Part shown: piece after piece, positions 1 through 64,000 of the stretch
How the letters are laid out: every line of letters begins with the position of its first letter
How positions within the stretch are numbered: the stretch's first letter is position 1
Assembly: GCF_040267685.1 (NCBI RefSeq)
Contig: NZ_CP158367.1
Span: 868,001 to 932,000 of the forward strand
Origin: Proteinivorax tanatarense
GTDB taxonomy: Bacteria; Bacillota; Proteinivoracia; Proteinivoracales; Proteinivoracaceae
DNA length: 64,000 bases
Direction of reading: 5' to 3'
Notes under the pieces: generated by a model
Seen by the model: the letters and a program-made list of their open reading frames with translations, nothing else
Databases searched by the model: none
What the model was told of the DNA's origin: nothing
Program-made: the position numbers and the translations under genes

Positions 1-1
1 G

Positions 2-1153
2 CGTTATAAAGAAGGTACAAAAATAAATAAACAATTCGAGGAAAAACTTTCTTGGTTTAGACAATTTGTGGAATGGCAAAACGATTTAAATGATGCGAAA
101 GAATATATGGAGTCTTTAAAAATAGACCTGTTTGATGATGAGGTTTTTGTCTTTACACCCAAAGGCGATGTTATCGACCTTCCTAAAGGTGCAGTTCCAG
201 TAGACTTTGCTTATAGAATTCATACAGATATCGGACATAGATTTAAAGGCGCAAAAGTTAATGGGGGACTTGTATCAGCTGATCATAAACTTCAAAATGG
301 GGATATCATTGAAATTATAACTAAAAAAGAAAAAGGACCTAGTAGGGACTGGCTTACCTATGTAAAGACTTCCCATGCAAAAACTAAAATAAGGCAATGG
401 TTTAGGAAAGAGAAGCAAGGTGAAACCATAGAACGCGGTAAAGAGCTTCTTACCAAAGAAATCGAAAAGATAGGATTTACAACAAGTCAATTATTAAAGG
501 ATAACTACCTAAAAAAGATTATTGAAAGATATAACTATTCCTCTGAAAACGACTTATTTGCTGCAATAGGTAACAATAGTTTTAGTGCAAATTCTATAGC
601 TAAAAAATTAGAAGGGGAATATAAAAACGAGTTTGATGACAAAGAGTTAAAAATAGACGATTTAAATATGCATAAAGAAAAGAAGGCTCCACAACAGGGT
701 GTTAGTATAAAAGGAGTGGACAACCTACTAATTAGGTTTTCTAAATGTTGCAAACCTGTACCAGGTGACGATATAATTGGATACGTTACCAAAGGTAGAG
801 GTGTTTCAATTCATCGAAGTGATTGTGTTAACGTAGATAAAAACAAGATATCAGACTCGAGGCTTTTAGAAGTTAGTTGGAATGAGCAAACTAGTAAAAG
901 AAATTATCCCGTAAGTTTTTCAGTTTATGCTTGGGATAGACCGGGTTTATTAAAAGAAGTTATGCATGTTGTTACAGAGTCTAAAGCTGACATATTAACT
1001 ATAAACGGTAAGGGAAACTCTGATGGGAACGCTTTAGTTAGTTTAACTATAGAAGTAGAAGATAAGGACCATTTCCAAAAAATTAGAGAGCGAATTAAAT
1101 CAATTCAATCAGTCTATAGTATAAAGCGGCAAGGAAGTAGGGGGGATTATTAA
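2..1153 (+). CDS. relA: RelA/SpoT-type (p)ppGpp synthetase/hydrolase, C-terminal part
   Basis: The reading frame is open from the first bases of the window, so the gene starts upstream and only about 383 C-terminal residues are present; a GTG at 68 is internal, not a start. The visible part holds the end of the linker, a TGS domain (FVFTPKGDVIDLP, VDFAYRIHTDIG), a helical/zinc-finger-like segment with RFSKCCKPVPGD, and a C-terminal ACT domain (RPGLLKEVMHVV). The catalytic hydrolase and synthetase domains lie outside. The protein makes and degrades the stringent-response alarmone at the ribosome. The stop overlaps the dtd start (TAATG), so the two are translationally coupled. The order relA-dtd is the usual one in Firmicutes. 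Confidence 0.95.
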   Translation, partial: RYKEGTKINKQFEEKLSWFRQFVEWQNDLNDAKEYMESLKIDLFDDEVFVFTPKGDVIDLPKGAVPVDFAYRIHTDIGHRFKGAKVNGGLVSADHKLQNGDIIEIITKKEKGPSRDWLTYVKTSHAKTKIRQWFRKEKQGETIERGKELLTKEIEKIGFTTSQLLKDNYLKKIIERYNYSSENDLFAAIGNNSFSANSIAKKLEGEYKNEFDDKELKIDDLNMHKEKKAPQQGVSIKGVDNLLIRFSKCCKPVPGDDIIGYVTKGRGVSIHRSDCVNVDKNKISDSRLLEVSWNEQTSKRNYPVSFSVYAWDRPGLLKEVMHVVTESKADILTINGKGNSDGNALVSLTIEVEDKDHFQKIRERIKSIQSVYSIKRQGSRGDY

Positions 1154-1602
1154 TGAGAGCTGTGGTTCAAAGGGTTACTAAAGCAAAAGTAACTGTGGAA
1201 GATAGAAATATAGGAGAAATAAAACAAGGTATGATGGTATTACTTGGCGTTGAGTCTGATGATAACCAACAAGATTGTGATTATATTGTAGATAAGTTAG
1301 AAAACTTAAGGATATTTGAAGATGAACAGCAAAAGATGAACTTATCGCTCAAGGACATAAAAGGACATGTTTTATTGGTCCCTCAGTTCACTTTATGTGG
1401 TGACTGTAGAAAGGGAAGGAGACCTTCATTTTCTGGTAGTGCTCCTCCTAACGAAGCTAAGAACCTTTACTTACAAGTAAAAGAACAATTAAAAAAGAAA
1501 GGTGTGACAGTGGCTACTGGCCAATTTGGAGCAAATATGGATGTTTCGTTAGTCAATCAAGGTCCTGTTACTTTACTACTTGATAGTAGAAAACTATTTT
1601 AA
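1153..1602 (+). CDS. dtd: D-aminoacyl-tRNA deacylase
   Basis: This 149-residue protein has the usual DTD length and hydrolyses D-amino acids wrongly attached to tRNA. It begins with MRAVVQRV, carries GDCRKGRRPSFSGSAPP in the middle and ends with the NQGPVT motif, which matches the conserved NxGPxT signature. The other signature, normally SQFTL, reads PQFTL here, so the serine is proline. The start overlaps the relA stop by one base. The MBL-fold gene follows 11 bases downstream, consistent with one operon. Confidence 0.96.
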   Translation: MRAVVQRVTKAKVTVEDRNIGEIKQGMMVLLGVESDDNQQDCDYIVDKLENLRIFEDEQQKMNLSLKDIKGHVLLVPQFTLCGDCRKGRRPSFSGSAPPNEAKNLYLQVKEQLKKKGVTVATGQFGANMDVSLVNQGPVTLLLDSRKLF

Positions 1603-1613
1603 GGGGGATTACA

Positions 1614-2228
1614 TTGAAAGTAGAACAAGTTGTTGTTGAGCCGTTAAGCACTAACTGTTACATTGTATATGATGGCAGAAAGGGCGTTGTTATAGATCCT
1701 GGTGGCAATGCCCAAAAGATAATAAAAATTATAAATTCTTTAGGTATAGAGTTAAAATACATTATAAATACTCATGGACATTCTGATCATATCGGAGCAA
1801 ATACAGCTTTAAAAAAGGAGTTTCCCAAGGCAGAAATTGCTATTCACAAAGAAGACTCAGATATGCTTACAGAACCGCAAAAAAACCTGTCTGCGCTGAT
1901 GGGAGAAAAAGTAGTTTCGCCAACCGCAGACATTAAGTTAGAAGATGCAGATTTCTTTGAAGTAGGAAATATGAAAATTGAAGTACTTCACACACCAGGT
2001 CATACTCCTGGTGGAATAATGTTGTTAGTTGAAGATTTAATTTTTAGTGGTGATACTGTTTTTAAAATGTCAGTGGGAAGAACTGACTTACCAGGGGGAG
2101 ACACTGCAACCCTGAGAAAGAGTCTTAAAGAATTTAGCAAGCTAATGACTGAAGATCTAACAATTTATCCAGGACATGGTCCTAAAACTAGTGTTTATTT
2201 TGAAAAAGAAAACAATCAATATTTTTAG
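1614..2228 (+). CDS. MBL-fold metallo-hydrolase (glyoxalase II-like)
   Basis: This 204-residue single-domain metallo-beta-lactamase-fold hydrolase has the di-metal motif THGHSDH at residues 53-59 (His54, His56, Asp58, His59). Further ligands are in HTPGHTPGG, FSGDTVF and YPGHGP. It resembles the YqgX/glyoxalase II-like hydrolases that sit between dtd and hemZ in many Clostridia; the substrate cannot be told from sequence. The start is TTG at 1614, preceded by GGGGGAT at 7-bp spacing. Confidence 0.9.
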   Translation: MKVEQVVVEPLSTNCYIVYDGRKGVVIDPGGNAQKIIKIINSLGIELKYIINTHGHSDHIGANTALKKEFPKAEIAIHKEDSDMLTEPQKNLSALMGEKVVSPTADIKLEDADFFEVGNMKIEVLHTPGHTPGGIMLLVEDLIFSGDTVFKMSVGRTDLPGGDTATLRKSLKEFSKLMTEDLTIYPGHGPKTSVYFEKENNQYF

Positions 2229-2318
2229 ATATGTACTCCCTAGGTTTGTATCCTTCCTCAAAATAAAATTTCTTATGCTGGTTAAACTAAAGGTAAATAT
2301 ATTTGGGGAGGCGATTTT

Positions 2319-2486
2319 TTGGGTGCAAACAAAAAAAATAGGAAGTCATACCCGCAAACCAAGTTAGATTATTTTGAGTTTGAGGAATCATTAAATCTAG
2401 GTTTGAATGATAGGGAGATTGCTGTAAAGCATAATCTATCAGAAAAGGAAGTAGAGAAAATACAGTTTAATTTAAAGAATAACTAA
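2319..2486 (+). CDS. Small hypothetical protein with a helix-turn-helix-like segment
   Basis: A 55-codon frame starts at TTG 2319, with GGGGAGG ending a few bases upstream, and stops at TAA 2484. The product begins MGANKKNRKSYPQ. Its second half, around LGLNDREIAVKHNLSEKEVEKI, looks like the two recognition helices of a small helix-turn-helix. It follows the MBL gene in the same direction and ends 17 bases before a strong terminator, so it is probably the last gene of the relA-dtd-MBL transcript. Function unknown. Confidence 0.65.
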   Translation: MGANKKNRKSYPQTKLDYFEFEESLNLGLNDREIAVKHNLSEKEVEKIQFNLKNN

Positions 2487-2503
2487 TTGGATTATTAATG
2501 CTT

Positions 2504-2545
2504 AAATCCCAGCCAAAAGCCTTACTAGCTTAGGGCTGGGATTTT
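2504..2545 (+). terminator. Rho-independent terminator of the relA-dtd-MBL operon
   Basis: A perfect 11-bp stem (AAATCCCAGCC with GGCTGGGATTT) ends in a short T run. It follows the small HTH-like gene directly. Confidence 0.85.
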
Positions 2546-2690
2546 AAAAAAACTGATGCAGTGGAGAATGCAGTAATGTAGTTAGCGTTAAGAATTATTA
2601 CTTTTTTATAAACAGTAGCCTCACCTAGCTGGGGGGTCAAGAGGTGGATAATCGAATGGCACCTGCTAAAATATAAAGGAATGAGATAGT
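2546..2690 (+). other. GC-richer leader of hemZ, unassigned structure
   Basis: About 145 noncoding bases separate the terminator from hemZ. They contain CCTCACC and AGGTG...CACCT complementary segments around 2621-2672 and are richer in G and C than the surroundings. The pattern looks like structured RNA, but I could not match it to a riboswitch family. Confidence 0.3.
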
Positions 2691-4097
2691 ATGTTATCAA
2701 TTTATTGTAATGTAGATGAAAAGCACACAATCGTAGCCAAGAATATCTTAAGTCTTGTAACTACCCTAGACAAAATTGATTGTAATATAAAACAGCAGAA
2801 GGATTATGATTTGTATATAAGCATATATAAAAGTGATGCTAAATTTATTATAAATATACAAAAAAATGCACAAAGAGATATAGTTATAATAGAAACAATT
2901 GATGTATTGAATGAAAAATTTACTTTGCGCAAAGCACTTTTTAGGGCGCTTTATAAGGCCATCGGTAAAAGGCCAAGTCCTTGGGGGGTACTTACAGGAA
3001 TCCGACCTATAAAGATGATAGATAGTTACCTTAAGTCTCATTCTAACCCATACGTTTTTTTAAAAAATCAGCTGTTAATATCTCAAGATAAAATAGATTT
3101 ATCTTTAAAGGTGATACAAAACCAAGAACAAGCAAACATAAATGGTATACATTTATATATAGGCATACCTTTTTGTCCGTCAAAATGTAGCTATTGTTCC
3201 TTTACTTCGTATACAATTGATAAAAACAAAGAAATGGTAGTCCCCTATATTAATACTCTTGTCAAAGAAATAAAACTTATTTCCCAAACAATAAAAGAGC
3301 ATGGATATAAAATATCTTCAATTTATATAGGGGGAGGAACTCCAACTTCCCTCACAAAGCCTCACTTAAAATTGCTTTTATCTACTTTAGCGAAAGAATT
3401 TGATTTAGAAAATATTAAGGAATATACTCTTGAAGGAGGACGCCCTGATACATTAACAGAAGATAAAATGGCAATGGCAAAAGAGTACGGTGTAAACAGG
3501 ATTAGTATAAACTGCCAAACCTTAAATCCCCGAACACTTAGAAGAGTAAACAGAAACCATAATGCTGAGGATTTTGAAGAAGCTATGGTGAAAGCAAAGT
3601 CTATAGGTTTTAAGTGGATTAACACAGATCTTATATATGGTTTAGAAGATGAAAGTCTTGAGGACTTTTTTTGCAGTTTAGAAAAGGTAATTGACCTAGA
3701 ACCCCAAAATATAACAATCCATTCGTTAGCAGTAAAGCGGGCAGCAGCTACTAAAGACTTCAGTAGTCATTATAAAGATGAAATGGAACAAGGCTTAAAA
3801 CAAGCTTATAAACTTTTAGAAAATGCTCAGTACAGGCCCTACTACTTATATCGACAAAAAGCTATTGCAGGAAACTTAGAAAACACAGGATTTGCAAAAG
3901 ATGAGTTATATAGTTTATATAACATTGTTAGCATAGAAGAAAATAGCACAATTTTAGCTCTAGGCTGTGGGGCGGTAAGCAAAATAATGACAAACAAAGA
4001 ATTTACTCCAATACAAAACCCAAAAGACCCTAATCAATATAGCGAAAGAGTGGAAAAGATTGTAAAACAAAAAATAGAGTTGTTGGAGCAAAGCTAA
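2691..4097 (+). CDS. hemZ: HemZ-type radical SAM protein (coproporphyrinogen dehydrogenase-like)
   Basis: This 468-residue radical SAM enzyme has the CxxxCxxC cluster motif as FCPSKCSYC (Cys162, Cys166, Cys169), GGGTPTS as the SAM-binding turn, and a HemN/HemZ-like C-terminal part. About 150 residues precede the radical SAM core, as in HemZ and unlike HemW. HemZ proteins are annotated as oxygen-independent coproporphyrinogen dehydrogenases; the real substrate in clostridia is less certain. It starts at ATG 2691 after AAAGGA. Its position between the MBL gene and hisS is conserved in Clostridia. Confidence 0.9.
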   Translation: MLSIYCNVDEKHTIVAKNILSLVTTLDKIDCNIKQQKDYDLYISIYKSDAKFIINIQKNAQRDIVIIETIDVLNEKFTLRKALFRALYKAIGKRPSPWGVLTGIRPIKMIDSYLKSHSNPYVFLKNQLLISQDKIDLSLKVIQNQEQANINGIHLYIGIPFCPSKCSYCSFTSYTIDKNKEMVVPYINTLVKEIKLISQTIKEHGYKISSIYIGGGTPTSLTKPHLKLLLSTLAKEFDLENIKEYTLEGGRPDTLTEDKMAMAKEYGVNRISINCQTLNPRTLRRVNRNHNAEDFEEAMVKAKSIGFKWINTDLIYGLEDESLEDFFCSLEKVIDLEPQNITIHSLAVKRAAATKDFSSHYKDEMEQGLKQAYKLLENAQYRPYYLYRQKAIAGNLENTGFAKDELYSLYNIVSIEENSTILALGCGAVSKIMTNKEFTPIQNPKDPNQYSERVEKIVKQKIELLEQS

Positions 4098-4114
4098 TGT
4101 TTATTCCTTCTCTC

Positions 4115-4143
4115 TTGACATCTTTGTGAAAATGCTATAAAAT
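4115..4143 (+). promoter_or_regulatory. Promoter of the hisS-aspS operon
   Basis: TTGACA at 4115-4120 and TAAAAT at 4138-4143 are separated by 17 bp, a near-consensus housekeeping promoter directly before the T-box leader. Confidence 0.75.
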
Positions 4144-4159
4144 AATTTCAACCATAATA

Positions 4160-4400
4160 GAAAAGCTGACAGGGGAATAGTAGTTTAGTAAACTTTATAC
4201 AGAAAGGGTTTTAAAGCTGAGAGAAGCCTTAAAGAGCTAAATGAACGACACCTCTATATTGCTGTCGTGTTAACCTATTGGGGGAAAAGCGACCGGGATA
4301 AGGACCGTTATATCTTTTGCTTAAAGTGGCTATTGTACATATAGCAACTAGGGTGGCACCACGGATTTTTGATTCGTCCCTTATTAAGGACGGATTTTTT
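4160..4400 (+). promoter_or_regulatory. T-box riboswitch leader of hisS-aspS
   Basis: A tRNA-sensing T-box leader. Stem I is closed by GACAG (4168-4172) pairing with CTGTC (4262-4266). The specifier side reads GAACGACACC, which places GAC (Asp) at 4247-4249 in the usual register; CAC (His) overlaps it at 4249-4251. The T-box core AGGGTGGCACCACGG is at 4350-4364, and its UGGN bulge is UGGC. A terminator hairpin (4371-4396, 9 bp with T8) follows. Uncharged tRNA binding should favour the antiterminator. C in UGGN pairs with a G73 discriminator, which fits tRNA-Asp rather than tRNA-His (C73). Confidence 0.93.
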
Positions 4401-4432
4401 TTATACCAAATTATATAAGGAGGTTTTAGATT

Positions 4433-5704
4433 ATGAAATATAAGGTACCTCGAGGAACAAGAGATATTTTAGGTAAAGAAATGCTAATTTGGAATAAGGT
4501 AAATAATTCTATAGAGAAATTAGCGAAACTTAATAACTATCAAAAAATAGAAACCCCTGTATTTGAACAAACAGAACTATTTAAAAGAGGGGTGGGAGAA
4601 ACTACTGATATTGTTGAAAAAGAAATGTATACATTTGACGACAAATCACAAAGAAGTTTAACTTTGCGGCCGGAAGGAACGGCATCTGTAGTTCGAGCTT
4701 TTGTAGAAAATAAGCTCTATGGGGGAAGACTGCCAGTAAAACTTTTTTACAATGGTCCCATGTTTAGATATGAAAAAGCTCAAAAAGGAAGGTATCGACA
4801 ATTTTACCAATTTGGAATTGAAGCCTTAGGTTCAGAAGAGCCTAGTTTAGATGCTGAAGTTATTTTTATTGGCTGGAAACTACTTATGGATGTGGGTATC
4901 AAAGCAGAAGAGGTCAAGGTTCATATTAACAGTGTTGGCTGCAAAGAATGTCGAACAAAATATAAAGAAAAGCTTGTTGAGTACTATCAGGATAAGCTGA
5001 ACAATGTTTGCTCAAACTGCCAAACAAGGTTAGATAAAAACCCATTGCGTTTGTTAGATTGTAAAAATGAAAGTTGCGGTAAATTAGCAGAGCAAGCCCC
5101 ATCTATTTTTGATGTTATTTGCTCAAATTGTAATGAGCATTTTGAACATGTGAAGGTATACTTAGATATATTTAAAGTTCCTTATGTAATAGATAAAAGG
5201 CTAGTAAGAGGACTGGATTACTATACTCAAACGGCCTTTGAATATCGAAATCAAAATGCAACTTCAACCCAAGATGCTTTCGGGGGCGGTGGCAGATATA
5301 ATGGATTAGTGGAAGAATTAGGTGGACCTTTGACTCCTTCAATTGGTCTTGCAATGGGATTAGATAGAATAGTTCTTGCATTGTTAGAAAAAGAGCAGCC
5401 TCAGGACAGCTTAGAATTTTTTGTCGCATGTATGGGGGATGATGGCGTAAATAGATATGCAACAGAGATAATGCAACTTGTCCGAGAAAAAGGTTATAGT
5501 TGTGATAAAGATTATGGCAAAAGAAGCTTCAAAGCACAGATGAGACTTGCAGACAAATGCAATGCAAAAAGGGCTATTATTGTAGGTGAAGAGGAGTTAA
5601 ATAATAAAACATTAACGCTGAAAAACTTTAACAAAGGAAAACAAGAAATTATATCGTTGGAACAATTAAAACAACAACTGGAAAGGGGTAGTTTAAGTGT
5701 CTAA
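4433..5704 (+). CDS. hisS: Histidyl-tRNA synthetase
   Basis: This 423-residue class II synthetase charges tRNA-His. Motifs are PRGTRDI at the N terminus, RPEGTASVVRAF (motif 2 region), FRYEKAQKGRYRQFYQ, the HisRS-specific LVRGLDYYT, GGGGRYNGL and the motif 3 GLAMGLDRI. A C-terminal anticodon-binding domain follows. An AGGAGG site lies 8 bases before ATG 4433. Its end overlaps the aspS start by 8 bases, so the two are co-translated under the T-box. Confidence 0.98.
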   Translation: MKYKVPRGTRDILGKEMLIWNKVNNSIEKLAKLNNYQKIETPVFEQTELFKRGVGETTDIVEKEMYTFDDKSQRSLTLRPEGTASVVRAFVENKLYGGRLPVKLFYNGPMFRYEKAQKGRYRQFYQFGIEALGSEEPSLDAEVIFIGWKLLMDVGIKAEEVKVHINSVGCKECRTKYKEKLVEYYQDKLNNVCSNCQTRLDKNPLRLLDCKNESCGKLAEQAPSIFDVICSNCNEHFEHVKVYLDIFKVPYVIDKRLVRGLDYYTQTAFEYRNQNATSTQDAFGGGGRYNGLVEELGGPLTPSIGLAMGLDRIVLALLEKEQPQDSLEFFVACMGDDGVNRYATEIMQLVREKGYSCDKDYGKRSFKAQMRLADKCNAKRAIIVGEEELNNKTLTLKNFNKGKQEIISLEQLKQQLERGSLSV

Positions 5705-7439
5705 AAGAACACATTATTGCGGAGAAGTTAATGAAGAACTAATTGACAGCAATGTAATATTGGAAGGTTGGGTAGCAAAAAGAAGGGATTTAGGTGGCCT
5801 CATATTTATAGATGTAAGAGATAGAGAGGGCATTGTACAGGTTGTTGTGGGCAATGATTATCCTGAGGCTTTAGAAATTGCGGATTCACTACGCAGTGAG
5901 TATGTAGTTAGGGTTAAAGGAGAAGTAAAGCCTCGTAAAGATGTCAATAAAGATCTAAAAACTGGTAAAATTGAAGTGATTGCACAACAAATTGAATGCT
6001 TAAACACCTCAAAAACTCCGCCATTTTACATTACAGATGATGCAGACGTAGATGATAATATTAGACTTAAATATCGGTATCTAGATATTCGACGTCCTAA
6101 ACTTATAAATAACCTAATGCTAAGAAGTAAAACAGCAAAAGTTATTCGCGACTACTTAGATGAAAATGGTTTTTTAGAAATTGAAACTCCTATATTAGCT
6201 AAAAGTACTCCGGAAGGCGCAAGGGATTATCTGGTCCCTTCTCGAGTAAATAGCGGAAGCTTCTATGCTTTGCCACAATCACCTCAAATTTTAAAACAGT
6301 TATTGATGGTAGGGGGAGCTGATAGGTACTATCAAATAGCACGTTGTTTTAGAGATGAGGACTTGCGTGCTGATAGGCAACCAGAATTTACCCAAGTGGA
6401 TATCGAAATGTCATTTCCTCAAATGAATTCCTTTATGGAGCTTATGGAAGGGATGGTAAAAGATATCTTTAATAAAGTAAAGAAAGTATCGATTGATACT
6501 CCCTTTAGAAAAATTGAGTATAGAGAAGCTATGAACAAGTACGGTTCTGACAAACCAGACTTAAGGTTTGATATGGAAATAATAGACTTAACTAACATTG
6601 TAAAAGCTTCGGAGTTCAAGGTTTTTTCACAAGCTGCAAAAACTGGTTCGGTAAGAGCGGTAGCAGCCCCCGCAGCTCATTACAGTCGTAAAGAAATTGA
6701 TAGATTAACGGAGTTTGTAAAAAAATATAAAGCAAAAGGATTAGCGTGGATTTCCATAAAAGAAGAGGGGATTAAGTCTCCTATAGCTAAGTTTTTAACA
6801 GAGGAAGAAATTAACGGTATAATAAAAGAAGCTGGTGCCAAATGTGGCGATACCATCTTTATTGTGGCTGATACTGACAAAGTAGTCCTTCAATCCTTAG
6901 GAAATCTAAGACTACAGCTAGCAAAAGAATTGGGAATTATCGATGAAAGTAAGCTAGAATTTGCTTGGGTAGTTAATTTTCCTCTATTTGAATATGATGA
7001 AGAAGAAAAACGTTATGTAGCAGCTCATCATCCTTTTACACAGCCTAATGAAGAGGATATAAAGATGCTAACTGAATCCCCTGGTAAGGTTAGGGCACAG
7101 GCTTATGACTTGATATTAAATGGCGTGGAGATAGCTGGAGGAAGTATAAGGATTCATAATCAAGAAATACAAAGTAAAATTTTTGATGCCATTTCTTTAT
7201 CTAAAGATGAGGCTAAAGAAAAGTTCGGATTTCTACTAGATGCTCTGCAATATGGTGCTCCACCCCATGGAGGAATCGCCTTTGGTTTTGATAGACTAGT
7301 CATGTTGTTAGCGGCAACTGATTCAATAAGAGAAGTAATAGCCTTTCCTAAAACCACTAGTGCTACTGACTTGATGACAGAGGCACCTGCAGGGGTTTCT
7401 CAAAGCCAGTTAGATGAGTTAAAGTTAAAAACTAAATAA
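5697..7439 (+). CDS. aspS: Aspartyl-tRNA synthetase (bacterial type)
   Basis: This 580-residue class IIb synthetase has an N-terminal OB-fold anticodon domain (GWVAKRRDLGGLIFIDVRDREG), motif 2 (RCFRDEDLRADRQPEFTQ), the bacterial GAD insertion domain near residues 300-400, and motif 3 (GIAFGFDRLVML). The start is GTG 5697 inside the end of hisS, with GAAAGGGG upstream. Whether it is discriminating (only tRNA-Asp) or also charges tRNA-Asn cannot be read safely from the sequence. Confidence 0.98.
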   Translation: MSKRTHYCGEVNEELIDSNVILEGWVAKRRDLGGLIFIDVRDREGIVQVVVGNDYPEALEIADSLRSEYVVRVKGEVKPRKDVNKDLKTGKIEVIAQQIECLNTSKTPPFYITDDADVDDNIRLKYRYLDIRRPKLINNLMLRSKTAKVIRDYLDENGFLEIETPILAKSTPEGARDYLVPSRVNSGSFYALPQSPQILKQLLMVGGADRYYQIARCFRDEDLRADRQPEFTQVDIEMSFPQMNSFMELMEGMVKDIFNKVKKVSIDTPFRKIEYREAMNKYGSDKPDLRFDMEIIDLTNIVKASEFKVFSQAAKTGSVRAVAAPAAHYSRKEIDRLTEFVKKYKAKGLAWISIKEEGIKSPIAKFLTEEEINGIIKEAGAKCGDTIFIVADTDKVVLQSLGNLRLQLAKELGIIDESKLEFAWVVNFPLFEYDEEEKRYVAAHHPFTQPNEEDIKMLTESPGKVRAQAYDLILNGVEIAGGSIRIHNQEIQSKIFDAISLSKDEAKEKFGFLLDALQYGAPPHGGIAFGFDRLVMLLAATDSIREVIAFPKTTSATDLMTEAPAGVSQSQLDELKLKTK

Positions 7440-7452
7440 CATTACTAATGGA

Positions 7453-7755
7453 CTAGCTAGTTGTTTTAGCGTTTAGTTTTTTAATAAGATCATGGACCAC
7501 ATTAGAACCTCTTGAAATAATAAGGCCTGTAAGAAAATAATCAATTATTGGCGTTGTAGTATCGATGTTCAACGCAGCAAGTAGTCCTGTTCTTGTTGTA
7601 ATGCTAATTGCTACCCCAAAAATAATAGATAAAATCTGAGTCTTATAATCTTTTAGCGAGGGGAATGAGTTTTTTATAATTTCAATTGTAAACTCTACTA
7701 ATATTGCTAAAATAACTAATGTTGTTAGGGTGTTGACAGTCAATTTGTTCACCAC
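7453..7755 (-). CDS. Small holin-like membrane protein
   Basis: This is a 100-residue protein with two or three hydrophobic segments (about residues 9-32, 42-62 and 67-84) and a charged C terminus (HDLIKKLNAK). Size and layout resemble phage-holin-family or uncharacterised clostridial membrane proteins. There are no phage genes around it, so a prophage origin is not supported. It is convergent with aspS and divergent from tcdA. The start is GTG; two adjacent GTG codons (7755 and 7752) are possible. Confidence 0.65.
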   Translation of the reverse strand: MVNKLTVNTLTTLVILAILVEFTIEIIKNSFPSLKDYKTQILSIIFGVAISITTRTGLLAALNIDTTTPIIDYFLTGLIISRGSNVVHDLIKKLNAKTTS

Positions 7756-7847
7756 CTTTTTAATTTAACAATAAACTTATATTATCTTTATTAGATTAAA
7801 TACAACAATATACAACGGAAATAAAAAATCTTACGAGGTGAAACAAA

Positions 7848-8603
7848 ATGCAACATAGATTTTCACGGACGGAAATGCTTATTGGAAAAGAAGGACAACA
7901 AAAACTGGCAAATAGTTTTGTAGCTGTTTTTGGGATAGGTGGGGTTGGTTCCTTTACTGTTGAAGCCTTAGCAAGATCAGGGGTAGGAAACATTATGTTG
8001 GTGGATTTTGATGAGGTTTGTATAACAAACCTCAATAGACAAATTCATGCTACTAGTAAAACAGTAGGCAAAAAGAAAGTAAAGGTTATGGAAGAAAGAT
8101 TGAAGTTGATAAACCCTAAAATTAACGTAAAGGCATTAGCAGAATTTTATAATGACAAAAACCATGAAATGTTCTTCGGTGAGAAACTAGACTATGTTGT
8201 AGATGCTATTGATACTGTGTCTGGAAAGCTGAATCTTGTTGAACAGTCTTTCGAAAGGAAAATACCTATAATATCAGCTATGGGTGCTGGCAACAAATTA
8301 AAACCAGAGCTTTTAGAAATTGAAGATATTTCCAAAACAAGCATTTGTCCTTTAGCTAGGGTGATGCGCAAAGAACTACGCAAAAGAGGTATCATAAAGG
8401 GACTAGATGTTGTGTACTCTAAGGAAAAACCCTTGCAACCTTTGCTACCATCAGATTGTAAAAGTAACTGTGTTTGTCCTGGGGGAGATGGTCACTGTAC
8501 TAAAAAAAGGCAAATACCAGGAAGCACTTCCTTTGTACCATCAGTTGCAGGATTGTTAATGGCAGGTAAAGTAGTGAATAATATTATAAGTTATAAAAGG
8601 TAA
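7848..8603 (+). CDS. tcdA: tRNA threonylcarbamoyladenosine dehydratase (ThiF/E1-like)
   Basis: This 251-residue E1-like enzyme has the nucleotide-binding FGIGGVGSF glycine loop (about residues 28-36), LVDFDEVCITNLNRQ with the adenylation Asp and Arg, and C-terminal cysteines (CKSNCVCPGGDG). TcdA/CsdL cyclises t6A37 of tRNA to ct6A using ATP. The order aspS-tcdA-rarA matches the Bacillus aspS-yrvM-yrvN order. It starts at ATG 7848 after GAGGTGAAAC. Confidence 0.92.
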   Translation: MQHRFSRTEMLIGKEGQQKLANSFVAVFGIGGVGSFTVEALARSGVGNIMLVDFDEVCITNLNRQIHATSKTVGKKKVKVMEERLKLINPKINVKALAEFYNDKNHEMFFGEKLDYVVDAIDTVSGKLNLVEQSFERKIPIISAMGAGNKLKPELLEIEDISKTSICPLARVMRKELRKRGIIKGLDVVYSKEKPLQPLLPSDCKSNCVCPGGDGHCTKKRQIPGSTSFVPSVAGLLMAGKVVNNIISYKR

Positions 8604-8713
8604 AATTGACTAAAAATCTATGCTCTGATAAAATAAACGTGTCTAATAAAACATATATTGTTGCTTCTGTTGATATTTTAATAATACGGTGCTATTTAGA
8701 AAGGATGTTGGAT

Positions 8714-9121
8714 ATGGAAAACGTAGGCACTGTTGTAGAAGTTCAGGGTGATAAAGCTGTAGTTGAAGTACAGCGTCATAGCTCTTGTTCTAAATGTGGG
8801 GCATGTAATATGGGCTCTGAAAAATCAAAATTAATTACTGCTGAAAATAAAGTAAAAGCAAATGAAGGCCAAAAAGTTTTGATAGATATGGCTACTGTAG
8901 GTGTATTACGTGCCGCTTCCATAGTTTATATAATACCTTTGATAGCCTTGTTTTTTGGTTTTTTAATAACTACAAATCTATTAGATGGTAATGAAGGATA
9001 TGGAATGCTTGGTGGCATAGTTATTATGATAATAACTTTTCTGATTATCAACAGACTAGAACCTAGGTTTAATAAAAATAAGGGATATAAACCAACAATA
9101 ACAGAAATAATAGATAACTAA
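8714..9121 (+). CDS. rseC: RseC/SoxR-reducing-system family protein
   Basis: The 135-residue protein starts at ATG 8714, with AGAAAGG 9 bases upstream; the frame is open further upstream but those starts lack a usable site. The N-terminal half has a Cys cluster, CSKCGAC, as in RseC/MucC proteins. The C-terminal half has two membrane helices (about residues 58-80 and 90-108). RseC family members accompany Rnf-type or SoxR-reducing redox systems; here it stands alone after tcdA. The role in this organism is unknown. Confidence 0.85.
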   Translation: MENVGTVVEVQGDKAVVEVQRHSSCSKCGACNMGSEKSKLITAENKVKANEGQKVLIDMATVGVLRAASIVYIIPLIALFFGFLITTNLLDGNEGYGMLGGIVIMIITFLIINRLEPRFNKNKGYKPTITEIIDN

Positions 9122-9125
9122 CTTT

Positions 9126-9150
9126 AAAGCCGGCACTGCCGGCTTTTTTA
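9126..9150 (+). terminator. Terminator after rseC
   Basis: AAGCCGG...CCGGCTT stem (9127-9133 with 9139-9145), loop CACTG, followed by T6. Confidence 0.9.
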
Positions 9151-9230
9151 ATCAGTATTAACCCCAGACTAGCTGTTTCAAAGAAATGCAATTAATGCAA
9201 CGGCAAGTTCTAATAATTGATAGAATTGGA

Positions 9231-9246
9231 AAGGAAAACTTTCCTT
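9231..9246. promoter_or_regulatory. Inverted repeat upstream of rarA
   Basis: AAGGAAA-AC-TTTCCTT is a perfect 7-bp inverted repeat 32 bases before the rarA start. It could be an operator or a small leader hairpin; no regulator is identifiable. Confidence 0.4.
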
Positions 9247-9278
9247 ATTTAAGTTTTACTTTGGAAAGGAGTTAGCTT

Positions 9279-10598
9279 ATGGATTTGTTTAACTATAATA
9301 AAGATAACTCATCTCAACCCTTAGCGGCGAGATTTAGACCTACCACTTTAGATGAGTTTATAGGGCAAACTCATATTGTAGGAAAAGGGAGTTTATTGAG
9401 AAGAGCGATAATGGCTGACAAGCTAACATCGATGATTTTTTATGGTCCTCCTGGAACAGGAAAAACAACTTTAGCCGAAGTAATTGCAAATACAACTGAT
9501 AGCCACTTTATGAAACTTAATGCAGTTACTTCAGGGGTAAAAGATATAAGAGAAGTTATAAATACAGCGAATGATAATCTCAATATGTATGGACAAAAAA
9601 CTATTTTGTTTATTGATGAAATTCATAGATTTAACAAAAGTCAGCAAGACGCCTTACTTCCTTCAGTTGAAAAAGGAACAATAATTTTGATAGGAGCTAC
9701 TACTGAAAATCCGTACTTTGAAGTAAATTCAGCGCTGATATCAAGAGCTACTATATTTAAATTAGAACACTTAACCCATGAAGAGCTTGGAGAAATGCTG
9801 AATAGGGTGCTTACAGATGGTAAAAAAGGTTATAAAAATTTAGGAGTTAATTTAGACTCTGAAGCTAAAGAGCACCTGATAAATGCTGCAGGAGGTGATG
9901 CTAGAGTTTTACTCAATGGCCTTGAACTTGCAGTTTTATCCACACCTACAGAAAGTGACGGAACAGTTAAAATAACCTTAAAAGAAATTGAACAGTCTGT
10001 GCAAAAAAAAGGAATAATCTACGATAAAGGTGGAGACAATCATTACGATGTAATTTCTGCTATGATAAAGTCTATTAGAGGTTCTGATCCTGATGGGGCA
10101 GTATACTGGCTCGCTAGGCTTATCGAGGGGGGAGAAGACCCTAAATATATAGCAAGAAGATTATTAATACATGCATCGGAAGATGTTGGGAACGCTGATC
10201 CCAATGCTTTAAACTTAGCTGTATCAACATTCCATGCCGTTAATTTTGTGGGCATGCCGGAAGGAAGGATAATTTTATCTCAATGTTGTTTATACCTAGC
10301 CACTGCTCCAAAAAGTAATAAAAGCTACATAGCAATAGATCAGGCACTGCGAGATGTTGTTAACCACAAAACTGCTACAGTTCCAGCACACCTTAAAGAT
10401 AGTCACTATAAAGGGGCTGAGAAACTAGGACATGGTGTGGATTATAAATACCCTCATAGTTATTCTAATAACTTTGTGAGTCAGCAGTACCTTCCAGATG
10501 AACTACAGGAGAAACGCTATTATAAACCTGGTGAAAGCGGATATGAGCAAAAAATCAAAGAATATATAGATAAAACTAAGGGAAGTTGGGAAGATTAA
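9279..10598 (+). CDS. rarA: Replication-associated recombination protein A (MgsA/RarA AAA+ ATPase)
   Basis: The 439-residue clamp-loader-like ATPase has ARFRPTTLDEFIGQ at the N terminus, Walker A GPPGTGKTT, Walker B LFIDEIHRF, sensor 1 GATTEN and a C-terminal tetramerisation region with the family's HLKDSHYKGAEKLGHG. RarA acts at stalled replication forks. It starts at ATG 9279 after GGAAAGGAG. The location after aspS-tcdA is conserved in Firmicutes. The cymR/iscS genes that often follow are absent. Confidence 0.96.
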   Translation: MDLFNYNKDNSSQPLAARFRPTTLDEFIGQTHIVGKGSLLRRAIMADKLTSMIFYGPPGTGKTTLAEVIANTTDSHFMKLNAVTSGVKDIREVINTANDNLNMYGQKTILFIDEIHRFNKSQQDALLPSVEKGTIILIGATTENPYFEVNSALISRATIFKLEHLTHEELGEMLNRVLTDGKKGYKNLGVNLDSEAKEHLINAAGGDARVLLNGLELAVLSTPTESDGTVKITLKEIEQSVQKKGIIYDKGGDNHYDVISAMIKSIRGSDPDGAVYWLARLIEGGEDPKYIARRLLIHASEDVGNADPNALNLAVSTFHAVNFVGMPEGRIILSQCCLYLATAPKSNKSYIAIDQALRDVVNHKTATVPAHLKDSHYKGAEKLGHGVDYKYPHSYSNNFVSQQYLPDELQEKRYYKPGESGYEQKIKEYIDKTKGSWED

Positions 10599-10631
10599 GT
10601 GTAGAATTTTATCGAGGAGACTATATATTGT

Positions 10632-11477
10632 ATGGAGATAATTGATGCGCATATGCATTTTTCAAATGTAAAGCTTTTTAAAGACTGTGCTGATACAAAA
10701 TCTTTAAATGAATATAACTTTCAAGGATTACAAAAGGAGCTAAAAGAAAACAATATTGTAAGTTGTATAGCCATGGGGGTAACTGAAAGTGTAGATGGAA
10801 GATTTCCCGATATTCAATCAGCTAATCCCATGGAAGTAGATATGGAACCAAAACCTTCTAAACTACATGAATGTCTAGGGATTAATCCTTTTAGACTTAA
10901 TGGTAATCCCGAAATACTTGAAACAATTGAGGAAAAAATTGCAAGTAAAAAAGTAGTTGGCTTTAAACTTTATCCTGGGTACTACTCTGTTACTGTTGAC
11001 GATGATGTGTATCAATCAATATACGAGCTAGCAGAAAAATACTCTATGCCTATTGTAATTCATATGGGAGATACTTTTTGTCCATATGGTCATATAAAAT
11101 ATTCTCAACCCATGACTTTAAGTGAACTAGTATTACAAAGAAGAAATATTAATTTCGTAGTCGCCCATTTTGGTAATCCGTGGGTATTAGATACTGCTAT
11201 GCTTGTTGCTAATAATCCCAACGTTTATACCGACCTTTCTGGTATTTTTATAGGCAGCAAAAAAGATATATTTGCTAAAAAAAACGGACATGTATTTAAT
11301 AACATAAAAACCGGGATAGCATATTGTGAGAATTATGATAAATTATTGTTTGGTTCCGACTGGCCTTTGGTACAATTGGGTCCATATATAAAGTTTATTA
11401 AAGATATAATACCCGCTAGATATCACAGAGCTGTGTTTTTTGAAAATGCGTTAAAGGTGTTTAAAGGTTTAACATAA
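10632..11477 (+). CDS. Amidohydrolase-family (Amidohydro_2) metal-dependent hydrolase
   Basis: This 281-residue TIM-barrel hydrolase has the first metal motif IDAHMHF (HxH at residues 6 and 8), IVIHMGDT and VAHFGNPW as further histidine positions, and the C-terminal catalytic Asp in LLFGSDWPL. That set fits the Amidohydro_2 group, which includes decarboxylases and lactonases; the substrate is unknown. It follows rarA by 33 bases and may be co-transcribed. Confidence 0.85.
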   Translation: MEIIDAHMHFSNVKLFKDCADTKSLNEYNFQGLQKELKENNIVSCIAMGVTESVDGRFPDIQSANPMEVDMEPKPSKLHECLGINPFRLNGNPEILETIEEKIASKKVVGFKLYPGYYSVTVDDDVYQSIYELAEKYSMPIVIHMGDTFCPYGHIKYSQPMTLSELVLQRRNINFVVAHFGNPWVLDTAMLVANNPNVYTDLSGIFIGSKKDIFAKKNGHVFNNIKTGIAYCENYDKLLFGSDWPLVQLGPYIKFIKDIIPARYHRAVFFENALKVFKGLT

Positions 11478-11544
11478 CTACATACATTGTTATCTTTGCC
11501 TGAAGGCATTTAGATAAAATAAAATTAGTAAAGGAGTGCAAATG

Positions 11545-12411
11545 ATGAAAAAGCCATTAATCATGACCGACTCATGTTGTGATTTACCTATCTCTATAGT
11601 TGAAGAATATGATATACCTGTTATATTACTAAACTTTAACTTTAAAGGTGAGAGTTATGAAGATGATTTTGGCCAAACTATTGGGTATGAACTTTTCTAT
11701 GATGAGGTAAGAAAAGGAGAGATGCCTACCACATCTCAAATTAATTCTTATGAGTTCGAGAAGTTCTTTGCGCCCTACTTAGAAAAAGGAGAAGATGTAA
11801 TTTATATTGCTTTTTCCTCAGCCCTAAGTGGAACTTGCCAAAGCGCAATGTTAGCAAAAGAAAGCCTTAGTGAAAAATATCCCCAAGGAAGTTTAACTGT
11901 AATAGATAGCAAATGTGCTTCTATGGGGCAGGGCTTACTTGTTTATTTAGCTTATAAACAGATGGAACAGGGTAAAAGTAAAGATGAAATCGTAGAGTGG
12001 TTAGAAAGTAATAAATTGAAACTAAATCATTGGTTTACTGTTTCTGATTTGAACCACTTAAAAAGAGGGGGCAGAGTTTCTGCTGCCAGTGCAACAGTGG
12101 GAACCCTTCTAAACATTAAACCTATCTTACATGTAGATGATGAGGGAAGGTTAATACCAAAAAGTAAGGTTAAAGGAAGAAAAAAATCAATAAAAACCTT
12201 ATATCAACATTTAAAAGATGAAATTTCTAACGAAAAGCAGACTGTTTTCATTAGTCATGGTGACTGCAAGGAAGAAGCTGAAAAACTAGCTGAATTAATA
12301 AAGAAAGATTATAATCCTGAAAAAATTGTCATAAATTACATTGGACCTGTTATTGGATCTCATTCTGGACCAGGGACAATTGCTCTTTTCTTTATGGGCG
12401 AGAAAAGATAA
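11545..12411 (+). CDS. DegV/FakB-family fatty-acid-binding protein (first copy)
   Basis: DegV-family protein of about 288 residues. The N-terminal DSCCDLP matches the DSxxDL motif and the middle has SSALSGTCQSA, typical of the lipid-binding fold. Known FakB proteins hold fatty acids for phosphorylation by FakA; no fakA is in this window. I place the start at ATG 11545, 8 bases after AAGGAG; ATG 11542 is possible, and a GTG at 11536 overlaps the ribosome binding site. A second DegV lies at 61918. Confidence 0.9.
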   Translation: MKKPLIMTDSCCDLPISIVEEYDIPVILLNFNFKGESYEDDFGQTIGYELFYDEVRKGEMPTTSQINSYEFEKFFAPYLEKGEDVIYIAFSSALSGTCQSAMLAKESLSEKYPQGSLTVIDSKCASMGQGLLVYLAYKQMEQGKSKDEIVEWLESNKLKLNHWFTVSDLNHLKRGGRVSAASATVGTLLNIKPILHVDDEGRLIPKSKVKGRKKSIKTLYQHLKDEISNEKQTVFISHGDCKEEAEKLAELIKKDYNPEKIVINYIGPVIGSHSGPGTIALFFMGEKR

Positions 12412-12445
12412 CACAAATAGGAATAGCACTAATACTTTTATACTT

Positions 12446-12477
12446 AAAAGCAAGCACATATTTTTGTGCTTGCTTTA
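12446..12477 (+). terminator. Terminator after the first degV
   Basis: A 12-bp stem, AAAAGCAAGCAC with GTGCTTGCTTTa, has a weak T tail. Confidence 0.7.
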
Positions 12478-12510
12478 CTAATTTTATTAAAAGTAAAGAA
12501 GCGGCTGAAC

Positions 12511-12540
12511 TTGTTTACAAAGATGTATTTGTAATATACT
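12511..12540 (+). promoter_or_regulatory. Possible promoter of the TPR gene
   Basis: TTGTTT (12511-12516) and TATACT (12535-12540) are separated by 18 bp, just before the 12571 start. Confidence 0.45.
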
Positions 12541-12570
12541 ATAAGTGGGGATATAGGAGGGTTTTAGTTT

Positions 12571-13491
12571 ATGAAGGATAAAGGATACAGGATCAAAAAC
12601 TATATAATTATAGCCCAAAAGATGATTGATGATGGGAAAATTTTACATGGTTTAAAACACTTATTAAAAGGTTATAGACTACCTGAAGGCAAGAAAAATG
12701 AGGAGCTAATTCTAGAACTAGCGCTGTTATATCAAACTATGGGAAAGCTTGAAAAGGCCAAGATTAAGTTTAAGGAATTAGTGAAATTAAATAGTGAAAA
12801 TTCATCTGCCTTTTATGGTTTAGCAATAATTTTTGATGAACAGGGAAAACACGAAAAAGCTATAAGAAACTACTCAAAAGCGATAGAAATTGACCCCTAT
12901 TATCATCAGGCTCATTTTTTTTTAGCCAATGTCTATGATAGAATAGGCAATCAAAAAGGTGCAATTAATCACTATAAATCTGCCATAGAACTAAAAGTAG
13001 ATTATTTTTGGGCGTACGTTAATTTAGGTTCCATATATGAAGAGCTAGACAGAGACAATGATGCCCTTAATATGATGACAAAAGCTTTAAAAATCAATTC
13101 TCAAAACTATAAAGTTCTTTTTAACATGGGAGTAATATTAACTAAACTAGGAAACATGGAAGAAGCTATAGATTACTATAAAAGAAGTATTAAACAAAAT
13201 TCAAATTACCCGTATAGTTATTTAAATTTAGCTGTAATTTACTCAAAACAAAAAAAATATAAAAGTGCCATAACTGTTATTTCTCGAGGAATTACTGAAA
13301 ATCCTGATGTTGCAGTTCTATATTATAATAGAGGATGCTACTATGCTCAGCTAAATATGCCAGAATATGCTTTAAAGGATGTTATAAAGTCAGTAAGGCT
13401 AAACCCTAAACTAAAAAAATCTGTTAAGGAAGATACGGATTTACAAATAATCAAACCATTTAAAGATTATAAATATTTTATCGAAGGTTAA
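12571..13491 (+). CDS. Tetratricopeptide-repeat protein (YrrB-like position)
   Basis: The 306-residue cytoplasmic protein is made of about seven TPR units, seen as repeats of the form (F/A)YYGLA...Y..AI..Y..AI..DP (for example HEKAIRNYSKAIEIDP and MEEAIDYYKRSIK). It has no signal peptide. A TPR gene (yrrB) occupies a similar place between rarA and the PRC-barrel gene in Bacillus. It would act as a protein-protein scaffold; partners are unknown. An AGGAGGG site precedes ATG 12571. Confidence 0.85.
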   Translation: MKDKGYRIKNYIIIAQKMIDDGKILHGLKHLLKGYRLPEGKKNEELILELALLYQTMGKLEKAKIKFKELVKLNSENSSAFYGLAIIFDEQGKHEKAIRNYSKAIEIDPYYHQAHFFLANVYDRIGNQKGAINHYKSAIELKVDYFWAYVNLGSIYEELDRDNDALNMMTKALKINSQNYKVLFNMGVILTKLGNMEEAIDYYKRSIKQNSNYPYSYLNLAVIYSKQKKYKSAITVISRGITENPDVAVLYYNRGCYYAQLNMPEYALKDVIKSVRLNPKLKKSVKEDTDLQIIKPFKDYKYFIEG

Positions 13492-13501
13492 AAAGTGAAG
13501 G

Positions 13502-13558
13502 ATTGTCCACTAATTTTCAGCAAAGCAAGAATTAAATGAAAATTAGTGGACAATTTTT
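13502..13558 (+). terminator. Terminator after the TPR gene
   Basis: A 16-bp perfect stem (13503-13518 with 13538-13553) is followed by T5. Confidence 0.85.
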
Positions 13559-13791
13559 ATATTATCTGCAAGAATATAGTTAATGAAAGTTTTAGAGGGC
13601 TTAATAAAATATATTTTAAGATTACATGACATACATTAAAGTAGTGAAGTTTAACTATGGTTTTACCTGGGTATCAGCAGAGCATGCTAATGCAGGGTTG
13701 TGGCCTTGCTAAAAATGTGCTTTAAATAACCCAAATAAATAAAAAGGTGTAAGTCTTGTAACTAAATCAAATAAAGTGTTAGGGTGATTGA
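13559..13791. other. Intergenic region before the ABC transporter operon
   Basis: No gene is seen. There is a GC-richer stretch at about 13668-13712 containing GCATGC and short self-complementary segments. I recognise no riboswitch and no clear promoter. Confidence 0.5.
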
Positions 13792-14799
13792 ATGAAAAAA
13801 ATAAATTTTCTTCTTGTTATTTTTGGCGCTATTAGTGGAGCAGCTTTATCCATATTTTTTATATTTACAATGATACAATTAGGAGGCCAGTCGGACACTC
13901 CTTTTGAGATGAGCGAAGATTATATGGAACTAGTAGTTAGAAACGTTGACCCTCCTGGGTCACCTGATTACTTACAAAATCAAATAAAAGAAACTATATC
14001 AGGACGGGAAATGTTGTTAATTATGGAAAATGTTGATGCCATGGGACTTGCTGTTTATGACTCAAAAGGCGCTCTAAAAAAATATCCTCTAAAAAGTGGA
14101 ACTTATTTAAGTTTCGAAGATTACATAGAAAATAAACCCGTAATTTTAGCAAAAGAAGATTCAATAGTACATACTGTAAGTTCAAATGAAAATCAATATA
14201 CCCTAAACGATCAGGTTTTTAAAGTACAAGGGATATATGATTCCAGCCATCCGCTATACACACACTATACTGAGTATGTTTACAATTTTTTTCATGCCTC
14301 CGACCTTAGGGGAACATATTATATAGATGGTGAGGACTTATCTGTGATAAATGATGTGATAAAAATATTAGAAAATAACGGATACAAAGCTCATGTTGTG
14401 AATTCAAAGCAAGAAAATTTTAGCAGTACAATAAGACAACTCAGCAATAATGGATTATATGTAGCAACTTTTCTAGGTACAGTGTTTATTTATCTTAACT
14501 ACTATTTATTTTATCGATTGTATTTATTAAAAAACTTAAAGGTTTTTAAAATTCATCTTAGATTTGGAGCTACAAAGACAAAATTGTTTTTAAGATGGTC
14601 TATAACGGTGTTATCAAGCTTATGTATAGGTTCAGCTTTTAGTTCGATATTTTATCTTCTTGTTATACAAAGAAGTGAAATACAACCTTCTATTTTAGGG
14701 CTTATAACTATTATGACAGCTAATTTAGCCGCAAGCTATTTTATGTATTTATTAGCTTTTATAAGTCAAAAAAGATTAGCTTTCGAAAATGGGGAGTAG
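13792..14799 (+). CDS. FtsX-like ABC transporter permease, first subunit
   Basis: The 335-residue protein has one N-terminal helix (about residues 5-27), an extracellular domain of about 190 residues, and three C-terminal helices starting near residue 222, the four-helix MacB/FtsX layout. The cytoplasmic segment HLRFGATKTKLFLRW matches the permease-ATPase coupling motif of this family. It is followed 3 bases later by a second permease of the same layout and then the ATPase. Together they resemble bacteriocin-immunity or antimicrobial-peptide-sensing exporters; the substrate is unknown. Confidence 0.8.
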   Translation: MKKINFLLVIFGAISGAALSIFFIFTMIQLGGQSDTPFEMSEDYMELVVRNVDPPGSPDYLQNQIKETISGREMLLIMENVDAMGLAVYDSKGALKKYPLKSGTYLSFEDYIENKPVILAKEDSIVHTVSSNENQYTLNDQVFKVQGIYDSSHPLYTHYTEYVYNFFHASDLRGTYYIDGEDLSVINDVIKILENNGYKAHVVNSKQENFSSTIRQLSNNGLYVATFLGTVFIYLNYYLFYRLYLLKNLKVFKIHLRFGATKTKLFLRWSITVLSSLCIGSAFSSIFYLLVIQRSEIQPSILGLITIMTANLAASYFMYLLAFISQKRLAFENGE

Positions 14800-14802
14800 A
14801 TT

Positions 14803-15900
14803 ATGAAAAAAATAATTTATTACACTGGGAAAGATGTTAGCAGTAACTTAACATCAATTGTCCTTTTTATCGGTCAGTTAGTTCTTGCAGTAAGTTTTAT
14901 TTTTATAGGTGCTGGACAATTAATAAGCAACCACCAATACGCAAACTTAGCTGATAACCTTTATGAATATGATGTAATTAACTTTAATGTTTACTATGGT
15001 GTTAATCCAGTAAATTTAAATAATGAAATGGAAGAATTAGTAATAGAAAAATTTAAAACTAACAAAGGATTCTCCTTTGTAAATAGCTTACATTTTTCTG
15101 AATTTCCTAACGTAAATGTAGTTGTAGGTTTAGGGGAGTTTGGTGAAATCTTTGATTTGTATCCAGATAAAGAAACAAGCAATGATCCACTAGTTTTACT
15201 GGGGAGTGGTGTATCAAAAGTTGACGTGGGCGAAAAAATTCCATTTGGTGTCACTGAAAGAGAAGAGCTTGTAGTAAATGAGAGACTTCCACAAAATACC
15301 TCATACTTGCAAAAACAGACATATATAAATTTAGATGATAGTATAGTGATATTAACTACATTAGAAAGATTTAATGATAGTTATAAAAAAATCTATAATG
15401 AAGAGATTATTACCAACATGGGTTTAATAAACACAGCTGATGATGAATTGCAAAATTTTATAGAGGTAATGTCACAAAATGATACTTTAGATTTAAGCCC
15501 TGTTAGACTTAATACAGTAGCTCCTGATTTATATTCTGAAACAAAAGAAAGCGTTATGGTGTTCTTTGTTTTTTTTCTGTTAACCATAATATTTATCGGT
15601 ATCGGAATTATTTCTTCACTAATTAGATTAGTTGATAATAACCTACAAGAATATGCCATCCATCGTTTGTATGGCGCCACTTTAAAAGAATTGTATTTAC
15701 GAACGGTTCTATATGTCTTGGCAATTGTTGCTGTTCCTTTTATTTTTTCGTTCAGTTTTAGTAAGGTTGCCAGTCCAGCAGAGATACCTTTAGCTTATTT
15801 TATTATAATAACCGGAGCGTGTGTTATGGTATTTTCATATTTTCCTCTGAGAAAATTAAAAAAACAAGAGTTGACATGCTATATAAGGAGGGATTATTAA
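14803..15900 (+). CDS. FtsX-like ABC transporter permease, second subunit
   Basis: This 365-residue permease has the same layout as its neighbour: one N-terminal helix (about 16-37), a large external domain, and three C-terminal helices from about residue 250. The segment YAIHRLYGATLKELYLR parallels RFGAT of the first subunit, so the pair probably forms a heterodimer. Its stop overlaps the ATPase start (TAATG). Sequence similarity between the two permeases is low apart from layout and that motif. Confidence 0.8.
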   Translation: MKKIIYYTGKDVSSNLTSIVLFIGQLVLAVSFIFIGAGQLISNHQYANLADNLYEYDVINFNVYYGVNPVNLNNEMEELVIEKFKTNKGFSFVNSLHFSEFPNVNVVVGLGEFGEIFDLYPDKETSNDPLVLLGSGVSKVDVGEKIPFGVTEREELVVNERLPQNTSYLQKQTYINLDDSIVILTTLERFNDSYKKIYNEEIITNMGLINTADDELQNFIEVMSQNDTLDLSPVRLNTVAPDLYSETKESVMVFFVFFLLTIIFIGIGIISSLIRLVDNNLQEYAIHRLYGATLKELYLRTVLYVLAIVAVPFIFSFSFSKVASPAEIPLAYFIIITGACVMVFSYFPLRKLKKQELTCYIRRDY

Positions 15901-16577
15901 TGGAACCAATTATAAAGGGAACAGAGTTAAAAAAAGAGTTTAGTAGCGGAAAAACTAAAGTCTTAGCAGTAAAAGATGTTTCTATAGAAATTAATAAAGG
16001 TGATAAAATAGCTATAACCGGTCCATCGGGGTGTGGCAAAACTACATTATTAAATATATTAGGTTTAGTTGTTAAGCCTACCTCAGGTACTGTTACTATA
16101 AATTCAAAAAACACCGAAAATCTTTCAGAAAAAGAATTAGCTACACATAGAAATAAAGTTTTTGGTTATGTTGTACAAGAATTTGCTCTTATCGAAGAAT
16201 ACACTGTATTTGAAAATATTGAGATACCGTTGATGTATTCAAGCGATAAGTATAGCAAAAAAAAGAAAAAAGAAGTTATTACTGATGTGCTAAAAAAAGT
16301 GGATTTATCAGTTAAGGTTAATGAAAAAGCTAAAAATCTTTCTGGTGGTCAAAGGCAAAGAGTTGCTATAGCAAGAGCAATTGTAAATGATCCGCAGATA
16401 ATTTTAGCCGATGAGCCCACCGGATCTTTAGATTCACAAACTGGTGAAGAAATATTAAAAATTTTAAATAGCTTAGTAAAACAAAGGAAAACCCTTGTGC
16501 TTGTAACACATGATCATAGCTTAGCACAAAAATGTGATAAACAAATTAAAATGTCTGATGGAGAGATTGTTGGGTAA
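15900..16577 (+). CDS. ABC transporter ATP-binding protein (MacB/LolD type)
   Basis: The 225-residue ATPase has Walker A GPSGCGKTT, the Q-loop VVQEFAL, signature LSGGQRQRVAIARA, Walker B ILADEPTGSLD and the switch HDH. ATG 15900 overlaps the permease stop and has AAGGAGGG upstream; upstream in-frame starts lie inside the permease gene and are not used. The length and DEPTGSLD place it with the MacB/LolD/BceA exporters. It energises the two FtsX-like permeases. Confidence 0.95.
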   Translation: MEPIIKGTELKKEFSSGKTKVLAVKDVSIEINKGDKIAITGPSGCGKTTLLNILGLVVKPTSGTVTINSKNTENLSEKELATHRNKVFGYVVQEFALIEEYTVFENIEIPLMYSSDKYSKKKKKEVITDVLKKVDLSVKVNEKAKNLSGGQRQRVAIARAIVNDPQIILADEPTGSLDSQTGEEILKILNSLVKQRKTLVLVTHDHSLAQKCDKQIKMSDGEIVG

Positions 16578-16597
16578 AAATGAAAGGGGACTAAAGT

Positions 16598-17051
16598 ATG
16601 AAAGGGAAAGAAATATCTGTACGGTTAAAGTTTATGTGTGTTTTTGCAGTATTTTATTTAACTTTAATAATCTCAGTTATGATTCCTTTTATGGGAGCAG
16701 AGGTAGCTAGGGTAAACCCTGAAAAGGTATACTTTTTTTGGCCAACTTTAATATTTATCTGGGTGACATCAATCCCGTTTTATATTGCAAGTTTTCAAGG
16801 GTGGTTTATATGTCAAGAAATAGGAGATGATAATTTCTTTAGTAAAAAAAAATGAAAAAAAGTTTGGGATTATAAGTAAACTTGCTTTGTTAGAATGTGT
16901 GCTTTATTTTTCAGCGTTAATCTTACTACTTATGGTAGGCTTATTACATCCCAGTGTTTTCATTTTGATAGTATTTATTATTTTCTTATCTTTTGTAGTT
17001 TGGATTATTTCTAAACTATTTAGATATATTATTGAAGCCAATGATAAATAG
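16598..17051 (+). pseudogene. DUF2975-family membrane protein, frameshifted at an A9 run
   Basis: Two abutting frames together make one DUF2975 protein of about 150 residues. The first (16598-16855) has two membrane helices and runs to GDDNFFSKKK; the second continues NEKKFGIISKLALLE and has two more helices to 17051. The join lies on nine A residues at 16844-16852: with eight A the frame is continuous. This is either a recent mutation, a sequencing error, or transcriptional/ribosomal slippage restoring the product. DUF2975 genes usually precede a small Xre regulator (YozG type); none follows here, because an IS21 element is next. Confidence 0.75.
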
Positions 17052-17136
17052 ATTTGATTATAACAATGTTGGGGTTGTAACTGGCAAGTAGAATTGGAGA
17101 AATTTTGGCAATTAATTTTCCCTATCCTTTTTCCAG

Positions 17137-17898
17137 TTAAAACCTAGAATTTTCTTCAAAAAATGATTCTCTGTGTGCTAATCTATAACTTTTACCTGAC
17201 ATATTAAATAACTCACATCTATGAGTGATTCTATCTAAAACAGCTGTAGTTAAAGCTGGGTCACCCAATAGTTCAGTCCAGTCTTCTAGACCTTTATTTG
17301 AGGTAATAATAAGTGATGCTTGTTCATGAAGTGCCGTTATGAGTTGGAAAAACAGGTTAGACTCTTCCCTAGATATCGGCAAGTAACCTAGTTCATCGAT
17401 GATTAGTAAGCTAGAGGACAAAACCTTATTTATTTTGCCTTTACTTTTTCTTGATATCTCTTGGGTTTTTAAACAGTGCATAAGGTCGTTCATAGTAACA
17501 AAGCTAACCTTGTACCCCATCTCAACAGCCCTGTAGCCTAGTGCTATTGCTAAGTGAGTTTTACCGACCCCAGGAGGGCCCAAAAAAATTAAATTATACA
17601 TACGGTCTATCCATTCCAATTCCGATAAACTGTTAACTTGTCTTTGAGTTATGGACTTTTGAAAATCTAAATCAAAATCTTCTATAATTTTAAGTGTAGG
17701 AAAACCAGCGTTTTTTAGCCTTCTTGCCTGTGCTTTTTCTTCTTTTAGTTTCATTTCTTCCTGAAGTATGTTTAACAAAAATTGCTGATATGAAATGCTT
17801 TTTCCATCTGCATCTTGAACGACTTGAGAAGCGTTTGTATTTAAGTAGTCAAGCTTTAATTTTTTAGCATTTTCTTTGATTAGCTCCAATTTCTCCAC
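17137..17898 (-). CDS. istB: IS21 helper ATPase IstB
   Basis: The 253-residue AAA+ ATPase helper of IS21 transposition has Walker A GPPGVGKTH, Walker B LLIIDELGYLP and a C-terminal arginine region (LDRITHRCE). It starts at GTG 17898 and overlaps the end of istA by 35 bases, the usual translational coupling. It remodels target DNA and recruits IstA. Confidence 0.96.
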   Translation of the reverse strand: MEKLELIKENAKKLKLDYLNTNASQVVQDADGKSISYQQFLLNILQEEMKLKEEKAQARRLKNAGFPTLKIIEDFDLDFQKSITQRQVNSLSELEWIDRMYNLIFLGPPGVGKTHLAIALGYRAVEMGYKVSFVTMNDLMHCLKTQEISRKSKGKINKVLSSSLLIIDELGYLPISREESNLFFQLITALHEQASLIITSNKGLEDWTELLGDPALTTAVLDRITHRCELFNMSGKSYRLAHRESFFEENSRF

Positions 17899-19453
17899 TG
17901 TGACTGTCCCCTTTCAAAGAATTAGTATACTCTTCAATACTTCTTATTTCAGGCTTTAAATCCTGATACTTTGAAGGGGTAGAAATGTCTGCCTTAAAGT
18001 ACTTTTTATTAAGTTGTCGTTTTTCTTCCTCCTTAAAGTATTGGATTGTATCCTTAAGCATGCCAGCGCTGTAGAGTTTTCTTTCAACGCAGTAATCAAT
18101 AGCTTTTTGTACAAGTGACGGGTTTTCAGATGTCACTGTTTTAATTATTAGGTTAGATTGATCTTTAAAGTATCTAGATTTTTCAGCCCTAATGATATCA
18201 ACAAACGTTATTGCCTTATCAGTTTCTCCTAAACTTTTTAAAACTTTCTCACGCATTTCGTCGCAACTGTACTTTCTTGATTTTTGCCTATCTGGGTGGT
18301 CTATTGTTACTAGCTGACCTTTTCCTTTAGCAATTTTATGTGTGATAATCAACTCATTAGTATCTTTATCAATTATTTCGATACAATCTTTTTTAACTGA
18401 TAAATTAACTTCTTTACCTGGTGAATAAGTCCCTATGGGTACTTGATATCTGTTTTGTTTGTAAAATACTGTATTGTTTTTTCTTACTAGATAGGTTAAA
18501 ATTTTAGTATCAGTTGATTCAGCAAAGAGGGTAGGTATTGGCATTAAGTGTTCCTTTTCCAGAGCAAACACTTCTGCCGGTACCTTCTTTGTTGTTTCAT
18601 GGACTTTTTTATTGCCGGTTCTTTCTAGCCATTTTAGATTATCATCATTAAAGGATTCAATATCTACAAATTTTCTATGTTTAGCGAAGTTATTCTTGGC
18701 ATACTTTACTACAGCTTCTACTTTGCCTTTGCTTTCAGGATCAGCCTTTCTGCAAAGGTACACTTTAAACTTAAGAGAGTTAAGATAATTTTGAAATCCT
18801 TCGGTATATAATATATCTCCATTGTTTTCAGAAACTACTAGTACTTTATCTTGATCATAAACTATCTCTTTGGGTCTGCCGCCAAAGTACTCAAAAGCTT
18901 TGTTGTGGGCTTTGATGAAACTTGATGTTGTAAATGGCTTGTCCGACCACCATACGAACTTGTATCTTGAATGGGATAAAACCATTCCAAAACAATATGC
19001 TTTTACTCTTTTATTATCATGTGTCTTAAGCCATATCTCTCCTAGATCAACTTGAGCTTGATACCCCATAGGAAGATTTTCTATTTCTTCATACTGCCTA
19101 ACTGATGTCACTTTGGGCAAGTCATATTCTTTTCTAAGCTTGTTTACATAGAGCCTTAGAGTTCTTTCCTTAAAATCTAGCTCACCATGTTTTTCTAAAA
19201 GCCAATCATAAATCTGAGCGGCTGACATATCTCGGTATTCTTTAATCCATTCTAAAATTTGCTTTTTGTATTTATCCACCTTCTTTCTCCGTGATTGAGC
19301 TGTATTATGGAGCTCTGAAAACTCATCAAACTCCATATCCCAGTACTTTGATACGGTCTTGTAGTCAATCTCTAGTAGCCTTGCAACTTGGGATTTATTT
19401 AATCCCCTAGACCTATTTTCTTTAATTTTGGCAAACATATCCCACCTCTTCAA
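17864..19453 (-). CDS. istA: IS21 transposase IstA
   Basis: The 529-residue DDE transposase has an N-terminal helix-turn-helix (GLNKSQVARLLEIDYKTVSKY), then the catalytic core with Asp in VDLGEIW, Asp in VYDQDKV and Glu in SKGKVEAVV, and a C-terminal Mu-type domain. The start is TTG 19453 with AGGAGG 9 bases upstream; the ATG at 19460 is out of frame and too close to that site. The gene appears intact. Confidence 0.96.
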   Translation of the reverse strand: MKRWDMFAKIKENRSRGLNKSQVARLLEIDYKTVSKYWDMEFDEFSELHNTAQSRRKKVDKYKKQILEWIKEYRDMSAAQIYDWLLEKHGELDFKERTLRLYVNKLRKEYDLPKVTSVRQYEEIENLPMGYQAQVDLGEIWLKTHDNKRVKAYCFGMVLSHSRYKFVWWSDKPFTTSSFIKAHNKAFEYFGGRPKEIVYDQDKVLVVSENNGDILYTEGFQNYLNSLKFKVYLCRKADPESKGKVEAVVKYAKNNFAKHRKFVDIESFNDDNLKWLERTGNKKVHETTKKVPAEVFALEKEHLMPIPTLFAESTDTKILTYLVRKNNTVFYKQNRYQVPIGTYSPGKEVNLSVKKDCIEIIDKDTNELIITHKIAKGKGQLVTIDHPDRQKSRKYSCDEMREKVLKSLGETDKAITFVDIIRAEKSRYFKDQSNLIIKTVTSENPSLVQKAIDYCVERKLYSAGMLKDTIQYFKEEEKRQLNKKYFKADISTPSKYQDLKPEIRSIEEYTNSLKGDSHSGEIGANQRKC

Positions 19454-19581
19454 TTCTCATACCTCCTCTGATAAATTAACTCTTTAATTTTATCAGAAGG
19501 GGTATTTTTTTAGTAGATAACTGGAAAAAATTCTCCGTTTCTATTTGCCAAAATCTCTCCATTTTAGTTTACCATTTACAG

Positions 19582-19616
19582 GGGTGTTAGTTTGCTTTTA
19601 AAGTTAACTAACACCC
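19582..19616 (+). terminator. Displaced terminator hairpin at the IS21 right edge
   Basis: GGGTGTTAGTT (19582-19592) pairs with AACTAACACCC (19606-19616). Its 5' end is the GGGGT target site, so before insertion this hairpin lay directly after the DUF2975 gene. The T tail is weak. Confidence 0.6.
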
Positions 19617-19728
19617 TTATTAATACAAAGTTTTTTTGCTTAACTAGTTGGGAATCCAGGGATTCATGTGGGATAACAGTTAACTAACATTATTTGGACA
19701 AGATAACTACTTTTAACTAAAGGTATTT

Positions 19729-19737
19729 GTTATAATA
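19729..19737 (+). promoter_or_regulatory. Extended -10 promoter of the P1 peptidase operon
   Basis: TGTTATAAT is an extended -10 (TG-N-TATAAT) 32 bases before the gene; no good -35 is seen. Confidence 0.55.
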
Positions 19738-19769
19738 GAGAGAATAGTATTTGGGGAGGGGGATTAACA

Positions 19770-20816
19770 ATGACAAAAAAGCAAAGTATAAGAGAGTATG
19801 GTGTCCAAATAGGCAACTTATCTACTGGACAAAAAAATTCCATTGCTGATGTGGAAGGTGTTAAAGTAGGACATGTGACCTTGAAAAAAGGCAGAATAAA
19901 TACAGGGGCAACTGCCATCATACCCCATCAAGACAACATTTTTTTACATAAACCCATAGCTGCTAGCTATGTAATAAATGGGTTTGGAAAGTCAATAGGT
20001 TTAACTCAAATTAATGAGCTTGGTACATTAGAAACGCCAATTATTTTGACAAATACATTTAATGTTCCCGCTGCCTCTGATGCTTTAATAGAATATTCTT
20101 TAGCAAATAATGAAGATATTGGTGTAAAAACAGGAACAGTAAATCCTGTTGTGGGTGAATGTAACGATGCTTACCTCAATGACATTAGAGGACAGCATGT
20201 AAACACATCCCATGTTTTAGAGGCTATACATAATGCTAGTTCAGACTTTGAGCAGGGAGATGTTGGAGCGGGAACTGGAATGAGTTGTTATGAATTAAAA
20301 GGTGGTATAGGAAGTGCTTCGAGGGTAATAAAGCTAGGATGTCATAAATACACTTTAGGTGTATTAGTTTTATCTAATTTTGGACGAAAAAAAGATCTCA
20401 TAATTAAAGGGATGTCTGTAGGTGAAGAGTTAGACCATCAAGAAGTTGATTGTTATGGAGAAAAAGGTTCTGTTATAGTTGTTTTAGCAACGGATTTGCC
20501 TTGTAGTAGTAGACAGCTTAGACGAATTTGCAAAAGAGTACCTTTGGGTCTTTCCAGAACAGGGGCATATGCGTTCAATGGTAGTGGAGATATAGTACTT
20601 GGTTTTTCCACAGCAAATAAAATAGAACATTATCCTAAAGAAGAACTCCAAGAAATTAAGGTAGTTAGCGAGGACAAACTAAATGAATTCTTTAGGGCGG
20701 CAGTAGAAGCTACTGAAGAATCAGTGCTAAACTCAATGACTTTTGCAGAAACATTAATAGGGAGAGATGGGCATAAACGTATTTCAATAAATGAGTTTTT
20801 ACAAAATTTACTTTAG
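19770..20816 (+). CDS. P1-family peptidase (DmpA / L-aminopeptidase-D-esterase-like)
   Basis: The 348-residue Ntn-fold peptidase is of the DmpA family (MEROPS S58), which self-cleaves before a serine to form two chains. The Gly-Ser cleavage site and nucleophile appear as EKGSVIVV, with Ser234. Other family landmarks are VGHVTL, GVKTGTVNPVVGECND, GAGTGM and the C-terminal NSMTFAETLIGRDG. Family members release N-terminal amino acids from small peptides or amides. It is first in a run with AIM24 (11-base gap), DUF2007 and radical SAM genes. Confidence 0.9.
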   Translation: MTKKQSIREYGVQIGNLSTGQKNSIADVEGVKVGHVTLKKGRINTGATAIIPHQDNIFLHKPIAASYVINGFGKSIGLTQINELGTLETPIILTNTFNVPAASDALIEYSLANNEDIGVKTGTVNPVVGECNDAYLNDIRGQHVNTSHVLEAIHNASSDFEQGDVGAGTGMSCYELKGGIGSASRVIKLGCHKYTLGVLVLSNFGRKKDLIIKGMSVGEELDHQEVDCYGEKGSVIVVLATDLPCSSRQLRRICKRVPLGLSRTGAYAFNGSGDIVLGFSTANKIEHYPKEELQEIKVVSEDKLNEFFRAAVEATEESVLNSMTFAETLIGRDGHKRISINEFLQNLL

Positions 20817-20827
20817 GGGGTGTTATT

Positions 20828-21511
20828 ATGAAGTATGATATTAAAGGTGGCAACTTTCCAGTGGTGGAATTATCTTTAAGTCCCGGTGAAAAAGTTTACT
20901 GTGAGACCGGTGCTATGTCTTGGATTACCGATGGTATTGATATGCAAACATCAAACAAAGGTGGAGTTTTTAAAGGTCTAGGGAGAGCATTATCGGGAGA
21001 GAGCTTTTTTTTAAATACCTATACCTCAACAAAGGAAGGGGATATTGCAGCCTTTTCTTCTCAAGTCCCTGGAGATATTGTCCCTATAGATGTGGAAAAG
21101 ACCCCGGTTGTGGCACAAAAAAGTGTTTTTCTAGTTGCTGAAAATAGTGTTCAGCACAAAATCAATTTTCGGAAAAAATTAAGAACTGGTTTTTTTGGTG
21201 GCGAAGGATTTATTATGCAAAAATTTTATGGAGAGGGTTTAGCATTTTTTGAAACTGATGGAAGTGTTATACAAAAAGAGCTAGCTCCTGGAGAGAGGCT
21301 ACGCATAGATACAGGTAATGTTGCTATGTTTGAAACCTCTGTAAAAATGGATACAACTATGGTAAAAGGGTTTAGCAATATGCTTTTTGGTGGCGAGGGA
21401 CTGTTTTTGACAACCCTTACAGGCCCAGGTAAAGTATGGTTGCAAACAATGCCAATTTCAGGATTAGCATCTAGTATTATACCTTTTATTCCAACTGACA
21501 ATAGTAAGTAA
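20828..21511 (+). CDS. AIM24/TIGR00266-family protein
   Basis: The 227-residue beta-rich protein has the family hallmarks ETGAMSWITDGIDM near the N terminus, GLGRALSGESFFLN, and a repeated GGEGLF(L/I) pattern. No membrane helix or signal peptide is visible. The family, related to mitochondrial AIM24, is uncharacterised in bacteria. AGGGGGTG lies before ATG 20828. Confidence 0.88.
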   Translation: MKYDIKGGNFPVVELSLSPGEKVYCETGAMSWITDGIDMQTSNKGGVFKGLGRALSGESFFLNTYTSTKEGDIAAFSSQVPGDIVPIDVEKTPVVAQKSVFLVAENSVQHKINFRKKLRTGFFGGEGFIMQKFYGEGLAFFETDGSVIQKELAPGERLRIDTGNVAMFETSVKMDTTMVKGFSNMLFGGEGLFLTTLTGPGKVWLQTMPISGLASSIIPFIPTDNSK

Positions 21512-21525
21512 AGGAGAATCCCATT

Positions 21526-21819
21526 GTGAAGTGTCCAAACTGTAAACAAAAATTTGATGAAAGTAAAGAGTTTTGTCAACATTGTAATCTAAAGAAAACA
21601 GATTTAAAGTTAGTAACTGTATTAAAGACCAGTAATCCAATGACTATTTCCTTTGCAAAATCAATTCTACAAGATAGTAAAATTAAATTTATCACTAAGG
21701 GTGAAAGCATCAGAGCGGTTTACCCTCTTACTAACTTGGGCACAGTAGAATTTTTGGTGATGAAAAAAGATGAATCTGAAGCTAAAAACATATTAAAAGA
21801 AATAAATGAAACATCTTAG
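21526..21819 (+). CDS. Zinc-ribbon plus DUF2007 protein
   Basis: The 97-residue protein begins at GTG 21526, nine bases after AAGGAG. An N-terminal zinc ribbon (CPNCKQKFDESKEFCQHC) is followed by a DUF2007 domain (SNPMTISFAKSILQDSKIKF), a small ferredoxin-like fold also annotated as putative signal transducing protein. The partner or ligand is unknown. It lies in the peptidase/AIM24/radical SAM run. Confidence 0.82.
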   Translation: MKCPNCKQKFDESKEFCQHCNLKKTDLKLVTVLKTSNPMTISFAKSILQDSKIKFITKGESIRAVYPLTNLGTVEFLVMKKDESEAKNILKEINETS

Positions 21820-21833
21820 CAGGAGGGGATTTA

Positions 21834-22700
21834 ATGCTATATGATATGCCGTTATATAGGCCGCCCAGCGAAGCAAAGAGTGCAATAATTCAAGTTACTG
21901 TTGGTTGCTCACATAATAAATGTTCTTTTTGCAGTATGTACAAAGAGAAAAGATTTACCATAAAATCTGAACAAGAAATACTTTATCATATAAACGATGT
22001 GTGGGCTAACAATAAAAAAGCTAAAAGAGTTTTTTTGGCGGACGGTAATGTTTTGACATTAAAAACTAAAAAACTTTTGTTTATTTTGCAAGAAATTAAG
22101 AAAAAGTTTTCAAGTATAGAAAGAATAAGCTGCTATGCAGGGCCCAAGGATATACTTAATAAAACGGAAAAAGAACTAGAGTTGCTAAATCACTCAGGGT
22201 TAGACATGTTTTACCTCGGCGTAGAAAGTGGCAACGATGAAGTATTAAAAGCCACAAATAAAGGAGTAAATAGCGCTGAAATGATTGAGGCAGGGCAAAA
22301 AAGTGTGGAATCGGGGTTTGTTTTGTCTACAATGATTATTTCAGGCCTAGGCGGCAAAGCGATGTTTTATGACCACGCTATAGATAGCGCAAAGGTAATC
22401 AGTAAGATAAAGCCCCATTACTTTTCTGTTTTAACGCTAATGATTGAAGAAGGGACAGAGTTAAGTAAAATGGTTGCAGAGGGAAGGTTTGAGGTATTAT
22501 CACCTAACCAAGTGATTGAAGAGATGAGCATTATTATAAGCAACTTAGACCTTAACCAAACAGTTTTTAGAGCTAACCACCCATCAAATTACTTTTTGTT
22601 GGCTGGTGTTCTTAATAAAGACAAGGAAAGGCTAGTTGGCCAGCTTGAACAAATTAAAGACAGCCAATCTTATAGGAAAGAAAGTTGGCGTGGATTATAA
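21834..22700 (+). CDS. Radical SAM protein with a Cx4Cx2C cluster motif
   Basis: The 288-residue protein has a radical SAM core. The cluster cysteines are Cys25, Cys30 and Cys33 in GCSHNKCSFC, spaced Cx4Cx2C rather than the canonical Cx3Cx2C. It continues with FLADGNVL, YLGVESGNDEVLKATNKG and a SAM-binding segment. There is no extra cluster or B12 domain. Substrate unknown. An AGGAGGGG site precedes ATG 21834. Confidence 0.88.
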   Translation: MLYDMPLYRPPSEAKSAIIQVTVGCSHNKCSFCSMYKEKRFTIKSEQEILYHINDVWANNKKAKRVFLADGNVLTLKTKKLLFILQEIKKKFSSIERISCYAGPKDILNKTEKELELLNHSGLDMFYLGVESGNDEVLKATNKGVNSAEMIEAGQKSVESGFVLSTMIISGLGGKAMFYDHAIDSAKVISKIKPHYFSVLTLMIEEGTELSKMVAEGRFEVLSPNQVIEEMSIIISNLDLNQTVFRANHPSNYFLLAGVLNKDKERLVGQLEQIKDSQSYRKESWRGL

Positions 22701-22728
22701 AGGTAGTAAAAAGCTGATTTCAATCTGT

Positions 22729-22762
22729 AAAAAGTTCCTGATAATTTAAAGGAACTTTTTTT
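22729..22762 (+). terminator. Terminator after the radical SAM gene
   Basis: AAAAAGTTCC pairs with GGAACTTTTT and is followed by a T run. Confidence 0.85.
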
Positions 22763-22807
22763 AAACTTTTTTCCAATTTTAGCAGGAAAATAAATAGAGA
22801 CGTCGAA

Positions 22808-22836
22808 TAATAGTTAAAGAGAAACAATAACTATTA
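22808..22836. promoter_or_regulatory. 9-bp inverted repeat before the Cys-rich/rubrerythrin operon
   Basis: TAATAGTTA (22808-22816) and TAACTATTA (22828-22836) form a perfect inverted repeat around 11 bases, ending 18 bases before the start of the Cys-rich gene. It could be a redox or metal repressor operator or a 5' leader hairpin. Confidence 0.5.
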
Positions 22837-22854
22837 CTAATAGGGGGATTAAAA

Positions 22855-23286
22855 ATGGGAAACCAAATTAACATGGAGGGCATAGTAAAGAATCTAAGCC
22901 AGTGTTGTTTAAGTTGTGCAGAATGTTCTAGTACAACTTGTTTAGTTAGCTATGACAAGAGAGTATTAAACAAAGCCATTTTAGGCGAAGATGAATTTGT
23001 TGATGGAGGCTTAGATGGTTTAAACATAATAGATACCAAAGTATATGATGAAGATGAGGTTATTGACACCATAGGCTATTTATTAAATCAATGTAAAAAC
23101 TGTAAGCTTTACCATGATGAAGATTGTATTATTAATGTTATAAGATCGTCTTTAGAGTTAATTTTACTAGGGGAGTATGTGGATTACGAGGGAAGTGTTT
23201 TTATGTATTTAAATAATATTAAAGATTATGATGAAAAAAAGGCTGAAAAAATAAGCCAAGCATATAGCACAAGGAGGATGAAATAA
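22855..23286 (+). CDS. Cysteine-rich protein of unknown family
   Basis: I do not recognise this 143-residue protein. It has two cysteine groups: QCCLSCAECSSTTC near residues 17-30 and CKNCKLYHDEDC near residues 82-93. These could bind a metal or Fe-S cluster. The rest is acidic and helical, with no membrane segment. Its stop overlaps the start of the rubrerythrin-like gene (TAATG), so the two are co-translated and probably work together in oxidative-stress or iron handling. A GGGGGAT site precedes ATG 22855. Confidence 0.75.
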   Translation: MGNQINMEGIVKNLSQCCLSCAECSSTTCLVSYDKRVLNKAILGEDEFVDGGLDGLNIIDTKVYDEDEVIDTIGYLLNQCKNCKLYHDEDCIINVIRSSLELILLGEYVDYEGSVFMYLNNIKDYDEKKAEKISQAYSTRRMK

Positions 23287-23708
23287 TGACTGAAAAATTA
23301 GTAATTGAGCAAATTTTAGGAGAAGCAAAGGGAACACCGGTGGAAAGGGATGTAAAGCAAAATTTCAAGGGTGAGACTACAGAAGTTGGTATCTACCTAG
23401 CTATGGCAGCTCAAGCTCAACGGCAGGGATATCCAGAGATAGCTGAAGTGTTAAAAACTTTGGCATGGGAAGAAGCTGAACATGCAGGAAGCTTTGCTCA
23501 GATGAATGGCATGATTAAAGAAGATATCTTTGACAATTTAAATGAAATGTTAGAAGGAGAAGTCTTCGCAAATCAGAATAAGAGACAATCCTCATTAAAA
23601 GCAAGAGAGTTAGGTCTAGAAAGTGTGGCTGATTACTTTAATGAATCTGCAAAAGATGAGGCAAGGCATGCAAAAATGTTAGAAGGTATATTAAAAAGAT
23701 ATAAATAG
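23286..23708 (+). CDS. Rubrerythrin-like ferritin-fold di-iron protein (no rubredoxin domain)
   Basis: The 140-residue protein is a four-helix ferritin-like domain with the di-iron ligand set: a helix-1 Glu in KGETTEVGIYL, ExxH in WEEAEHAGSF, a third-helix Glu in LEGEVFANQ and DEARH in helix 4. The C-terminal rubredoxin Fe-Cys4 domain of classical rubrerythrin is missing. Family members reduce peroxide in anaerobes. The co-translated Cys-rich partner could serve as the electron donor in place of rubredoxin; that is inference. Confidence 0.88.
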   Translation: MTEKLVIEQILGEAKGTPVERDVKQNFKGETTEVGIYLAMAAQAQRQGYPEIAEVLKTLAWEEAEHAGSFAQMNGMIKEDIFDNLNEMLEGEVFANQNKRQSSLKARELGLESVADYFNESAKDEARHAKMLEGILKRYK

Positions 23709-23712
23709 CTAC

Positions 23713-23765
23713 AAAAAAGAGCTGCTGTAAATTATAAAAATATAATTTGCAGCAGCTCTTTTTTA
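23713..23765. terminator. Bidirectional terminator between rubrerythrin-like and GNAT genes
   Basis: A long inverted repeat, AAAAAAGAGCTGCTG... with ...CAGCAGCTCTTTTTT, has A and T runs at both ends and lies between converging genes. Confidence 0.9.
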
Positions 23766-23845
23766 TGAGTTTATTTATTTTCTAGTACTAAAGTGTCCAA
23801 TTAATTGGTTACCACCCAACAAGCTTTTAAACTTTAATTACTCAA

Positions 23846-24583
23846 TTATTTGGTGCCAAACCAGACTACTTCGCCATATTTCTTGAAGCCTATACTCTCC
23901 GAAAGAGCTATGGAAGGAGAGTTATCAGTGACAATATGCACGTATGGTGTATGCCCTAAATCAAAAGCTTTTTTAATTAAGTCTACGCTTACTGAAATAG
24001 CAAGTCCTTTACCTCGATGCTCTTTTTTAGTATACATAACTCCTAGAGAACCGTCTTCCCTGACCAAAGCCCAAGAAATTGGATTACCGTTTTCATCTCT
24101 TACGACAGAGCTAGGTCTTTGTTGTATACAATTTTTAAGATAGTCAAGGGATTTAGGATGCTCTGAACGATAGGTATAATAATAGTCTACAATCTCAGCA
24201 TCGTTTAGGGTTAAGGAATCTACTTTGTGTTTAGGCTTTTTAATTTTTAAACTTTCAGGGGTTACGTAATAAAGATAACAAAATTCATTCCATTCAATCT
24301 CTGCTTTTTTTTCTATCAGATCATAGTACTTTCTGAGTATACCTGCAAAGTTTTGAGGTTTTTTTAATAATGAATCTAAAAGTTTGTCAGTGGTCTTACT
24401 GTCTTGAGAATAAATAACATTCCATTCATCATTTTGTAAAATATATCCTTGGGGATTATTCAGGTTATCCACAAAAAGATTATATTCTTTTTGAAATTTT
24501 AACCTGCCAATTGTGTTAATGTTGCCTATCTTGTCTTTTGAAAGTAAATTGATTAAAACTTTACTATCATTTATTTTGTACAT
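23846..24583 (-). CDS. GNAT acetyltransferase (FR47/glycine N-acyltransferase-like)
   Basis: The 245-residue protein has a C-terminal GNAT fold with acetyl-CoA motif A as YTKKEHRGKGLAISV and the following NSPSIALSESIGF. Its N-terminal 130 residues have no clear assignment, as in GCN5-related glycine N-acyltransferase-like proteins. Substrate unknown. It begins 12 bases after the MATE stop on the same strand, so the two probably form an operon. Confidence 0.85.
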   Translation of the reverse strand: MYKINDSKVLINLLSKDKIGNINTIGRLKFQKEYNLFVDNLNNPQGYILQNDEWNVIYSQDSKTTDKLLDSLLKKPQNFAGILRKYYDLIEKKAEIEWNEFCYLYYVTPESLKIKKPKHKVDSLTLNDAEIVDYYYTYRSEHPKSLDYLKNCIQQRPSSVVRDENGNPISWALVREDGSLGVMYTKKEHRGKGLAISVSVDLIKKAFDLGHTPYVHIVTDNSPSIALSESIGFKKYGEVVWFGTK

Positions 24584-24595
24584 TTTATCTCCTCC

Positions 24596-25978
24596 CTATA
24601 CTTTTTTGGTTTTCCATTTACCTTTTCGGTACCATAAAACAATGATTATCATCTCCACTAATACGGATAAGCCGATTCCAAGCCATACCCAGTTGGCACC
24701 TAATTCTAAATGATTTGCAAAATAGCGAGCAAAAGGGTATTTAAAGCCTAGATTGGCAACTAAAGAAGCGACCATAGGGGGTGCAGTATCTCCAGAACCC
24801 ATAAAAATACCACCGTATATAGCGGGGAAAATAACTAGGAAAATACATGGATATACTATTCTAAAATAACTAACTCCCTCTGCAATAACCTCAGGGTCAT
24901 TAGTAAAAACTGACATGGTTTGTTCTGCAAAAATGAAAAATGGAACAAAGAATATAAGCATGTTGACAAAAGCAAACTTTAGACCATCACGGCCATATTT
25001 TTCTACAGAATCTATATCGCCGCGGCCTAAGTTTTGACCAGTAAGTACTGACATTGCTTGAGTTAGTCCCATAATTGTTATAAAAACAAGACCAATCATT
25101 CTTCCACCAATACCAAATGCTGTTATAGCTACTAAACTTACGTTGTTTGCGATACTGTACATTAGCAGTGCTGTAATTGGGCGGGCTATCCCTTGAACCA
25201 TGGCAAAAGAACCGATTCTAATTATTGTCCATAAGTCTTTTAAAATAATTTTATACTTTTTGTAAGCCTGCCATAAAGAGGAGTGAAAAAATTTCTTCTC
25301 TAACAGAAATACTAGCGAACAAGAGCCGATTAAATTTGCAGCTACAGTACCTAAGGCGGCGCCTTTATATCCAAACTCCGGAATGAACCCTATTCCAAAA
25401 ATAAAGATGTAATTGAAAAAAATATTTAGTATATTCATTCCACAGAATACAATCATCGGAGTAAAGGTATCTCCTTTAGCCTGGAGTATTCCCCGAGAAG
25501 TTAAGTTGAAGAAAATAAAGGGGGTGGCAAAGGCCAAAATCTTAAGATAACTAGCCCCATATTCCAATATCTCTCCTCTAGCTCCAAAAAGGTATAGAAA
25601 GGAGTTTCCACGGAAATATAAGAAACTAAGAAAAACTCCACCAGTTAGAAATGCTAATAATATACCTTGACTGGCCATTTTTTCTGCGCCAGTAATATCA
25701 TTTGCCCCTACTCTTCTTGAAATAGTTGCCAAGCTGCCAATGACAACAAACTGAGCTGCTGCTATAGTTACGTCTAATACCCCATTACCATAGCTTATTG
25801 CCGCAAGTAACTCGTTACTTTCAAGCATAGAAATAAAGTATATATCAACAATCCCAAGAATTGTCTGTAAAAACTGACTTAGCATTATTGGCCAAGCTAG
25901 CATCAGAATGGTTATGATATTTTGGGATGTATTTTTAGCGGAAATGTCACTGGGCATAGTTAAGGTGTTGGTTTTCAT
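24596..25978 (-). CDS. MATE-family multidrug/Na+ efflux protein (first copy)
   Basis: The protein is about 460 residues with twelve membrane helices in two similar halves, and MLAWPIMLSQFLQT at the first helix as in MATE exporters. The frame is open back to 26050, but the start is ATG 25978 because AGGAGG lies just upstream of it. Exports cationic drugs or dyes in exchange for Na+ or H+. It is followed by the GNAT gene. A second MATE is at 46263-47633. Confidence 0.9.
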   Translation of the reverse strand: MKTNTLTMPSDISAKNTSQNIITILMLAWPIMLSQFLQTILGIVDIYFISMLESNELLAAISYGNGVLDVTIAAAQFVVIGSLATISRRVGANDITGAEKMASQGILLAFLTGGVFLSFLYFRGNSFLYLFGARGEILEYGASYLKILAFATPFIFFNLTSRGILQAKGDTFTPMIVFCGMNILNIFFNYIFIFGIGFIPEFGYKGAALGTVAANLIGSCSLVFLLEKKFFHSSLWQAYKKYKIILKDLWTIIRIGSFAMVQGIARPITALLMYSIANNVSLVAITAFGIGGRMIGLVFITIMGLTQAMSVLTGQNLGRGDIDSVEKYGRDGLKFAFVNMLIFFVPFFIFAEQTMSVFTNDPEVIAEGVSYFRIVYPCIFLVIFPAIYGGIFMGSGDTAPPMVASLVANLGFKYPFARYFANHLELGANWVWLGIGLSVLVEMIIIVLWYRKGKWKTKKV

Positions 25979-26080
25979 TGGATTCCTCCTAAAAAGATTA
26001 GCTACACGAATTTTTTTGCCATCTAAACTATTTCTATTCGCTCCCGGCACTTAAATTACCTTCTTATAGTTGTTAACTTT

Positions 26081-26123
26081 TTTTAATAAAAAAAGCCCAA
26101 CACAAAGATACTATGTGCTGGGC
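26081..26123 (-). terminator. Terminator of the gamma-glutamyltransferase gene
   Basis: On the minus strand GCCCAGCACA pairs with TGTGTTGGGC (26095-26104 with 26114-26123) and runs into a T7 tract at 26094-26088. Confidence 0.88.
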
Positions 26124-26136
26124 ATTACGAGTATAA

Positions 26137-27750
26137 TTACCATCCATATATAGCGCCATCAGTACGACTTTCAGTGCCTCCAATTAATACTTTTGTATCT
26201 GGTCGTCTCCAGATAATCTGTCCTCTGCCAAAACTTCCAGAGTTATGAGCTAACTGTACTTTGTGTCCTTTAGCAGATAACTGGGAAGCTATATGGTTAG
26301 GTACCGATTGTTCTAAGGTTATAGTTTTGTCTTTGATCCATTGCCATCTAGGTGCATCTAAAGCAGCTTGAGGGTTTAAGCCAAAATCAATACAATTCAT
26401 TATGACTTGCATATGGCCTTGAGGTTGCATAAATCCACCCATTACCCCAAATGGACCGATAGGGCTACTGTCTTTTGAGACAAACCCAGGAATTATAGTA
26501 TGGAAGGTTTTTTTTCCAGGTTCTAATCGGTTTTCATGATTCTTATTTAAGGAAAAATTATGACCACGGTTTTGTAGGGCGATTCCAGTGCCAGGAACTA
26601 CTAGGCCAGAACCGAATCCCATATAGTTGCTTTGGATAAAAGAAACCATATTTCCTTCTTCATCTGCAGTTGCTAAGTAAACAGTTCCTCCTTTAGGAGG
26701 GTCACCTGCTTCTGGCTGTATGGCTTCCGTACCTATTAGGTTTCTTCTGCTTTTTGCATAGTCACTAGATAATAACTTCTCGATAGGGACACTCATTTTT
26801 TTCTCATCAGTGATATATTTTAAACCATCCACAAAAGCTAACTTTAAAGCTTCAATTTGTTTATGATATGTTTCTGCACAGTCTTTTTCAATGAAATTTA
26901 AGCCACTGGCTATGTTCAGTGCCAAAAGTGCTATAGCTCCTTGACCATTAGGGGGAATTTCCCAGATATCATATCCCCTATAATTTGTTTTTATGGGCTT
27001 TACCCATTGAGGAGTAAACTGCTCTAAATCACTTTTTTGTATAAAACCGTCATATTGTTTAGAAAAAGAATCTATTTGCTCAGCTAACTCTCCCTTATAA
27101 AAAGATTCTCCTCTGGTTTTAGCAATTGACTTTAGAGTGTCAGCATGATTTTTAGACTTCCATATATCTCCAGGTTGTAAAGGTTTGTTGTCGGGTGCAA
27201 AAGTTTCAAACCAAAATTTAAATTGTTCTCCAACAAGAGATTTTTTGTATGCTTTGTAAGCAGCTTGCCAATAGTATGATAGAGTGGGGGATAGAGGATA
27301 GCCATGCTCAGCATAGTCAATGGCTGGTTTTAGCACTTCTTCTAAGGGGAGCTTGCCAAATCTTTTAGAAAGAGCGGACCAAGCAGCGGGAACTCCGGGG
27401 ACGGTTACTGGGATAAAACCATGCTTAGGCATTTCTGTATATCCTCTCTTTTTTACTGAGTCTATGGAAATTGAACTGGGAGCCTGTCCACTAGAATTTA
27501 GGCCATAAATTTTATCTTTAACCCAAACAATGGCAAAAGCATCTCCTCCAATACCGTTTGAGGTTGGTTCTACTACAGTTAAGCAAGCAGCTGTAGCTAT
27601 GGCTGCATCAATGGCATTTCCACCTTTTTTCATGATTTCTAATCCAGCTTGAGCTGCAAGTGGTTGCGAGGTTGCTACCATACCTTTTTTTGCAAATGTG
27701 GCATTGCGCCTAGAAGCGTAAGGGTAGTGCATGGGGTCGTTGTTGTACAT
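26137..27750 (-). CDS. Gamma-glutamyltransferase family protein (cytoplasmic)
   Basis: The 537-residue Ntn hydrolase has VATSQPLAAQAG and GGNAIDAAIA near the N terminus, EPTSNGIGGDAF, and the nucleophile Thr356 in GGTVYLAT where self-cleavage would occur, followed by GFGSGLVVPGTG. There is no signal peptide, unlike the secreted Ggt, so it resembles YwrD-type cytoplasmic members. I place the start at ATG 27750, ten bases after AAGGAG; an upstream ATG at 27771 is before that site. It would split or transfer gamma-glutamyl groups of glutathione-like peptides. Confidence 0.9.
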   Translation of the reverse strand: MYNNDPMHYPYASRRNATFAKKGMVATSQPLAAQAGLEIMKKGGNAIDAAIATAACLTVVEPTSNGIGGDAFAIVWVKDKIYGLNSSGQAPSSISIDSVKKRGYTEMPKHGFIPVTVPGVPAAWSALSKRFGKLPLEEVLKPAIDYAEHGYPLSPTLSYYWQAAYKAYKKSLVGEQFKFWFETFAPDNKPLQPGDIWKSKNHADTLKSIAKTRGESFYKGELAEQIDSFSKQYDGFIQKSDLEQFTPQWVKPIKTNYRGYDIWEIPPNGQGAIALLALNIASGLNFIEKDCAETYHKQIEALKLAFVDGLKYITDEKKMSVPIEKLLSSDYAKSRRNLIGTEAIQPEAGDPPKGGTVYLATADEEGNMVSFIQSNYMGFGSGLVVPGTGIALQNRGHNFSLNKNHENRLEPGKKTFHTIIPGFVSKDSSPIGPFGVMGGFMQPQGHMQVIMNCIDFGLNPQAALDAPRWQWIKDKTITLEQSVPNHIASQLSAKGHKVQLAHNSGSFGRGQIIWRRPDTKVLIGGTESRTDGAIYGW

Positions 27751-27925
27751 AAAGTATTCACTCCTTTTCATATACTTATTGATATTACTTTAATTATAAA
27801 TGAAAAACCAAAACTTTCATAATATAAATTCACACTTTATGGCATAAACTATTTATTAATTTCGTTTTTTTTGTTAAAATAAATTCATTAGACTTAACAA
27901 CTTAATTTGTAAAGCGAGGTCTGTT

Positions 27926-28486
27926 ATGAAAAAATTTGTGATAAATGTGTGGGGAAAATTAGACATATATTATGCTAAACTTATGGGTTTGTATAGCATC
28001 AAAAAAAATGGTGAGGATTCTATAATACGGGCTCGCTTTGTTAAACACTGGGGATCTGATATAACTTTAAAAGATGGTACCATTATTAAAAAGAATGATC
28101 TTTTGCTTAAAATACACATACACAATGTAAAGTTTATCAAGGAACTTTCTACTATTAATTCGCCGATTAGAAAAGGAATGCATGCTTATAAGGAAGTGGA
28201 ACAAGCTATGCCCGGATTGGCTGATTTTATAGAATCCCATCCCAAATGCGAAACTATAAAAGCCGTTGTAGGTGTGACAATGCTCACAAAGGGAACTTAT
28301 CGGTTGGGATTTGAAGAAAAAATAATTACAAACGTATGTTATAGGTGGATGAAATACCTTTCTCAAGTGCCTATATACTACTTATCCAATGGATGTATCA
28401 ACAAAAAAATGTTTCAAAAAAACAGAGTGAAATTTTTATTACAATCAAAAGAATCAATCTTAAACAAAAGTAAACTTGCCTCATAG
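27926..28486 (+). CDS. YkoP-like protein
   Basis: The 186-residue protein resembles the YkoP family, also found as a domain fused to polysaccharide deacetylases. The central IHNVKF segment follows TLKDGTIIKKNDLLLKIHIHN, the most family-like stretch. No signal peptide or membrane helix is seen. Function unknown. It is 62 bases before the LytS-type kinase but the gap carries a small hairpin (ATAGCTATTGCTTAGCAATAGCTAT), so it may be separately transcribed. Confidence 0.6.
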   Translation: MKKFVINVWGKLDIYYAKLMGLYSIKKNGEDSIIRARFVKHWGSDITLKDGTIIKKNDLLLKIHIHNVKFIKELSTINSPIRKGMHAYKEVEQAMPGLADFIESHPKCETIKAVVGVTMLTKGTYRLGFEEKIITNVCYRWMKYLSQVPIYYLSNGCINKKMFQKNRVKFLLQSKESILNKSKLAS

Positions 28487-28548
28487 CTATTGCTTAGCAA
28501 TAGCTATATTTTATTCAAATTTCCTTTAAATGATAAAGGGGTGTTTGT

Positions 28549-30255
28549 ATGGATATAACTGTATATCAATTGCTAAAAAGTATGATTAATAATGTAGCCA
28601 TAATTGTTATGTTAGCTTTCATATTAACTAAAATACCTATTTTTAATAGATTGTTATTAAAGCATAGGCAAGTGGGACTAAAAGGCAAACTTATTTTAGC
28701 TTTAATATTTGGGTTGTTTGGCATTTTAGCCACATATAATGGCTTTCCGGTAAAAGGAGCGATAGCTAATGCTAGAGTTATTGGGGTAATTGCTGGGGGG
28801 CTTGTGGGCGGACCAATAGTTGGTATTGGAGCAGGAATTATTGCTGGAGCACACCGGTATGCAATAGATATCGGTGGATTTACAGCTTTAGCATGTGGGT
28901 TGGCTACGGTAGTAGAAGGGTTTATCGGGGGATATGCCCATGACAAAGCAGCTGTTAAGCCTGTTAAAGCATCTTTTGCTTTTAAAGTTGGAGTAGTAGC
29001 TGAGCTAACTCAGATGGCGATGATTCTTCTTATAGCTAGGCCTTTTGCTGATAGCCTAGAGCTGGTTAAGATAATTATAATACCAATGACTTTAATGAAC
29101 TCACTGGGGATAGCTTTATTTGTTATGGTAATACAAAATATTTATGGAGAAAGGGAAAAAACTGCATCAAAACAAGCTCAAATGGTGTTAAAGATTGCCG
29201 ATCAAACTCTTCCTTTCTTTCGCCACGGTTTAAATAACTACTCAGCAGCTGAAGCAACTAAAATTATTCATAAACACACCCAAGCTGTTGCAGTGGCGAT
29301 AACTGATAAAGATAAAATTATCGGTTTTGAAGGTGCTGGAAGGGACCATCACAAGCCAGGGATGCCTATTAGAACTCGTATGGCGAAAGAAGTGATTAAA
29401 ACAGGAACAAGTAAAGTTGCGGGCCGAAAAATGGATATTCACTGTGGGCACAAATCATGTCGCTTGAATTCTGCAATAATGGTTCCTTTAAAAAATAGGG
29501 ATCGCAGCATAGGGTCTCTTGTTATTTTTAGCGACCAAAGCAATGGTATCTCTTCGATTGAAGTAGAGCTTGCTACCGGGCTTGCTCAGCTATTTTCAAC
29601 TCAGATAGAGCTAAGCAATATTGAAAAGCAAAAACAAGATTTGGCACGGGCAGAGCTGAACGCTTTACAAGCTCAAATCAATCCACATTTTCTGTTTAAT
29701 GCTTTAAATACGATAGTTTCTTATATAAGGATAAAACCCGATGTGGCTAGAGAACTTCTTATTCATTTAGGAGATTTTTTTCGGAAAAATTTAGATCAAG
29801 CACAGCAAATGGTTACACTTCAAACGGAAATTAAGCATGTTAAGTCCTATATTGCTATAGAAAAGGCTCGTTTTGGCGATAAACTGGACATTCGTTATGA
29901 TATAAATCAAGCCCAAAGTTATATGGTTCCCTCTTTGATTTTGCAACCACTGGTAGAAAACTCCGTAAAACACGGGCTACTTCCTAAAAAAGCAGGAGGC
30001 GAAATTAGAGTTTCCAGTAAAATAAAGGATAATAATCTTTTTATAAAAATATGGGATAACGGTGTGGGAATGGATACCAGTATGCACCAACAAAGAAAAA
30101 CTGAATCTGGCATAGGACTTGTAAATGTAGATGATAGGCTTAAAAACCTTTACGGAGAAGGCTACAGTTTGAGTATCGATAGCGAAAAAGGAAAGTTTAC
30201 TGAAATATCAATGTTAATTCCTTTGCAATCAAGTAGGAGGTTAAAGCATGGATAA
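28549..30255 (+). CDS. lytS: LytS-family sensor histidine kinase (5TMR_LYT, GAF, HisKA_LytS)
   Basis: The 568-residue kinase has an N-terminal 5TMR_LYT membrane sensor (helices from residue 10 to about 205), then a GAF-like domain, and a C-terminal LytS-type kinase with the phospho-acceptor His380 in NPHFLFNAL. ATPase motifs are PSLILQPLVENSVKHG (N box), IWDNGVGMD and GIGLVNV. It overlaps the response regulator by 8 bases. With the CstA-type gene downstream the set parallels E. coli BtsS/BtsR-BtsT, which senses and imports pyruvate; the signal here is inferred, not shown. Confidence 0.93.
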   Translation: MDITVYQLLKSMINNVAIIVMLAFILTKIPIFNRLLLKHRQVGLKGKLILALIFGLFGILATYNGFPVKGAIANARVIGVIAGGLVGGPIVGIGAGIIAGAHRYAIDIGGFTALACGLATVVEGFIGGYAHDKAAVKPVKASFAFKVGVVAELTQMAMILLIARPFADSLELVKIIIIPMTLMNSLGIALFVMVIQNIYGEREKTASKQAQMVLKIADQTLPFFRHGLNNYSAAEATKIIHKHTQAVAVAITDKDKIIGFEGAGRDHHKPGMPIRTRMAKEVIKTGTSKVAGRKMDIHCGHKSCRLNSAIMVPLKNRDRSIGSLVIFSDQSNGISSIEVELATGLAQLFSTQIELSNIEKQKQDLARAELNALQAQINPHFLFNALNTIVSYIRIKPDVARELLIHLGDFFRKNLDQAQQMVTLQTEIKHVKSYIAIEKARFGDKLDIRYDINQAQSYMVPSLILQPLVENSVKHGLLPKKAGGEIRVSSKIKDNNLFIKIWDNGVGMDTSMHQQRKTESGIGLVNVDDRLKNLYGEGYSLSIDSEKGKFTEISMLIPLQSSRRLKHG

Positions 30256-30973
30256 AATAAAAGTAGCAATCATAGATGATGAACTGCCATCAAGGGAAGA
30301 ACTGAAATTTCTGTTATCTCATCGTCGAGAGTTGGATATAGCTTACGAAGCTGATAATTTTGAAGATGCTTTTGACTTAGTTAATCATAAAGATATAGAT
30401 CTGTTATTTTTGGATATTCAGTTAAAGGATAAAAGTGGTGTTGATTTAGCTGAAATTATTGACCATAAAAATATAGAAATAATTTTTGCCACTGCTTATG
30501 ACATGTATGCGGTAAAGGCCTTTTCGCTAAATGCAGTGGATTATTTGTTAAAGCCTTTTTCACAGTTACGGGTTGAAAAGGCTGTAAATAAAGCTTTAAA
30601 TAAAATATTAAAAGAACGAGATGTTAAAAAAAGCTATCCTCAGAAATTAACTTTCTGGAAAGGTGAAAAAATGCATGTCATCTCTCCAGAAGAAATAGTT
30701 TTTATTACAGTAGATGAAAAACAGGTAAAGATATATACAGACAAAGGGATTTTTTTTGACCATACAACTCTTAAGGATGTACAACAAAAGTTAGAACCTA
30801 AAAGTTTTATAAAAACTCATAGAAGCTATGTTATTAATTTAGAAAAAATTTCTGAAATAATTCCTTGGTTTAATAGCACCTTTAATCTAAAAATGGAAAA
30901 GTATACACAGATGAAAATACCGGTAAGTCGTAGCTATCTCCAAAACTTTAAGAAAGAATTAGGACTCTCCTGA
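30248..30973 (+). CDS. LytTR-family response regulator
   Basis: The 241-residue regulator has an N-terminal receiver with phospho-acceptor Asp56 (LLFLDIQL), conserved Lys in LLKPF, and a C-terminal LytTR DNA-binding domain (residues ~135-238, with KTHRSYVINL). It overlaps lytS by 8 bases. LytTR regulators bind two direct repeats spaced about two helical turns; such repeats lie just downstream, before the CstA-type gene. Confidence 0.94.
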   Translation: MDKIKVAIIDDELPSREELKFLLSHRRELDIAYEADNFEDAFDLVNHKDIDLLFLDIQLKDKSGVDLAEIIDHKNIEIIFATAYDMYAVKAFSLNAVDYLLKPFSQLRVEKAVNKALNKILKERDVKKSYPQKLTFWKGEKMHVISPEEIVFITVDEKQVKIYTDKGIFFDHTTLKDVQQKLEPKSFIKTHRSYVINLEKISEIIPWFNSTFNLKMEKYTQMKIPVSRSYLQNFKKELGLS

Positions 30974-30997
30974 CCCAATACTTGTTAATAAGGTTGA

Positions 30998-31030
30998 ATT
31001 TTTGCAAGTAAACCTAAGATTTTTGCAACT
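30998..31030 (+). promoter_or_regulatory. LytTR-type direct-repeat operator upstream of the cstA-like gene
   Basis: ATTTTTGCAAGT (30998-31009) and ATTTTTGCAACT (31019-31030) differ at one base and repeat every 21 bp, two helical turns. They end 35 bases before a TATAAT -10 (31066-31071) that lacks a proper -35, the layout of an activator-dependent promoter. Confidence 0.82.
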
Positions 31031-31112
31031 TAAGAAATTATCCCCTTTTTTTAAAAATATAGTTTTATAATGTAATTGATAAAATTATAAAATTTTAACA
31101 GGGGGCTAAACA

Positions 31113-32534
31113 ATGTATACATTTTTAGGTTCTATTGCATTATTAATTTTAGGATACTTTGTTTATGGAGCATTTGTAGAAAAAGTTTTTGGTGTCAAAG
31201 AGGATAATCCCACCCCAGCAAAACAAATGTCTGATGGTGTGGATTACGTTGAAATGGACTGGAAAAAGATATTTTTGATTCAGTTTTTAAATATCGCGGG
31301 ACTAGGCCCAATATTTGGTGCTGTAGCAGGTGCATTGTGGGGCCCTGCGGCGTTTATCTGGATTGTGTTAGGTTCCATTTTTGCTGGAGCTGTTCATGAT
31401 TTTTTCTCTGGGATGCTTTCTATAAGGCATAAGGGGTCAAGTGCTTCAGAGATTATAGGTATTTATCTTGGTGACAACGTCAAAAAAATCATGCGAGTTT
31501 TTTCTGTAGTATTGCTAGTTTTAGTAGGTACAGTTTTTATGGCAGGTCCCGCAGGGATTTTGGCAGATTTAACTGGCATTGCAGCTCGTACATGGATTAT
31601 GATAATTTTAGGTTATTACTTTATAGCTACCATACTGCCTGTTGATAAAGTTATAGGTAAAGTTTATCCTTTATTCGGTGCAGCCCTTTTAATAATGGCT
31701 GGAGGTATAGCCATTGGTTTATTTGCAAATGGGTATGAAATTCCAGAGCTAGTTTTTGAAAACTTACATCCAGAAGGTGCTCCCATTTGGCCACTTTTAT
31801 TTATAACGATAGCTTGTGGTGCTATTAGTGGGTTTCATGCAACTCAATCACCAATGATGGCACGCTGTGTTAGTAACGAAAAACATGGCAGAAAAGTTTT
31901 TTATGGAACTATGATTGCTGAAGGTATTATAGCTTTAATTTGGGCAGCTGCAGCAATGACTTTCTTTGGAGGAACTGAAGGTTTGGGACTGGCTTTGGGA
32001 GAAGCTGGGGGAAACCAAGCTCCTATTGTTAGAGAGATTTCCACTGAACTAATGGGTGTTGTTGGTGGTGTTTTAGCAATGTTAGGAGTGGTAGCAGCGC
32101 CAATAACATCAGGTGATACTGCTTTTAGAAGCGCTAGGCTAACCATAGCAGATGCCTTTGGATACAAGCAGGGGCCTATCGCAAAAAGGTTAATAGTGGC
32201 ACTGCCACTATTTGCAGTTGGGTTTACTTTAACATTTATTGATTTTGATGTTATTTGGAGATACTTTGCTTGGTCAAACCAAACTTTAGCTATGTTTATG
32301 CTTTGGGCCTCTGCTGCTTACCTTTATGTCAATGATAAACTTCACTGGGTTGCTTCAGTTCCTGCAACTTTTATGACAGCTGTTTCGGTGACTTATATCC
32401 TGCAAGCGGAAGAAGGATTTAAGCTAGCAACTTCTATATCATATCCTGTTGGAATTGTTGCCGCTATAACAGTTTTAACCTTGTTTATATTTACAGGTAA
32501 AAAGTGGCCAAAACATAATCAAATTTCTAGCTAA
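31113..32534 (+). CDS. cstA: CstA-family carbon-starvation transporter (probable pyruvate or peptide uptake)
   Basis: The 473-residue membrane protein has about thirteen helices and CstA landmarks: GPIFGAVAGALWGPAA, DFFSGMLSIRHKGSSASEI and GFHATQSPMMARC. It is shorter than E. coli CstA/BtsT (about 700), as usual in the Gram-positive form. In E. coli this family imports pyruvate or peptides. The upstream LytS/LytT pair and the repeat operator make this the regulated target; pyruvate as substrate is inferred from the E. coli system. Confidence 0.92.
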   Translation: MYTFLGSIALLILGYFVYGAFVEKVFGVKEDNPTPAKQMSDGVDYVEMDWKKIFLIQFLNIAGLGPIFGAVAGALWGPAAFIWIVLGSIFAGAVHDFFSGMLSIRHKGSSASEIIGIYLGDNVKKIMRVFSVVLLVLVGTVFMAGPAGILADLTGIAARTWIMIILGYYFIATILPVDKVIGKVYPLFGAALLIMAGGIAIGLFANGYEIPELVFENLHPEGAPIWPLLFITIACGAISGFHATQSPMMARCVSNEKHGRKVFYGTMIAEGIIALIWAAAAMTFFGGTEGLGLALGEAGGNQAPIVREISTELMGVVGGVLAMLGVVAAPITSGDTAFRSARLTIADAFGYKQGPIAKRLIVALPLFAVGFTLTFIDFDVIWRYFAWSNQTLAMFMLWASAAYLYVNDKLHWVASVPATFMTAVSVTYILQAEEGFKLATSISYPVGIVAAITVLTLFIFTGKKWPKHNQISS

Positions 32535-32544
32535 TTGCTTATTA

Positions 32545-32572
32545 TAGAGCCTTCTGAATTTAGAAGGCTCTA
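32545..32572 (+). terminator. Hairpin after cstA
   Basis: TAGAGCCTTCT pairs with AGAAGGCTCTA. It lacks a T tract, so termination strength is uncertain. Confidence 0.6.
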
Positions 32573-32599
32573 ATAAATATTAAATAAGTTTAATAATTG

Positions 32600-32628
32600 T
32601 TGACAATTGTAAAAAATTGAATTATTAT
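32600..32628 (+). promoter_or_regulatory. Promoter of the multidrug ABC exporter operon
   Basis: TTGACA (32600-32605) and TATTAT (32623-32628) are 17 bp apart, directly before the leader peptide. Confidence 0.72.
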
Positions 32629-32664
32629 AAAATGGTAACAAAAAATCAAAAGGAGGTAGGGAAG

Positions 32665-32745
32665 ATGAAAATTTTACGTGCTGGTATTTTAATTAATAAA
32701 ATATTACTGTCTAGCCCTGCCCATTTTAAAGATAGCGATTATTAG
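32665..32745 (+). CDS. Leader peptide (bmrB-like)
   Basis: A 26-codon frame with an excellent AGGAGG site (32651-32656) encodes MKILRAGILINKILLSSPAHF.... It lies between the promoter and two tandem terminators, before the ABC exporter. The layout matches the bmrB leader of B. subtilis bmrCD, where drug-stalled ribosomes on the leader prevent termination. The peptide itself is not similar to any I know. Confidence 0.72.
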   Translation: MKILRAGILINKILLSSPAHFKDSDY

Positions 32746-32835
32746 TACTCACTGTTAAATAATATGGAGACATGGGCTTAATGTCCATGTTTTTTTATGT
32801 TTAAAAAGCCATGGGATACCTATGGCTTTTTTTGT
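32719..32835 (+). promoter_or_regulatory. Transcription attenuator with two tandem terminators
   Basis: Hairpin 1 is ACATGG (32770-32775) with CCATGT (32785-32790) and a T7 tract. Hairpin 2 is AAAAAGCCAT (32803-32812) with ATGGCTTTTT (32822-32831) and a T run. GCCCAT inside the leader frame (32719-32724) is complementary to ATGGGC (32772-32777) of hairpin 1. Translation of the leader could therefore switch hairpin 1. Confidence 0.75.
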
Positions 32836-32881
32836 ACTTTTATCCTCTTGAAAATGGGTAGAAAGAAAAGGAGGGGCAAAC

Positions 32882-34615
32882 TTGAAGAGAGTTGCAAAAT
32901 ATGTTTTGAAGTATAAAGTGTTATTTTTAATTCCATTGCTAGCTATGCTTACTTTTATAGCACTGGATTTAATTCAACCATACATTATTGGTCGTATAAT
33001 AGATGATGTTATAGAGGAAGGTAACATGTCAATGCTAAATAGCCTTATTATGGCGTTATTAATCATAACTTTAGGAAAAGCAATTTTTATTTACATTAGT
33101 GAATATCTTTTTGAAGTAGCTGGAGCTAAAACTAGCATCGATATTAGAGAAGATTTATTTAATCATATACAGAGGTTACCTTTTAATTATTTTGATGGTA
33201 TTAGTACCGGTGAAATAATGTCTAGAACAACTGAAGATGTCAATAAAATTTGGATGGGATTAGGATTTATTATAAGATTTATGGTGGAAAATATAGTGTA
33301 CTTTACTTTAGCGTCGATAATGCTGTTTAGCTATAATTGGCAGTTAGCAATAATAACCCTATCAGTAATGCCGATTATGGCAAAAGTTGCCTTTGCTTTT
33401 GAAAAAAAGGTGGGGAATACATTTGAAAAAATAAGCGATCAAAATGCTACGTTAAACACAGCTGCTCAAGAAAACTTAGCTGGAATTAGACTTGTTAAAG
33501 CATTTGCTAGAGAAAGATACGAAATTGAAAAATTTCTAAAAGAAAACGACAAATACTACCAATATAATTTAGAAAATGCTCAGATAGTTTCTAAATACAA
33601 TCCAATACTTGAGTTTTTAAGCAACCTGACTTTAGTTTTAGTAGTAACTGTAGGTGGAAACTTTGTCATTGGTGGCCAAATGAGCACAGGTGATTTGGTA
33701 GCATTTAATGGCTATGCGATGATGCTTGTATGGCCTTTGAGACTAATGGGGTGGTTAACTAATGTGCTAGCAGAATGTCAAGCGTCAGCAAAAAAAATCT
33801 TTAAAATAATGGATATTAAACCTAACATTAAAAGTCCTGATAATCCTAAGCAACCTAAAAATGTAAACGGTCATGTTGTTTTTGAAAATGTCTCATTTAA
33901 ACACAAAGGGAAATATATCTTAAAAGATATATCAATAGATGCAAAACCTGGGTCCACAGTTGCTATTATGGGTACAACTGGCTCTGGAAAAAGCTCTATC
34001 ATAAATTTAATAGGTAGATTTTATGACTGCACCCAAGGAAGCATTAAGGTAGATGGCGTTGATGTTAAAGATAGAGAGCTCAATGAACTAAGGGCAAATT
34101 TATCTGTAGTTATGCAGGATACTTTTCTTTTTTCAGATACTTTAAAAAACAATATCAAGTTTGGTGTTGAATCGACAACAGAAAAGGACTTTCAATCAGC
34201 TTGTCAAGATTCTATGGTAAGCGATTTCGTAGATGAAATGGAAGTTGGTTATGATACGGTAGTTGGAGAAAGAGGAGTAGGGTTGTCGGGGGGACAGAAA
34301 CAAAGGGTTTCAATTGCTAGGGCTTTGCTTAAAAAAAGTAAAATACTAATATTAGACGATGCTACATCGGCATTGGATATGGAGACAGAGTTTAATATAC
34401 AAAGAGCTGTGGATAATAGAAAAGGAATAACTAAGTTTATAATTGCTCATAGGATTTCAGCAGTTAAAAATGCCGATGAAATCTTGTTAATTGAAGATGG
34501 AAAAGTTGTGGAGCGAGGAAATCATTCTAGTTTGCTTTACAAAAAAGGGAAATATTATGAAATATATAAAGAGCAGTTTAAGGATATAGAGAACCAGACG
34601 CAGGAGGTGATATAA
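32882..34615 (+). CDS. ABC exporter subunit with degenerate catalytic site (BmrC-like)
   Basis: The 577-residue half-transporter has six membrane helices followed by an ATPase with Walker A GTTGSGKSS, signature LSGGQKQR and Walker B ILILDDATSALD. The catalytic Glu is Asp, the hallmark of the degenerate half of heterodimeric exporters such as TM287/288 and BmrCD. It starts at TTG 32882 after AAGGAGGGG and abuts the partner gene (TAA then ATG). Probable multidrug export. Confidence 0.92.
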   Translation: MKRVAKYVLKYKVLFLIPLLAMLTFIALDLIQPYIIGRIIDDVIEEGNMSMLNSLIMALLIITLGKAIFIYISEYLFEVAGAKTSIDIREDLFNHIQRLPFNYFDGISTGEIMSRTTEDVNKIWMGLGFIIRFMVENIVYFTLASIMLFSYNWQLAIITLSVMPIMAKVAFAFEKKVGNTFEKISDQNATLNTAAQENLAGIRLVKAFARERYEIEKFLKENDKYYQYNLENAQIVSKYNPILEFLSNLTLVLVVTVGGNFVIGGQMSTGDLVAFNGYAMMLVWPLRLMGWLTNVLAECQASAKKIFKIMDIKPNIKSPDNPKQPKNVNGHVVFENVSFKHKGKYILKDISIDAKPGSTVAIMGTTGSGKSSIINLIGRFYDCTQGSIKVDGVDVKDRELNELRANLSVVMQDTFLFSDTLKNNIKFGVESTTEKDFQSACQDSMVSDFVDEMEVGYDTVVGERGVGLSGGQKQRVSIARALLKKSKILILDDATSALDMETEFNIQRAVDNRKGITKFIIAHRISAVKNADEILLIEDGKVVERGNHSSLLYKKGKYYEIYKEQFKDIENQTQEVI

Positions 34616-36406
34616 ATGAGCAGAAACACCTTTAGAGAAGATGAAAAATTAAAGGAATCGATAAACTTTAAGGTAGTGTTGCGGTTGCTTAGTTATTTAT
34701 CACCTCATAAGCTAGCAGTCATCAAAACAATGACATTAATGATGGTAGTTGTGCTAGTTGAGGTTATGAACCCTTTTCTTTTAAAGCTTGCTATAGATTT
34801 TTTTATTGAGAGGTCTAATTCAATAGGGTTAGTATATCTTGGTGTAGCAGCTGTGAGCGCAAATATCGTAGCTATGGTTTGTTCTAGGTACAGAGTACAA
34901 ATAATGGCAAAAGTTTCTAATGGGGTATTAAAAAAAATCAGGCAGCAACTGTTTAATCATATCCAGAGATTATCATTTTCGTTTTTTGATAACAGGCCGT
35001 TAGGAAAGATACTTTCAAGAATAATTGGTGATGTAAACTCATTAAAGCAGTTGTTTAACCAAAGTATTAATAATTTGATTCCCGATATTATTATGTTGAT
35101 TGTTGTTATAATAATAATGCTTGCTATGAACATTAAACTAGCAGTTATGTCTTTTGTACTTCTTCCAGCACTTGTGATTTCGATGTTTGTTATTCAAACT
35201 ATAGCTAGAAAGCGATGGCAAAAGTATAGGCAAAAAAGATCTAATTTAAATGCCTTTATACATGAAGACTACTCTGGTATTCGAGTGGTTCAAAGTTTTG
35301 CCAGAGAAAGACATACTAGCAAGACTTTTGATGACTTATCTAGAACATCTGTAAAGTCTTTTTTGTCAGCAATGAAGGTATCGGCATGTTTTTGGCCTTT
35401 AGTTGAATTATCATGGGGTGTAGGAACAATTATAATTTTTTGGTATGGCATAAATCTTATTAATGTTGGAGAAATAACTCCAGGTGATTTAGTGGCCTTT
35501 AGCGGATATATTGGAATGTTTTGGCGACCGATAAACAATCTAAGTAACTTCTATAACTCGTTAATAACTAATCTTGCAGGGGCTGAACGGATTTTTGAAA
35601 TTATGGATATTTCACCAGATATAGTGGATTGTCAAAATCCAAAAGTGTTGCCACCCATAAAGGGGAAGGTTGAGTTTAAAGACGTAACTTTTAAATATGA
35701 TAAAGATGGAGAAACGGTGTTGAAAAAAGTTAATTTTACAGTAGATACCGGAGAAACTATTGCGTTAGTAGGACGTACAGGAGCAGGGAAAACAACTATT
35801 GTAAACCTTTTAACAAGGTTTTTTGACACATCAGAGGGTAGGGTGCTGGTGGATGGGTATGACATTAAAGGCGTGACCATTGAATCGTTAAGAAGTCAGA
35901 TGGGAATAATGACTCAAGATACCTTTTTGTTTTCTGGAAGTATAAAGGAAAATATTAGGTATGGGAAATTAGATGCCACAGATGAAGAAATAATTGGTGC
36001 TGCAAAATCTGTTCATGCTCATGACTTTATCTCAAAATTAAAAGATGGTTATGACACTGATGTACATGAGAGGGGAGCAGGTTTATCAATGGGACAAAGG
36101 CAGCTTGTGGCCCTTGCAAGAACCTTATTAGCAGATCCTAAGATTTTAATTTTAGATGAAGCCACCTCTTCAATTGATACCTATACAGAAAAAATGGTGC
36201 AAGAAGGATTGAAAAAATTGTTAAAAGGGAGAACATCTTTTATAATTGCTCATCGTCTGTCCACTATTAGGGGTGCAGATCGAATTATGGTAATTGATGA
36301 TGGACAGATAATAGAAACTGGCAAACATAACGAGTTGATGGAGAAAAGAGGAAATTATTTTAAACTAACAATGGCCCAATATAAATTTTTAAAAGATGGA
36401 GCATAG
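34616..36406 (+). CDS. ABC exporter subunit with consensus catalytic site (BmrD-like)
   Basis: The 596-residue half-transporter pairs with the preceding subunit. It has six helices, then Walker A GRTGAGKTT, Walker B ILILDEATSSID with the catalytic Glu, and a signature LSMGQRQL instead of LSGGQ. The altered signature faces the degenerate site of the partner, so the two deviations form one inactive and one active ATP site. ATG 34616 directly follows the partner's stop. Confidence 0.92.
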   Translation: MSRNTFREDEKLKESINFKVVLRLLSYLSPHKLAVIKTMTLMMVVVLVEVMNPFLLKLAIDFFIERSNSIGLVYLGVAAVSANIVAMVCSRYRVQIMAKVSNGVLKKIRQQLFNHIQRLSFSFFDNRPLGKILSRIIGDVNSLKQLFNQSINNLIPDIIMLIVVIIIMLAMNIKLAVMSFVLLPALVISMFVIQTIARKRWQKYRQKRSNLNAFIHEDYSGIRVVQSFARERHTSKTFDDLSRTSVKSFLSAMKVSACFWPLVELSWGVGTIIIFWYGINLINVGEITPGDLVAFSGYIGMFWRPINNLSNFYNSLITNLAGAERIFEIMDISPDIVDCQNPKVLPPIKGKVEFKDVTFKYDKDGETVLKKVNFTVDTGETIALVGRTGAGKTTIVNLLTRFFDTSEGRVLVDGYDIKGVTIESLRSQMGIMTQDTFLFSGSIKENIRYGKLDATDEEIIGAAKSVHAHDFISKLKDGYDTDVHERGAGLSMGQRQLVALARTLLADPKILILDEATSSIDTYTEKMVQEGLKKLLKGRTSFIIAHRLSTIRGADRIMVIDDGQIIETGKHNELMEKRGNYFKLTMAQYKFLKDGA

Positions 36407-36447
36407 AATAAAAGAGATGGTTAACAATCATCTCTTTTATTATTTTT
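36407..36447 (+). terminator. Terminator of the ABC exporter operon
   Basis: AATAAAAGAGATG (36407-36419) pairs with CATCTCTTTTATT (36429-36441), followed by a T-rich stretch. Confidence 0.88.
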
Positions 36448-36559
36448 AAAAATTAGTGAAATAATAATAATGAATCCAATAATAAATCAAGTATGATACT
36501 TTTAAAAATTTATGTTACAATAGTAAAAACCATAAATTACATAAAAATGGAGGTATGCT

Positions 36560-37945
36560 ATGAGTGAAGAAAATATTCTTAAAAGTCGAGTAGGAAAAAC
36601 ACCGTTGATAAGAGCTAAAAAATTGGAAGAAGAACTGGGGATTTCAAAAATTTACTTAAAATTAGAGGGAGGCAATCCTTCTGGACACCGTGAGGATAGA
36701 CTTGCATATTTGATTATCAAAGATGCTTTAGATTTTGGGAAAGACACTATTTGCTTTGGAAGTTTTTATGGACTTGGCAATTCTTTAGCTTATTTATGTC
36801 AGTACTATGATATAAATTTAGTTTTTGTGCTTCCTAAAAATAGTAAAGCAACAAAAAAGAATATACTTAATCAGCCTAATATCAAGTTGATAGAATATGG
36901 TAAAAACATAACAGAAAGTGTAGACCACAGTAACAAATTGGCAGAAGAAAATAATTGGTACAATGCCAACCCTGGAGTGGAAAATAATGTTTTAAACATG
37001 TCAGCTTTATCATATATAGCCAGTGAGCTGAGCGCACAGGCAAAAGGGCCAATTACTACAGTGTTTTCACAGATGAGTTATGGATTTTCAGTTTCCGGTT
37101 TACATCTAGGTTTTAGACAGCTTTGGATACATGACCACATAAAAAAAATGCCTCAGCTTTATAGTTGCACAACAGATAAAGGTAATGTAATTTTAGAGTC
37201 ATATCAAAAAGGTAAAGAAAAAATCGTTAGTCAAAATCAAATTAAAGCTAAAGCAAGTAAATACAATAGGCATTTGGTTAACCTAAATAGCTCTGTAGCA
37301 CAAGATGCTTTAAATGCCATTTATGATACAAATGGTAGAATTATGGGGGTATCCGATGAGGAACTGGTTGAGTATGTTTCTATGTTTAAAAAGCTAGAGC
37401 GCATCAAGTTAAATACCACCAATGGATTTCCCATAGCTGGATTTATTAAACAAGCTAAAGAAGGAAAGTTATCAGATGGAGCTCACGTAATTTTGTTGAA
37501 TGATGGAAAAGCAAATGTAGAGATAGATGCGGTAACAAAAGAGGATAAAGATGTAACAGATGATAAGATAGTGGATTTAATTCACGATTGGTTAATGGAG
37601 TACACAGACCCCAAAGAAGAAATTTATGAAGCCCTGGAAAATGCTTCAGATAAAGGGCATCTACTATTTGCATACCATAACAAGGATTTAGCAGGGATAG
37701 CAATTATCGTTAACACCGGATTTGAACATTTTTCTGCCAAGTATCATCTTGGATATATTGCTACGAAAAAGACTATTAAAGGTCGGGGTATTGCTACCCA
37801 ATTACTAGCAAAAGCAGTAGAGGTTACCGACGGCAATCTCTCGCTACACGTAGAAAAAAGCAATAAAAAGGCTATTAAGCTTTATGAAAAAATGGGATTT
37901 GACGCTCCATACATCCGTATGCTGCATAAAGCTAAAGGAAAATAA
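36560..37945 (+). CDS. PLP-enzyme fold (threonine-synthase-like) fused to GNAT acetyltransferase; PLP lysine missing
   Basis: The 461-residue fusion has a fold-type II PLP domain at residues 1-315, opening with KTPLIRAKKL, and a GNAT domain at about 340-460 with the acetyl-CoA motif TIKGRGIATQLL. In related enzymes the PLP lysine sits in NPTGxxKDR. Here that segment is NPSGHREDR, with Glu45 at the Lys position (GAG, one base from AAG). The phosphate loop (SQMSYGFSVSG) also looks degenerate. So the first domain is probably not a PLP enzyme and may bind a substrate for the acetyltransferase. A Gly in GLGNSLAYL remains. Confidence 0.78.
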   Translation: MSEENILKSRVGKTPLIRAKKLEEELGISKIYLKLEGGNPSGHREDRLAYLIIKDALDFGKDTICFGSFYGLGNSLAYLCQYYDINLVFVLPKNSKATKKNILNQPNIKLIEYGKNITESVDHSNKLAEENNWYNANPGVENNVLNMSALSYIASELSAQAKGPITTVFSQMSYGFSVSGLHLGFRQLWIHDHIKKMPQLYSCTTDKGNVILESYQKGKEKIVSQNQIKAKASKYNRHLVNLNSSVAQDALNAIYDTNGRIMGVSDEELVEYVSMFKKLERIKLNTTNGFPIAGFIKQAKEGKLSDGAHVILLNDGKANVEIDAVTKEDKDVTDDKIVDLIHDWLMEYTDPKEEIYEALENASDKGHLLFAYHNKDLAGIAIIVNTGFEHFSAKYHLGYIATKKTIKGRGIATQLLAKAVEVTDGNLSLHVEKSNKKAIKLYEKMGFDAPYIRMLHKAKGK

Positions 37946-37961
37946 CTTATAGTAAAAGTAT

Positions 37962-37990
37962 TTGACATATAAATTTTGAAGTGCTACAAT
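37962..37990 (+). promoter_or_regulatory. Promoter of the M-box mgtE transcript
   Basis: TTGACA (37962-37967) and TACAAT (37985-37990) have 17-bp spacing. Confidence 0.85.
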
Positions 37991-38007
37991 CATAAGTGGA
38001 AAAATTA

Positions 38008-38233
38008 ATATAGGCCAAATCGTTAGGTGAGGCTCCTAGAAGAACACAGGCTACTGCCCAGAAATGTCCAGAGACGCCAATGGGTAGAACAGGCACTTCC
38101 GAGTTAAGGATTTGCATAATGTAGCTGATTCTGATTAGAATCTACGTCTTCTAGTGTCAAAGCTAGAACGAAGGGTAAGGCAAAGCTGTATTTTTATGTG
38201 CGTTTAAACGACCCCTTCGTGGGTCGTTTTTTG
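38008..38233 (+). promoter_or_regulatory. M-box (ykoK) Mg2+ riboswitch with terminator
   Basis: Conserved M-box strings are present in order: CGTTAGGTGAGGCTCCT (38021-38037), GGCTACTGCCCAGAAA, GAGACGCCAATGGGT, and AATGTAGCTGATTCT. A terminator follows, AAACGACCC (38206-38214) with GGGTCGTTT (38221-38229) and a T run. ACGAAGGGT (from 38168) can pair with the terminator's loop side, ACCCCTTCGT, as an antiterminator. High Mg2+ should terminate transcription before mgtE. Confidence 0.95.
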
Positions 38234-38250
38234 TTGGAGGTGGTTATTTT

Positions 38251-38304
38251 ATGGTAGATGAAGATTGTTATTTTACTTATAATTTTAGGATTTGGAAACA
38301 ATAA
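38251..38304 (+). CDS. Possible 17-codon leader ORF upstream of mgtE
   Basis: ATG 38251 follows GGAGG at a workable distance and encodes MVDEDCYFTYNFRIWKQ, stopping 20 bases before the mgtE start. It could be a leader peptide or chance. Confidence 0.4.
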   Translation: MVDEDCYFTYNFRIWKQ

Positions 38305-38324
38305 AAAAGAAGGAGGAGATAAAA

Positions 38325-39677
38325 ATGAAATTTCAAAAAGTTTTAGAGTTACTGAATAACAATGAAATATCTACATTAAAGGATGTTATTAACAGTTATA
38401 ACAGCTTAGATATTAACTCTATCATTGACCAGCTTGAAGGAGATAAAAAGGCAGTTGTTTTTCGCTTGCTAAATAAAGATAATGCTATAAGCGCTTTTGA
38501 ACTAATGGATATTGATAATCAACAACAGATTTTAGCACTTTTGACAGATGAAAGGGCAAATGAGTTCGTAAATGAGCTAGAACCTGATGATAGGGCAAAG
38601 TTATTAGATGAGTTGCCGGCAAAGGTTGCCAACCGCTTAATGTCTTCGTTGTCAAAAGAGGAGCGAGATAAAACTGCTAATATTTTGGGGTACGAGCCAG
38701 AAACTGCGGGCCGCATAATGAACCCAAATATTTTAAAATTAAATGGTACTATGACAGTGACAGAAGCTGTCAAAAAAATTAAGGAAAGATATAAAGATAT
38801 TGAAGATTTTCACTTTATTTTTGTAACTGATAAAAAAAGGAAACTTGTTGGTTACGTTTCTTTAATGGATGTTATAGTGGCAGACAAAGAAGATAAAATT
38901 GAAGATGTTATGGAACCTAATGTTTATAGCGTTTATACATCTGAAGACCAAGAAAAGGCTTCTCGACTATTACAAAAGGCTGACTTAATAGAACTGCCTG
39001 TTGTTGATAAAGAGGGTAGGTTGTTAGGTGTTATTACTGCTGATGATGCTATGGAAGTCCTTGAAAATGAAGCGACTGAGGATATTTTTGAAAAAGCAGG
39101 TCTTACTACATCTGATAATGAGGTAGATAGAAGTAAAAGAATGATTAACGGAACTGTACTTCAGATATGGAAGGTTAGACTACCATTTTTAATTATAACA
39201 CTAATCGGTGGTTTGACAGCAGGTGCCGTAATTGGCAGCTTTGAAGAAACATTAGAGGCAATTGCAGCTGTGGCTATATTTATTCCAGTAGTAATGGATA
39301 TGGGGGGGAATGTAGGTACCCAATCGTCAACAATTTTTACAAGAGCACTTATTTTAGGTCAGATTGATCGCAAGAGGTTCTCCAAACACTTTGCAAAAGA
39401 GGTAGGAATTGGAGCAAGCATGGGAATGTTATTGGGTATTGTCACTGGAGTTATCGCAGAGGTTTGGCAACAAATCCCTGGAATAGGATTTGCAGTTGGA
39501 ATTGCTTTAGCGTTAACAGTTACCCTAGCAACAGCGTTAGGTTTTGCTATACCGTTCCTTTTAAATAAGTTAGGTTTTGACCAAGCAGCAGGATCGGATC
39601 CAATTATCACAACAATTAAGGATATATCAGGGCTTGCAATTTACTTTTTCCTAGTTACCCATTTCTTAGGACATTAA
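38325..39677 (+). CDS. mgtE: Magnesium transporter MgtE
   Basis: The 450-residue channel has an N-terminal helical N domain (Glu/Asp-rich, about 1-130), two CBS domains (about 135-250) and a C-terminal pore of five helices with PVVMDMGGNVGTQSS. The cytoplasmic domains close the pore when Mg2+ is plentiful. ATG 38325 follows AAGGAGG by 7-8 bases; an upstream in-frame TTG at 38292 is not needed. Transcription is controlled by the M-box. Confidence 0.97.
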   Translation: MKFQKVLELLNNNEISTLKDVINSYNSLDINSIIDQLEGDKKAVVFRLLNKDNAISAFELMDIDNQQQILALLTDERANEFVNELEPDDRAKLLDELPAKVANRLMSSLSKEERDKTANILGYEPETAGRIMNPNILKLNGTMTVTEAVKKIKERYKDIEDFHFIFVTDKKRKLVGYVSLMDVIVADKEDKIEDVMEPNVYSVYTSEDQEKASRLLQKADLIELPVVDKEGRLLGVITADDAMEVLENEATEDIFEKAGLTTSDNEVDRSKRMINGTVLQIWKVRLPFLIITLIGGLTAGAVIGSFEETLEAIAAVAIFIPVVMDMGGNVGTQSSTIFTRALILGQIDRKRFSKHFAKEVGIGASMGMLLGIVTGVIAEVWQQIPGIGFAVGIALALTVTLATALGFAIPFLLNKLGFDQAAGSDPIITTIKDISGLAIYFFLVTHFLGH

Positions 39678-39688
39678 ATGTAAAAAAG

Positions 39689-39720
39689 AGCGGTGATAGA
39701 CTAGTATGTCTATTACCGCT
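39689..39720 (+). terminator. Hairpin after mgtE
   Basis: AGCGGTGATAGAC pairs with GTCTATTACCGCT (one G-U pair) around a 6-base loop; no clear T tract follows. Confidence 0.55.
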
Positions 39721-39771
39721 TATCTATATAATGAGTTAAGGGGGCAAAAAAAGAGTTAAGGAGGCAAAACT

Positions 39772-40488
39772 ATGTTTTTTTTGGAGTTTTTTCAACATAA
39801 CATTTATATTTTTCATTTTATTATGCGCATCGCTCTAGCCTTTATTTTAGGAGGAATTATTGGCTTTGAAAGACAAAAGAGGCAACGTATGGCAGGAATG
39901 AGAACAAACGTATTAGTTTCGTTAGGGGCCTTTTTATTTGTAACATTATCTATGGTAATAGAAAGTGAATCAAGTCCCACAAGAATGGCAGCTCAAGTTG
40001 TTTCGGGAATTGGCTTTTTAGGAGCTGGCGTTATAATCAGGGATGGTACTAACATAAGGGGATTGAACACTGCCGCTACTCTCTGGTGTTCTGCTGCAAT
40101 AGGAGTGTTAACAGGTGCCGGATTCTTATTTGAGGCTATAGTTGGTACAGTGTTTGTGCTGTTAGCAAATGTTTATTTGCGCCATGTTATCCAAAGGTTT
40201 GAAGATAAACCTAGATCAATTAGTGATTTTGAAACAGTATATAAACTTAGAGTTATCTGCTTAGAAAAAGAAGAATTTCATGTACGAGCGTTGTTGATTC
40301 ATATGCTTCAAGGGGAGGATATAACCCTTACCAACCTCGAGAGTGAAGATGTTGATATGACAGAGTCGGCTGAGGTTACAGCTAGGGTTACAAGTATAAT
40401 GAAATGTCACTCCACAATGGAGAAGATAGCTAGCAGGATAAGTTTAGAATCGGGTATCAGATCAGTTGGGTGGGAGGTTGAAGACTAA
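39772..40488 (+). CDS. mgtC: MgtC/SapB-family membrane protein
   Basis: The 238-residue protein has four to five N-terminal helices with the family core RIALAFILGGIIGFERQK, RTNVLVSLGAFLF, GIGFLGAGVIIRDG and GLNTAATLWCSAAIG, then a cytoplasmic C-terminal domain with about 90 residues. MgtC proteins affect ATP synthase and phosphate under low Mg2+. Its place after mgtE fits joint Mg2+ regulation. The upstream 20-bp unit GAGTTAAGG-GGCAAAA occurs twice (39733 and 39753), giving two ribosome-binding-like sites; the second is the close one. Confidence 0.92.
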   Translation: MFFLEFFQHNIYIFHFIMRIALAFILGGIIGFERQKRQRMAGMRTNVLVSLGAFLFVTLSMVIESESSPTRMAAQVVSGIGFLGAGVIIRDGTNIRGLNTAATLWCSAAIGVLTGAGFLFEAIVGTVFVLLANVYLRHVIQRFEDKPRSISDFETVYKLRVICLEKEEFHVRALLIHMLQGEDITLTNLESEDVDMTESAEVTARVTSIMKCHSTMEKIASRISLESGIRSVGWEVED

Positions 40489-40500
40489 CGTTGTTTTAAT

Positions 40501-42171
40501 TTAATTATTTCTAAGCTTTACCAACTCTTTAAACTGTTGGTCTAATTGTTGATACTTTACGCTGTCAGGGGGCGAGTCTGATAGCTTACTTAATACTTCT
40601 GAGATTTTAGTTTCTACAAGAGCTTTATCCATTTGTTGCTGTGAGTGCTTTGATTGATTTTTCCACGGAGAAAGGTTTTTAATAATCTTATTATCTTTAA
40701 TTTCTAAAGCAATATCACATGTGTTTTCCACAAGATAGCGGTCATGGGAGACTAAAATAAGAGTTCCTTTAAAGTCTTTTAACGCTTGTTCTAATTGTTC
40801 TTTGTTTGCGATATCTAAGTGATTAGTTGGCTCATCTAAAATTAGAAAATCGCAGGAATTTAATATAATGTTCACCAGTTTTACCTTTGTCCGTTCACCC
40901 ATGCTCAAGTTTTTAATTTGATTTGTTACAGCCGCTGAATCAACACCTAGGTTAGCTAAAGTTGTTTGAGCTATACTTTGTCTGCGGCCGCTTTTAGCGT
41001 TGAGATACTCAAGGGGTGTAATATGCTCCTCTAAATCAGCTACATCTTGGGACAGATAACTAAATGTGGCAGAAGGACTAATCCATATCGTACCGTTATC
41101 TGGCTGCTCAGTTTGATTAATAAGTTTTAGTAAAGTTGTTTTTCCACAACCGTTAGGGCCGATAAGTGCAACTTTTTCCCCGCGGTTTAAATAAAAAGAG
41201 CTATTTTTAAACAAATCATCGCCGCTATATCCTTTTGATAAGTTACTGACCTCTAATATACGCTTGTTTTTTTTGAAATCAGCGGCAAAATCAAACTTTA
41301 TCTGTCCCTCCTCCCAGGGCTTTTCCACTCCCTCTGAATCAATTTTTTCAAGCTTTTTTATTTTGGACTTTACTTTATCATCTATTTTTCTTGCACTTTT
41401 ACGATAATGAGCCTTTGTTCCCCGCATATCAGATTGCTTTCCTGCTTTGCTCCACGATGTATTTGACCAGTTTTTTAGTCGATTAATTTCCATATTTATT
41501 TCTTTCTTTTTCTTCTCCTGCTTTGAATAGCAATTCCAATTTTCCAAAGTTTGACGCTGCTTTTGATCTTTATAGGCAGAATAATTTCCTTGAAAAACTT
41601 TTACCTCGCCACGGTCCACTTCTATAGTTTTATTAGTTACTTTATCAAGAAAAAATCGATCATGGGATATAACTAGCAAAGTGCCGTTATAGGTCTTTAA
41701 AGTATCAATCAACCAGTTTATTCCATCAAAATCCAAGTGGTTCGTGGGCTCATCTAAAATTAACAGAGTTGGATTTTTGCAAAGGACTTTTGCCAATGCT
41801 ATTTTAGTTTTTTCGCCACCGCTAAGCTGTTCAAAATCAACTTTAACCTTTTCTCCGACCTTTATTTCGCTGGTGGTTTGATAAAAGTTAGATATGCTCT
41901 CTTGAATTATCTCCGTATCAGTATTTATATTGTTATAATCTGTAATCTGCTTTAAGTACCCAATAATTAACTTATCGGCCATTATGTTTATACTACCAGA
42001 AGTAGGTGAGATAGCTGCTAAGATTGCTTTTATCAAGGTAGTTTTGCCGGCGCCATTTTTACCGACAATGCCAATCTTATCGTTTTCAAACACGTCGAAA
42101 GTAACGTTTTTTAGTACCGTTTTATCTCCAAACTCTACACCAACGTTTGAAAGTGATATTAATTTATACAT
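40501..42171 (-). CDS. ABC-F family ATPase (antibiotic-resistance type)
   Basis: The 556-residue protein has two ABC domains in one chain and no membrane helices, as in ABC-F ribosome-binding proteins. Walker A motifs are GKNGAGKTT and GPNGCGKTT; signatures are LSGGEKTK and LSMGERTK; Walker B LLILDEPTNHLD and FLILDEPTNHLD. A lysine/arginine-rich linker of about 80 residues (residues 195-275) would reach the ribosome. ATG 42171 is preceded by GGAGG at 9 bases. Such proteins dislodge drugs from the ribosome. A leader with attenuator precedes it. Confidence 0.92.
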   Translation of the reverse strand: MYKLISLSNVGVEFGDKTVLKNVTFDVFENDKIGIVGKNGAGKTTLIKAILAAISPTSGSINIMADKLIIGYLKQITDYNNINTDTEIIQESISNFYQTTSEIKVGEKVKVDFEQLSGGEKTKIALAKVLCKNPTLLILDEPTNHLDFDGINWLIDTLKTYNGTLLVISHDRFFLDKVTNKTIEVDRGEVKVFQGNYSAYKDQKQRQTLENWNCYSKQEKKKKEINMEINRLKNWSNTSWSKAGKQSDMRGTKAHYRKSARKIDDKVKSKIKKLEKIDSEGVEKPWEEGQIKFDFAADFKKNKRILEVSNLSKGYSGDDLFKNSSFYLNRGEKVALIGPNGCGKTTLLKLINQTEQPDNGTIWISPSATFSYLSQDVADLEEHITPLEYLNAKSGRRQSIAQTTLANLGVDSAAVTNQIKNLSMGERTKVKLVNIILNSCDFLILDEPTNHLDIANKEQLEQALKDFKGTLILVSHDRYLVENTCDIALEIKDNKIIKNLSPWKNQSKHSQQQMDKALVETKISEVLSKLSDSPPDSVKYQQLDQQFKELVKLRNN

Positions 42172-42191
42172 AAATAAAACCTCCATTCAAA

Positions 42192-42228
42192 TAAAAAAGC
42201 TGTAACGGGACACAGCCCATTACAGCTT
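42192..42228 (-). terminator. Attenuator terminator before the ABC-F gene
   Basis: On the minus strand AAGCTGTAATGGG pairs with CCCGTTACAGCTT and continues into T6, ending about 20 bases before the ABC-F start. It would stop transcription unless disrupted. Confidence 0.85.
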
Positions 42229-42235
42229 AAAGTTA

Positions 42236-42403
42236 AAGTTGTGCCCAAAGCACAACCTAAATAAGCGTAAGTGATATGTTCATGGCATGTGTTCTTTTAT
42301 CTATAAACAAAAGGCAAAAAGGACATAGATATCCTGTAGGTAGTTCGCTTTTTTGCCAGTTATTTAATTTGATGAGATATTAAGAACACTTAATGAACAT
42401 ATT
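42236..42403 (-). promoter_or_regulatory. Structured 5' leader of the ABC-F gene
   Basis: Three helices lie upstream of the terminator: GTTGTGC/GCACAAC near 42237-42256; GGCAAAAA/TTTTTGCC near 42311-42356; and an outer stem of ATATGTTCAT (42274-42283) with ATGAACATAT (42393-42402), extended by GTGTTC (42289-42294) with GAACAC (42384-42389). A 6-codon frame MFIKCS (42380-42400) lies inside the outer stem. Confidence 0.65.
42380..42400 (-). CDS. Candidate leader peptide of the ABC-F gene
   Basis: ATG TTC ATT AAG TGT TCT TAA on the minus strand encodes six residues. An AAAAAGGAG sequence lies 16 bases upstream, longer than ideal. It is embedded in the outer leader stem, so translation could open that stem. 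Confidence 0.35.
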   Translation of the reverse strand: MFIKCS

Positions 42404-42442
42404 TTTTTAAGCAAAGCTCCTTTTTAAAAAGATTATATTATC

Positions 42443-42471
42443 AATATATACTGGTTTGGCAGAAAAGTCAA
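42443..42471 (-). promoter_or_regulatory. Promoter of the ABC-F gene
   Basis: On the minus strand TTGACT and TATATT are 17 bp apart. It starts a leader of about 260 bases. Confidence 0.75.
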
Positions 42472-42479
42472 ACAAAATA

Positions 42480-42850
42480 AAAATTAAGTTTTTTAACATC
42501 AAACAAACTAATGTACAAAAAACAATGAACATATGATAGTTAATGTTAAGTCCCTTTAGAGGGGGACTTAGTTTTTTTCTATGGTAAAGAGTAAACTTGT
42601 TGAAATGCTGAAAACTAAAGTAAACTAATGATTGAAAATTAGGCACTGTACTGGTAAAATAATTAATTCATAAAGCATTTGCTTTTCTGTTTTTATGCTT
42701 TTTGGTAGGTTGGAGTTGTTTACGGTATTTATTCTTCTAATGCCGGATTTTTGGAGAGATAAATAACAACCGGATGTCGAAGGAACTAGTTGAATCCAAA
42801 CAATAAGCTCTCAAAAGTTGTTAAAGGCATCTTGAAGAGGTTTAAACAAT
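42480..42850. other. Noncoding gap with two orphan plus-strand terminator-like hairpins
   Basis: No gene is supported. AAGTCCC...GGGACTT followed by T7 lies at 42549-42579, and AAAGCAT...ATGCTTT with T at 42672-42703. Both would terminate plus-strand transcripts, though no plus-strand gene precedes them; a small RNA or a decayed gene is possible. Confidence 0.4.
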
Positions 42851-42851
42851 C

Positions 42852-42888
42852 AAAAGCTGGCTCCTACATTGTTTAGGAGCCAGCTTTT
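42852..42888 (-). terminator. Terminator of the flavin reductase gene
   Basis: A 15-bp stem, AAAAGCTGGCTCCTA with TAGGAGCCAGCTTTT, has T runs in either direction. Confidence 0.9.
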
Positions 42889-42912
42889 GCTGCGCAATGA
42901 ATTATTTATTAT

Positions 42913-43419
42913 TTAGTCTAATAAGTAGCTAGATAGAATTTCACCATAGTACATGATGTGATAGTTTGCTTTAGGATAGTAACGGGGTTTGATGTCCCAA
43001 TGTACCAAAGCAGGTTCCATGGCCTGTTGGTATACAACTTTACATTCGTAATGGAGATTGCATTGGCCTATAACTGGTACGTTAACTTTTTGTCCGTCTA
43101 CGGCCTGTAATGATAGGTGTTTAAATTTGTCATAATCTCTTCCAGATTTAGTGCCACAGAATGCAAGTTCATCTTTTAGATTTGAGTTAAGAGGGACACT
43201 AATGGTAAACTCACCAGATTTTTCTAACAACTCATAAGTAAAGCGTGAGTAGCGCACCGCTAAGGTAAAGATAGGCTTACCCCAAAAAATTCCTACAGAC
43301 CCCCAACCAATAGTCATAGTGTTGGTTTGATCACCATATTTAGTGGTGACAAAGGCACCCTTGGGCAGTTGATTAGTCATTTCAGTTAAATATTGGTTAA
43401 AATCAACTTCTTTAATCAA
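42913..43419 (-). CDS. Flavin reductase family (FMN-binding split-barrel) protein
   Basis: The 168-residue flavoredoxin-like protein has the N-terminal KGAFVTTK...MTIGWGSVGIFWGKP segment for FMN phosphate and isoalloxazine contacts, then RYSRFTYELL and FAFCGTKSGRDYDKF. Such proteins carry electrons or reduce flavins in anaerobes. It is followed by its own terminator and lies divergent from uvsE. The start has AAAGGAGCTG upstream. Confidence 0.9.
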   Translation of the reverse strand: MIKEVDFNQYLTEMTNQLPKGAFVTTKYGDQTNTMTIGWGSVGIFWGKPIFTLAVRYSRFTYELLEKSGEFTISVPLNSNLKDELAFCGTKSGRDYDKFKHLSLQAVDGQKVNVPVIGQCNLHYECKVVYQQAMEPALVHWDIKPRYYPKANYHIMYYGEILSSYLLD

Positions 43420-43545
43420 AAAAATCAGCTCCTTTAAAAAATGGTATTTATAATAACTATTATAAAATTTTATAAAAATAAACGAAACCCTTAAAAAAAT
43501 TATTTTTTAGCAAATGTCTAAATTTAGTTAATGTAATTTTAAAGT

Positions 43546-43574
43546 TTGTGCTATATTGATATAGTTGATATAAT
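43546..43574 (+). promoter_or_regulatory. uvsE promoter with palindromic spacer
   Basis: TTGTGC and TATAAT are 17 bp apart. CTATAT-TG-ATATAG (43551-43564) is a palindrome in the spacer, which could be an operator. Confidence 0.6.
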
Positions 43575-43603
43575 GGTAATGTCAATTATTGAGGTGGGAT
43601 AAT

Positions 43604-44836
43604 ATGAAGCTAGGATATGCATGTATTCCTTTTTCTATAGAGGAAAGGACCAACAAAAGTTTTCGCCTTTCCAACTTATCAAAGGAGCGTTTCTATCAAA
43701 CTACACAGCAAAATATAGAAGGGTTAAAAAATATATTAACTTGGAACATACAGCATGATATTTTTTTGTTTCGCATAAGTTCTGACATAATACCTTTTGG
43801 TAGTCATCCAGATAATAAGTTTAATTGGGCAAATGATTTTAAGCCCGATTTAAGAGAAATAGCAGGAATCATAGAGAAAAATAAAATAAGAGTATCATTT
43901 CATCCGGGTCAATATACGGTTTTAAATTCCCCCAAAGAAAAAGTGCGGCAACAGGCTATGAATGATCTCGTTTATCATTGCCGTTTTTTGGATGAGATGG
44001 AACTGGATTATACCCATAAAGTTGTGCTTCATTGTGGTGGAGTATACAATGATAAGCTAAAATCAATGGCCAGGCTTAAGGATATCTTGTCAGAAGTGCC
44101 TAAAAATGTTTTAAGTAGGTTAGTGCTTGAAAATGATGATAAGAGTTATGATATAGCTGATACTTTAGAGGTTGCTAATCATGCAAATATACCAGTGATA
44201 TTTGATTTATTTCATCATCGTTGCAATAGTCCTACAAAGAAAAATGAATACTATTGGTTTAAAAAATCAGTAAATACATGGTCTAAAAAAGATGGCGTAC
44301 CTAAGGTCCATTACTCAAATCAAGCAGAAGGTAAAAAGATTGGTTCCCATTCCTTAACTATTAGCAGTGAAGATTTTATTGAGTTTTATAATAAATATAA
44401 AAATTATAATGTGGATGTTATGCTGGAGGTTAAAGACAAAGAGTTATCTGTGTTAAAATGTCAAAATCTAGTTAACGATGGCTTGTCAGTTAAACACCGT
44501 ACAGATATTTGGGCTTTATACAAGTATGCTGTTATGGAAAAAGACTATTCGCTGTATAAAGAGTGTAGTAAAGTAATAAATAGTGATATAAATATTACAG
44601 AGTTCTATAAAATAGTGGATAAAGCAATTCTTATGCCCATAAACTACGGTTCTTTTGCCAATGCTGCAGAACATATATGGGGATATTTTAAAAATCAAGC
44701 AACACAGTCAGAAAAAAAGCGTTTTTTTGATACTTTAAAGCAAAGAGATGTTAAAAAAGTAAAAAAGATTCTTTGGGCTCTTACAAAGAAGTATAACAAC
44801 GAATATCTTAAAAAATCTTATTTTTTCTGTTATTAA
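43604..44836 (+). CDS. uvsE: UV-damage endonuclease UvsE (UVDE)
   Basis: The 410-residue TIM-barrel endonuclease nicks DNA 5' to UV photoproducts without needing light. Motifs include KLGYACIPF, NWNI..LFRISSDIIPFGSH, RVSFHPGQYTVLNSP, KVVLHCGGVYNDK, VLENDDKSY, IPVIFDLFHHRC and KVHYSNQ, which supply the metal ligands. About 100 C-terminal residues beyond the core are unassigned. The start is ATG 43604 after GAGGTGGG; the upstream TTG at 43589 lacks a site. The TPR gene follows in 17 bases. Confidence 0.93.
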   Translation: MKLGYACIPFSIEERTNKSFRLSNLSKERFYQTTQQNIEGLKNILTWNIQHDIFLFRISSDIIPFGSHPDNKFNWANDFKPDLREIAGIIEKNKIRVSFHPGQYTVLNSPKEKVRQQAMNDLVYHCRFLDEMELDYTHKVVLHCGGVYNDKLKSMARLKDILSEVPKNVLSRLVLENDDKSYDIADTLEVANHANIPVIFDLFHHRCNSPTKKNEYYWFKKSVNTWSKKDGVPKVHYSNQAEGKKIGSHSLTISSEDFIEFYNKYKNYNVDVMLEVKDKELSVLKCQNLVNDGLSVKHRTDIWALYKYAVMEKDYSLYKECSKVINSDINITEFYKIVDKAILMPINYGSFANAAEHIWGYFKNQATQSEKKRFFDTLKQRDVKKVKKILWALTKKYNNEYLKKSYFFCY

Positions 44837-44853
44837 AAAGGAGGAGCTTTAAA

Positions 44854-45438
44854 ATGAATAAAAATAAAAAAATATATAAGATTATAGGGGCTACCGTAGC
44901 TGCAATCATGATAGCAGGTGTTATGGCTCCACCTACAATAGGGATGTTTAGTTCTCAGCCTCAAATGGCGTATAAAGAACATTTAGATGAACTTAAGGTT
45001 GCTTTAGAAGAGGATCCTAATGATTATACAAAGATACTTGAATTAGCAAGCTTAAAAGTTGATGCAGCCAGTTATTATATATCACAAGAAGACTATAACA
45101 ACGCAGAAGACTACCTGCATAAAGCCCTAAGTAACTATCAAACGGCACTGGAAATAAACGACGAAGATAAAATAAATATTTTAATAGAAAAAAGTTTTAT
45201 TTATCATGAACTAGGTGAAGTGGAAAAAAGTGAAGAAACTATTTCCAATGCATATTCATTACAGCCAGAAAATCCTGAGGTCTTGCATAGCTATGCAATA
45301 ATTCTCCTCAATATGGGAAAATATGAAAGTGCTCAAAAGCACTTTGTCAAACTAAGTGAGCATGAACAGTTAAGTGAAGAAGAAAGACAAACTTTTTCAG
45401 AATATGTAGACATTATAGAAGATGTATTACAAAAATAG
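44854..45438 (+). CDS. Membrane-anchored TPR protein
   Basis: The 194-residue protein has an N-terminal membrane or signal anchor (IIGATVAAIMIAGVMAP, residues 11-28), then about three TPR-like repeats (NAEDYLHKALSNYQTALEI, KSEETISNAYSLQPENPEV, YESAQKHFVKLSEH). It sits 17 bases after uvsE behind AGGAGGAG, so the two are probably co-transcribed, but a functional link to DNA repair is not obvious. Confidence 0.82.
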   Translation: MNKNKKIYKIIGATVAAIMIAGVMAPPTIGMFSSQPQMAYKEHLDELKVALEEDPNDYTKILELASLKVDAASYYISQEDYNNAEDYLHKALSNYQTALEINDEDKINILIEKSFIYHELGEVEKSEETISNAYSLQPENPEVLHSYAIILLNMGKYESAQKHFVKLSEHEQLSEEERQTFSEYVDIIEDVLQK

Positions 45439-45445
45439 TAAGCTT

Positions 45446-45479
45446 AAATCCACTGAGACAATATTTTCAGTGGATTTTT
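45446..45479 (+). terminator. Terminator after the uvsE-TPR operon
   Basis: AAATCCACTGA pairs with TCAGTGGATTT, followed by T5. Confidence 0.85.
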
Positions 45480-45640
45480 AACAAATAAAACTAATTGCTA
45501 AATGTGCAGAGTGACTTAGAAGTCCCGCAAGATTCTTTGCTTTAGACTCAGGTTACACTAGGTAGTTTGGGGGATTTATAAAAAAGTTGTCATATCAGAT
45601 ATTGTAGAGTTTTGCAATTGCTAATAAAAGGGGGAGTTAG

Positions 45641-46174
45641 ATGTACAAAGGTGAAATAATCAGGCTAAGAGAGTATAGGCAAGATGATTTACATCAGGCT
45701 TTAGCTTATGTAAATGAGCCAGAAACCAAAAAAAACCTCAATCCAGGTATACCATACCCTTATACTTTGGAAGATGAAAAAAATTGGCTGGAAATGAACT
45801 CAGCAACTAAGGATATCTATAGTTTTGCGATTGAAACTATAGAGGATGATAAATATATTGGAGGATGTGGTGTTAATAGCATAGATTGGAAAAACAGTGT
45901 TGCGACAATAGGCATATTTATTGGTAAAGAGCACAGAGGAAAAGGCTATGGGACTGATGCTTTTAGAGTGTTGGTTGACTTTGCTTTTAACCAGGTGAAT
46001 ATCAACAAATTAAGTATAAGGGTGATATCCTTCAATAAAAGGGCGATAGCTTGCTATAAAAAATGTGGTTTTATGGTAGAAGGTACTCTGAGACAAGAAG
46101 TGTATAGAGATGGGAAGTACTATGACAATATAGCTATGGGGCTGTTAAAAGAAGAGTATCATAACAATTTATAG
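45641..46174 (+). CDS. GNAT acetyltransferase (RimJ/RimL type)
   Basis: The 177-residue single-domain acetyltransferase has the motif IGKEHRGKGYGTDAF for acetyl-CoA, followed by INKLSIRVISFNKRAIACYKKCGF, typical of the RimJ/RimL group. Substrates of such enzymes are ribosomal protein N termini, polyamines or small drugs; not predictable here. AAAAGGGGGAG precedes ATG 45641. A noncoding gap of 200 bases precedes it. Confidence 0.88.
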   Translation: MYKGEIIRLREYRQDDLHQALAYVNEPETKKNLNPGIPYPYTLEDEKNWLEMNSATKDIYSFAIETIEDDKYIGGCGVNSIDWKNSVATIGIFIGKEHRGKGYGTDAFRVLVDFAFNQVNINKLSIRVISFNKRAIACYKKCGFMVEGTLRQEVYRDGKYYDNIAMGLLKEEYHNNL

Positions 46175-46228
46175 CTGGTTAAGTGGGTGTATATTAATTT
46201 AAAGTGTATCGAAGCTATATTATTGGCT

Positions 46229-46264
46229 AAAAAAGCTGCTCATTTTATTTATGAGCAGCTTTTT
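46229..46264. terminator. Bidirectional terminator between GNAT and MATE genes
   Basis: AAAAAGCTGCTCAT pairs with ATGAGCAGCTTTTT between converging genes. Confidence 0.9.
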
Positions 46265-47633
46265 AGCATTCCATTTTTACTTTTTTAGAAAACTCTTTCT
46301 TTAATGTAGTTTTTAACCATATAATCATTACTATAAAAGTTAATAACTCTGAGATTGGAAAAGCAAACCAAACGGTACTTACAGAGCCAGTAAAAGATAG
46401 GAGGTAAGCTATAGGGAGTAGCAGGATAATTTGTCTTAGAAAGGATAAGGTCAAAGAAGGGAACCCATGCCCAATAGCTTGAAAGGTTGTAGCTCCGATA
46501 ATAGCAGGACCTATGATAGGGAAAGCGATACTGATATTTTTAAAAGTAGTTTCAGTGATAAGAAGTAGCTCATGGTTATCCACAAAAGGGGCTGCAATGA
46601 TATGAGGGAATAATTGGAATAATATAAATCCTGTCCCTGTAAATATAATACTTGCTGCAACACCGTATTTGATGGTTTTCTTTACCCTACCTATGTTTCC
46701 GTTGCTAAAGTTATAGCCTACTAATGGTATATAGCCTTGGGAAAGGCCAAAGACTGGCATGAAAACAAAGGACTGTACCCTAAAATATATACCAGTTGCA
46801 GATAAGGCGAGTTCATTCATTCCTCCTACAATCATGTTAATACCTGCAATCATTATAGCTCCTAACATCTGCATAACTGTTGCTGGAAGTCCTACAGTAT
46901 ATATTTTTTTGACTATATCTTTGTTAAAGGCAAAACCTTTATGAAATTTTGGCTGAACTTCATTTTTCCCCCTTAAAAGTATATAGATGACAGTTGCTGC
47001 TGTAATTATCTTGCTTATAATAGTAGCAATCGCAGCACCTTTTACCTCCATTGCTGGAATGGGGCCAAGACCAAAAATTAAAATTGGATCTAACAATATA
47101 TTAGTAATTGCACCTGCAATCATTGCTATCATCGGTGTTAGAGTATTGCCTTGCCCCCTTAAAACATCACTTATCAAAAAACCTAAAAACATAGGTAGAG
47201 AACCTATTAAAATAATTCGGATATACTGCATTGCATAGGTAGTAGTAAGTGAATCATCGGTAAATAGGCTTATATATCTGTGAGGGAAAAATACACCTAG
47301 CAAAAAAATTATACTGCCATATAAAATTGAAATAACAATGACGTGTTCGGAAGTTTTGACAGCACCATCGTTATCCCCTTTTCCTAACATTCGTGAAATT
47401 AAAGAGTTAGTTCCTACCCCTGTTCCCACAGCTAAAGCTATAAGCATAATGTGAATAGGGAAAGCGATAGAAAGAGCTGCTATAGCTTCATCTCCCAGCT
47501 GTGCTACAAAGAAACTGTCTACTACGTTATATAAAGCTTGAACTCCCATGGCAACGATACCAGGAAGAGAGAGTTTAAATAATAGTGGCAATATAGGCTC
47601 TGTTCCCAATTTATTGCTATTTTTTACTTTGAT
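46263..47633 (-). CDS. MATE-family efflux protein (second copy), probable ATC start
   Basis: The protein is about 456 residues with twelve helices. MATE landmarks are LGTEPILPLLFKLSLPGI near the start and LYNVVDSFFVAQLG. The nearest ordinary start is TTG 47609, but it has no ribosome binding site and cuts off the usual N-terminal stretch. GGAGG (plus-strand 47641-47645) lies 7 bases before an in-frame ATC at 47633, which would give (M)KVKNSNKLGTEP, the expected N terminus. I therefore favour an ATC start. Confidence 0.85.
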   Translation of the reverse strand: MKVKNSNKLGTEPILPLLFKLSLPGIVAMGVQALYNVVDSFFVAQLGDEAIAALSIAFPIHIMLIALAVGTGVGTNSLISRMLGKGDNDGAVKTSEHVIVISILYGSIIFLLGVFFPHRYISLFTDDSLTTTYAMQYIRIILIGSLPMFLGFLISDVLRGQGNTLTPMIAMIAGAITNILLDPILIFGLGPIPAMEVKGAAIATIISKIITAATVIYILLRGKNEVQPKFHKGFAFNKDIVKKIYTVGLPATVMQMLGAIMIAGINMIVGGMNELALSATGIYFRVQSFVFMPVFGLSQGYIPLVGYNFSNGNIGRVKKTIKYGVAASIIFTGTGFILFQLFPHIIAAPFVDNHELLLITETTFKNISIAFPIIGPAIIGATTFQAIGHGFPSLTLSFLRQIILLLPIAYLLSFTGSVSTVWFAFPISELLTFIVMIIWLKTTLKKEFSKKVKMEC

Positions 47634-47696
47634 AAGATTACCTCCGTTTAAACTTTATTCAATTGTTTAAATATACCATGTTAAAGGGGTCACTGT

Positions 47697-48716
47697 CTAG
47701 TTTTGGGAGGTTTTAAGTACTACCTTTTTCTTAGAGGCAAGGAGAAACACTGTTGAACCAATATAGCCCCCTAGTAGTCCGCCGACTACAGCTAAAATTA
47801 AGGCTGTTACAACAGTAATCGGTGCGTTAAAAGCAAAAGGTGCAAGCATACCAGGTATTGGTGAAGCTGTACCTGGAGCATTAGATACAATACCAAAGTA
47901 AACAGCAATAAGGCCACCTATCCCACCACCTAGGAAATTAGTAAAATAAATGGGAAGTGGATTGGTGGTAATTATGTCTGCTTGTGTTAGAGGCTCTAAC
48001 ATTACCGCTACCACATTGCTGTTATCCCCAAATTTTAACCTTTTAAATAAAACGCCATTAGCAAAAGCGCCAGCAAAACTGGCAATTGATGCTATGCCCA
48101 TGGCTAAACCTTGTAGGCCAAGCATAGCAGTTAACGCCATCGAGCTTAGAGGAGAAGAGCAAATTACTTTAATGATACCTCCTAAAAAGAAACCCATAAC
48201 GACTGGAGATTGCTCAGAAGCTATAACAATCATATCCCCGATATTTAACAAAGTGGCATCAACTATAGGGATTGTAATAACTGCAACAAACCTGCTAAAA
48301 GGTGCTAGCACTAAAGCTCCCACAATGGTGCTTACGCCACTTGGTAGTTTTTCTTCAAGTTTAGGAGCAATGATTCCCACTAAATATCCAGCTACAAAAC
48401 CAGGGATGATACCAACCTCTAATAGAGCAGCTCCAGCTACAACTGCAAAAACTGGGTTGACGCCCATTTTAATTGGGACTAATATTGCTGCAATGGTTCC
48501 ACTTAGACTTCCAGCAGAAACTCCAACCTCCTGCAAAAATTCAATGCCAAACAAGTCACCGCTTATAAAGTTGTGTACCGCTTCAACAAGAAAAGTAGCG
48601 ATGGCAGTGCCTGCTAAAGCAGACATTGCTTCCTTACCCATGGGGGCTTTAAAACTAAAGAGCGAAAATAAAGTAAGTGCAAAAATAAGTAATGATAACC
48701 CGATAATAGTCTCCAT
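47697..48716 (-). CDS. PTS_EIIC_2-family membrane protein under a glycine riboswitch
   Basis: The 339-residue membrane protein has about nine or ten helices and resembles the PTS_EIIC_2 family (annotated PTS sugar subunit IIC). Glycine-rich helices, SSPLSSMAL and PIPGMLAPFAFNAP are the landmarks. No EIIA, EIIB or sugar gene is near it. Its mRNA begins with a tandem glycine riboswitch and terminator, so glycine, not sugar, probably controls it; a glycine or related transporter is possible. Start ATG 48716 after AAGGAGG. Confidence 0.8.
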   Translation of the reverse strand: METIIGLSLLIFALTLFSLFSFKAPMGKEAMSALAGTAIATFLVEAVHNFISGDLFGIEFLQEVGVSAGSLSGTIAAILVPIKMGVNPVFAVVAGAALLEVGIIPGFVAGYLVGIIAPKLEEKLPSGVSTIVGALVLAPFSRFVAVITIPIVDATLLNIGDMIVIASEQSPVVMGFFLGGIIKVICSSPLSSMALTAMLGLQGLAMGIASIASFAGAFANGVLFKRLKFGDNSNVVAVMLEPLTQADIITTNPLPIYFTNFLGGGIGGLIAVYFGIVSNAPGTASPIPGMLAPFAFNAPITVVTALILAVVGGLLGGYIGSTVFLLASKKKVVLKTSQN

Positions 48717-48752
48717 TTATGAAAACCTCCTTGTAAATGAATTTTTAAGGCA

Positions 48753-48804
48753 TATAAAAAAGAGAGCCATTTATGCATAGTAGTTCTATGCTAAATAGCT
48801 CTCT
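48753..48804 (-). terminator. Expression-platform terminator of the glycine riboswitch
   Basis: AGAGAGC...GCTCTCT long stem (48761-48804) is followed on the minus strand by a T6 run. Confidence 0.9.
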
Positions 48805-48985
48805 GTCCTTTTGCCTGATAGTTTGCTTGATTGTGAAATCAAGTTGCTTCTTCGGCGCATATAGTCTCTCCAGAGTTGTGTCACGTTACCATCCTTTTGC
48901 CTGAAAGTTTCGGATAAAAGTATTAGCTTCCTTTTATCTTTTCTCCTTCGGCGTCTGCAAGCAGATCTTTCAGGTAACAGTCATC
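48803..48985 (-). promoter_or_regulatory. Tandem glycine riboswitch
   Basis: Read on the minus strand: a first aptamer with GACGCCGAAGGAGAAA and TTTCAGGCAAAAGGATGG (about 48980-48889), a linker, and a second aptamer with GGAGAGACTATATGCGCCGAAGAAGC-like core and ATCAGGCAAAAGGACAG (about 48876-48803). The GCCGAA(G) and CAGGCAAAAGGA cores are the family hallmarks. GGTAAC/GTTACC closes the first aptamer region. Gene-on control by glycine is the usual mode. Confidence 0.94.
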
Positions 48986-49032
48986 CACCTATATATAATT
49001 ATAATAACTAATTATCGTTTCTATTAATTATA

Positions 49033-49061
49033 ATTATATATTAAACATAAAATATTTTCAA
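49033..49061 (-). promoter_or_regulatory. Promoter of the glycine riboswitch transcript
   Basis: On the minus strand TTGAAA and TATAAT are 17 bp apart. Confidence 0.85.
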
Positions 49062-49088
49062 CATAATTTTTTAACAAAGTAATTACAT

Positions 49089-49835
49089 TTAATTTAACTT
49101 GCTTTTGATAAAGTCTCCCTCAGTAAGCCAATTCCAATATTTTTTGGGTATATGATGTTGAAGTAATTTTAAATTTTTTCTACTGGGGATGTATTGAGAT
49201 TCATAATATTTTTTCCATACAGACGTAAAATCATCATTTTTGATAAATGGGATATAATTATCTGCTTTTCCGATTATAATTTCATCTACGCTATTTAGTT
49301 CCACTGTATCACTACCGACAAGTAACACTAAATGTTCCTTTGGATATCTTTTGCGGAATCTATATAATATCAAATCTGCTGTATTATGTTCAAGGAGTGC
49401 TACTCCAGCGAGCTTATGGTTTACAGGAGTAAACCTAATAAGCCCTAGCATTTTATGAACTTCACGTAAACAGCAATTTTTGCGTTTTGTGAGCTTAGTA
49501 AAAACTGGGTTATAGTCGCTGCAAAACTTTATTACAGAATTCTCAATAGCATTCTTAAGCCCTTCAATTATTAAACTATGTTTATCATCAGAACTATAAC
49601 GCAAATTTAATAGAACAAGGGGGATTAGCATACTGTTTTGTATTTCCTTTTTTGCACTTTGAAACCTTGGATTAAGCAGAAAAATATCGCTCCAGCTGAT
49701 ACTATTTACTGGAGTGATATTGATAGAAAATAAAGAATTATCAACTTCGCTACTGTGGAGGGGAAACTGCCCAGTGTGGGAATATATAAAAGCACTTTTT
49801 AACATATCGTTTACAGAATCGGAGTAAACATACAT
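49089..49835 (-). CDS. DUF4130/TIGR03915-family DNA metabolism protein
   Basis: The 248-residue protein resembles the TIGR03915 (SAM-linked, DUF4130) group that is always found with the radical SAM DNA-repair protein encoded just upstream. The N terminus has VYSDSVNDMLKSAF and the middle LREVHKMLGLIRF. In many bacteria DUF4130 is fused to a uracil-DNA-glycosylase domain; here there is none. It lies 18 bases downstream of the radical SAM gene. Likely DNA lesion processing. Confidence 0.85.
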   Translation of the reverse strand: MYVYSDSVNDMLKSAFIYSHTGQFPLHSSEVDNSLFSINITPVNSISWSDIFLLNPRFQSAKKEIQNSMLIPLVLLNLRYSSDDKHSLIIEGLKNAIENSVIKFCSDYNPVFTKLTKRKNCCLREVHKMLGLIRFTPVNHKLAGVALLEHNTADLILYRFRKRYPKEHLVLLVGSDTVELNSVDEIIIGKADNYIPFIKNDDFTSVWKKYYESQYIPSRKNLKLLQHHIPKKYWNWLTEGDFIKSKLN

Positions 49836-49853
49836 TTATCACTCACCCCTTAG

Positions 49854-51044
49854 TTAGAAATCAAAACTTAATTGTTTAACCTTATTCTGATTTTTATAGA
49901 ATTTTTCTATGCTGTCAAAGACTTTACCGTTTAAGGAAATAAAAGGCAAAGCTCTTTTAACAACCACTCTAATTGCTTTTAACTGATTGGGATCTAAAAT
50001 TTTAGTTGTTCTTCGTAGCTTAATAATTCTTTTTGCAGAAACAGGACCTATGCCAGGTACTTTAAGCAATTTATCAAAGTTAGCGGTGTTAACTTCTATG
50101 GGATAAAGTGCTAAATTATTTAATGCAAAAGCTAGCTTTGGGTCCATATTGTCCTGTAAGTTGCCATTTATAAAAGTAAGATCATGTACTTTAAAGTTAT
50201 ATAACCTAATTAGAAAATCGCTTTGGTATAGTCGGTTTTCCCTTAAAAGTGGTGTGCTACTTAAACTTTCTAGTGGCGTGCCCATAACTGGTGTAAATGC
50301 AGAAAAATAAGCTCTTTTTACTCCAAAGTTGTTATATAGGCTATCTACTCTAGACAAGATATCCTTATCTGTTTCCCCACTGGCACCTACAATAAATTGA
50401 GTTGACTGATTACATTTATTTGTGCCTTGGTATTTATCGATAGTTTTAAAGGTGTTAAGTATATCTTTGTTAAAATTTTTTGTTTTGCTTAACTTGTTTA
50501 AATGTTTTTGTTGTGGTGCTTCACAATTTATAGAAACTCGGTTGGCAAGGGTACATGCAGCTTCTATTTGCTCTTCTTTTGCTCCCGGTAAGATTTTTAA
50601 ATGGATGTAACCATTGAAATTGTGTTTGTACCTTATAATTTCAATACACTGCAACATTTCATCCATAGTCTGAAAAGTAGTGTTTTTTACACCAGAGCTT
50701 AAAAATAAACCTTCTACATAATTACGACGATAAAATTCTATGAATAATGAAGCTAACTCATTGGCAGTAAAAGAAGTGCGCTTAACATCTCGCTGTCGCC
50801 GGTTGGGGCAATAGCAGCAGTCTTTTTGACATACATTTGTCATTAACACTTTTAACAGAGAAATACAACGCCCATCTGGAGTAAAGGAATGACAAACGCC
50901 ACATGAAGATGTTGTTCCTAATCCCAGTTTTGATCCAGAAAATACTTTTTTATGATTTACAGAGGTAGACGCACAAACATCATACTTGGCTCCCTCACCT
51001 AAAATAACTAATTTTTCAAACGAGCTTAAAGTCATGCTTTTCAC
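49854..51044 (-). CDS. Radical SAM DNA modification/repair protein (TIGR03916-like)
   Basis: The 396-residue protein has a radical SAM core with CQKDCCYC (Cx3Cx2C) and a C-terminal helix-hairpin-helix DNA-binding motif (LLKVPGIGPVSAKRIIKLRR). It matches the putative DNA modification/repair radical SAM family that partners DUF4130 proteins. The upstream region carries a LexA-like box over the -35. GAGGTG precedes ATG 51044. The lesion substrate is unknown. Confidence 0.9.
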   Translation of the reverse strand: MKSMTLSSFEKLVILGEGAKYDVCASTSVNHKKVFSGSKLGLGTTSSCGVCHSFTPDGRCISLLKVLMTNVCQKDCCYCPNRRQRDVKRTSFTANELASLFIEFYRRNYVEGLFLSSGVKNTTFQTMDEMLQCIEIIRYKHNFNGYIHLKILPGAKEEQIEAACTLANRVSINCEAPQQKHLNKLSKTKNFNKDILNTFKTIDKYQGTNKCNQSTQFIVGASGETDKDILSRVDSLYNNFGVKRAYFSAFTPVMGTPLESLSSTPLLRENRLYQSDFLIRLYNFKVHDLTFINGNLQDNMDPKLAFALNNLALYPIEVNTANFDKLLKVPGIGPVSAKRIIKLRRTTKILDPNQLKAIRVVVKRALPFISLNGKVFDSIEKFYKNQNKVKQLSFDF

Positions 51045-51053
51045 CTCATGACA

Positions 51054-51093
51054 ATTATATCAAGTATTACAGAAAAACACAAACAGATGTTCG
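51054..51093 (-). promoter_or_regulatory. SOS-type promoter: LexA box over the -35
   Basis: Plus-strand 51080-51093 reads CAAACAGATGTTCG, one mismatch from the Firmicute LexA consensus CGAACRNRYGTTYG. On the minus strand it overlaps the -35 TTGTGT (51082-51077), which is 17 bp from an extended -10 TGATATAAT (TATAAT at 51059-51054). Confidence 0.75.
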
Positions 51094-51131
51094 TAAAATC
51101 AAATAAAAGCAAATTACCTGCGCAGTTACAT

Positions 51132-51154
51132 CTGTTATGGTAATCACATAACAG
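51132..51154. other. Inverted repeat CTGTTATG/CATAACAG
   Basis: A perfect 8-bp inverted repeat around seven bases, before the small 41-codon frame. Confidence 0.4.
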
Positions 51155-51184
51155 GAATAAAGGGTGTTATTATGAAGTTAATAA

Positions 51185-51310
51185 TTGAAATGGAAGTTTA
51201 CTCAACCTATTTACCAACAGCATAAAGATTGGGTTTTAAAGGTTCAACACAATAAACAAGTTTTTAGATTAAAGGATGTAAAAGGAGAGTGTCCTTGCTT
51301 TTGTTTCTAG
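51185..51310 (+). CDS. Possible 41-residue small protein or gene remnant
   Basis: The TTG-initiated frame encodes MKWKFTQPIYQQHKDWVLKV... ending GECPCFCF, with three closing cysteines. There is no good ribosome binding site, and an ATG frame of 17 codons (51172) overlaps it. It could be a decayed gene end. I do not recognise it. Confidence 0.3.
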   Translation: MKWKFTQPIYQQHKDWVLKVQHNKQVFRLKDVKGECPCFCF

Positions 51311-51543
51311 GTTAACTTCTATAACCTAACTTAAAGGTTACTAGAAAAAGTCAATATTCAGTAAAATTTACTGGTCAACCAATAAAAGGCAAAGCTCCGC
51401 TTTATAATATAAATTTTAAAAATAAACTGTTGAAAGGAACAATTTGAAAGAGGAAAAATAAAATTTTTGTTGAATTGTAATAGTTAATGAAAAAAAATAA
51501 GTAAGCTTATCTATCTAATATATATAGAAATGGGGGAGATAAC
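51311..51543 (+). other. Intergenic region before the activase trio
   Basis: No gene is seen. There is a short inverted repeat (AGGTTAACTTCTATAACCT) and AT-rich sequence up to the GGGGGAG site of the first activase-related gene. Confidence 0.4.
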
Positions 51544-52524
51544 TTGAGAGTTGGGATACCGCAGGGGTTATTGCACTGGTACTATTATCCGTTTTGGAAG
51601 GTCTATTTTGAAGAATTAGGATTTGAAACTATAACTAGCCTACCTACAACTAAAGAGATAGTAGATCAGGGAGTAAAGCATTCAGTTCCAGAATTATGTG
51701 TTCCGATAAAAATTTATATGGGACATGTAATTAATCTTTTGGAACAGCAGGTGGACTATATATTTGTGCCAAGGTTTGAAAGTATAGAAAAAGGAAAGTA
51801 TTTTTGTCCTAAGTTTATGGGGTTGCCAGATTTAATAAGACATTATTTTGATGGAGTTGAAGATAAGCTTATAATGCCCACTATTAAAGCAAAATCTGAT
51901 AATATAGCAAAAGCAAAAGCATTTAAAGATGTAGCAAAGCAGTTAGGTGTTTCTCAAAAAAAGAATAAGCAAGCCCTCAAAGCAGCTGAATCCAGTTGGA
52001 TGGAGTTTAGAGAACTATGTCAAAAAGGTTATTTAGCTACAGAGGCGATGGATATACTTTTCAACAAAAAAGAAAGAGTGCTAAAAGAGCAAAAAAATGT
52101 TACTTTGGGTGTCATAGGTTATGTTTATAATTTATATGATCCATATGTTAGCATGGATATTTTGACGAAATTTAGAGATATGGGCGTCAATGTAAAAACT
52201 TTTGAGATGGAAGATCCTAAGGTGTTGAACCAAAGGATTAGTGACATGGACAAAAACTTATTTTGGACTTTTAGCAACAGGCTTTATAGCGCTGGTTATA
52301 AGTTTTATGAGTATCCCGAGGTGGACGGGATTATACATGTAACAGCTTTTGGTTGTGGTCCGGATGCTATGTTGGGTAAAATATTAGAATATGAATCGGA
52401 AAGATATAAAAAGCCTTTTATGACAGTGAGAATCGATGAGCATTCTGGTGAGAACCACTTGCAAACTAGGATTGAGGCATTTGTTGACATGATCATTAGA
52501 AAAAAAGACAAAAGAGGTGCTTAA
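51544..52524 (+). CDS. Acyl-CoA dehydratase activase-related protein (DUF2229)
   Basis: The 326-residue protein corresponds to the DUF2229 region of the large HgdC-family multidomain proteins. Likely cluster cysteines are in ELCVPIK, YFCPKFMG and FGCGPD. Start TTG 51544 with GGGGGAG upstream. It leads an apparent three-gene operon (2-base gap to the next gene). Known relatives reduce difficult substrates using a double-cubane [8Fe-9S] or [4Fe-4S] clusters powered by the ATPase activase; the substrate is unknown. Confidence 0.85.
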   Translation: MRVGIPQGLLHWYYYPFWKVYFEELGFETITSLPTTKEIVDQGVKHSVPELCVPIKIYMGHVINLLEQQVDYIFVPRFESIEKGKYFCPKFMGLPDLIRHYFDGVEDKLIMPTIKAKSDNIAKAKAFKDVAKQLGVSQKKNKQALKAAESSWMEFRELCQKGYLATEAMDILFNKKERVLKEQKNVTLGVIGYVYNLYDPYVSMDILTKFRDMGVNVKTFEMEDPKVLNQRISDMDKNLFWTFSNRLYSAGYKFYEYPEVDGIIHVTAFGCGPDAMLGKILEYESERYKKPFMTVRIDEHSGENHLQTRIEAFVDMIIRKKDKRGA

Positions 52525-52526
52525 AT

Positions 52527-53624
52527 ATGAAAGTAGCTTTTCCCTATATGGGGACTACTGTTATTTATAAAAAGTTACTAGAACTTTTAGGTAATCAGGT
52601 GGTTACACCTCCCAAACCAAGTCAAAGGACTATTGATTTAGGAGTTAAATATAGTCCGGAGTTTGCTTGTTTTCCACTTAAAGTTATTACAGGTAGTTAT
52701 ATAGAAGCTATAGAAAAGGGAGCCGACACCTTAGTGACTTCGGGAGGAAATGGACCTTGTAGAGCAGGATTTTATGAAAAGGTTCATAGAAGAATACTTG
52801 AAGAAGAAGGGTTTGATGCTGATTTTATAGTTTTCAATTCTCCTTATCTAGATTGGAACAACTTTATTAAAAATGCTAAAAAAATTAAAGGAGACACCTC
52901 TGTTTTTAAGGTGGTATCTTCATTAAAGACAGTTTTTTATATGATTAAAAAACTAGATGATTTAGAGAAAAGAGTTCAGAAAATAAGAGCTTATGAGGTT
53001 ACGAAAGGTCAGACTACAAAAGTTTGGGAAGATATACAGTCTATTTTTGACAAAGCTTATACCAAAAAAGAAGTGCAAAGAGCTTATATTGAATCTATGG
53101 TTTTACTGGATAAAATTAAAACAAAAGAAGTTAAAGAAGATAAAAGATTAAGAATAGGTATAGTAGGAGAAATCTATGTTGTAATGGAACCTACTATTAA
53201 TATAAAAATGGAAGAAATGTTAGGTAATTTGGGGGTGGAAGTAGAGAGGTCACAATATCTTTATGACTGGGTTTGTTATTCTACTTTGTCGAAGATGCCT
53301 CTTATAAACAAAACCCATGAAAAAAAGATAGTGGAACTTGGTGAAGAGTATATTCCAATAAATATTGGAGGACATGCTAGACAATCTGTAGGACATATTG
53401 TAGATTATCATAATAGAGGCTTTGATGGAGTAATACATCTGATGCCTTTTGGCTGTCTGCCGGAGCTAGTAACTCAAAGTATCATACCAAAAATATCTAA
53501 TGAATTAGATATACCTGTGTTAAGTTTATCTTTAGATGAGCAAACAGGAGTAGCGAACACTCTTACCAGAGTAGAGGCTTTTGTTGATTTAATAAAAGGT
53601 AAAAAGAGAAAAAAGATTTCATAG
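52527..53624 (+). CDS. 2-hydroxyglutaryl-CoA dehydratase component-like protein
   Basis: The 365-residue HgdB-like protein has cysteine sites FACFPLK, NGPCRAGFY and FGCLPEL, spaced as in the [4Fe-4S]/double-cubane family. Its central VGEIYV..EPTINIKMEEMLG resembles the C-terminal Rossmann half of the dehydratase subunits. It starts 2 bases after the DUF2229 gene. It probably forms the reductase with the first gene, fed by the downstream ATPase. Confidence 0.85.
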   Translation: MKVAFPYMGTTVIYKKLLELLGNQVVTPPKPSQRTIDLGVKYSPEFACFPLKVITGSYIEAIEKGADTLVTSGGNGPCRAGFYEKVHRRILEEEGFDADFIVFNSPYLDWNNFIKNAKKIKGDTSVFKVVSSLKTVFYMIKKLDDLEKRVQKIRAYEVTKGQTTKVWEDIQSIFDKAYTKKEVQRAYIESMVLLDKIKTKEVKEDKRLRIGIVGEIYVVMEPTINIKMEEMLGNLGVEVERSQYLYDWVCYSTLSKMPLINKTHEKKIVELGEEYIPINIGGHARQSVGHIVDYHNRGFDGVIHLMPFGCLPELVTQSIIPKISNELDIPVLSLSLDEQTGVANTLTRVEAFVDLIKGKKRKKIS

Positions 53625-53743
53625 GTAATTGCAAAAAGATTAGATTTTAGTTTTCTACACACGAACATGACACTTGACATTCTCCTAGGTAGTTGAGGAG
53701 GGATTTGCAAACGCCTAAAAGATCTCATAATTGGAGGGATTTC

Positions 53744-54712
53744 ATGAAAGCTTATATGGGTATAGATATTGGCTCAGTAAGTACTAATATTGTAATTATC
53801 GACAACAACAATGAAGTACTACATTCTTTATATGCTCGAACAAATGGTCAACCTATTGAGACAGTAAAAAATGGTTTAAAAGAAATTGCGTCCAAACTTG
53901 ATAAAGACATAAAAATAAGTGCGGTTGGTACAACAGGTAGTGGTAGACAATTAGTTGGTATAATGGTGGGTGCTGATGTAGTTAAAAACGAAATTACTGC
54001 ACATGCTACTGCAACAGCAAGTGAAGTGCCCGACGTAAAAACAATTTTTGAAATAGGTGGGCAAGACTCGAAAATCATTGTATTAGAAGATCAGATGGTT
54101 ACTGATTTCGCTATGAACACAGTGTGTGCTGCAGGAACTGGGTCTTTTTTGGATCATCAAGCGGAACGATTAGGAGTTCCTATCGAGGAGTTTGGCTCGC
54201 TAGCTCTTACTGCACAAAGGAATGTTAGGATAGCGGGAAGATGTACAGTGTTTGCAGAGTCGGATATGATAGCCAAACAACAATATGGTTTTTCTAAAGC
54301 GGAGATTATAAATGGTTTGTGTCAAGCCTTAGTGAGAAACTATATTAATAATTTGGGGAGAGGTAAAAAACTAAAACCACCCTATGTTTTTCAAGGTGGA
54401 GTTGCTGCTAATGAAGGGATTAAAGCAGCTTTTGAAAAAGAAATAAATCATAAAGTTATTGTCCCGAAACATTATGATATAATGGGTGCCATAGGATCTG
54501 CTATACTAGCCAAAGATCATATTTCAAGGGAAGGAATTCAAACAAACTTTAGAGGGTTTCAATCTACAGACTTAGATTTCACCCCATCTACCTTCCAGTG
54601 TAATGACTGCTCTAACTTTTGCGAAGTTATAAAGGTGGAGCTAGAAGGGCAAATAGTGGCTATGTGGCAGGATAGGTGTGGGAAATATAGTAACACCAAA
54701 GAGGTTATTTAA
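53744..54712 (+). CDS. Acyl-CoA dehydratase activase (HgdC/BadF-type ASKHA ATPase)
   Basis: The 322-residue ATPase has GIDIGSVSTN (phosphate loop), GTTGSGRQL, EIGGQDSK, and two cluster cysteines in NTVCAAGTGSFLD and AGRCTVFAESDM. A homodimer bridged by a [4Fe-4S] cluster uses ATP to inject electrons into a partner. The frame is open upstream but ATG 53744 has TTGGAGGG; the earlier ATG/TTG lacks a site. About 40 C-terminal residues carry further cysteines (CNDCSNFC), perhaps a second metal site. Confidence 0.92.
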   Translation: MKAYMGIDIGSVSTNIVIIDNNNEVLHSLYARTNGQPIETVKNGLKEIASKLDKDIKISAVGTTGSGRQLVGIMVGADVVKNEITAHATATASEVPDVKTIFEIGGQDSKIIVLEDQMVTDFAMNTVCAAGTGSFLDHQAERLGVPIEEFGSLALTAQRNVRIAGRCTVFAESDMIAKQQYGFSKAEIINGLCQALVRNYINNLGRGKKLKPPYVFQGGVAANEGIKAAFEKEINHKVIVPKHYDIMGAIGSAILAKDHISREGIQTNFRGFQSTDLDFTPSTFQCNDCSNFCEVIKVELEGQIVAMWQDRCGKYSNTKEVI

Positions 54713-54719
54713 GTACGTT

Positions 54720-54767
54720 AAAGGCTGGCATAGACAAGGAGGTTTCCTTGTTTATGTCAGCCTTTTT
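54720..54767. terminator. Bidirectional terminator between activase and BCCT genes
   Basis: AAGGCTG..ACAAGGA pairs with TCCTTGT..CAGCCTT, with T runs on the plus strand; the BCCT stop lies within its T tract. Confidence 0.88.
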
Positions 54768-56430
54768 TACCTTTTTTTTCTTTATCCAGTTTTCTACGAA
54801 TGTTTTTAAAGTGCTTTACATCTCTAATTGATTTTTGCTTTTGATGAGAAACCTGTAAACTTTTTAGTAATGAGATACTCATTATTGTTAATAGTATAGC
54901 AAAGGGTAGCCCAGTACTAATAACAGCAGTTTGGAGTGCATTTAATGCTGCTTCTCCACCGATAATAAGTAAGACCGCTGCAACTAATCCTTCCATACAA
55001 GCCCAGAAAACCCTTTGAGGAACCGGAGAATCAAGTTTTCCACCTGAAGTGATGTTATCCACCACCAATGAACCAGAGTCACTTGAGGTGACAAAGAAAG
55101 AAATTATTAAAATCGTTGCTAATCCAGAAATAAACATTCTTAAAAGTCCTTCTAAGAGCGGCATAGGAAGAAGATTAACCATTTCAAAAAGTGCAACTGG
55201 TAAATCGTCTTGAACAGCTTGGAATAGAGCTCCATTGTTGATTTCATTTAAATGTATAGCAGTGCTTCCAAAAGTTGAAAGCCATAAAAAAGAGAGCATA
55301 GAAGGCACTATCATAACAGCGAGGACAAATTCCCGAATTGTTCTTCCTCTTGATATTCGAGCTATGAACATTCCTACAAATGGTGACCATGAAATCCACC
55401 ATGCTAAATAAAATACAGACCAAGACCCTTGCCACTCTTTGTCTCCTACAGAGATGAAAAATGAAGATTGTACAAAGTCATTTAGGTAAAGACCTAAAGA
55501 GTTAGCAAACATTCTTATAATAAAGCCGGTAGGTCCTAGTATAAGCACAATTAGCATGACCACAAAGGCTATTTGTATATTTAATTGTGATAAAAATTTA
55601 ACCCCTTTATCAATTCCTGAAACTACGGAGATTACTGCAATTCCCGTTATGCCAGCTATTAAAAGTACTTGAACTGTAACACTGATTTCAATACCTATTA
55701 AGTAATTTAGACCGCTATTTACTTGTTGGGCTCCCAGTCCTAATGAGGTAGCTAAGCCGAATAAGCAAGCTAAAACTGCTAAGGTATCTATTAGATCACC
55801 TATTAGACCAAAAACCCTGTCACCTAGCAATGGATAAAAAACCGAACGTAAAGACAAAGGTAGATTCTTGTTGTAAGCAAAAAAAGCTAGTGCTAATGAA
55901 ATTAAAGCATATATACCCCATGGGTGAAAGCCCCAGTGAAAGAAGGTTGCCGCTAAAGCTGTGGTAGCACTATCAGCCTCGCCAACAAAAATTGGGGGAG
56001 TTATTTCAGAATGATATAATGGCTCACCAACTGCCCAAAACATTAAACCTATGCCCATTCCAGCTGATAGTAGCATAGAGAACCAAGCGAAATTGGAAAA
56101 CTCTGGCTTGCTGTGAACACCACCTATTCTTACATTTCCTAGTTTGGAAAAAGCAAAATACAAAGAAACTACTATAAAAAAGTTGCTTCCTAAGATGAAT
56201 ACCCAATCGGCATTTTGGATTATAGCGTCGTTAATTAAAACGAACATTTCATTTGCATGCTCCAAATTAAATAAGGCATACAAAGCAAAAAGTATGACAA
56301 ATACTCCTGCACTGATAGATACTACGGGATTTAAATCTAAACCATACTTCACGAAATTTCTGTTAAATAATTTTTCTTCTAGTTCCTCTTTGCTAACATC
56401 ATCATAAACATCTTTGTTATTTTCTGCCAT
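54757..56430 (-). CDS. BCCT-family (betaine/carnitine/choline) transporter
   Basis: The 557-residue membrane protein has twelve helices and a BCCT core: GMGIGLMFWAVGEPLYH for the substrate/Na+ site and LAWWISWSPFVGMFIARISRG. An acidic N-terminal tail (residues 1-30) and a charged C-terminal tail (RRKLDKEKKGKKG) are cytoplasmic and could sense osmolarity. It probably imports glycine betaine with Na+. The gene stands alone. Confidence 0.93.
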   Translation of the reverse strand: MAENNKDVYDDVSKEELEEKLFNRNFVKYGLDLNPVVSISAGVFVILFALYALFNLEHANEMFVLINDAIIQNADWVFILGSNFFIVVSLYFAFSKLGNVRIGGVHSKPEFSNFAWFSMLLSAGMGIGLMFWAVGEPLYHSEITPPIFVGEADSATTALAATFFHWGFHPWGIYALISLALAFFAYNKNLPLSLRSVFYPLLGDRVFGLIGDLIDTLAVLACLFGLATSLGLGAQQVNSGLNYLIGIEISVTVQVLLIAGITGIAVISVVSGIDKGVKFLSQLNIQIAFVVMLIVLILGPTGFIIRMFANSLGLYLNDFVQSSFFISVGDKEWQGSWSVFYLAWWISWSPFVGMFIARISRGRTIREFVLAVMIVPSMLSFLWLSTFGSTAIHLNEINNGALFQAVQDDLPVALFEMVNLLPMPLLEGLLRMFISGLATILIISFFVTSSDSGSLVVDNITSGGKLDSPVPQRVFWACMEGLVAAVLLIIGGEAALNALQTAVISTGLPFAILLTIMSISLLKSLQVSHQKQKSIRDVKHFKNIRRKLDKEKKGKKG

Positions 56431-56611
56431 AATATCACCTTACTTTTTATTTTTGGTTTCTATTAATTTTACCAATTAACCTAAAAACTAATCTTAGTTA
56501 TGCTATTTGTTAAACATTAACAAATGCAGATAATAATAATGTACTCTAATTTGACAAAGTCAACAGTCTTTAGTAGAATATCGACTAATGATAATTTTAG
56601 GAGGGTTTTTG

Positions 56612-57319
56612 GTGTTTAAGAAAATATCTTTATTTTTAATAGTCGCGCTTTTAGGGGTGTTAGTTGTAGCGTGTAGTAGCAGTGAAGAAGGTTTGCCAGC
56701 TGTGCTAGCTACTGTAAATGGAGAAGAGATTAGCAAAGAGGACTTTGAAGTTGAATACGACCAATATCTTGTAAATCTTCAGCAGCAAGGGCATGACCTT
56801 GAAGCTTTAGAAGAAGATCCTGAGTTTCAAGAATTTAAACCACAGGTTCAAGAGCAAATTTTAGAACAACTTATTAGTGTGGAATTAGTGAATCAAGGTG
56901 CTAAACAACAAGGTATAACTAAAGATTCAGTGGAAAATGAAGTAGATGAATTTATTAATTCTACTATTGACACTGATTTTGCTGGTGATGAAGAAGAGTT
57001 TGAAAATATTCTTAAAGAGCAGCTTGGAGTGTCACTAAATGAGTACAGAGAGTTAGTGACTCAAGAGTTGGTTCAAGAAGAGTTTTTAGAAACTAAAATT
57101 GACTTTGATGCAATAACTGTGTCAGATGAGAAAATTCAGGAAGTTTATGATCAACAAGTTGAAATGATGGAAGCTCAAGGCATGGACGTTCCTGAATTTG
57201 AGGAAATTAAACCAATGATAGAAAATCAATTGATGGAAGAGGAACTTGGTTTGAAAGTGCAGGAAGTAATTGATGATTTAAAAGCTGATAGCGACATAGA
57301 CGTAAAAGTAGAATTTTAA
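56612..57319 (+). CDS. SurA/PrsA N-terminal-like lipoprotein
   Basis: The 235-residue lipoprotein starts at GTG 56612 after AGGAGGG. A signal with lipobox VVAC ends near residue 21, then LATVNGEEISKEDFEVEYDQYL opens a SurA_N-type helical domain. No parvulin PPIase domain is seen, unlike PrsA. The glutamate content (DFAGDEEEFE) is high. It is likely a membrane-anchored secretion chaperone; that is inference. Confidence 0.85.
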   Translation: MFKKISLFLIVALLGVLVVACSSSEEGLPAVLATVNGEEISKEDFEVEYDQYLVNLQQQGHDLEALEEDPEFQEFKPQVQEQILEQLISVELVNQGAKQQGITKDSVENEVDEFINSTIDTDFAGDEEEFENILKEQLGVSLNEYRELVTQELVQEEFLETKIDFDAITVSDEKIQEVYDQQVEMMEAQGMDVPEFEEIKPMIENQLMEEELGLKVQEVIDDLKADSDIDVKVEF

Positions 57320-57320
57320 A

Positions 57321-57349
57321 AAGTAAGGCTGAAAAGCCTTACTTTTTTA
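57321..57349 (+). terminator. Terminator after the lipoprotein gene
   Basis: AAGTAAGGCT pairs with AGCCTTACTT around GAAA, followed by T6. Confidence 0.9.
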
Positions 57350-57354
57350 ATGCG

Positions 57355-57525
57355 CTCAGCAGTGGCGGTGAAATTCACTGTGGGCTTGGTAAATAGGATA
57401 GGAACCACTAGATGCAAGGAAGTCTATAGTGATGTGGAATCTAAAAGGAAGCTCTAGGAAAAATCTCGGGTTGAGAAATACAAGTGCTGATGGGCAGTTT
57501 GCAATTAGAAGATGCATATGTAATT
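57355..57525 (+). ncRNA. Possible group II intron fragment (no RT)
   Basis: A GC-richer noncoding stretch contains GATGTGGAATCTAAAAGG, GGAAGCTCTAGG and AAATCTCGGGTTGAGAA in order, which resembles domain I of bacterial group II introns as I remember them. No reverse-transcriptase frame or 3' domain is seen, so at most it is a remnant. Confidence 0.35.
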
Positions 57526-57548
57526 GGGAATGAAAGTCAAAAACTTAG

Positions 57549-57796
57549 TTGGCCACGAAAACGTCGATACTTGCTCATTCTGCTGGGACAAAGAGCAGGA
57601 GTTGAAAATAGATTTGATGCTGGGTCTGTAAGGTATCCATAACCTGGAAGCTAATAAAAGACTTATTAAATTTGTAGATGCTAAACAAATAGCATTGGAT
57701 ATATAGTTAAATATTCATTGCGACCAAGCATGTAGCTTATTTGGAAAGAGAATTATTGTCCCAGCATGTAGCTAGTTTATACGTTTTCGTGGCCAA
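57549..57796. mobile_element. MITE-like element with 16-bp terminal inverted repeats
   Basis: TTGGCCACGAAAACGT (57549-57564) and its exact complement ACGTTTTCGTGGCCAA (57781-57796) bound a 248-bp stretch with no coding frame. AAGCATGTAGCT occurs twice inside (57726 and 57772, one variant base). Flanks TTAG and TTAA differ by one base, so a target duplication is only suggested. Confidence 0.6.
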
Positions 57797-57933
57797 TTAA
57801 GGGTTTTAGATCTATTTTGATTTATGTATTGTGAGAAATTAATAAAATTTTCCTTTTGCTTGATGTTTTTTTGTATATTTAAAAGGATATTGTATAAAAT
57901 TTTAGAATATTAAACCAAGGGGGTGAGATTAAA

Positions 57934-58647
57934 TTGGCGAAAAATTATCAAATATTAAGCACAATTTACGATACGTACTGGGGATCTTTTGCACAGAGGT
58001 ATTCGGAGCTTGTTCTTAATTTTATACCTGAAAAAGGCCAAATTACTGTTCTTGATTTAGCATGTGGGACGGGAAGTTTAGCTATTAACCTTGCTAGAAA
58101 CGGCTTTAATGTAAAAGGAATTGATATTTCCACAGAAATGATAGAGGTGGCAAACTTAAAAAAGAACTCCATTAAGGGTGTGGAGTTCAAGGTCGATAAC
58201 ATGCTTAACCCTGATATAAATAGAAAGGTTGACATCATTACCTGCGCCTTCGATTCTGTAAATTATTTACTTAATAGTTCAGATGTGAGAAAAATGTTCA
58301 ATTCTTCTTTTGAGTTACTACACCCTGGAGGTAGGTTTATATTTGATTTTAATACTGAGAAAGCTTATCGAAAAAATAATAACTTTGAAATTAGAAGAAT
58401 GGTACCGGGAGGGTATTACGACCATAAAATGACATATAATAGTCATAAAAGATTGGCACAAACTATTTTTGAGTTTTTTGATGGTCAGTGGGAGTTGCAT
58501 ATACAAAAGCCCTATGAATATAAAGAGATTACACAAATTCTTCAACAGGTAGGCTTTGAAATCTTGTTTACTTTTAATAATTTTAAGGGAGAGCCAGTAA
58601 AGCAGGATAGCGATAGAGTATTTGTTGTGGCAGAAAAACCTAAATAG
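57934..58647 (+). CDS. Class I SAM-dependent methyltransferase
   Basis: The 237-residue methyltransferase has motif I LDLACGTGSLAINLA, motif II GIDISTEMIEVA, motif III ITCAFDSVNYLL and a late LHPGGRFIFDF. It starts at TTG 57934 after AAGGGGGTGAG. Its substrate is not predictable. It ends close to the terminator shared with the DUF2752 gene. Confidence 0.9.
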   Translation: MAKNYQILSTIYDTYWGSFAQRYSELVLNFIPEKGQITVLDLACGTGSLAINLARNGFNVKGIDISTEMIEVANLKKNSIKGVEFKVDNMLNPDINRKVDIITCAFDSVNYLLNSSDVRKMFNSSFELLHPGGRFIFDFNTEKAYRKNNNFEIRRMVPGGYYDHKMTYNSHKRLAQTIFEFFDGQWELHIQKPYEYKEITQILQQVGFEILFTFNNFKGEPVKQDSDRVFVVAEKPK

Positions 58648-58673
58648 TTTAAGTTAAAAAACAATGATACAAA

Positions 58674-58728
58674 TAAACATCAAAACGAGCTTGTCATTTA
58701 AATTAGACTCGTTTTGATGTTTATTTTA
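58674..58728. terminator. Bidirectional terminator between methyltransferase and DUF2752 genes
   Basis: AAACATCAAAACGAG pairs with CTCGTTTTGATGTTT; the loop is about 18 bases. Confidence 0.8.
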
Positions 58729-59032
58729 AAAAATATTTTTTTATATAGTAGTAGATAAAATGTAACCACAAAAAGGCCATTAAGGGTATAATAACTATGA
58801 CTCCTTTATTGTAATTAAATGCCTGGCTAAAGTTGAAATTAAAAAAGTTAGAAAAAGCCCTTGTAAGACCACAACCCCAGCATTCAACTCCAAATAAATT
58901 ATTAAACAAACATAGTGACCCAATATCTTCTACTACTCTGGCTGGAATGACCATAAATAGAGCAGGGACTATTAAGAAAAATGCCAATTTGGCATGATCT
59001 CTATTTTCGCCCATCAATATTTTTGGGAACAT
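58721..59032 (-). CDS. DUF2752-family membrane protein
   Basis: The 103-residue protein has two hydrophobic helices (residues ~12-32 and ~75-95) flanking the family signature CLFNNLFGVECWGCGLTRAF. DUF2752 is a widespread small membrane family without known function. It precedes the TM2 pseudogene on the same strand, with an unassigned gap. The gene shares the terminator with the methyltransferase. Confidence 0.85.
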   Translation of the reverse strand: MFPKILMGENRDHAKLAFFLIVPALFMVIPARVVEDIGSLCLFNNLFGVECWGCGLTRAFSNFFNFNFSQAFNYNKGVIVIIPLMAFLWLHFIYYYIKKYFLK

Positions 59033-59185
59033 AGTCTTTTACCTCACTTTTGAAGTTATAAAAAGGAAGGTAAATCTTCCTTTTTATAACAAAACATATT
59101 TTGCTTGTTCTTTTATAATACTATGAGATATAAGTGCTGGTATTACACAAACAAAGTATGTAATTAGACTAAACAAAAATTAGGA

Positions 59186-59405
59186 TTAGTCTTTAGCTAA
59201 TGGTTGGCCATGGCTATCAGTAAAACTTCCTGTGGGGACAATAATAAGGTCTATTATCCACCATATGCCACAACCGCCAAAGGTAAATAACATAAGTAAT
59301 CCTGTACCAACTTTACCAACATAGAATCTGTGGATTCCTAATGTGCCAACAAAAATAACTAAGTAAAGCAACTAGAAAATTTTTTTGCTCCGTTTGCGTT
59401 TGCAT
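59186..59405 (-). pseudogene. TM2-domain protein with a two-base deletion
   Basis: The C-terminal frame (TTG 59371 to 59186) reads VIFVGTLGIHRFYVGK...GGCGIWWIIDLI, a TM2 domain. The start is missing from that frame, but another frame from ATG 59405, behind GGAAGGG, gives MQTQTEQKNFLVALL, exactly the missing N terminus. Comparing with the intact copy at 59538-59762, about two bases are lost near 59357-59362. Either a pseudogene or a sequencing error. Confidence 0.72.
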
Positions 59406-59492
59406 AGTATTTCCCTTCCATTCATTATTGTATAATATACATTATAACTAAATATTTTAAGTTAGCAATATATACTAAGAAAAAATATAAAG

Positions 59493-59535
59493 TAACATCA
59501 AAATAGACAGCAACATAGCTACCTATTTTGATGTT
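59493..59535 (-). terminator. Terminator after the intact TM2 gene
   Basis: AACATCAAAATAG pairs with CTATTTTGATGTT; the minus strand continues into a T-rich tract. Confidence 0.75.
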
Positions 59536-59537
59536 AT

Positions 59538-59762
59538 TTAATTTTTAGAAATAGTTCTACCCAAGTTATCTGTAAATTTGCCAGTAGCTACTAAAATTAT
59601 GTCAATAATCCACCAAATACCACAGCCACCAGCTGTTATGAGCATTAACACACCTGTTCCTATTTTGCCGGCATAAAACCTATGAACACCTAATCCCCCT
59701 ACAAAAATTGCTAACAACAAAGTAACTAAAAAATCCTTTTCAGACTTATTTGAAGCTGTCAA
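59538..59762 (-). CDS. TM2-domain membrane protein (intact copy)
   Basis: The 74-residue protein has two helices joined by a short turn, with IFVGGLGVHRFYAGKIGTG and GGCGIWWIIDI, the TM2 signature. It starts at ATG 59762 behind AGGGGTAGT. It is a close paralogue of the frameshifted copy 150 bases downstream (same strand), so they came from a tandem duplication. Confidence 0.9.
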   Translation of the reverse strand: MTASNKSEKDFLVTLLLAIFVGGLGVHRFYAGKIGTGVLMLITAGGCGIWWIIDIILVATGKFTDNLGRTISKN

Positions 59763-59789
59763 ATACTACCCCTCCTTAAAGTTTTACTA

Positions 59790-59867
59790 GAAAATTGTAA
59801 ATCTATAATGCCTAAAGGCTTTGCCTTTTATGGCAATACGTAATATACGGAGATCTTACAATTTTCT
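59790..59867. repeat. Inverted repeat in the asnB-TM2 gap
   Basis: AGAAAATTGTAA (59790-59801) and TTACAATTTTCT (59856-59867) are a perfect 12-bp inverted repeat around 54 bases that hold a smaller GCCTAAAGGC hairpin. Could be a stem-loop terminator of asnB or a small palindromic element. Confidence 0.5.
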
Positions 59868-59914
59868 AAATATATTCTAGTTTAAATATATTTAACTTTT
59901 CTCAAAATAGAAGT

Positions 59915-61741
59915 CTAATTCAAATTTTTTTTGTACCACATAGCTAAAATATATAGCGTCCAAAGCTTTCGAGCGTTGTTAGCTTTGCCTTTTTTGTGGT
60001 CTTTATATAATTTATCAGCATAATTTAAGTTGATGTATTTTCCTAGGCCACTGTCTTTTATTACATCAATACAATGTGAGCCACGCTTACCTTTAAGCCA
60101 AGTAGCTAATGGCACAGGAAAACCTAGCTTTGGTCGGTCAATAATGTGGTTTGGCACTACTTGTTTTAATGAATCGCGAAGAATAATCTTAGTTGCCTTA
60201 GTGTTTATTAAAAATTCAGTGGGAATTTGGCTAGCTACTTTGAAAACCTCTATGTCTAAAAAAGGTACTCGCAACTCAATTGAATTGGCCATAGACATTT
60301 TATCGGCCTTGGTTAGTATATTCCCAGGCAACCAGAAGTTTATGTCAATTAATTGCATTTGCTTTACAGGATCTAACTGAGAAACAGAGTTATAAAATGG
60401 TGCTGTAAGCTCAAATGGCGACTGAAAATCGGAAGGGAGGTCTAACATAATATTATCAATGTCATCTACAAAAATTTTGGCATTACCTAAAAAGCGTTGG
60501 GATAAAGGAGTAGTGCCTCTTAAGATATAGTTTTTACCATAAAAATTGAAGGTAGGTTTTATTAATTTGTTTAAGCCTGTTTTCAAGCTGCCTGGTAACA
60601 GAGCAAAATTTTTTAACGCCAACGGTTCTTGGTAAATCCTATAACCAGCAAAAAATTCATCGGCTCCTTCCCCAGATAAAACTACTTTTACATGTTTTGA
60701 AGCCAACTTTGAAACTAGATAAAGTGCTATTGCAGAAGGATCAGCCACAGGCTCATCTATATACCTAATATAATCATTGATAGATTGGAAGTATTCCTGT
60801 TCAGAAATCATCCATTTATGATGCTGAGTATCTAAAACTTTAGCAGTTTTAGAAGAGTGGATGCACTCATTTTGAGGTCCGTCAAAGCCTACCGAAAAAG
60901 TTTTGATTTTTTTTCTATGCCTCATCAATGCTGCTACAGCTGTTGAGTCTACTCCGCTAGATAGGAAGGCGCCCACAGGCACATCACTTTGCATATGAAC
61001 TTTAACTGACTGTTCCATTACATGTGCGATTTCATCTCTGTATTGTTCTAATGACTTATTCTTTGGAGAAAATTTTGCAGTCCAATACCGTTCTGTTTTC
61101 ACTTTTCCATTTTCTATGATTAATCTATGCCCGGGCAGAAGCTTAAAAACATCTTTAAGTATGGTCTTATCCAATGGAACGTATTGATAGGTAAGGTAGT
61201 AGCAAAGACTTTTTTTATCTATTTGTTTTTCATCTAAAGCAAGCATCAAACTTTTAAGTTCAGACGAACATGCCAATCTATCTTGATTTATGTTATAGTA
61301 TAAGGGCTTTATTCCAAAATGATCTCTACAAACTAAGACAATATCTTTTTCTAAATCATAAAGAATAAAAGCAAACATACCTCTAAGGTGGTCAACTAAA
61401 TCTTTCCCATATTCTTCGTATAGATGAACTATGGTTTCTGTATCTCCCTGTGTGGAAAACTTGTGTCCTCTTGTTTCTAGATGTTTTCGTAGTTGCTTAT
61501 AATTATATATTTCGCCGTTGCAAACCAGCTTAATGTTACCCTTTTCATTAGTTAAAGGTTGGTTAGCTCCTTCGGTGTCAATAATGGATAATCTTCTAAA
61601 AGATAGGCCTATTTTTTGATTGAGAAAAATGCCCTCACTGTCTGGGCCGCGATGAATCATTAAATCTGCCATTTTTTTCATGAGTGTTTTAGCCTCATTA
61701 CCTTTCGAGTTAAAAAAATATAGGCCGTTTATTCCACACAT
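59915..61741 (-). CDS. asnB: Asparagine synthetase, glutamine-hydrolysing
   Basis: The 608-residue enzyme has the Ntn glutaminase domain with Cys2 as nucleophile (MCGINGLY), NGEIYN, RGMFAFILYD and RDHFGIKPLYY, followed by a C-terminal synthetase with the SSGVDSTAV pyrophosphate loop and SGEGADEFFAGY. It amidates aspartate with glutamine and ATP. ATG 61741 is 9 bases after AGGAGG. The gene stands alone. Confidence 0.97.
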   Translation of the reverse strand: MCGINGLYFFNSKGNEAKTLMKKMADLMIHRGPDSEGIFLNQKIGLSFRRLSIIDTEGANQPLTNEKGNIKLVCNGEIYNYKQLRKHLETRGHKFSTQGDTETIVHLYEEYGKDLVDHLRGMFAFILYDLEKDIVLVCRDHFGIKPLYYNINQDRLACSSELKSLMLALDEKQIDKKSLCYYLTYQYVPLDKTILKDVFKLLPGHRLIIENGKVKTERYWTAKFSPKNKSLEQYRDEIAHVMEQSVKVHMQSDVPVGAFLSSGVDSTAVAALMRHRKKIKTFSVGFDGPQNECIHSSKTAKVLDTQHHKWMISEQEYFQSINDYIRYIDEPVADPSAIALYLVSKLASKHVKVVLSGEGADEFFAGYRIYQEPLALKNFALLPGSLKTGLNKLIKPTFNFYGKNYILRGTTPLSQRFLGNAKIFVDDIDNIMLDLPSDFQSPFELTAPFYNSVSQLDPVKQMQLIDINFWLPGNILTKADKMSMANSIELRVPFLDIEVFKVASQIPTEFLINTKATKIILRDSLKQVVPNHIIDRPKLGFPVPLATWLKGKRGSHCIDVIKDSGLGKYINLNYADKLYKDHKKGKANNARKLWTLYILAMWYKKNLN

Positions 61742-61917
61742 ATATAGCTTCCTCCTTTAATAAACTATAAAAGTCCTTTAGTTAATTTCTATATTTTATG
61801 TAAAAAGCCCAAAAATGTGTCATTGATACATTATTATATTAAAATTAAAGGAATTTATTTATATTATGGAGAACAATTAACTGAGTAGACATTTTTACAC
61901 TTTTGAGGAGGACTCTT

Positions 61918-62760
61918 ATGCAAAAAATAAAGTTATTTACTGACAGTACTAGCGATTTATCAGAAAAGATACTAAAAGAACATAACATAGATGTGGTACC
62001 ATTAAATGTGATATTTGATGACCAAGCTTTTAAAGATGGCAAGGATATTAAAACAGATAAAATGTATAAAATGGTTGAAGAAAAGGATAAACTACCTAAA
62101 ACTTCTGGCACCCCTCCTAAAGATTTTGTTGATGCATTTAAACCGTATATAGAAGAAGGTTATGAAATTATATATATCGGTCTTTCTTCTGAGCTTTCTG
62201 CCACTTATCAAAATGCAAAGTTAGCATCCCAGAGCCTTGATGGGAAAATACACGTTGTTGATTCAAAGAACCTTTGTGTAGGAATAGGAATATTGGTGTT
62301 GAAAGCGGCAGATTTTATAAAAGAAGGTTATAGTTCCGAACAAGTAGTGGAGAATGTGGAGAATCTAGTTGAAAAAGTTGAAATGCAATTTGTAATTAAT
62401 ACCCTTGACTATCTTCATAAAGGAGGAAGATGTACAGGAGTTCAAAACTTTGTTGGTACTATGTTAAAAATCCGTCCAGTGGTCAAGGTGGTTGACGGTG
62501 GAATGATCTTAGCACAAAAAACCCGTGGAAAGTTTAAGAAAGCACTACAAAACATGTTAAAAAATGCATTAAAAGATAAAGAACAGATAAGGAAAGATAA
62601 AATAGTTGTTGCACATTCTATGAATAAAGAGGGAGCAGATTATCTAAAAGAGCAATTAGAGAAGGAATTGGAAGGCGAGATTATCATGACTGAAGCTGAA
62701 TGTGTAATTTCCAGTCATTGTGGCCCTAAAACTGTCGGATTGGCGTACCTTAAGAAATAA
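61918..62760 (+). CDS. DegV/FakB-family fatty-acid-binding protein (second copy)
   Basis: The 280-residue protein starts at ATG 61918 behind GAGGAGG. Family signs are DSTSDLSEKIL near the N terminus, GLSSELSATYQNA, and HCGPKTVGL near the C terminus. It is a distant paralogue of the copy at 11545. The gene is convergent with nothing; a terminator follows. Confidence 0.92.
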   Translation: MQKIKLFTDSTSDLSEKILKEHNIDVVPLNVIFDDQAFKDGKDIKTDKMYKMVEEKDKLPKTSGTPPKDFVDAFKPYIEEGYEIIYIGLSSELSATYQNAKLASQSLDGKIHVVDSKNLCVGIGILVLKAADFIKEGYSSEQVVENVENLVEKVEMQFVINTLDYLHKGGRCTGVQNFVGTMLKIRPVVKVVDGGMILAQKTRGKFKKALQNMLKNALKDKEQIRKDKIVVAHSMNKEGADYLKEQLEKELEGEIIMTEAECVISSHCGPKTVGLAYLKK

Positions 62761-62784
62761 TTTACACTTATATAGATTTTTTGG

Positions 62785-62820
62785 AAATAAACTAGTCGCT
62801 TTACAGCTAGTTTATTTTTT
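62785..62820 (+). terminator. Terminator after the second degV
   Basis: AAATAAACTAG pairs with CTAGTTTATTT, followed by T6. Confidence 0.88.
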
Positions 62821-62880
62821 TGCATTTTTTAAATTAAATAAGAGAAAATATAAATGATAATATTTTTTAGGGGGAATTAC

Positions 62881-63459
62881 ATGAAAAGGCTTAGCTACTT
62901 AATGGGTATGCCACTTTTAGCGATAGATAAAGGAGAAAAAGTGGGAGAGTTGTGTGAAGGTTACCTAAATACTCAAGAACACAGTATTGGAGGATTTATT
63001 TTAAAGAAAGGAACAATTATTACGCAGCCATTTGGTGTATTTCCCAACCAAGTTAACGTCGGGGAAAGTGCTATAGTCTTGAAAGAAAAAGAACAACCGC
63101 AGGTTTTAGATTTACCCCAACACTGCTTTCCTTACACAAAGATAAAAGAAAAACCCATTTACACAAAAAATGGAGAAAACCTTGGCAATATACAGGATAT
63201 TTTGTTTTTAAAGGAAAATGGAAAAATTCTGGGGTTCGAAGTTTCTGACGGTATTATTAACGATATTTTAAATGGAAGAGGTATAATTCCAGTCCCATCG
63301 TCAACAATATATGGAAAAGATACCATTGTGGTACCCAATGAGGTAATAGATATGGCAAATAAACAACTAGCTTTAGAAGATTTAAAAATTCATTTAGAGA
63401 ATTTAGATAAAAACACTTCTTTGGATAATAATAGCTGGGATACAGTGGAACAATATTAA
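62881..63459 (+). CDS. PRC-barrel domain protein (YrrD-like)
   Basis: The 192-residue protein has two PRC-barrel-like domains: the N-terminal one (IDKGEKVGELCEGYLN) and a second (IYTKNGENLGNIQDILFLKENGKILGFEVSDG). The start is ATG 62881 after AGGGGGAAT; upstream in-frame ATG at 62854 lacks a site. PRC-barrel genes stand just before alaS in many Clostridia and Bacillus (yrrD), where they are thought to bind RNA or ribosome-related partners; the role is not established. Confidence 0.85.
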   Translation: MKRLSYLMGMPLLAIDKGEKVGELCEGYLNTQEHSIGGFILKKGTIITQPFGVFPNQVNVGESAIVLKEKEQPQVLDLPQHCFPYTKIKEKPIYTKNGENLGNIQDILFLKENGKILGFEVSDGIINDILNGRGIIPVPSSTIYGKDTIVVPNEVIDMANKQLALEDLKIHLENLDKNTSLDNNSWDTVEQY

Positions 63460-63471
63460 GGAGGATTGCCT

Positions 63472-63648
63472 ATGAATTGTCCAGTTTGTCAGGGGAGAGA
63501 TGTGGGACAGATAGCTAACGAACAGTTTTATTGCTGGAACTGCTTTGTAGTTTATCAAAAAACAAATGACAAACTAAAGGTTTATGAGGTGGACGATGAA
63601 GGATCATTAATTGCCTTAGATAGTGATGAGTATGACGATGAACTCTAA
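63472..63648 (+). CDS. Small zinc-ribbon protein
   Basis: The 58-residue protein has two CxxC pairs (CPVC, CWNC), a zinc ribbon, and an acidic tail (DSDEYDDEL). I place the start at ATG 63472, 7 bases after AAGGAGG; TTG 63466 is too close. It follows the PRC-barrel gene by 12 bases, probably in one transcript with the next gene. Confidence 0.8.
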   Translation: MNCPVCQGRDVGQIANEQFYCWNCFVVYQKTNDKLKVYEVDDEGSLIALDSDEYDDEL

Positions 63649-63664
63649 TTAACCGGAGGTGCTT

Positions 63665-63985
63665 ATGAGACGCGGATATATTCAAGGGTTGATTGTAGGA
63701 GGATTATTAGGACTGGCAGTAGGAAAGTTAATGAGAAAAGGTAGTTTTAATAAAATAAAAGAAGGATTTTATTCACATGTTGATGATGCTTTTCAGTACC
63801 TTGATGATGAAAATGATAATTCATTTGGTTACGCTACTAATGGTAAGTACGAGGATCAGGTTGAGAACTTTATAGATGATTCTGTAGATAAAGCAGAGGA
63901 TGTGGTAGAGGATATAAAAGATGAGTATAAAGGTAAAAATAGAAAAACTCAGCCTAAACGTCTAATGAGAAGAAAAAGGACATAG
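63665..63985 (+). CDS. YtxH-like protein
   Basis: The 106-residue protein has an N-terminal hydrophobic segment (GLIVGGLLGLAVGKLM, residues 7-22) and a mostly acidic helical remainder ending in a basic tail (PKRLMRRKRT), as in YtxH-like proteins. It starts at ATG 63665 with GGAGG 5 bases upstream. It stops 15 bases before the window end, where relatives have alaS. Confidence 0.72.
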   Translation: MRRGYIQGLIVGGLLGLAVGKLMRKGSFNKIKEGFYSHVDDAFQYLDDENDNSFGYATNGKYEDQVENFIDDSVDKAEDVVEDIKDEYKGKNRKTQPKRLMRRKRT

Positions 63986-64000
63986 AATAAGGCAGATGTG

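Follow-up and report, generated by a model that had tools for sequence, protein, structure and literature searches.

A glycine riboswitch upstream of a PTS_EIIC_2-type gene points to a probable PTS-independent transporter of glycine or small amino acids

Within the 64,000 nucleotides of Proteinivorax tanatarense DNA analysed here (the window), a tandem glycine riboswitch lies upstream of a gene for a membrane protein of the PTS_EIIC_2 type (PF13303, the family also annotated as PfoR/COG3641). Why should a gene of a family annotated as a sugar phosphotransferase system (PTS) component be controlled by glycine? The answer that we favour, with a probability of roughly 0.6, is that the gene encodes a transporter for glycine or small amino acids that is induced by glycine and works independently of the PTS, acting as an importer or bidirectional facilitator for catabolism; transport itself, glycine as its substrate and its direction are what we infer. 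What the sequence shows is the riboswitch, its conservation, the geometry of its platform, a predicted EIIC fold and, in carriers lacking enzyme I, independence of the PTS. The RNA appears ordinary, and what would be new here is the target gene, and that an EIIC-fold family has left the PTS. The features of the locus are collected in Table 1.

Table 1. Features of the locus, in window coordinates.
Feature	Position	Strand	Evidence
Putative sigma-A promoter, TTGAAA-17 nt-TATAAT	49033..49061	−	11/12 matches; counterpart in sister genome G004
Tandem glycine riboswitch, two aptamers, leader-linker GGAUGA...UGACA	48799..48988	−	RF03166, 116.5 bits (gathering threshold 110), E 4e-24 (Rfam search)
Glycine aptamer I, J1/2 UGAAAG in place of UGGAGA	48879..48984	−	RF00504, 53.2 bits (gathering threshold 32); alignments
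Glycine aptamer II, ordinary core GGAGAG / CCGAAGAAGC / CUAUCAGG / AAAAGGAC	48793..48883	−	RF00504, 48.4 bits (gathering threshold 32); alignment
P1(II) 3′ strand CAGAG, predicted switching strand, overlapping the terminator 5′ arm	48801..48805	−	P1 pairs and terminator fold
Intrinsic terminator, hairpin AGAGAGCUAUUUAGCAUAG..CUAUGCAUAAAUGGCUCUCU and U-tract	48754..48804 (hairpin 48804-48761)	−	RNA folding; fold of 48815-48740, −32.2 kcal/mol, z = −7.9 against shuffles
Ribosome-binding site GGAGG	48726..48730	−	Sequence
Membrane protein of the PTS_EIIC_2 subfamily (339 aa), proposed to transport glycine or small amino acids without the PTS	47697..48716	−	PF13303; EIIC-like fold; homologue context
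MATE-family exporter gene, next on the same strand	46263..47633	−	Profile match; same order in G004, 78% identical

The leader RNA and its predicted switching

The riboswitch is located 83 nt upstream of the PF13303 gene, with the terminator in between. Both glycine aptamer cores described on the minus strand in an earlier note on this DNA were matched singly by RF00504 well above its threshold, and the terminator that it placed between riboswitch and gene was recovered by RNA folding as a hairpin followed by a U-tract; a simple terminator scan missed this hairpin, which its bulge and length probably explain. The 17-bp-spaced promoter that the note proposed is present as a sequence, but sites of this kind number two in this AT-rich stretch against 2.7 expected by chance, which is not above chance. 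The sister genome G004 carries TTGCCA-17-TATAAT at the corresponding place, lending some support, and a promoter at 49061-49033 is plausible.

The P1 helix of aptamer II pairs CUCUG (48875-48871) with CAGAG (48805-48801), and the last four bases of the CAGAG strand double as the foot of the 5′ arm of the terminator. According to the model, the leader without glycine would form the terminator, its 5′ arm using the 3′ strand of P1(II). Glycine would fill aptamer II, with aptamer I helping, and P1 would close; because the P1(II) strand and the terminator arm share bases, the base of the hairpin beside the U-tract would then be lost and transcription would continue. The same overlap between P1(II) and terminator was found in the leaders of the homologues, those of L016 and L019 being judged by eye, and also at the window genome's own gcvT and grd riboswitches.

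The window switch therefore reads as an ON geometry, a sign that bears on the direction of transport and on which the earlier note did not remark. Three sister genomes (G028, G037 and G122) allow a comparison with the Na+/alanine-glycine symporter (AGCS, PF01235), since there both the PTS_EIIC_2 gene and the AGCS gene, which encode membrane proteins of unrelated families, are each preceded by a glycine riboswitch. In the AGCS leaders the terminator is separate. The 5′ base of this hairpin is AGAGGC or CCAGAG and is able to pair (by eye) with GCCUCU or CUCUGG, the 5′ strand of P1(II), an arrangement that reads as the opposite, OFF geometry. Judged by these pairings, the control of the PTS_EIIC_2 gene would resemble that of the glycine-degrading enzymes and be the reverse of that of the symporter that scavenges glycine. 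ON wiring would be compatible with a catabolic importer or with an exporter, and incompatible with a scavenging importer.

No terminator was seen between the transporter gene and the MATE gene that follows it, and the two may be co-transcribed in this genus. The annotated TTG start of the MATE gene is TTA in G004, whereas an in-frame ATC (47633), preceded by a GGAGG, is shared by the two genomes and may be its real, non-canonical start.

Recurrence of the riboswitch–gene pairing

A scan of genome contigs returned 14 homologues of the window protein, and a glycine riboswitch lay just upstream in 6 of the 13 that were checked against Rfam. The family was also searched in 297 genomes of the Alkaliphilus order, close members being those that scored 370 bits or more, and gene positions were joined to RF00504 matches as read from coordinate tables. 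Two clearly separate groups emerged, one about 45–71% identical to the window protein and the other, canonical PF13303, at about 24–33%. Among the matches listed, the riboswitch occurred in at least 11 of the 23 order genomes with close members and in none of the 45 with more distant ones. The window subfamily is a divergent PF13303 branch (about 45–88% identical to the window protein), and a tandem riboswitch is found directly upstream of its gene in at least 17 genomes of several families, the window genome included (G000, G004, G013, G014, G015, G018, G020, G021, G028, G032, G037, G044, G069, G112, G122, G131 and G135). The earlier note had spoken of PTS_EIIC_2 genes as a whole; a search of their 5′ regions with RF00504 upheld the pairing in these genomes of the subfamily, but found a tandem riboswitch at none of eight canonical PF13303 loci. 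Riboswitch control thus concerns part of one PF13303 subfamily, not PTS_EIIC_2 as a whole.

Recurrence in at least 16 genomes besides that of the window excludes a chance pairing, and because so many genomes share it the likely substrate of the protein is glycine or some comparable small amino acid, not a sugar. On a maximum-likelihood protein tree the distribution is most simply explained by four changes of riboswitch state, at least two of which are forced by well-supported branches. One riboswitch-controlled homologue, in Caloramator sp. mosi_1 (L019), is apparently interrupted by a stop codon or frameshift, its longest open reading frame being 173 aa. Among the papers searched, none ties PF13303/COG3641 to a riboswitch, but an earlier prediction is possible; one study refers to three riboswitch-controlled glycine transporter orthologues (PMC3766115).

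Most of the close members that lack an upstream riboswitch have a regulator as their neighbour. This is a membrane histidine kinase together with a YcbB-domain (PF08664) response regulator in G120, G234, G167, G230, G228, G017, G410 and G672, and the response regulator alone within a short flank in G499 and G208; a membrane protein of the same type without the kinase lies beside L014, L017 and L024. The combination of regulator and kinase resembles GlnK-GlnL (YcbA-YcbB), a type of two-component system that in Bacillus subtilis goes with induced uptake of amino acids, although the window locus itself has no such system. In G234 a tandem glycine riboswitch (L065, C23:141847-142041) sits between the transporter gene and the two-component kinase and regulator genes, and may control these regulators. 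We consider it fairly probable that a branch of EIIC-fold proteins left the sugar PTS and became PTS-independent amino-acid transporters, switched on through glycine riboswitches or by GlnK/GlnL-like systems according to lineage. If so, the swap between riboswitch and two-component system on orthologous genes would be a clean case of regulatory replacement.

Substrate and direction of the proposed transport

The two other glycine riboswitches of the window genome precede gcvT-gcvH (L002) and grdX-trxB (L003), and because these genes are present under glycine riboswitches the organism is very likely a glycine fermenter. In the order sample, the glycine reductase subunit GrdA was found in 20 of the 23 genomes with close members and in 102 of the 229 that lack the family (Fisher p 1e-4, relatedness ignored). 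In the proposed mechanism, the EIIC-fold protein would work without a phosphotransferase chain and take glycine, or small amino acids that resemble it, through the membrane for breakdown by glycine cleavage and glycine reductase. Such a protein would supply a missing piece of glycine (Stickland) fermentation, whose induced glycine carrier usually goes unnamed.

Genes of amino-acid catabolism also adjoin several homologues: grdX and grdG (sarcosine reductase) are near L015/L071 and L069, and sdaAA and sdaAB (L-serine dehydratase) near L022, L023 and L077. All of these are loci without a riboswitch, and no sarcosine reductase or serine dehydratase neighbours were seen in the riboswitch-bearing part of the subfamily. 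These neighbours bear on the direction of transport. The induced protein could be an exporter, a relief valve that lets out excess glycine for detoxification or as overflow beside gcv and grd. Its apparent ON geometry, opposite to the OFF type seen at the AGCS importers of G028, G037 and G122, would suit such a role, an EIIC-fold facilitator without phosphorylation could run outward, and in the window genus a MATE exporter gene comes next. However, homologues beside serine dehydratase or sarcosine reductase genes better fit the import of a growth substrate, and the GlnK/GlnL-type partner is known from induced uptake, so that we regard an exporter as unlikely, if the strongest of the alternatives, and import for catabolism as somewhat more likely than export.

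The same neighbours could instead indicate that the substrate is a relative of glycine, such as serine, sarcosine or a glycine peptide, with the riboswitch only reporting the catabolic state of the cell. We give this less credence still, as the neighbours in question occur only where the riboswitch is missing, and elsewhere it is the glycine riboswitch that the loci have in common. A transporter of glycine or small amino acids that serves catabolism remains our preferred reading.

The EIIC-like protein, the phosphotransferase system and the riboswitch class

The earlier note described a single PTS_EIIC_2 gene with neither EIIA nor EIIB, and this holds: residues 29–330 match PF13303 with 173 bits (cut-off 28.9), the gene is the only PF13303 gene of the genome, and no EIIA or EIIB gene was found among the adjoining open reading frames. 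No other profile scored above its cut-off, and there was no match to AGCS (PF01235). An AlphaFold2 model of the protein (mean pLDDT 83.8, pTM 0.80) was compared with the PDB using Foldseek, and the three best matches were PtsG models (TM-score 0.49–0.55), the only ones in the list with a probability of 1.00; the best was PDB 8qsr, with a TM-score of 0.55. The model therefore suggests that the window protein has the EIIC membrane fold. Sequence similarity to glucose-type EIIC was not detectable (hhalign probability 1%) and no sequence relative was found in the PDB. The motif EPLTQ (241–245) is invariant in the 32 members compared.

While the overall fold is shared with PtsG, the window protein has no EIIB or EIIA domain and its subfamily occurs in genomes without enzyme I. 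Its likeness to canonical PF13303 proteins consists of the Pfam match over most of its length and of an occurrence as a solitary gene; the two differ in sequence, with an identity of only about 25–33%, and in the tie of the window subfamily to glycine riboswitches or to genes of amino-acid catabolism. No cognate EIIA or EIIB gene was seen beside any member examined, canonical ones included (neighbours partly identified by eye). Among the canonical genes, one follows molybdenum-hydroxylase-like genes and others are near glpA/glpB-like genes (by eye). The former, at L096 (4751-5782), comes directly after them and hints at other non-sugar substrates in PF13303.

With regard to PTS-INDEPENDENCE, 14 of 36 carrier genomes were without the N-terminal domain of enzyme I (PF05524); several of these 14 are metagenome-assembled or draft genomes and may be incomplete. 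Five genomes without it bear the riboswitch (G018, G020, G028, G032 and G044), and since G028 is nearly one contig (3.26 Mb) an assembly artefact is unlikely there. Where enzyme I is truly missing, transport cannot depend on the PTS. A parallel is Clostridium acidurici, whose genome has an orphan EIIC and HPr, no enzyme I and no functional PTS, and which uses no sugars, ferments purines and metabolises glycine (PMC3519856); its Curi_c00230 is a candidate member of the window subfamily. The window genome does carry enzyme I.

Could the protein nevertheless be a true sugar-PTS EIIC that obtains EIIA and EIIB from elsewhere in the genome, its control by glycine being a quirk? The fold match to PtsG and the enzyme I of the window genome would fit, as would a ptsG gene near Clostridium-type members and ptsHI near the member in G148. 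We rejected this as the main reading and hold it to be very improbable, given the many carriers without enzyme I, the lack of an EIIA or EIIB partner beside the members read, the absence of profile similarity to glucose-type EIIC and the conservation of the glycine riboswitch. The earlier note had counted homologues with sugar-PTS neighbours and no glycine riboswitch as evidence against its proposal; many homologues do lack the riboswitch, yet they show no consistent sugar-PTS partners. Its suggestion that the protein carries glycine or a metabolite related to it, and no sugar, is well supported for the subfamily, by the riboswitch in at least 17 genomes, the frequent lack of enzyme I, the serine dehydratase and sarcosine reductase neighbours and the want of an EIIA or EIIB of its own, but not for PTS_EIIC_2 as a whole. 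If this reading is true, a family annotated as a sugar PTS component would be an amino-acid transporter and the EIIC fold would be usable outside group translocation.

The glycine link would lose its meaning if the RNA were a glycine-GGAnGA variant with a changed ligand. Weinberg and colleagues reportedly described variant glycine riboswitches in 2017, and RF03166 was the best-scoring model for the window RNA. The consensus core of aptamer II in this model is CCUACGAGG...CCAACUGG, which is absent from the window riboswitch in the model alignment; the RNA instead has CCGAAGAAGC...CUAUCAGG, the core motifs GGAGAG, CCGAAG and CAGG..AAAAGGAC were all found in the RF00504 alignment, and aptamer II on its own was assigned to RF00504. 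RF03166 is a two-aptamer model to which the gcvT riboswitch (86.7 bits) and the grd riboswitch (79.2 bits) of this genome also align, as do the leaders L011, L012, L033 and L036 of homologous genes (98–109 bits, under the curated cut-off of 110). Because of these matches and the missing variant core, we take the window RNA to be an ordinary glycine riboswitch, for which the 'variant' label of RF03166 is misleading. J1/2 of aptamer I is UGAAAG in the window and in G004 (L033) and UGGAGA or UGAGGAG at most sister loci, where both aptamers have a canonical J1/2. Glycine binding by aptamer I may be weak or absent, the site being possibly weakened or retuned. Some variant glycine RNAs have been reported to reject glycine (PMC9481103), and the altered J1/2 of aptamer I in the window and in G004 would fit such a variant, but with the variant core of aptamer II absent and J1/2 canonical in both aptamers at most sister loci, a changed ligand is hardly to be expected. 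The RNA shares with the tandem ON type of gcvT operons (RF00504) its two aptamers, both above the Rfam cut-off, the kink-turn leader/linker motif and the overlap of P1(II) with the terminator; it differs in the J1/2 of aptamer I and in its target, a PTS_EIIC_2-type membrane gene rather than gcv, grd or AGCS.

The window holds further regulatory RNAs and a gene pair. An M-box (magnesium) riboswitch (38012-38183, plus strand, 150.6 bits) lies upstream of the open reading frame 38292-39677, and a T-box leader (4157-4384, plus strand, 98.8 bits) precedes a histidyl-tRNA synthetase-like open reading frame at 4433. On the minus strand, 49089-51044 contains a TIGR03915/TIGR03916-type pair, a putative DNA-repair radical SAM protein and the DUF4130 protein linked to it, whose score falls short of the NCBIfam cut-off.
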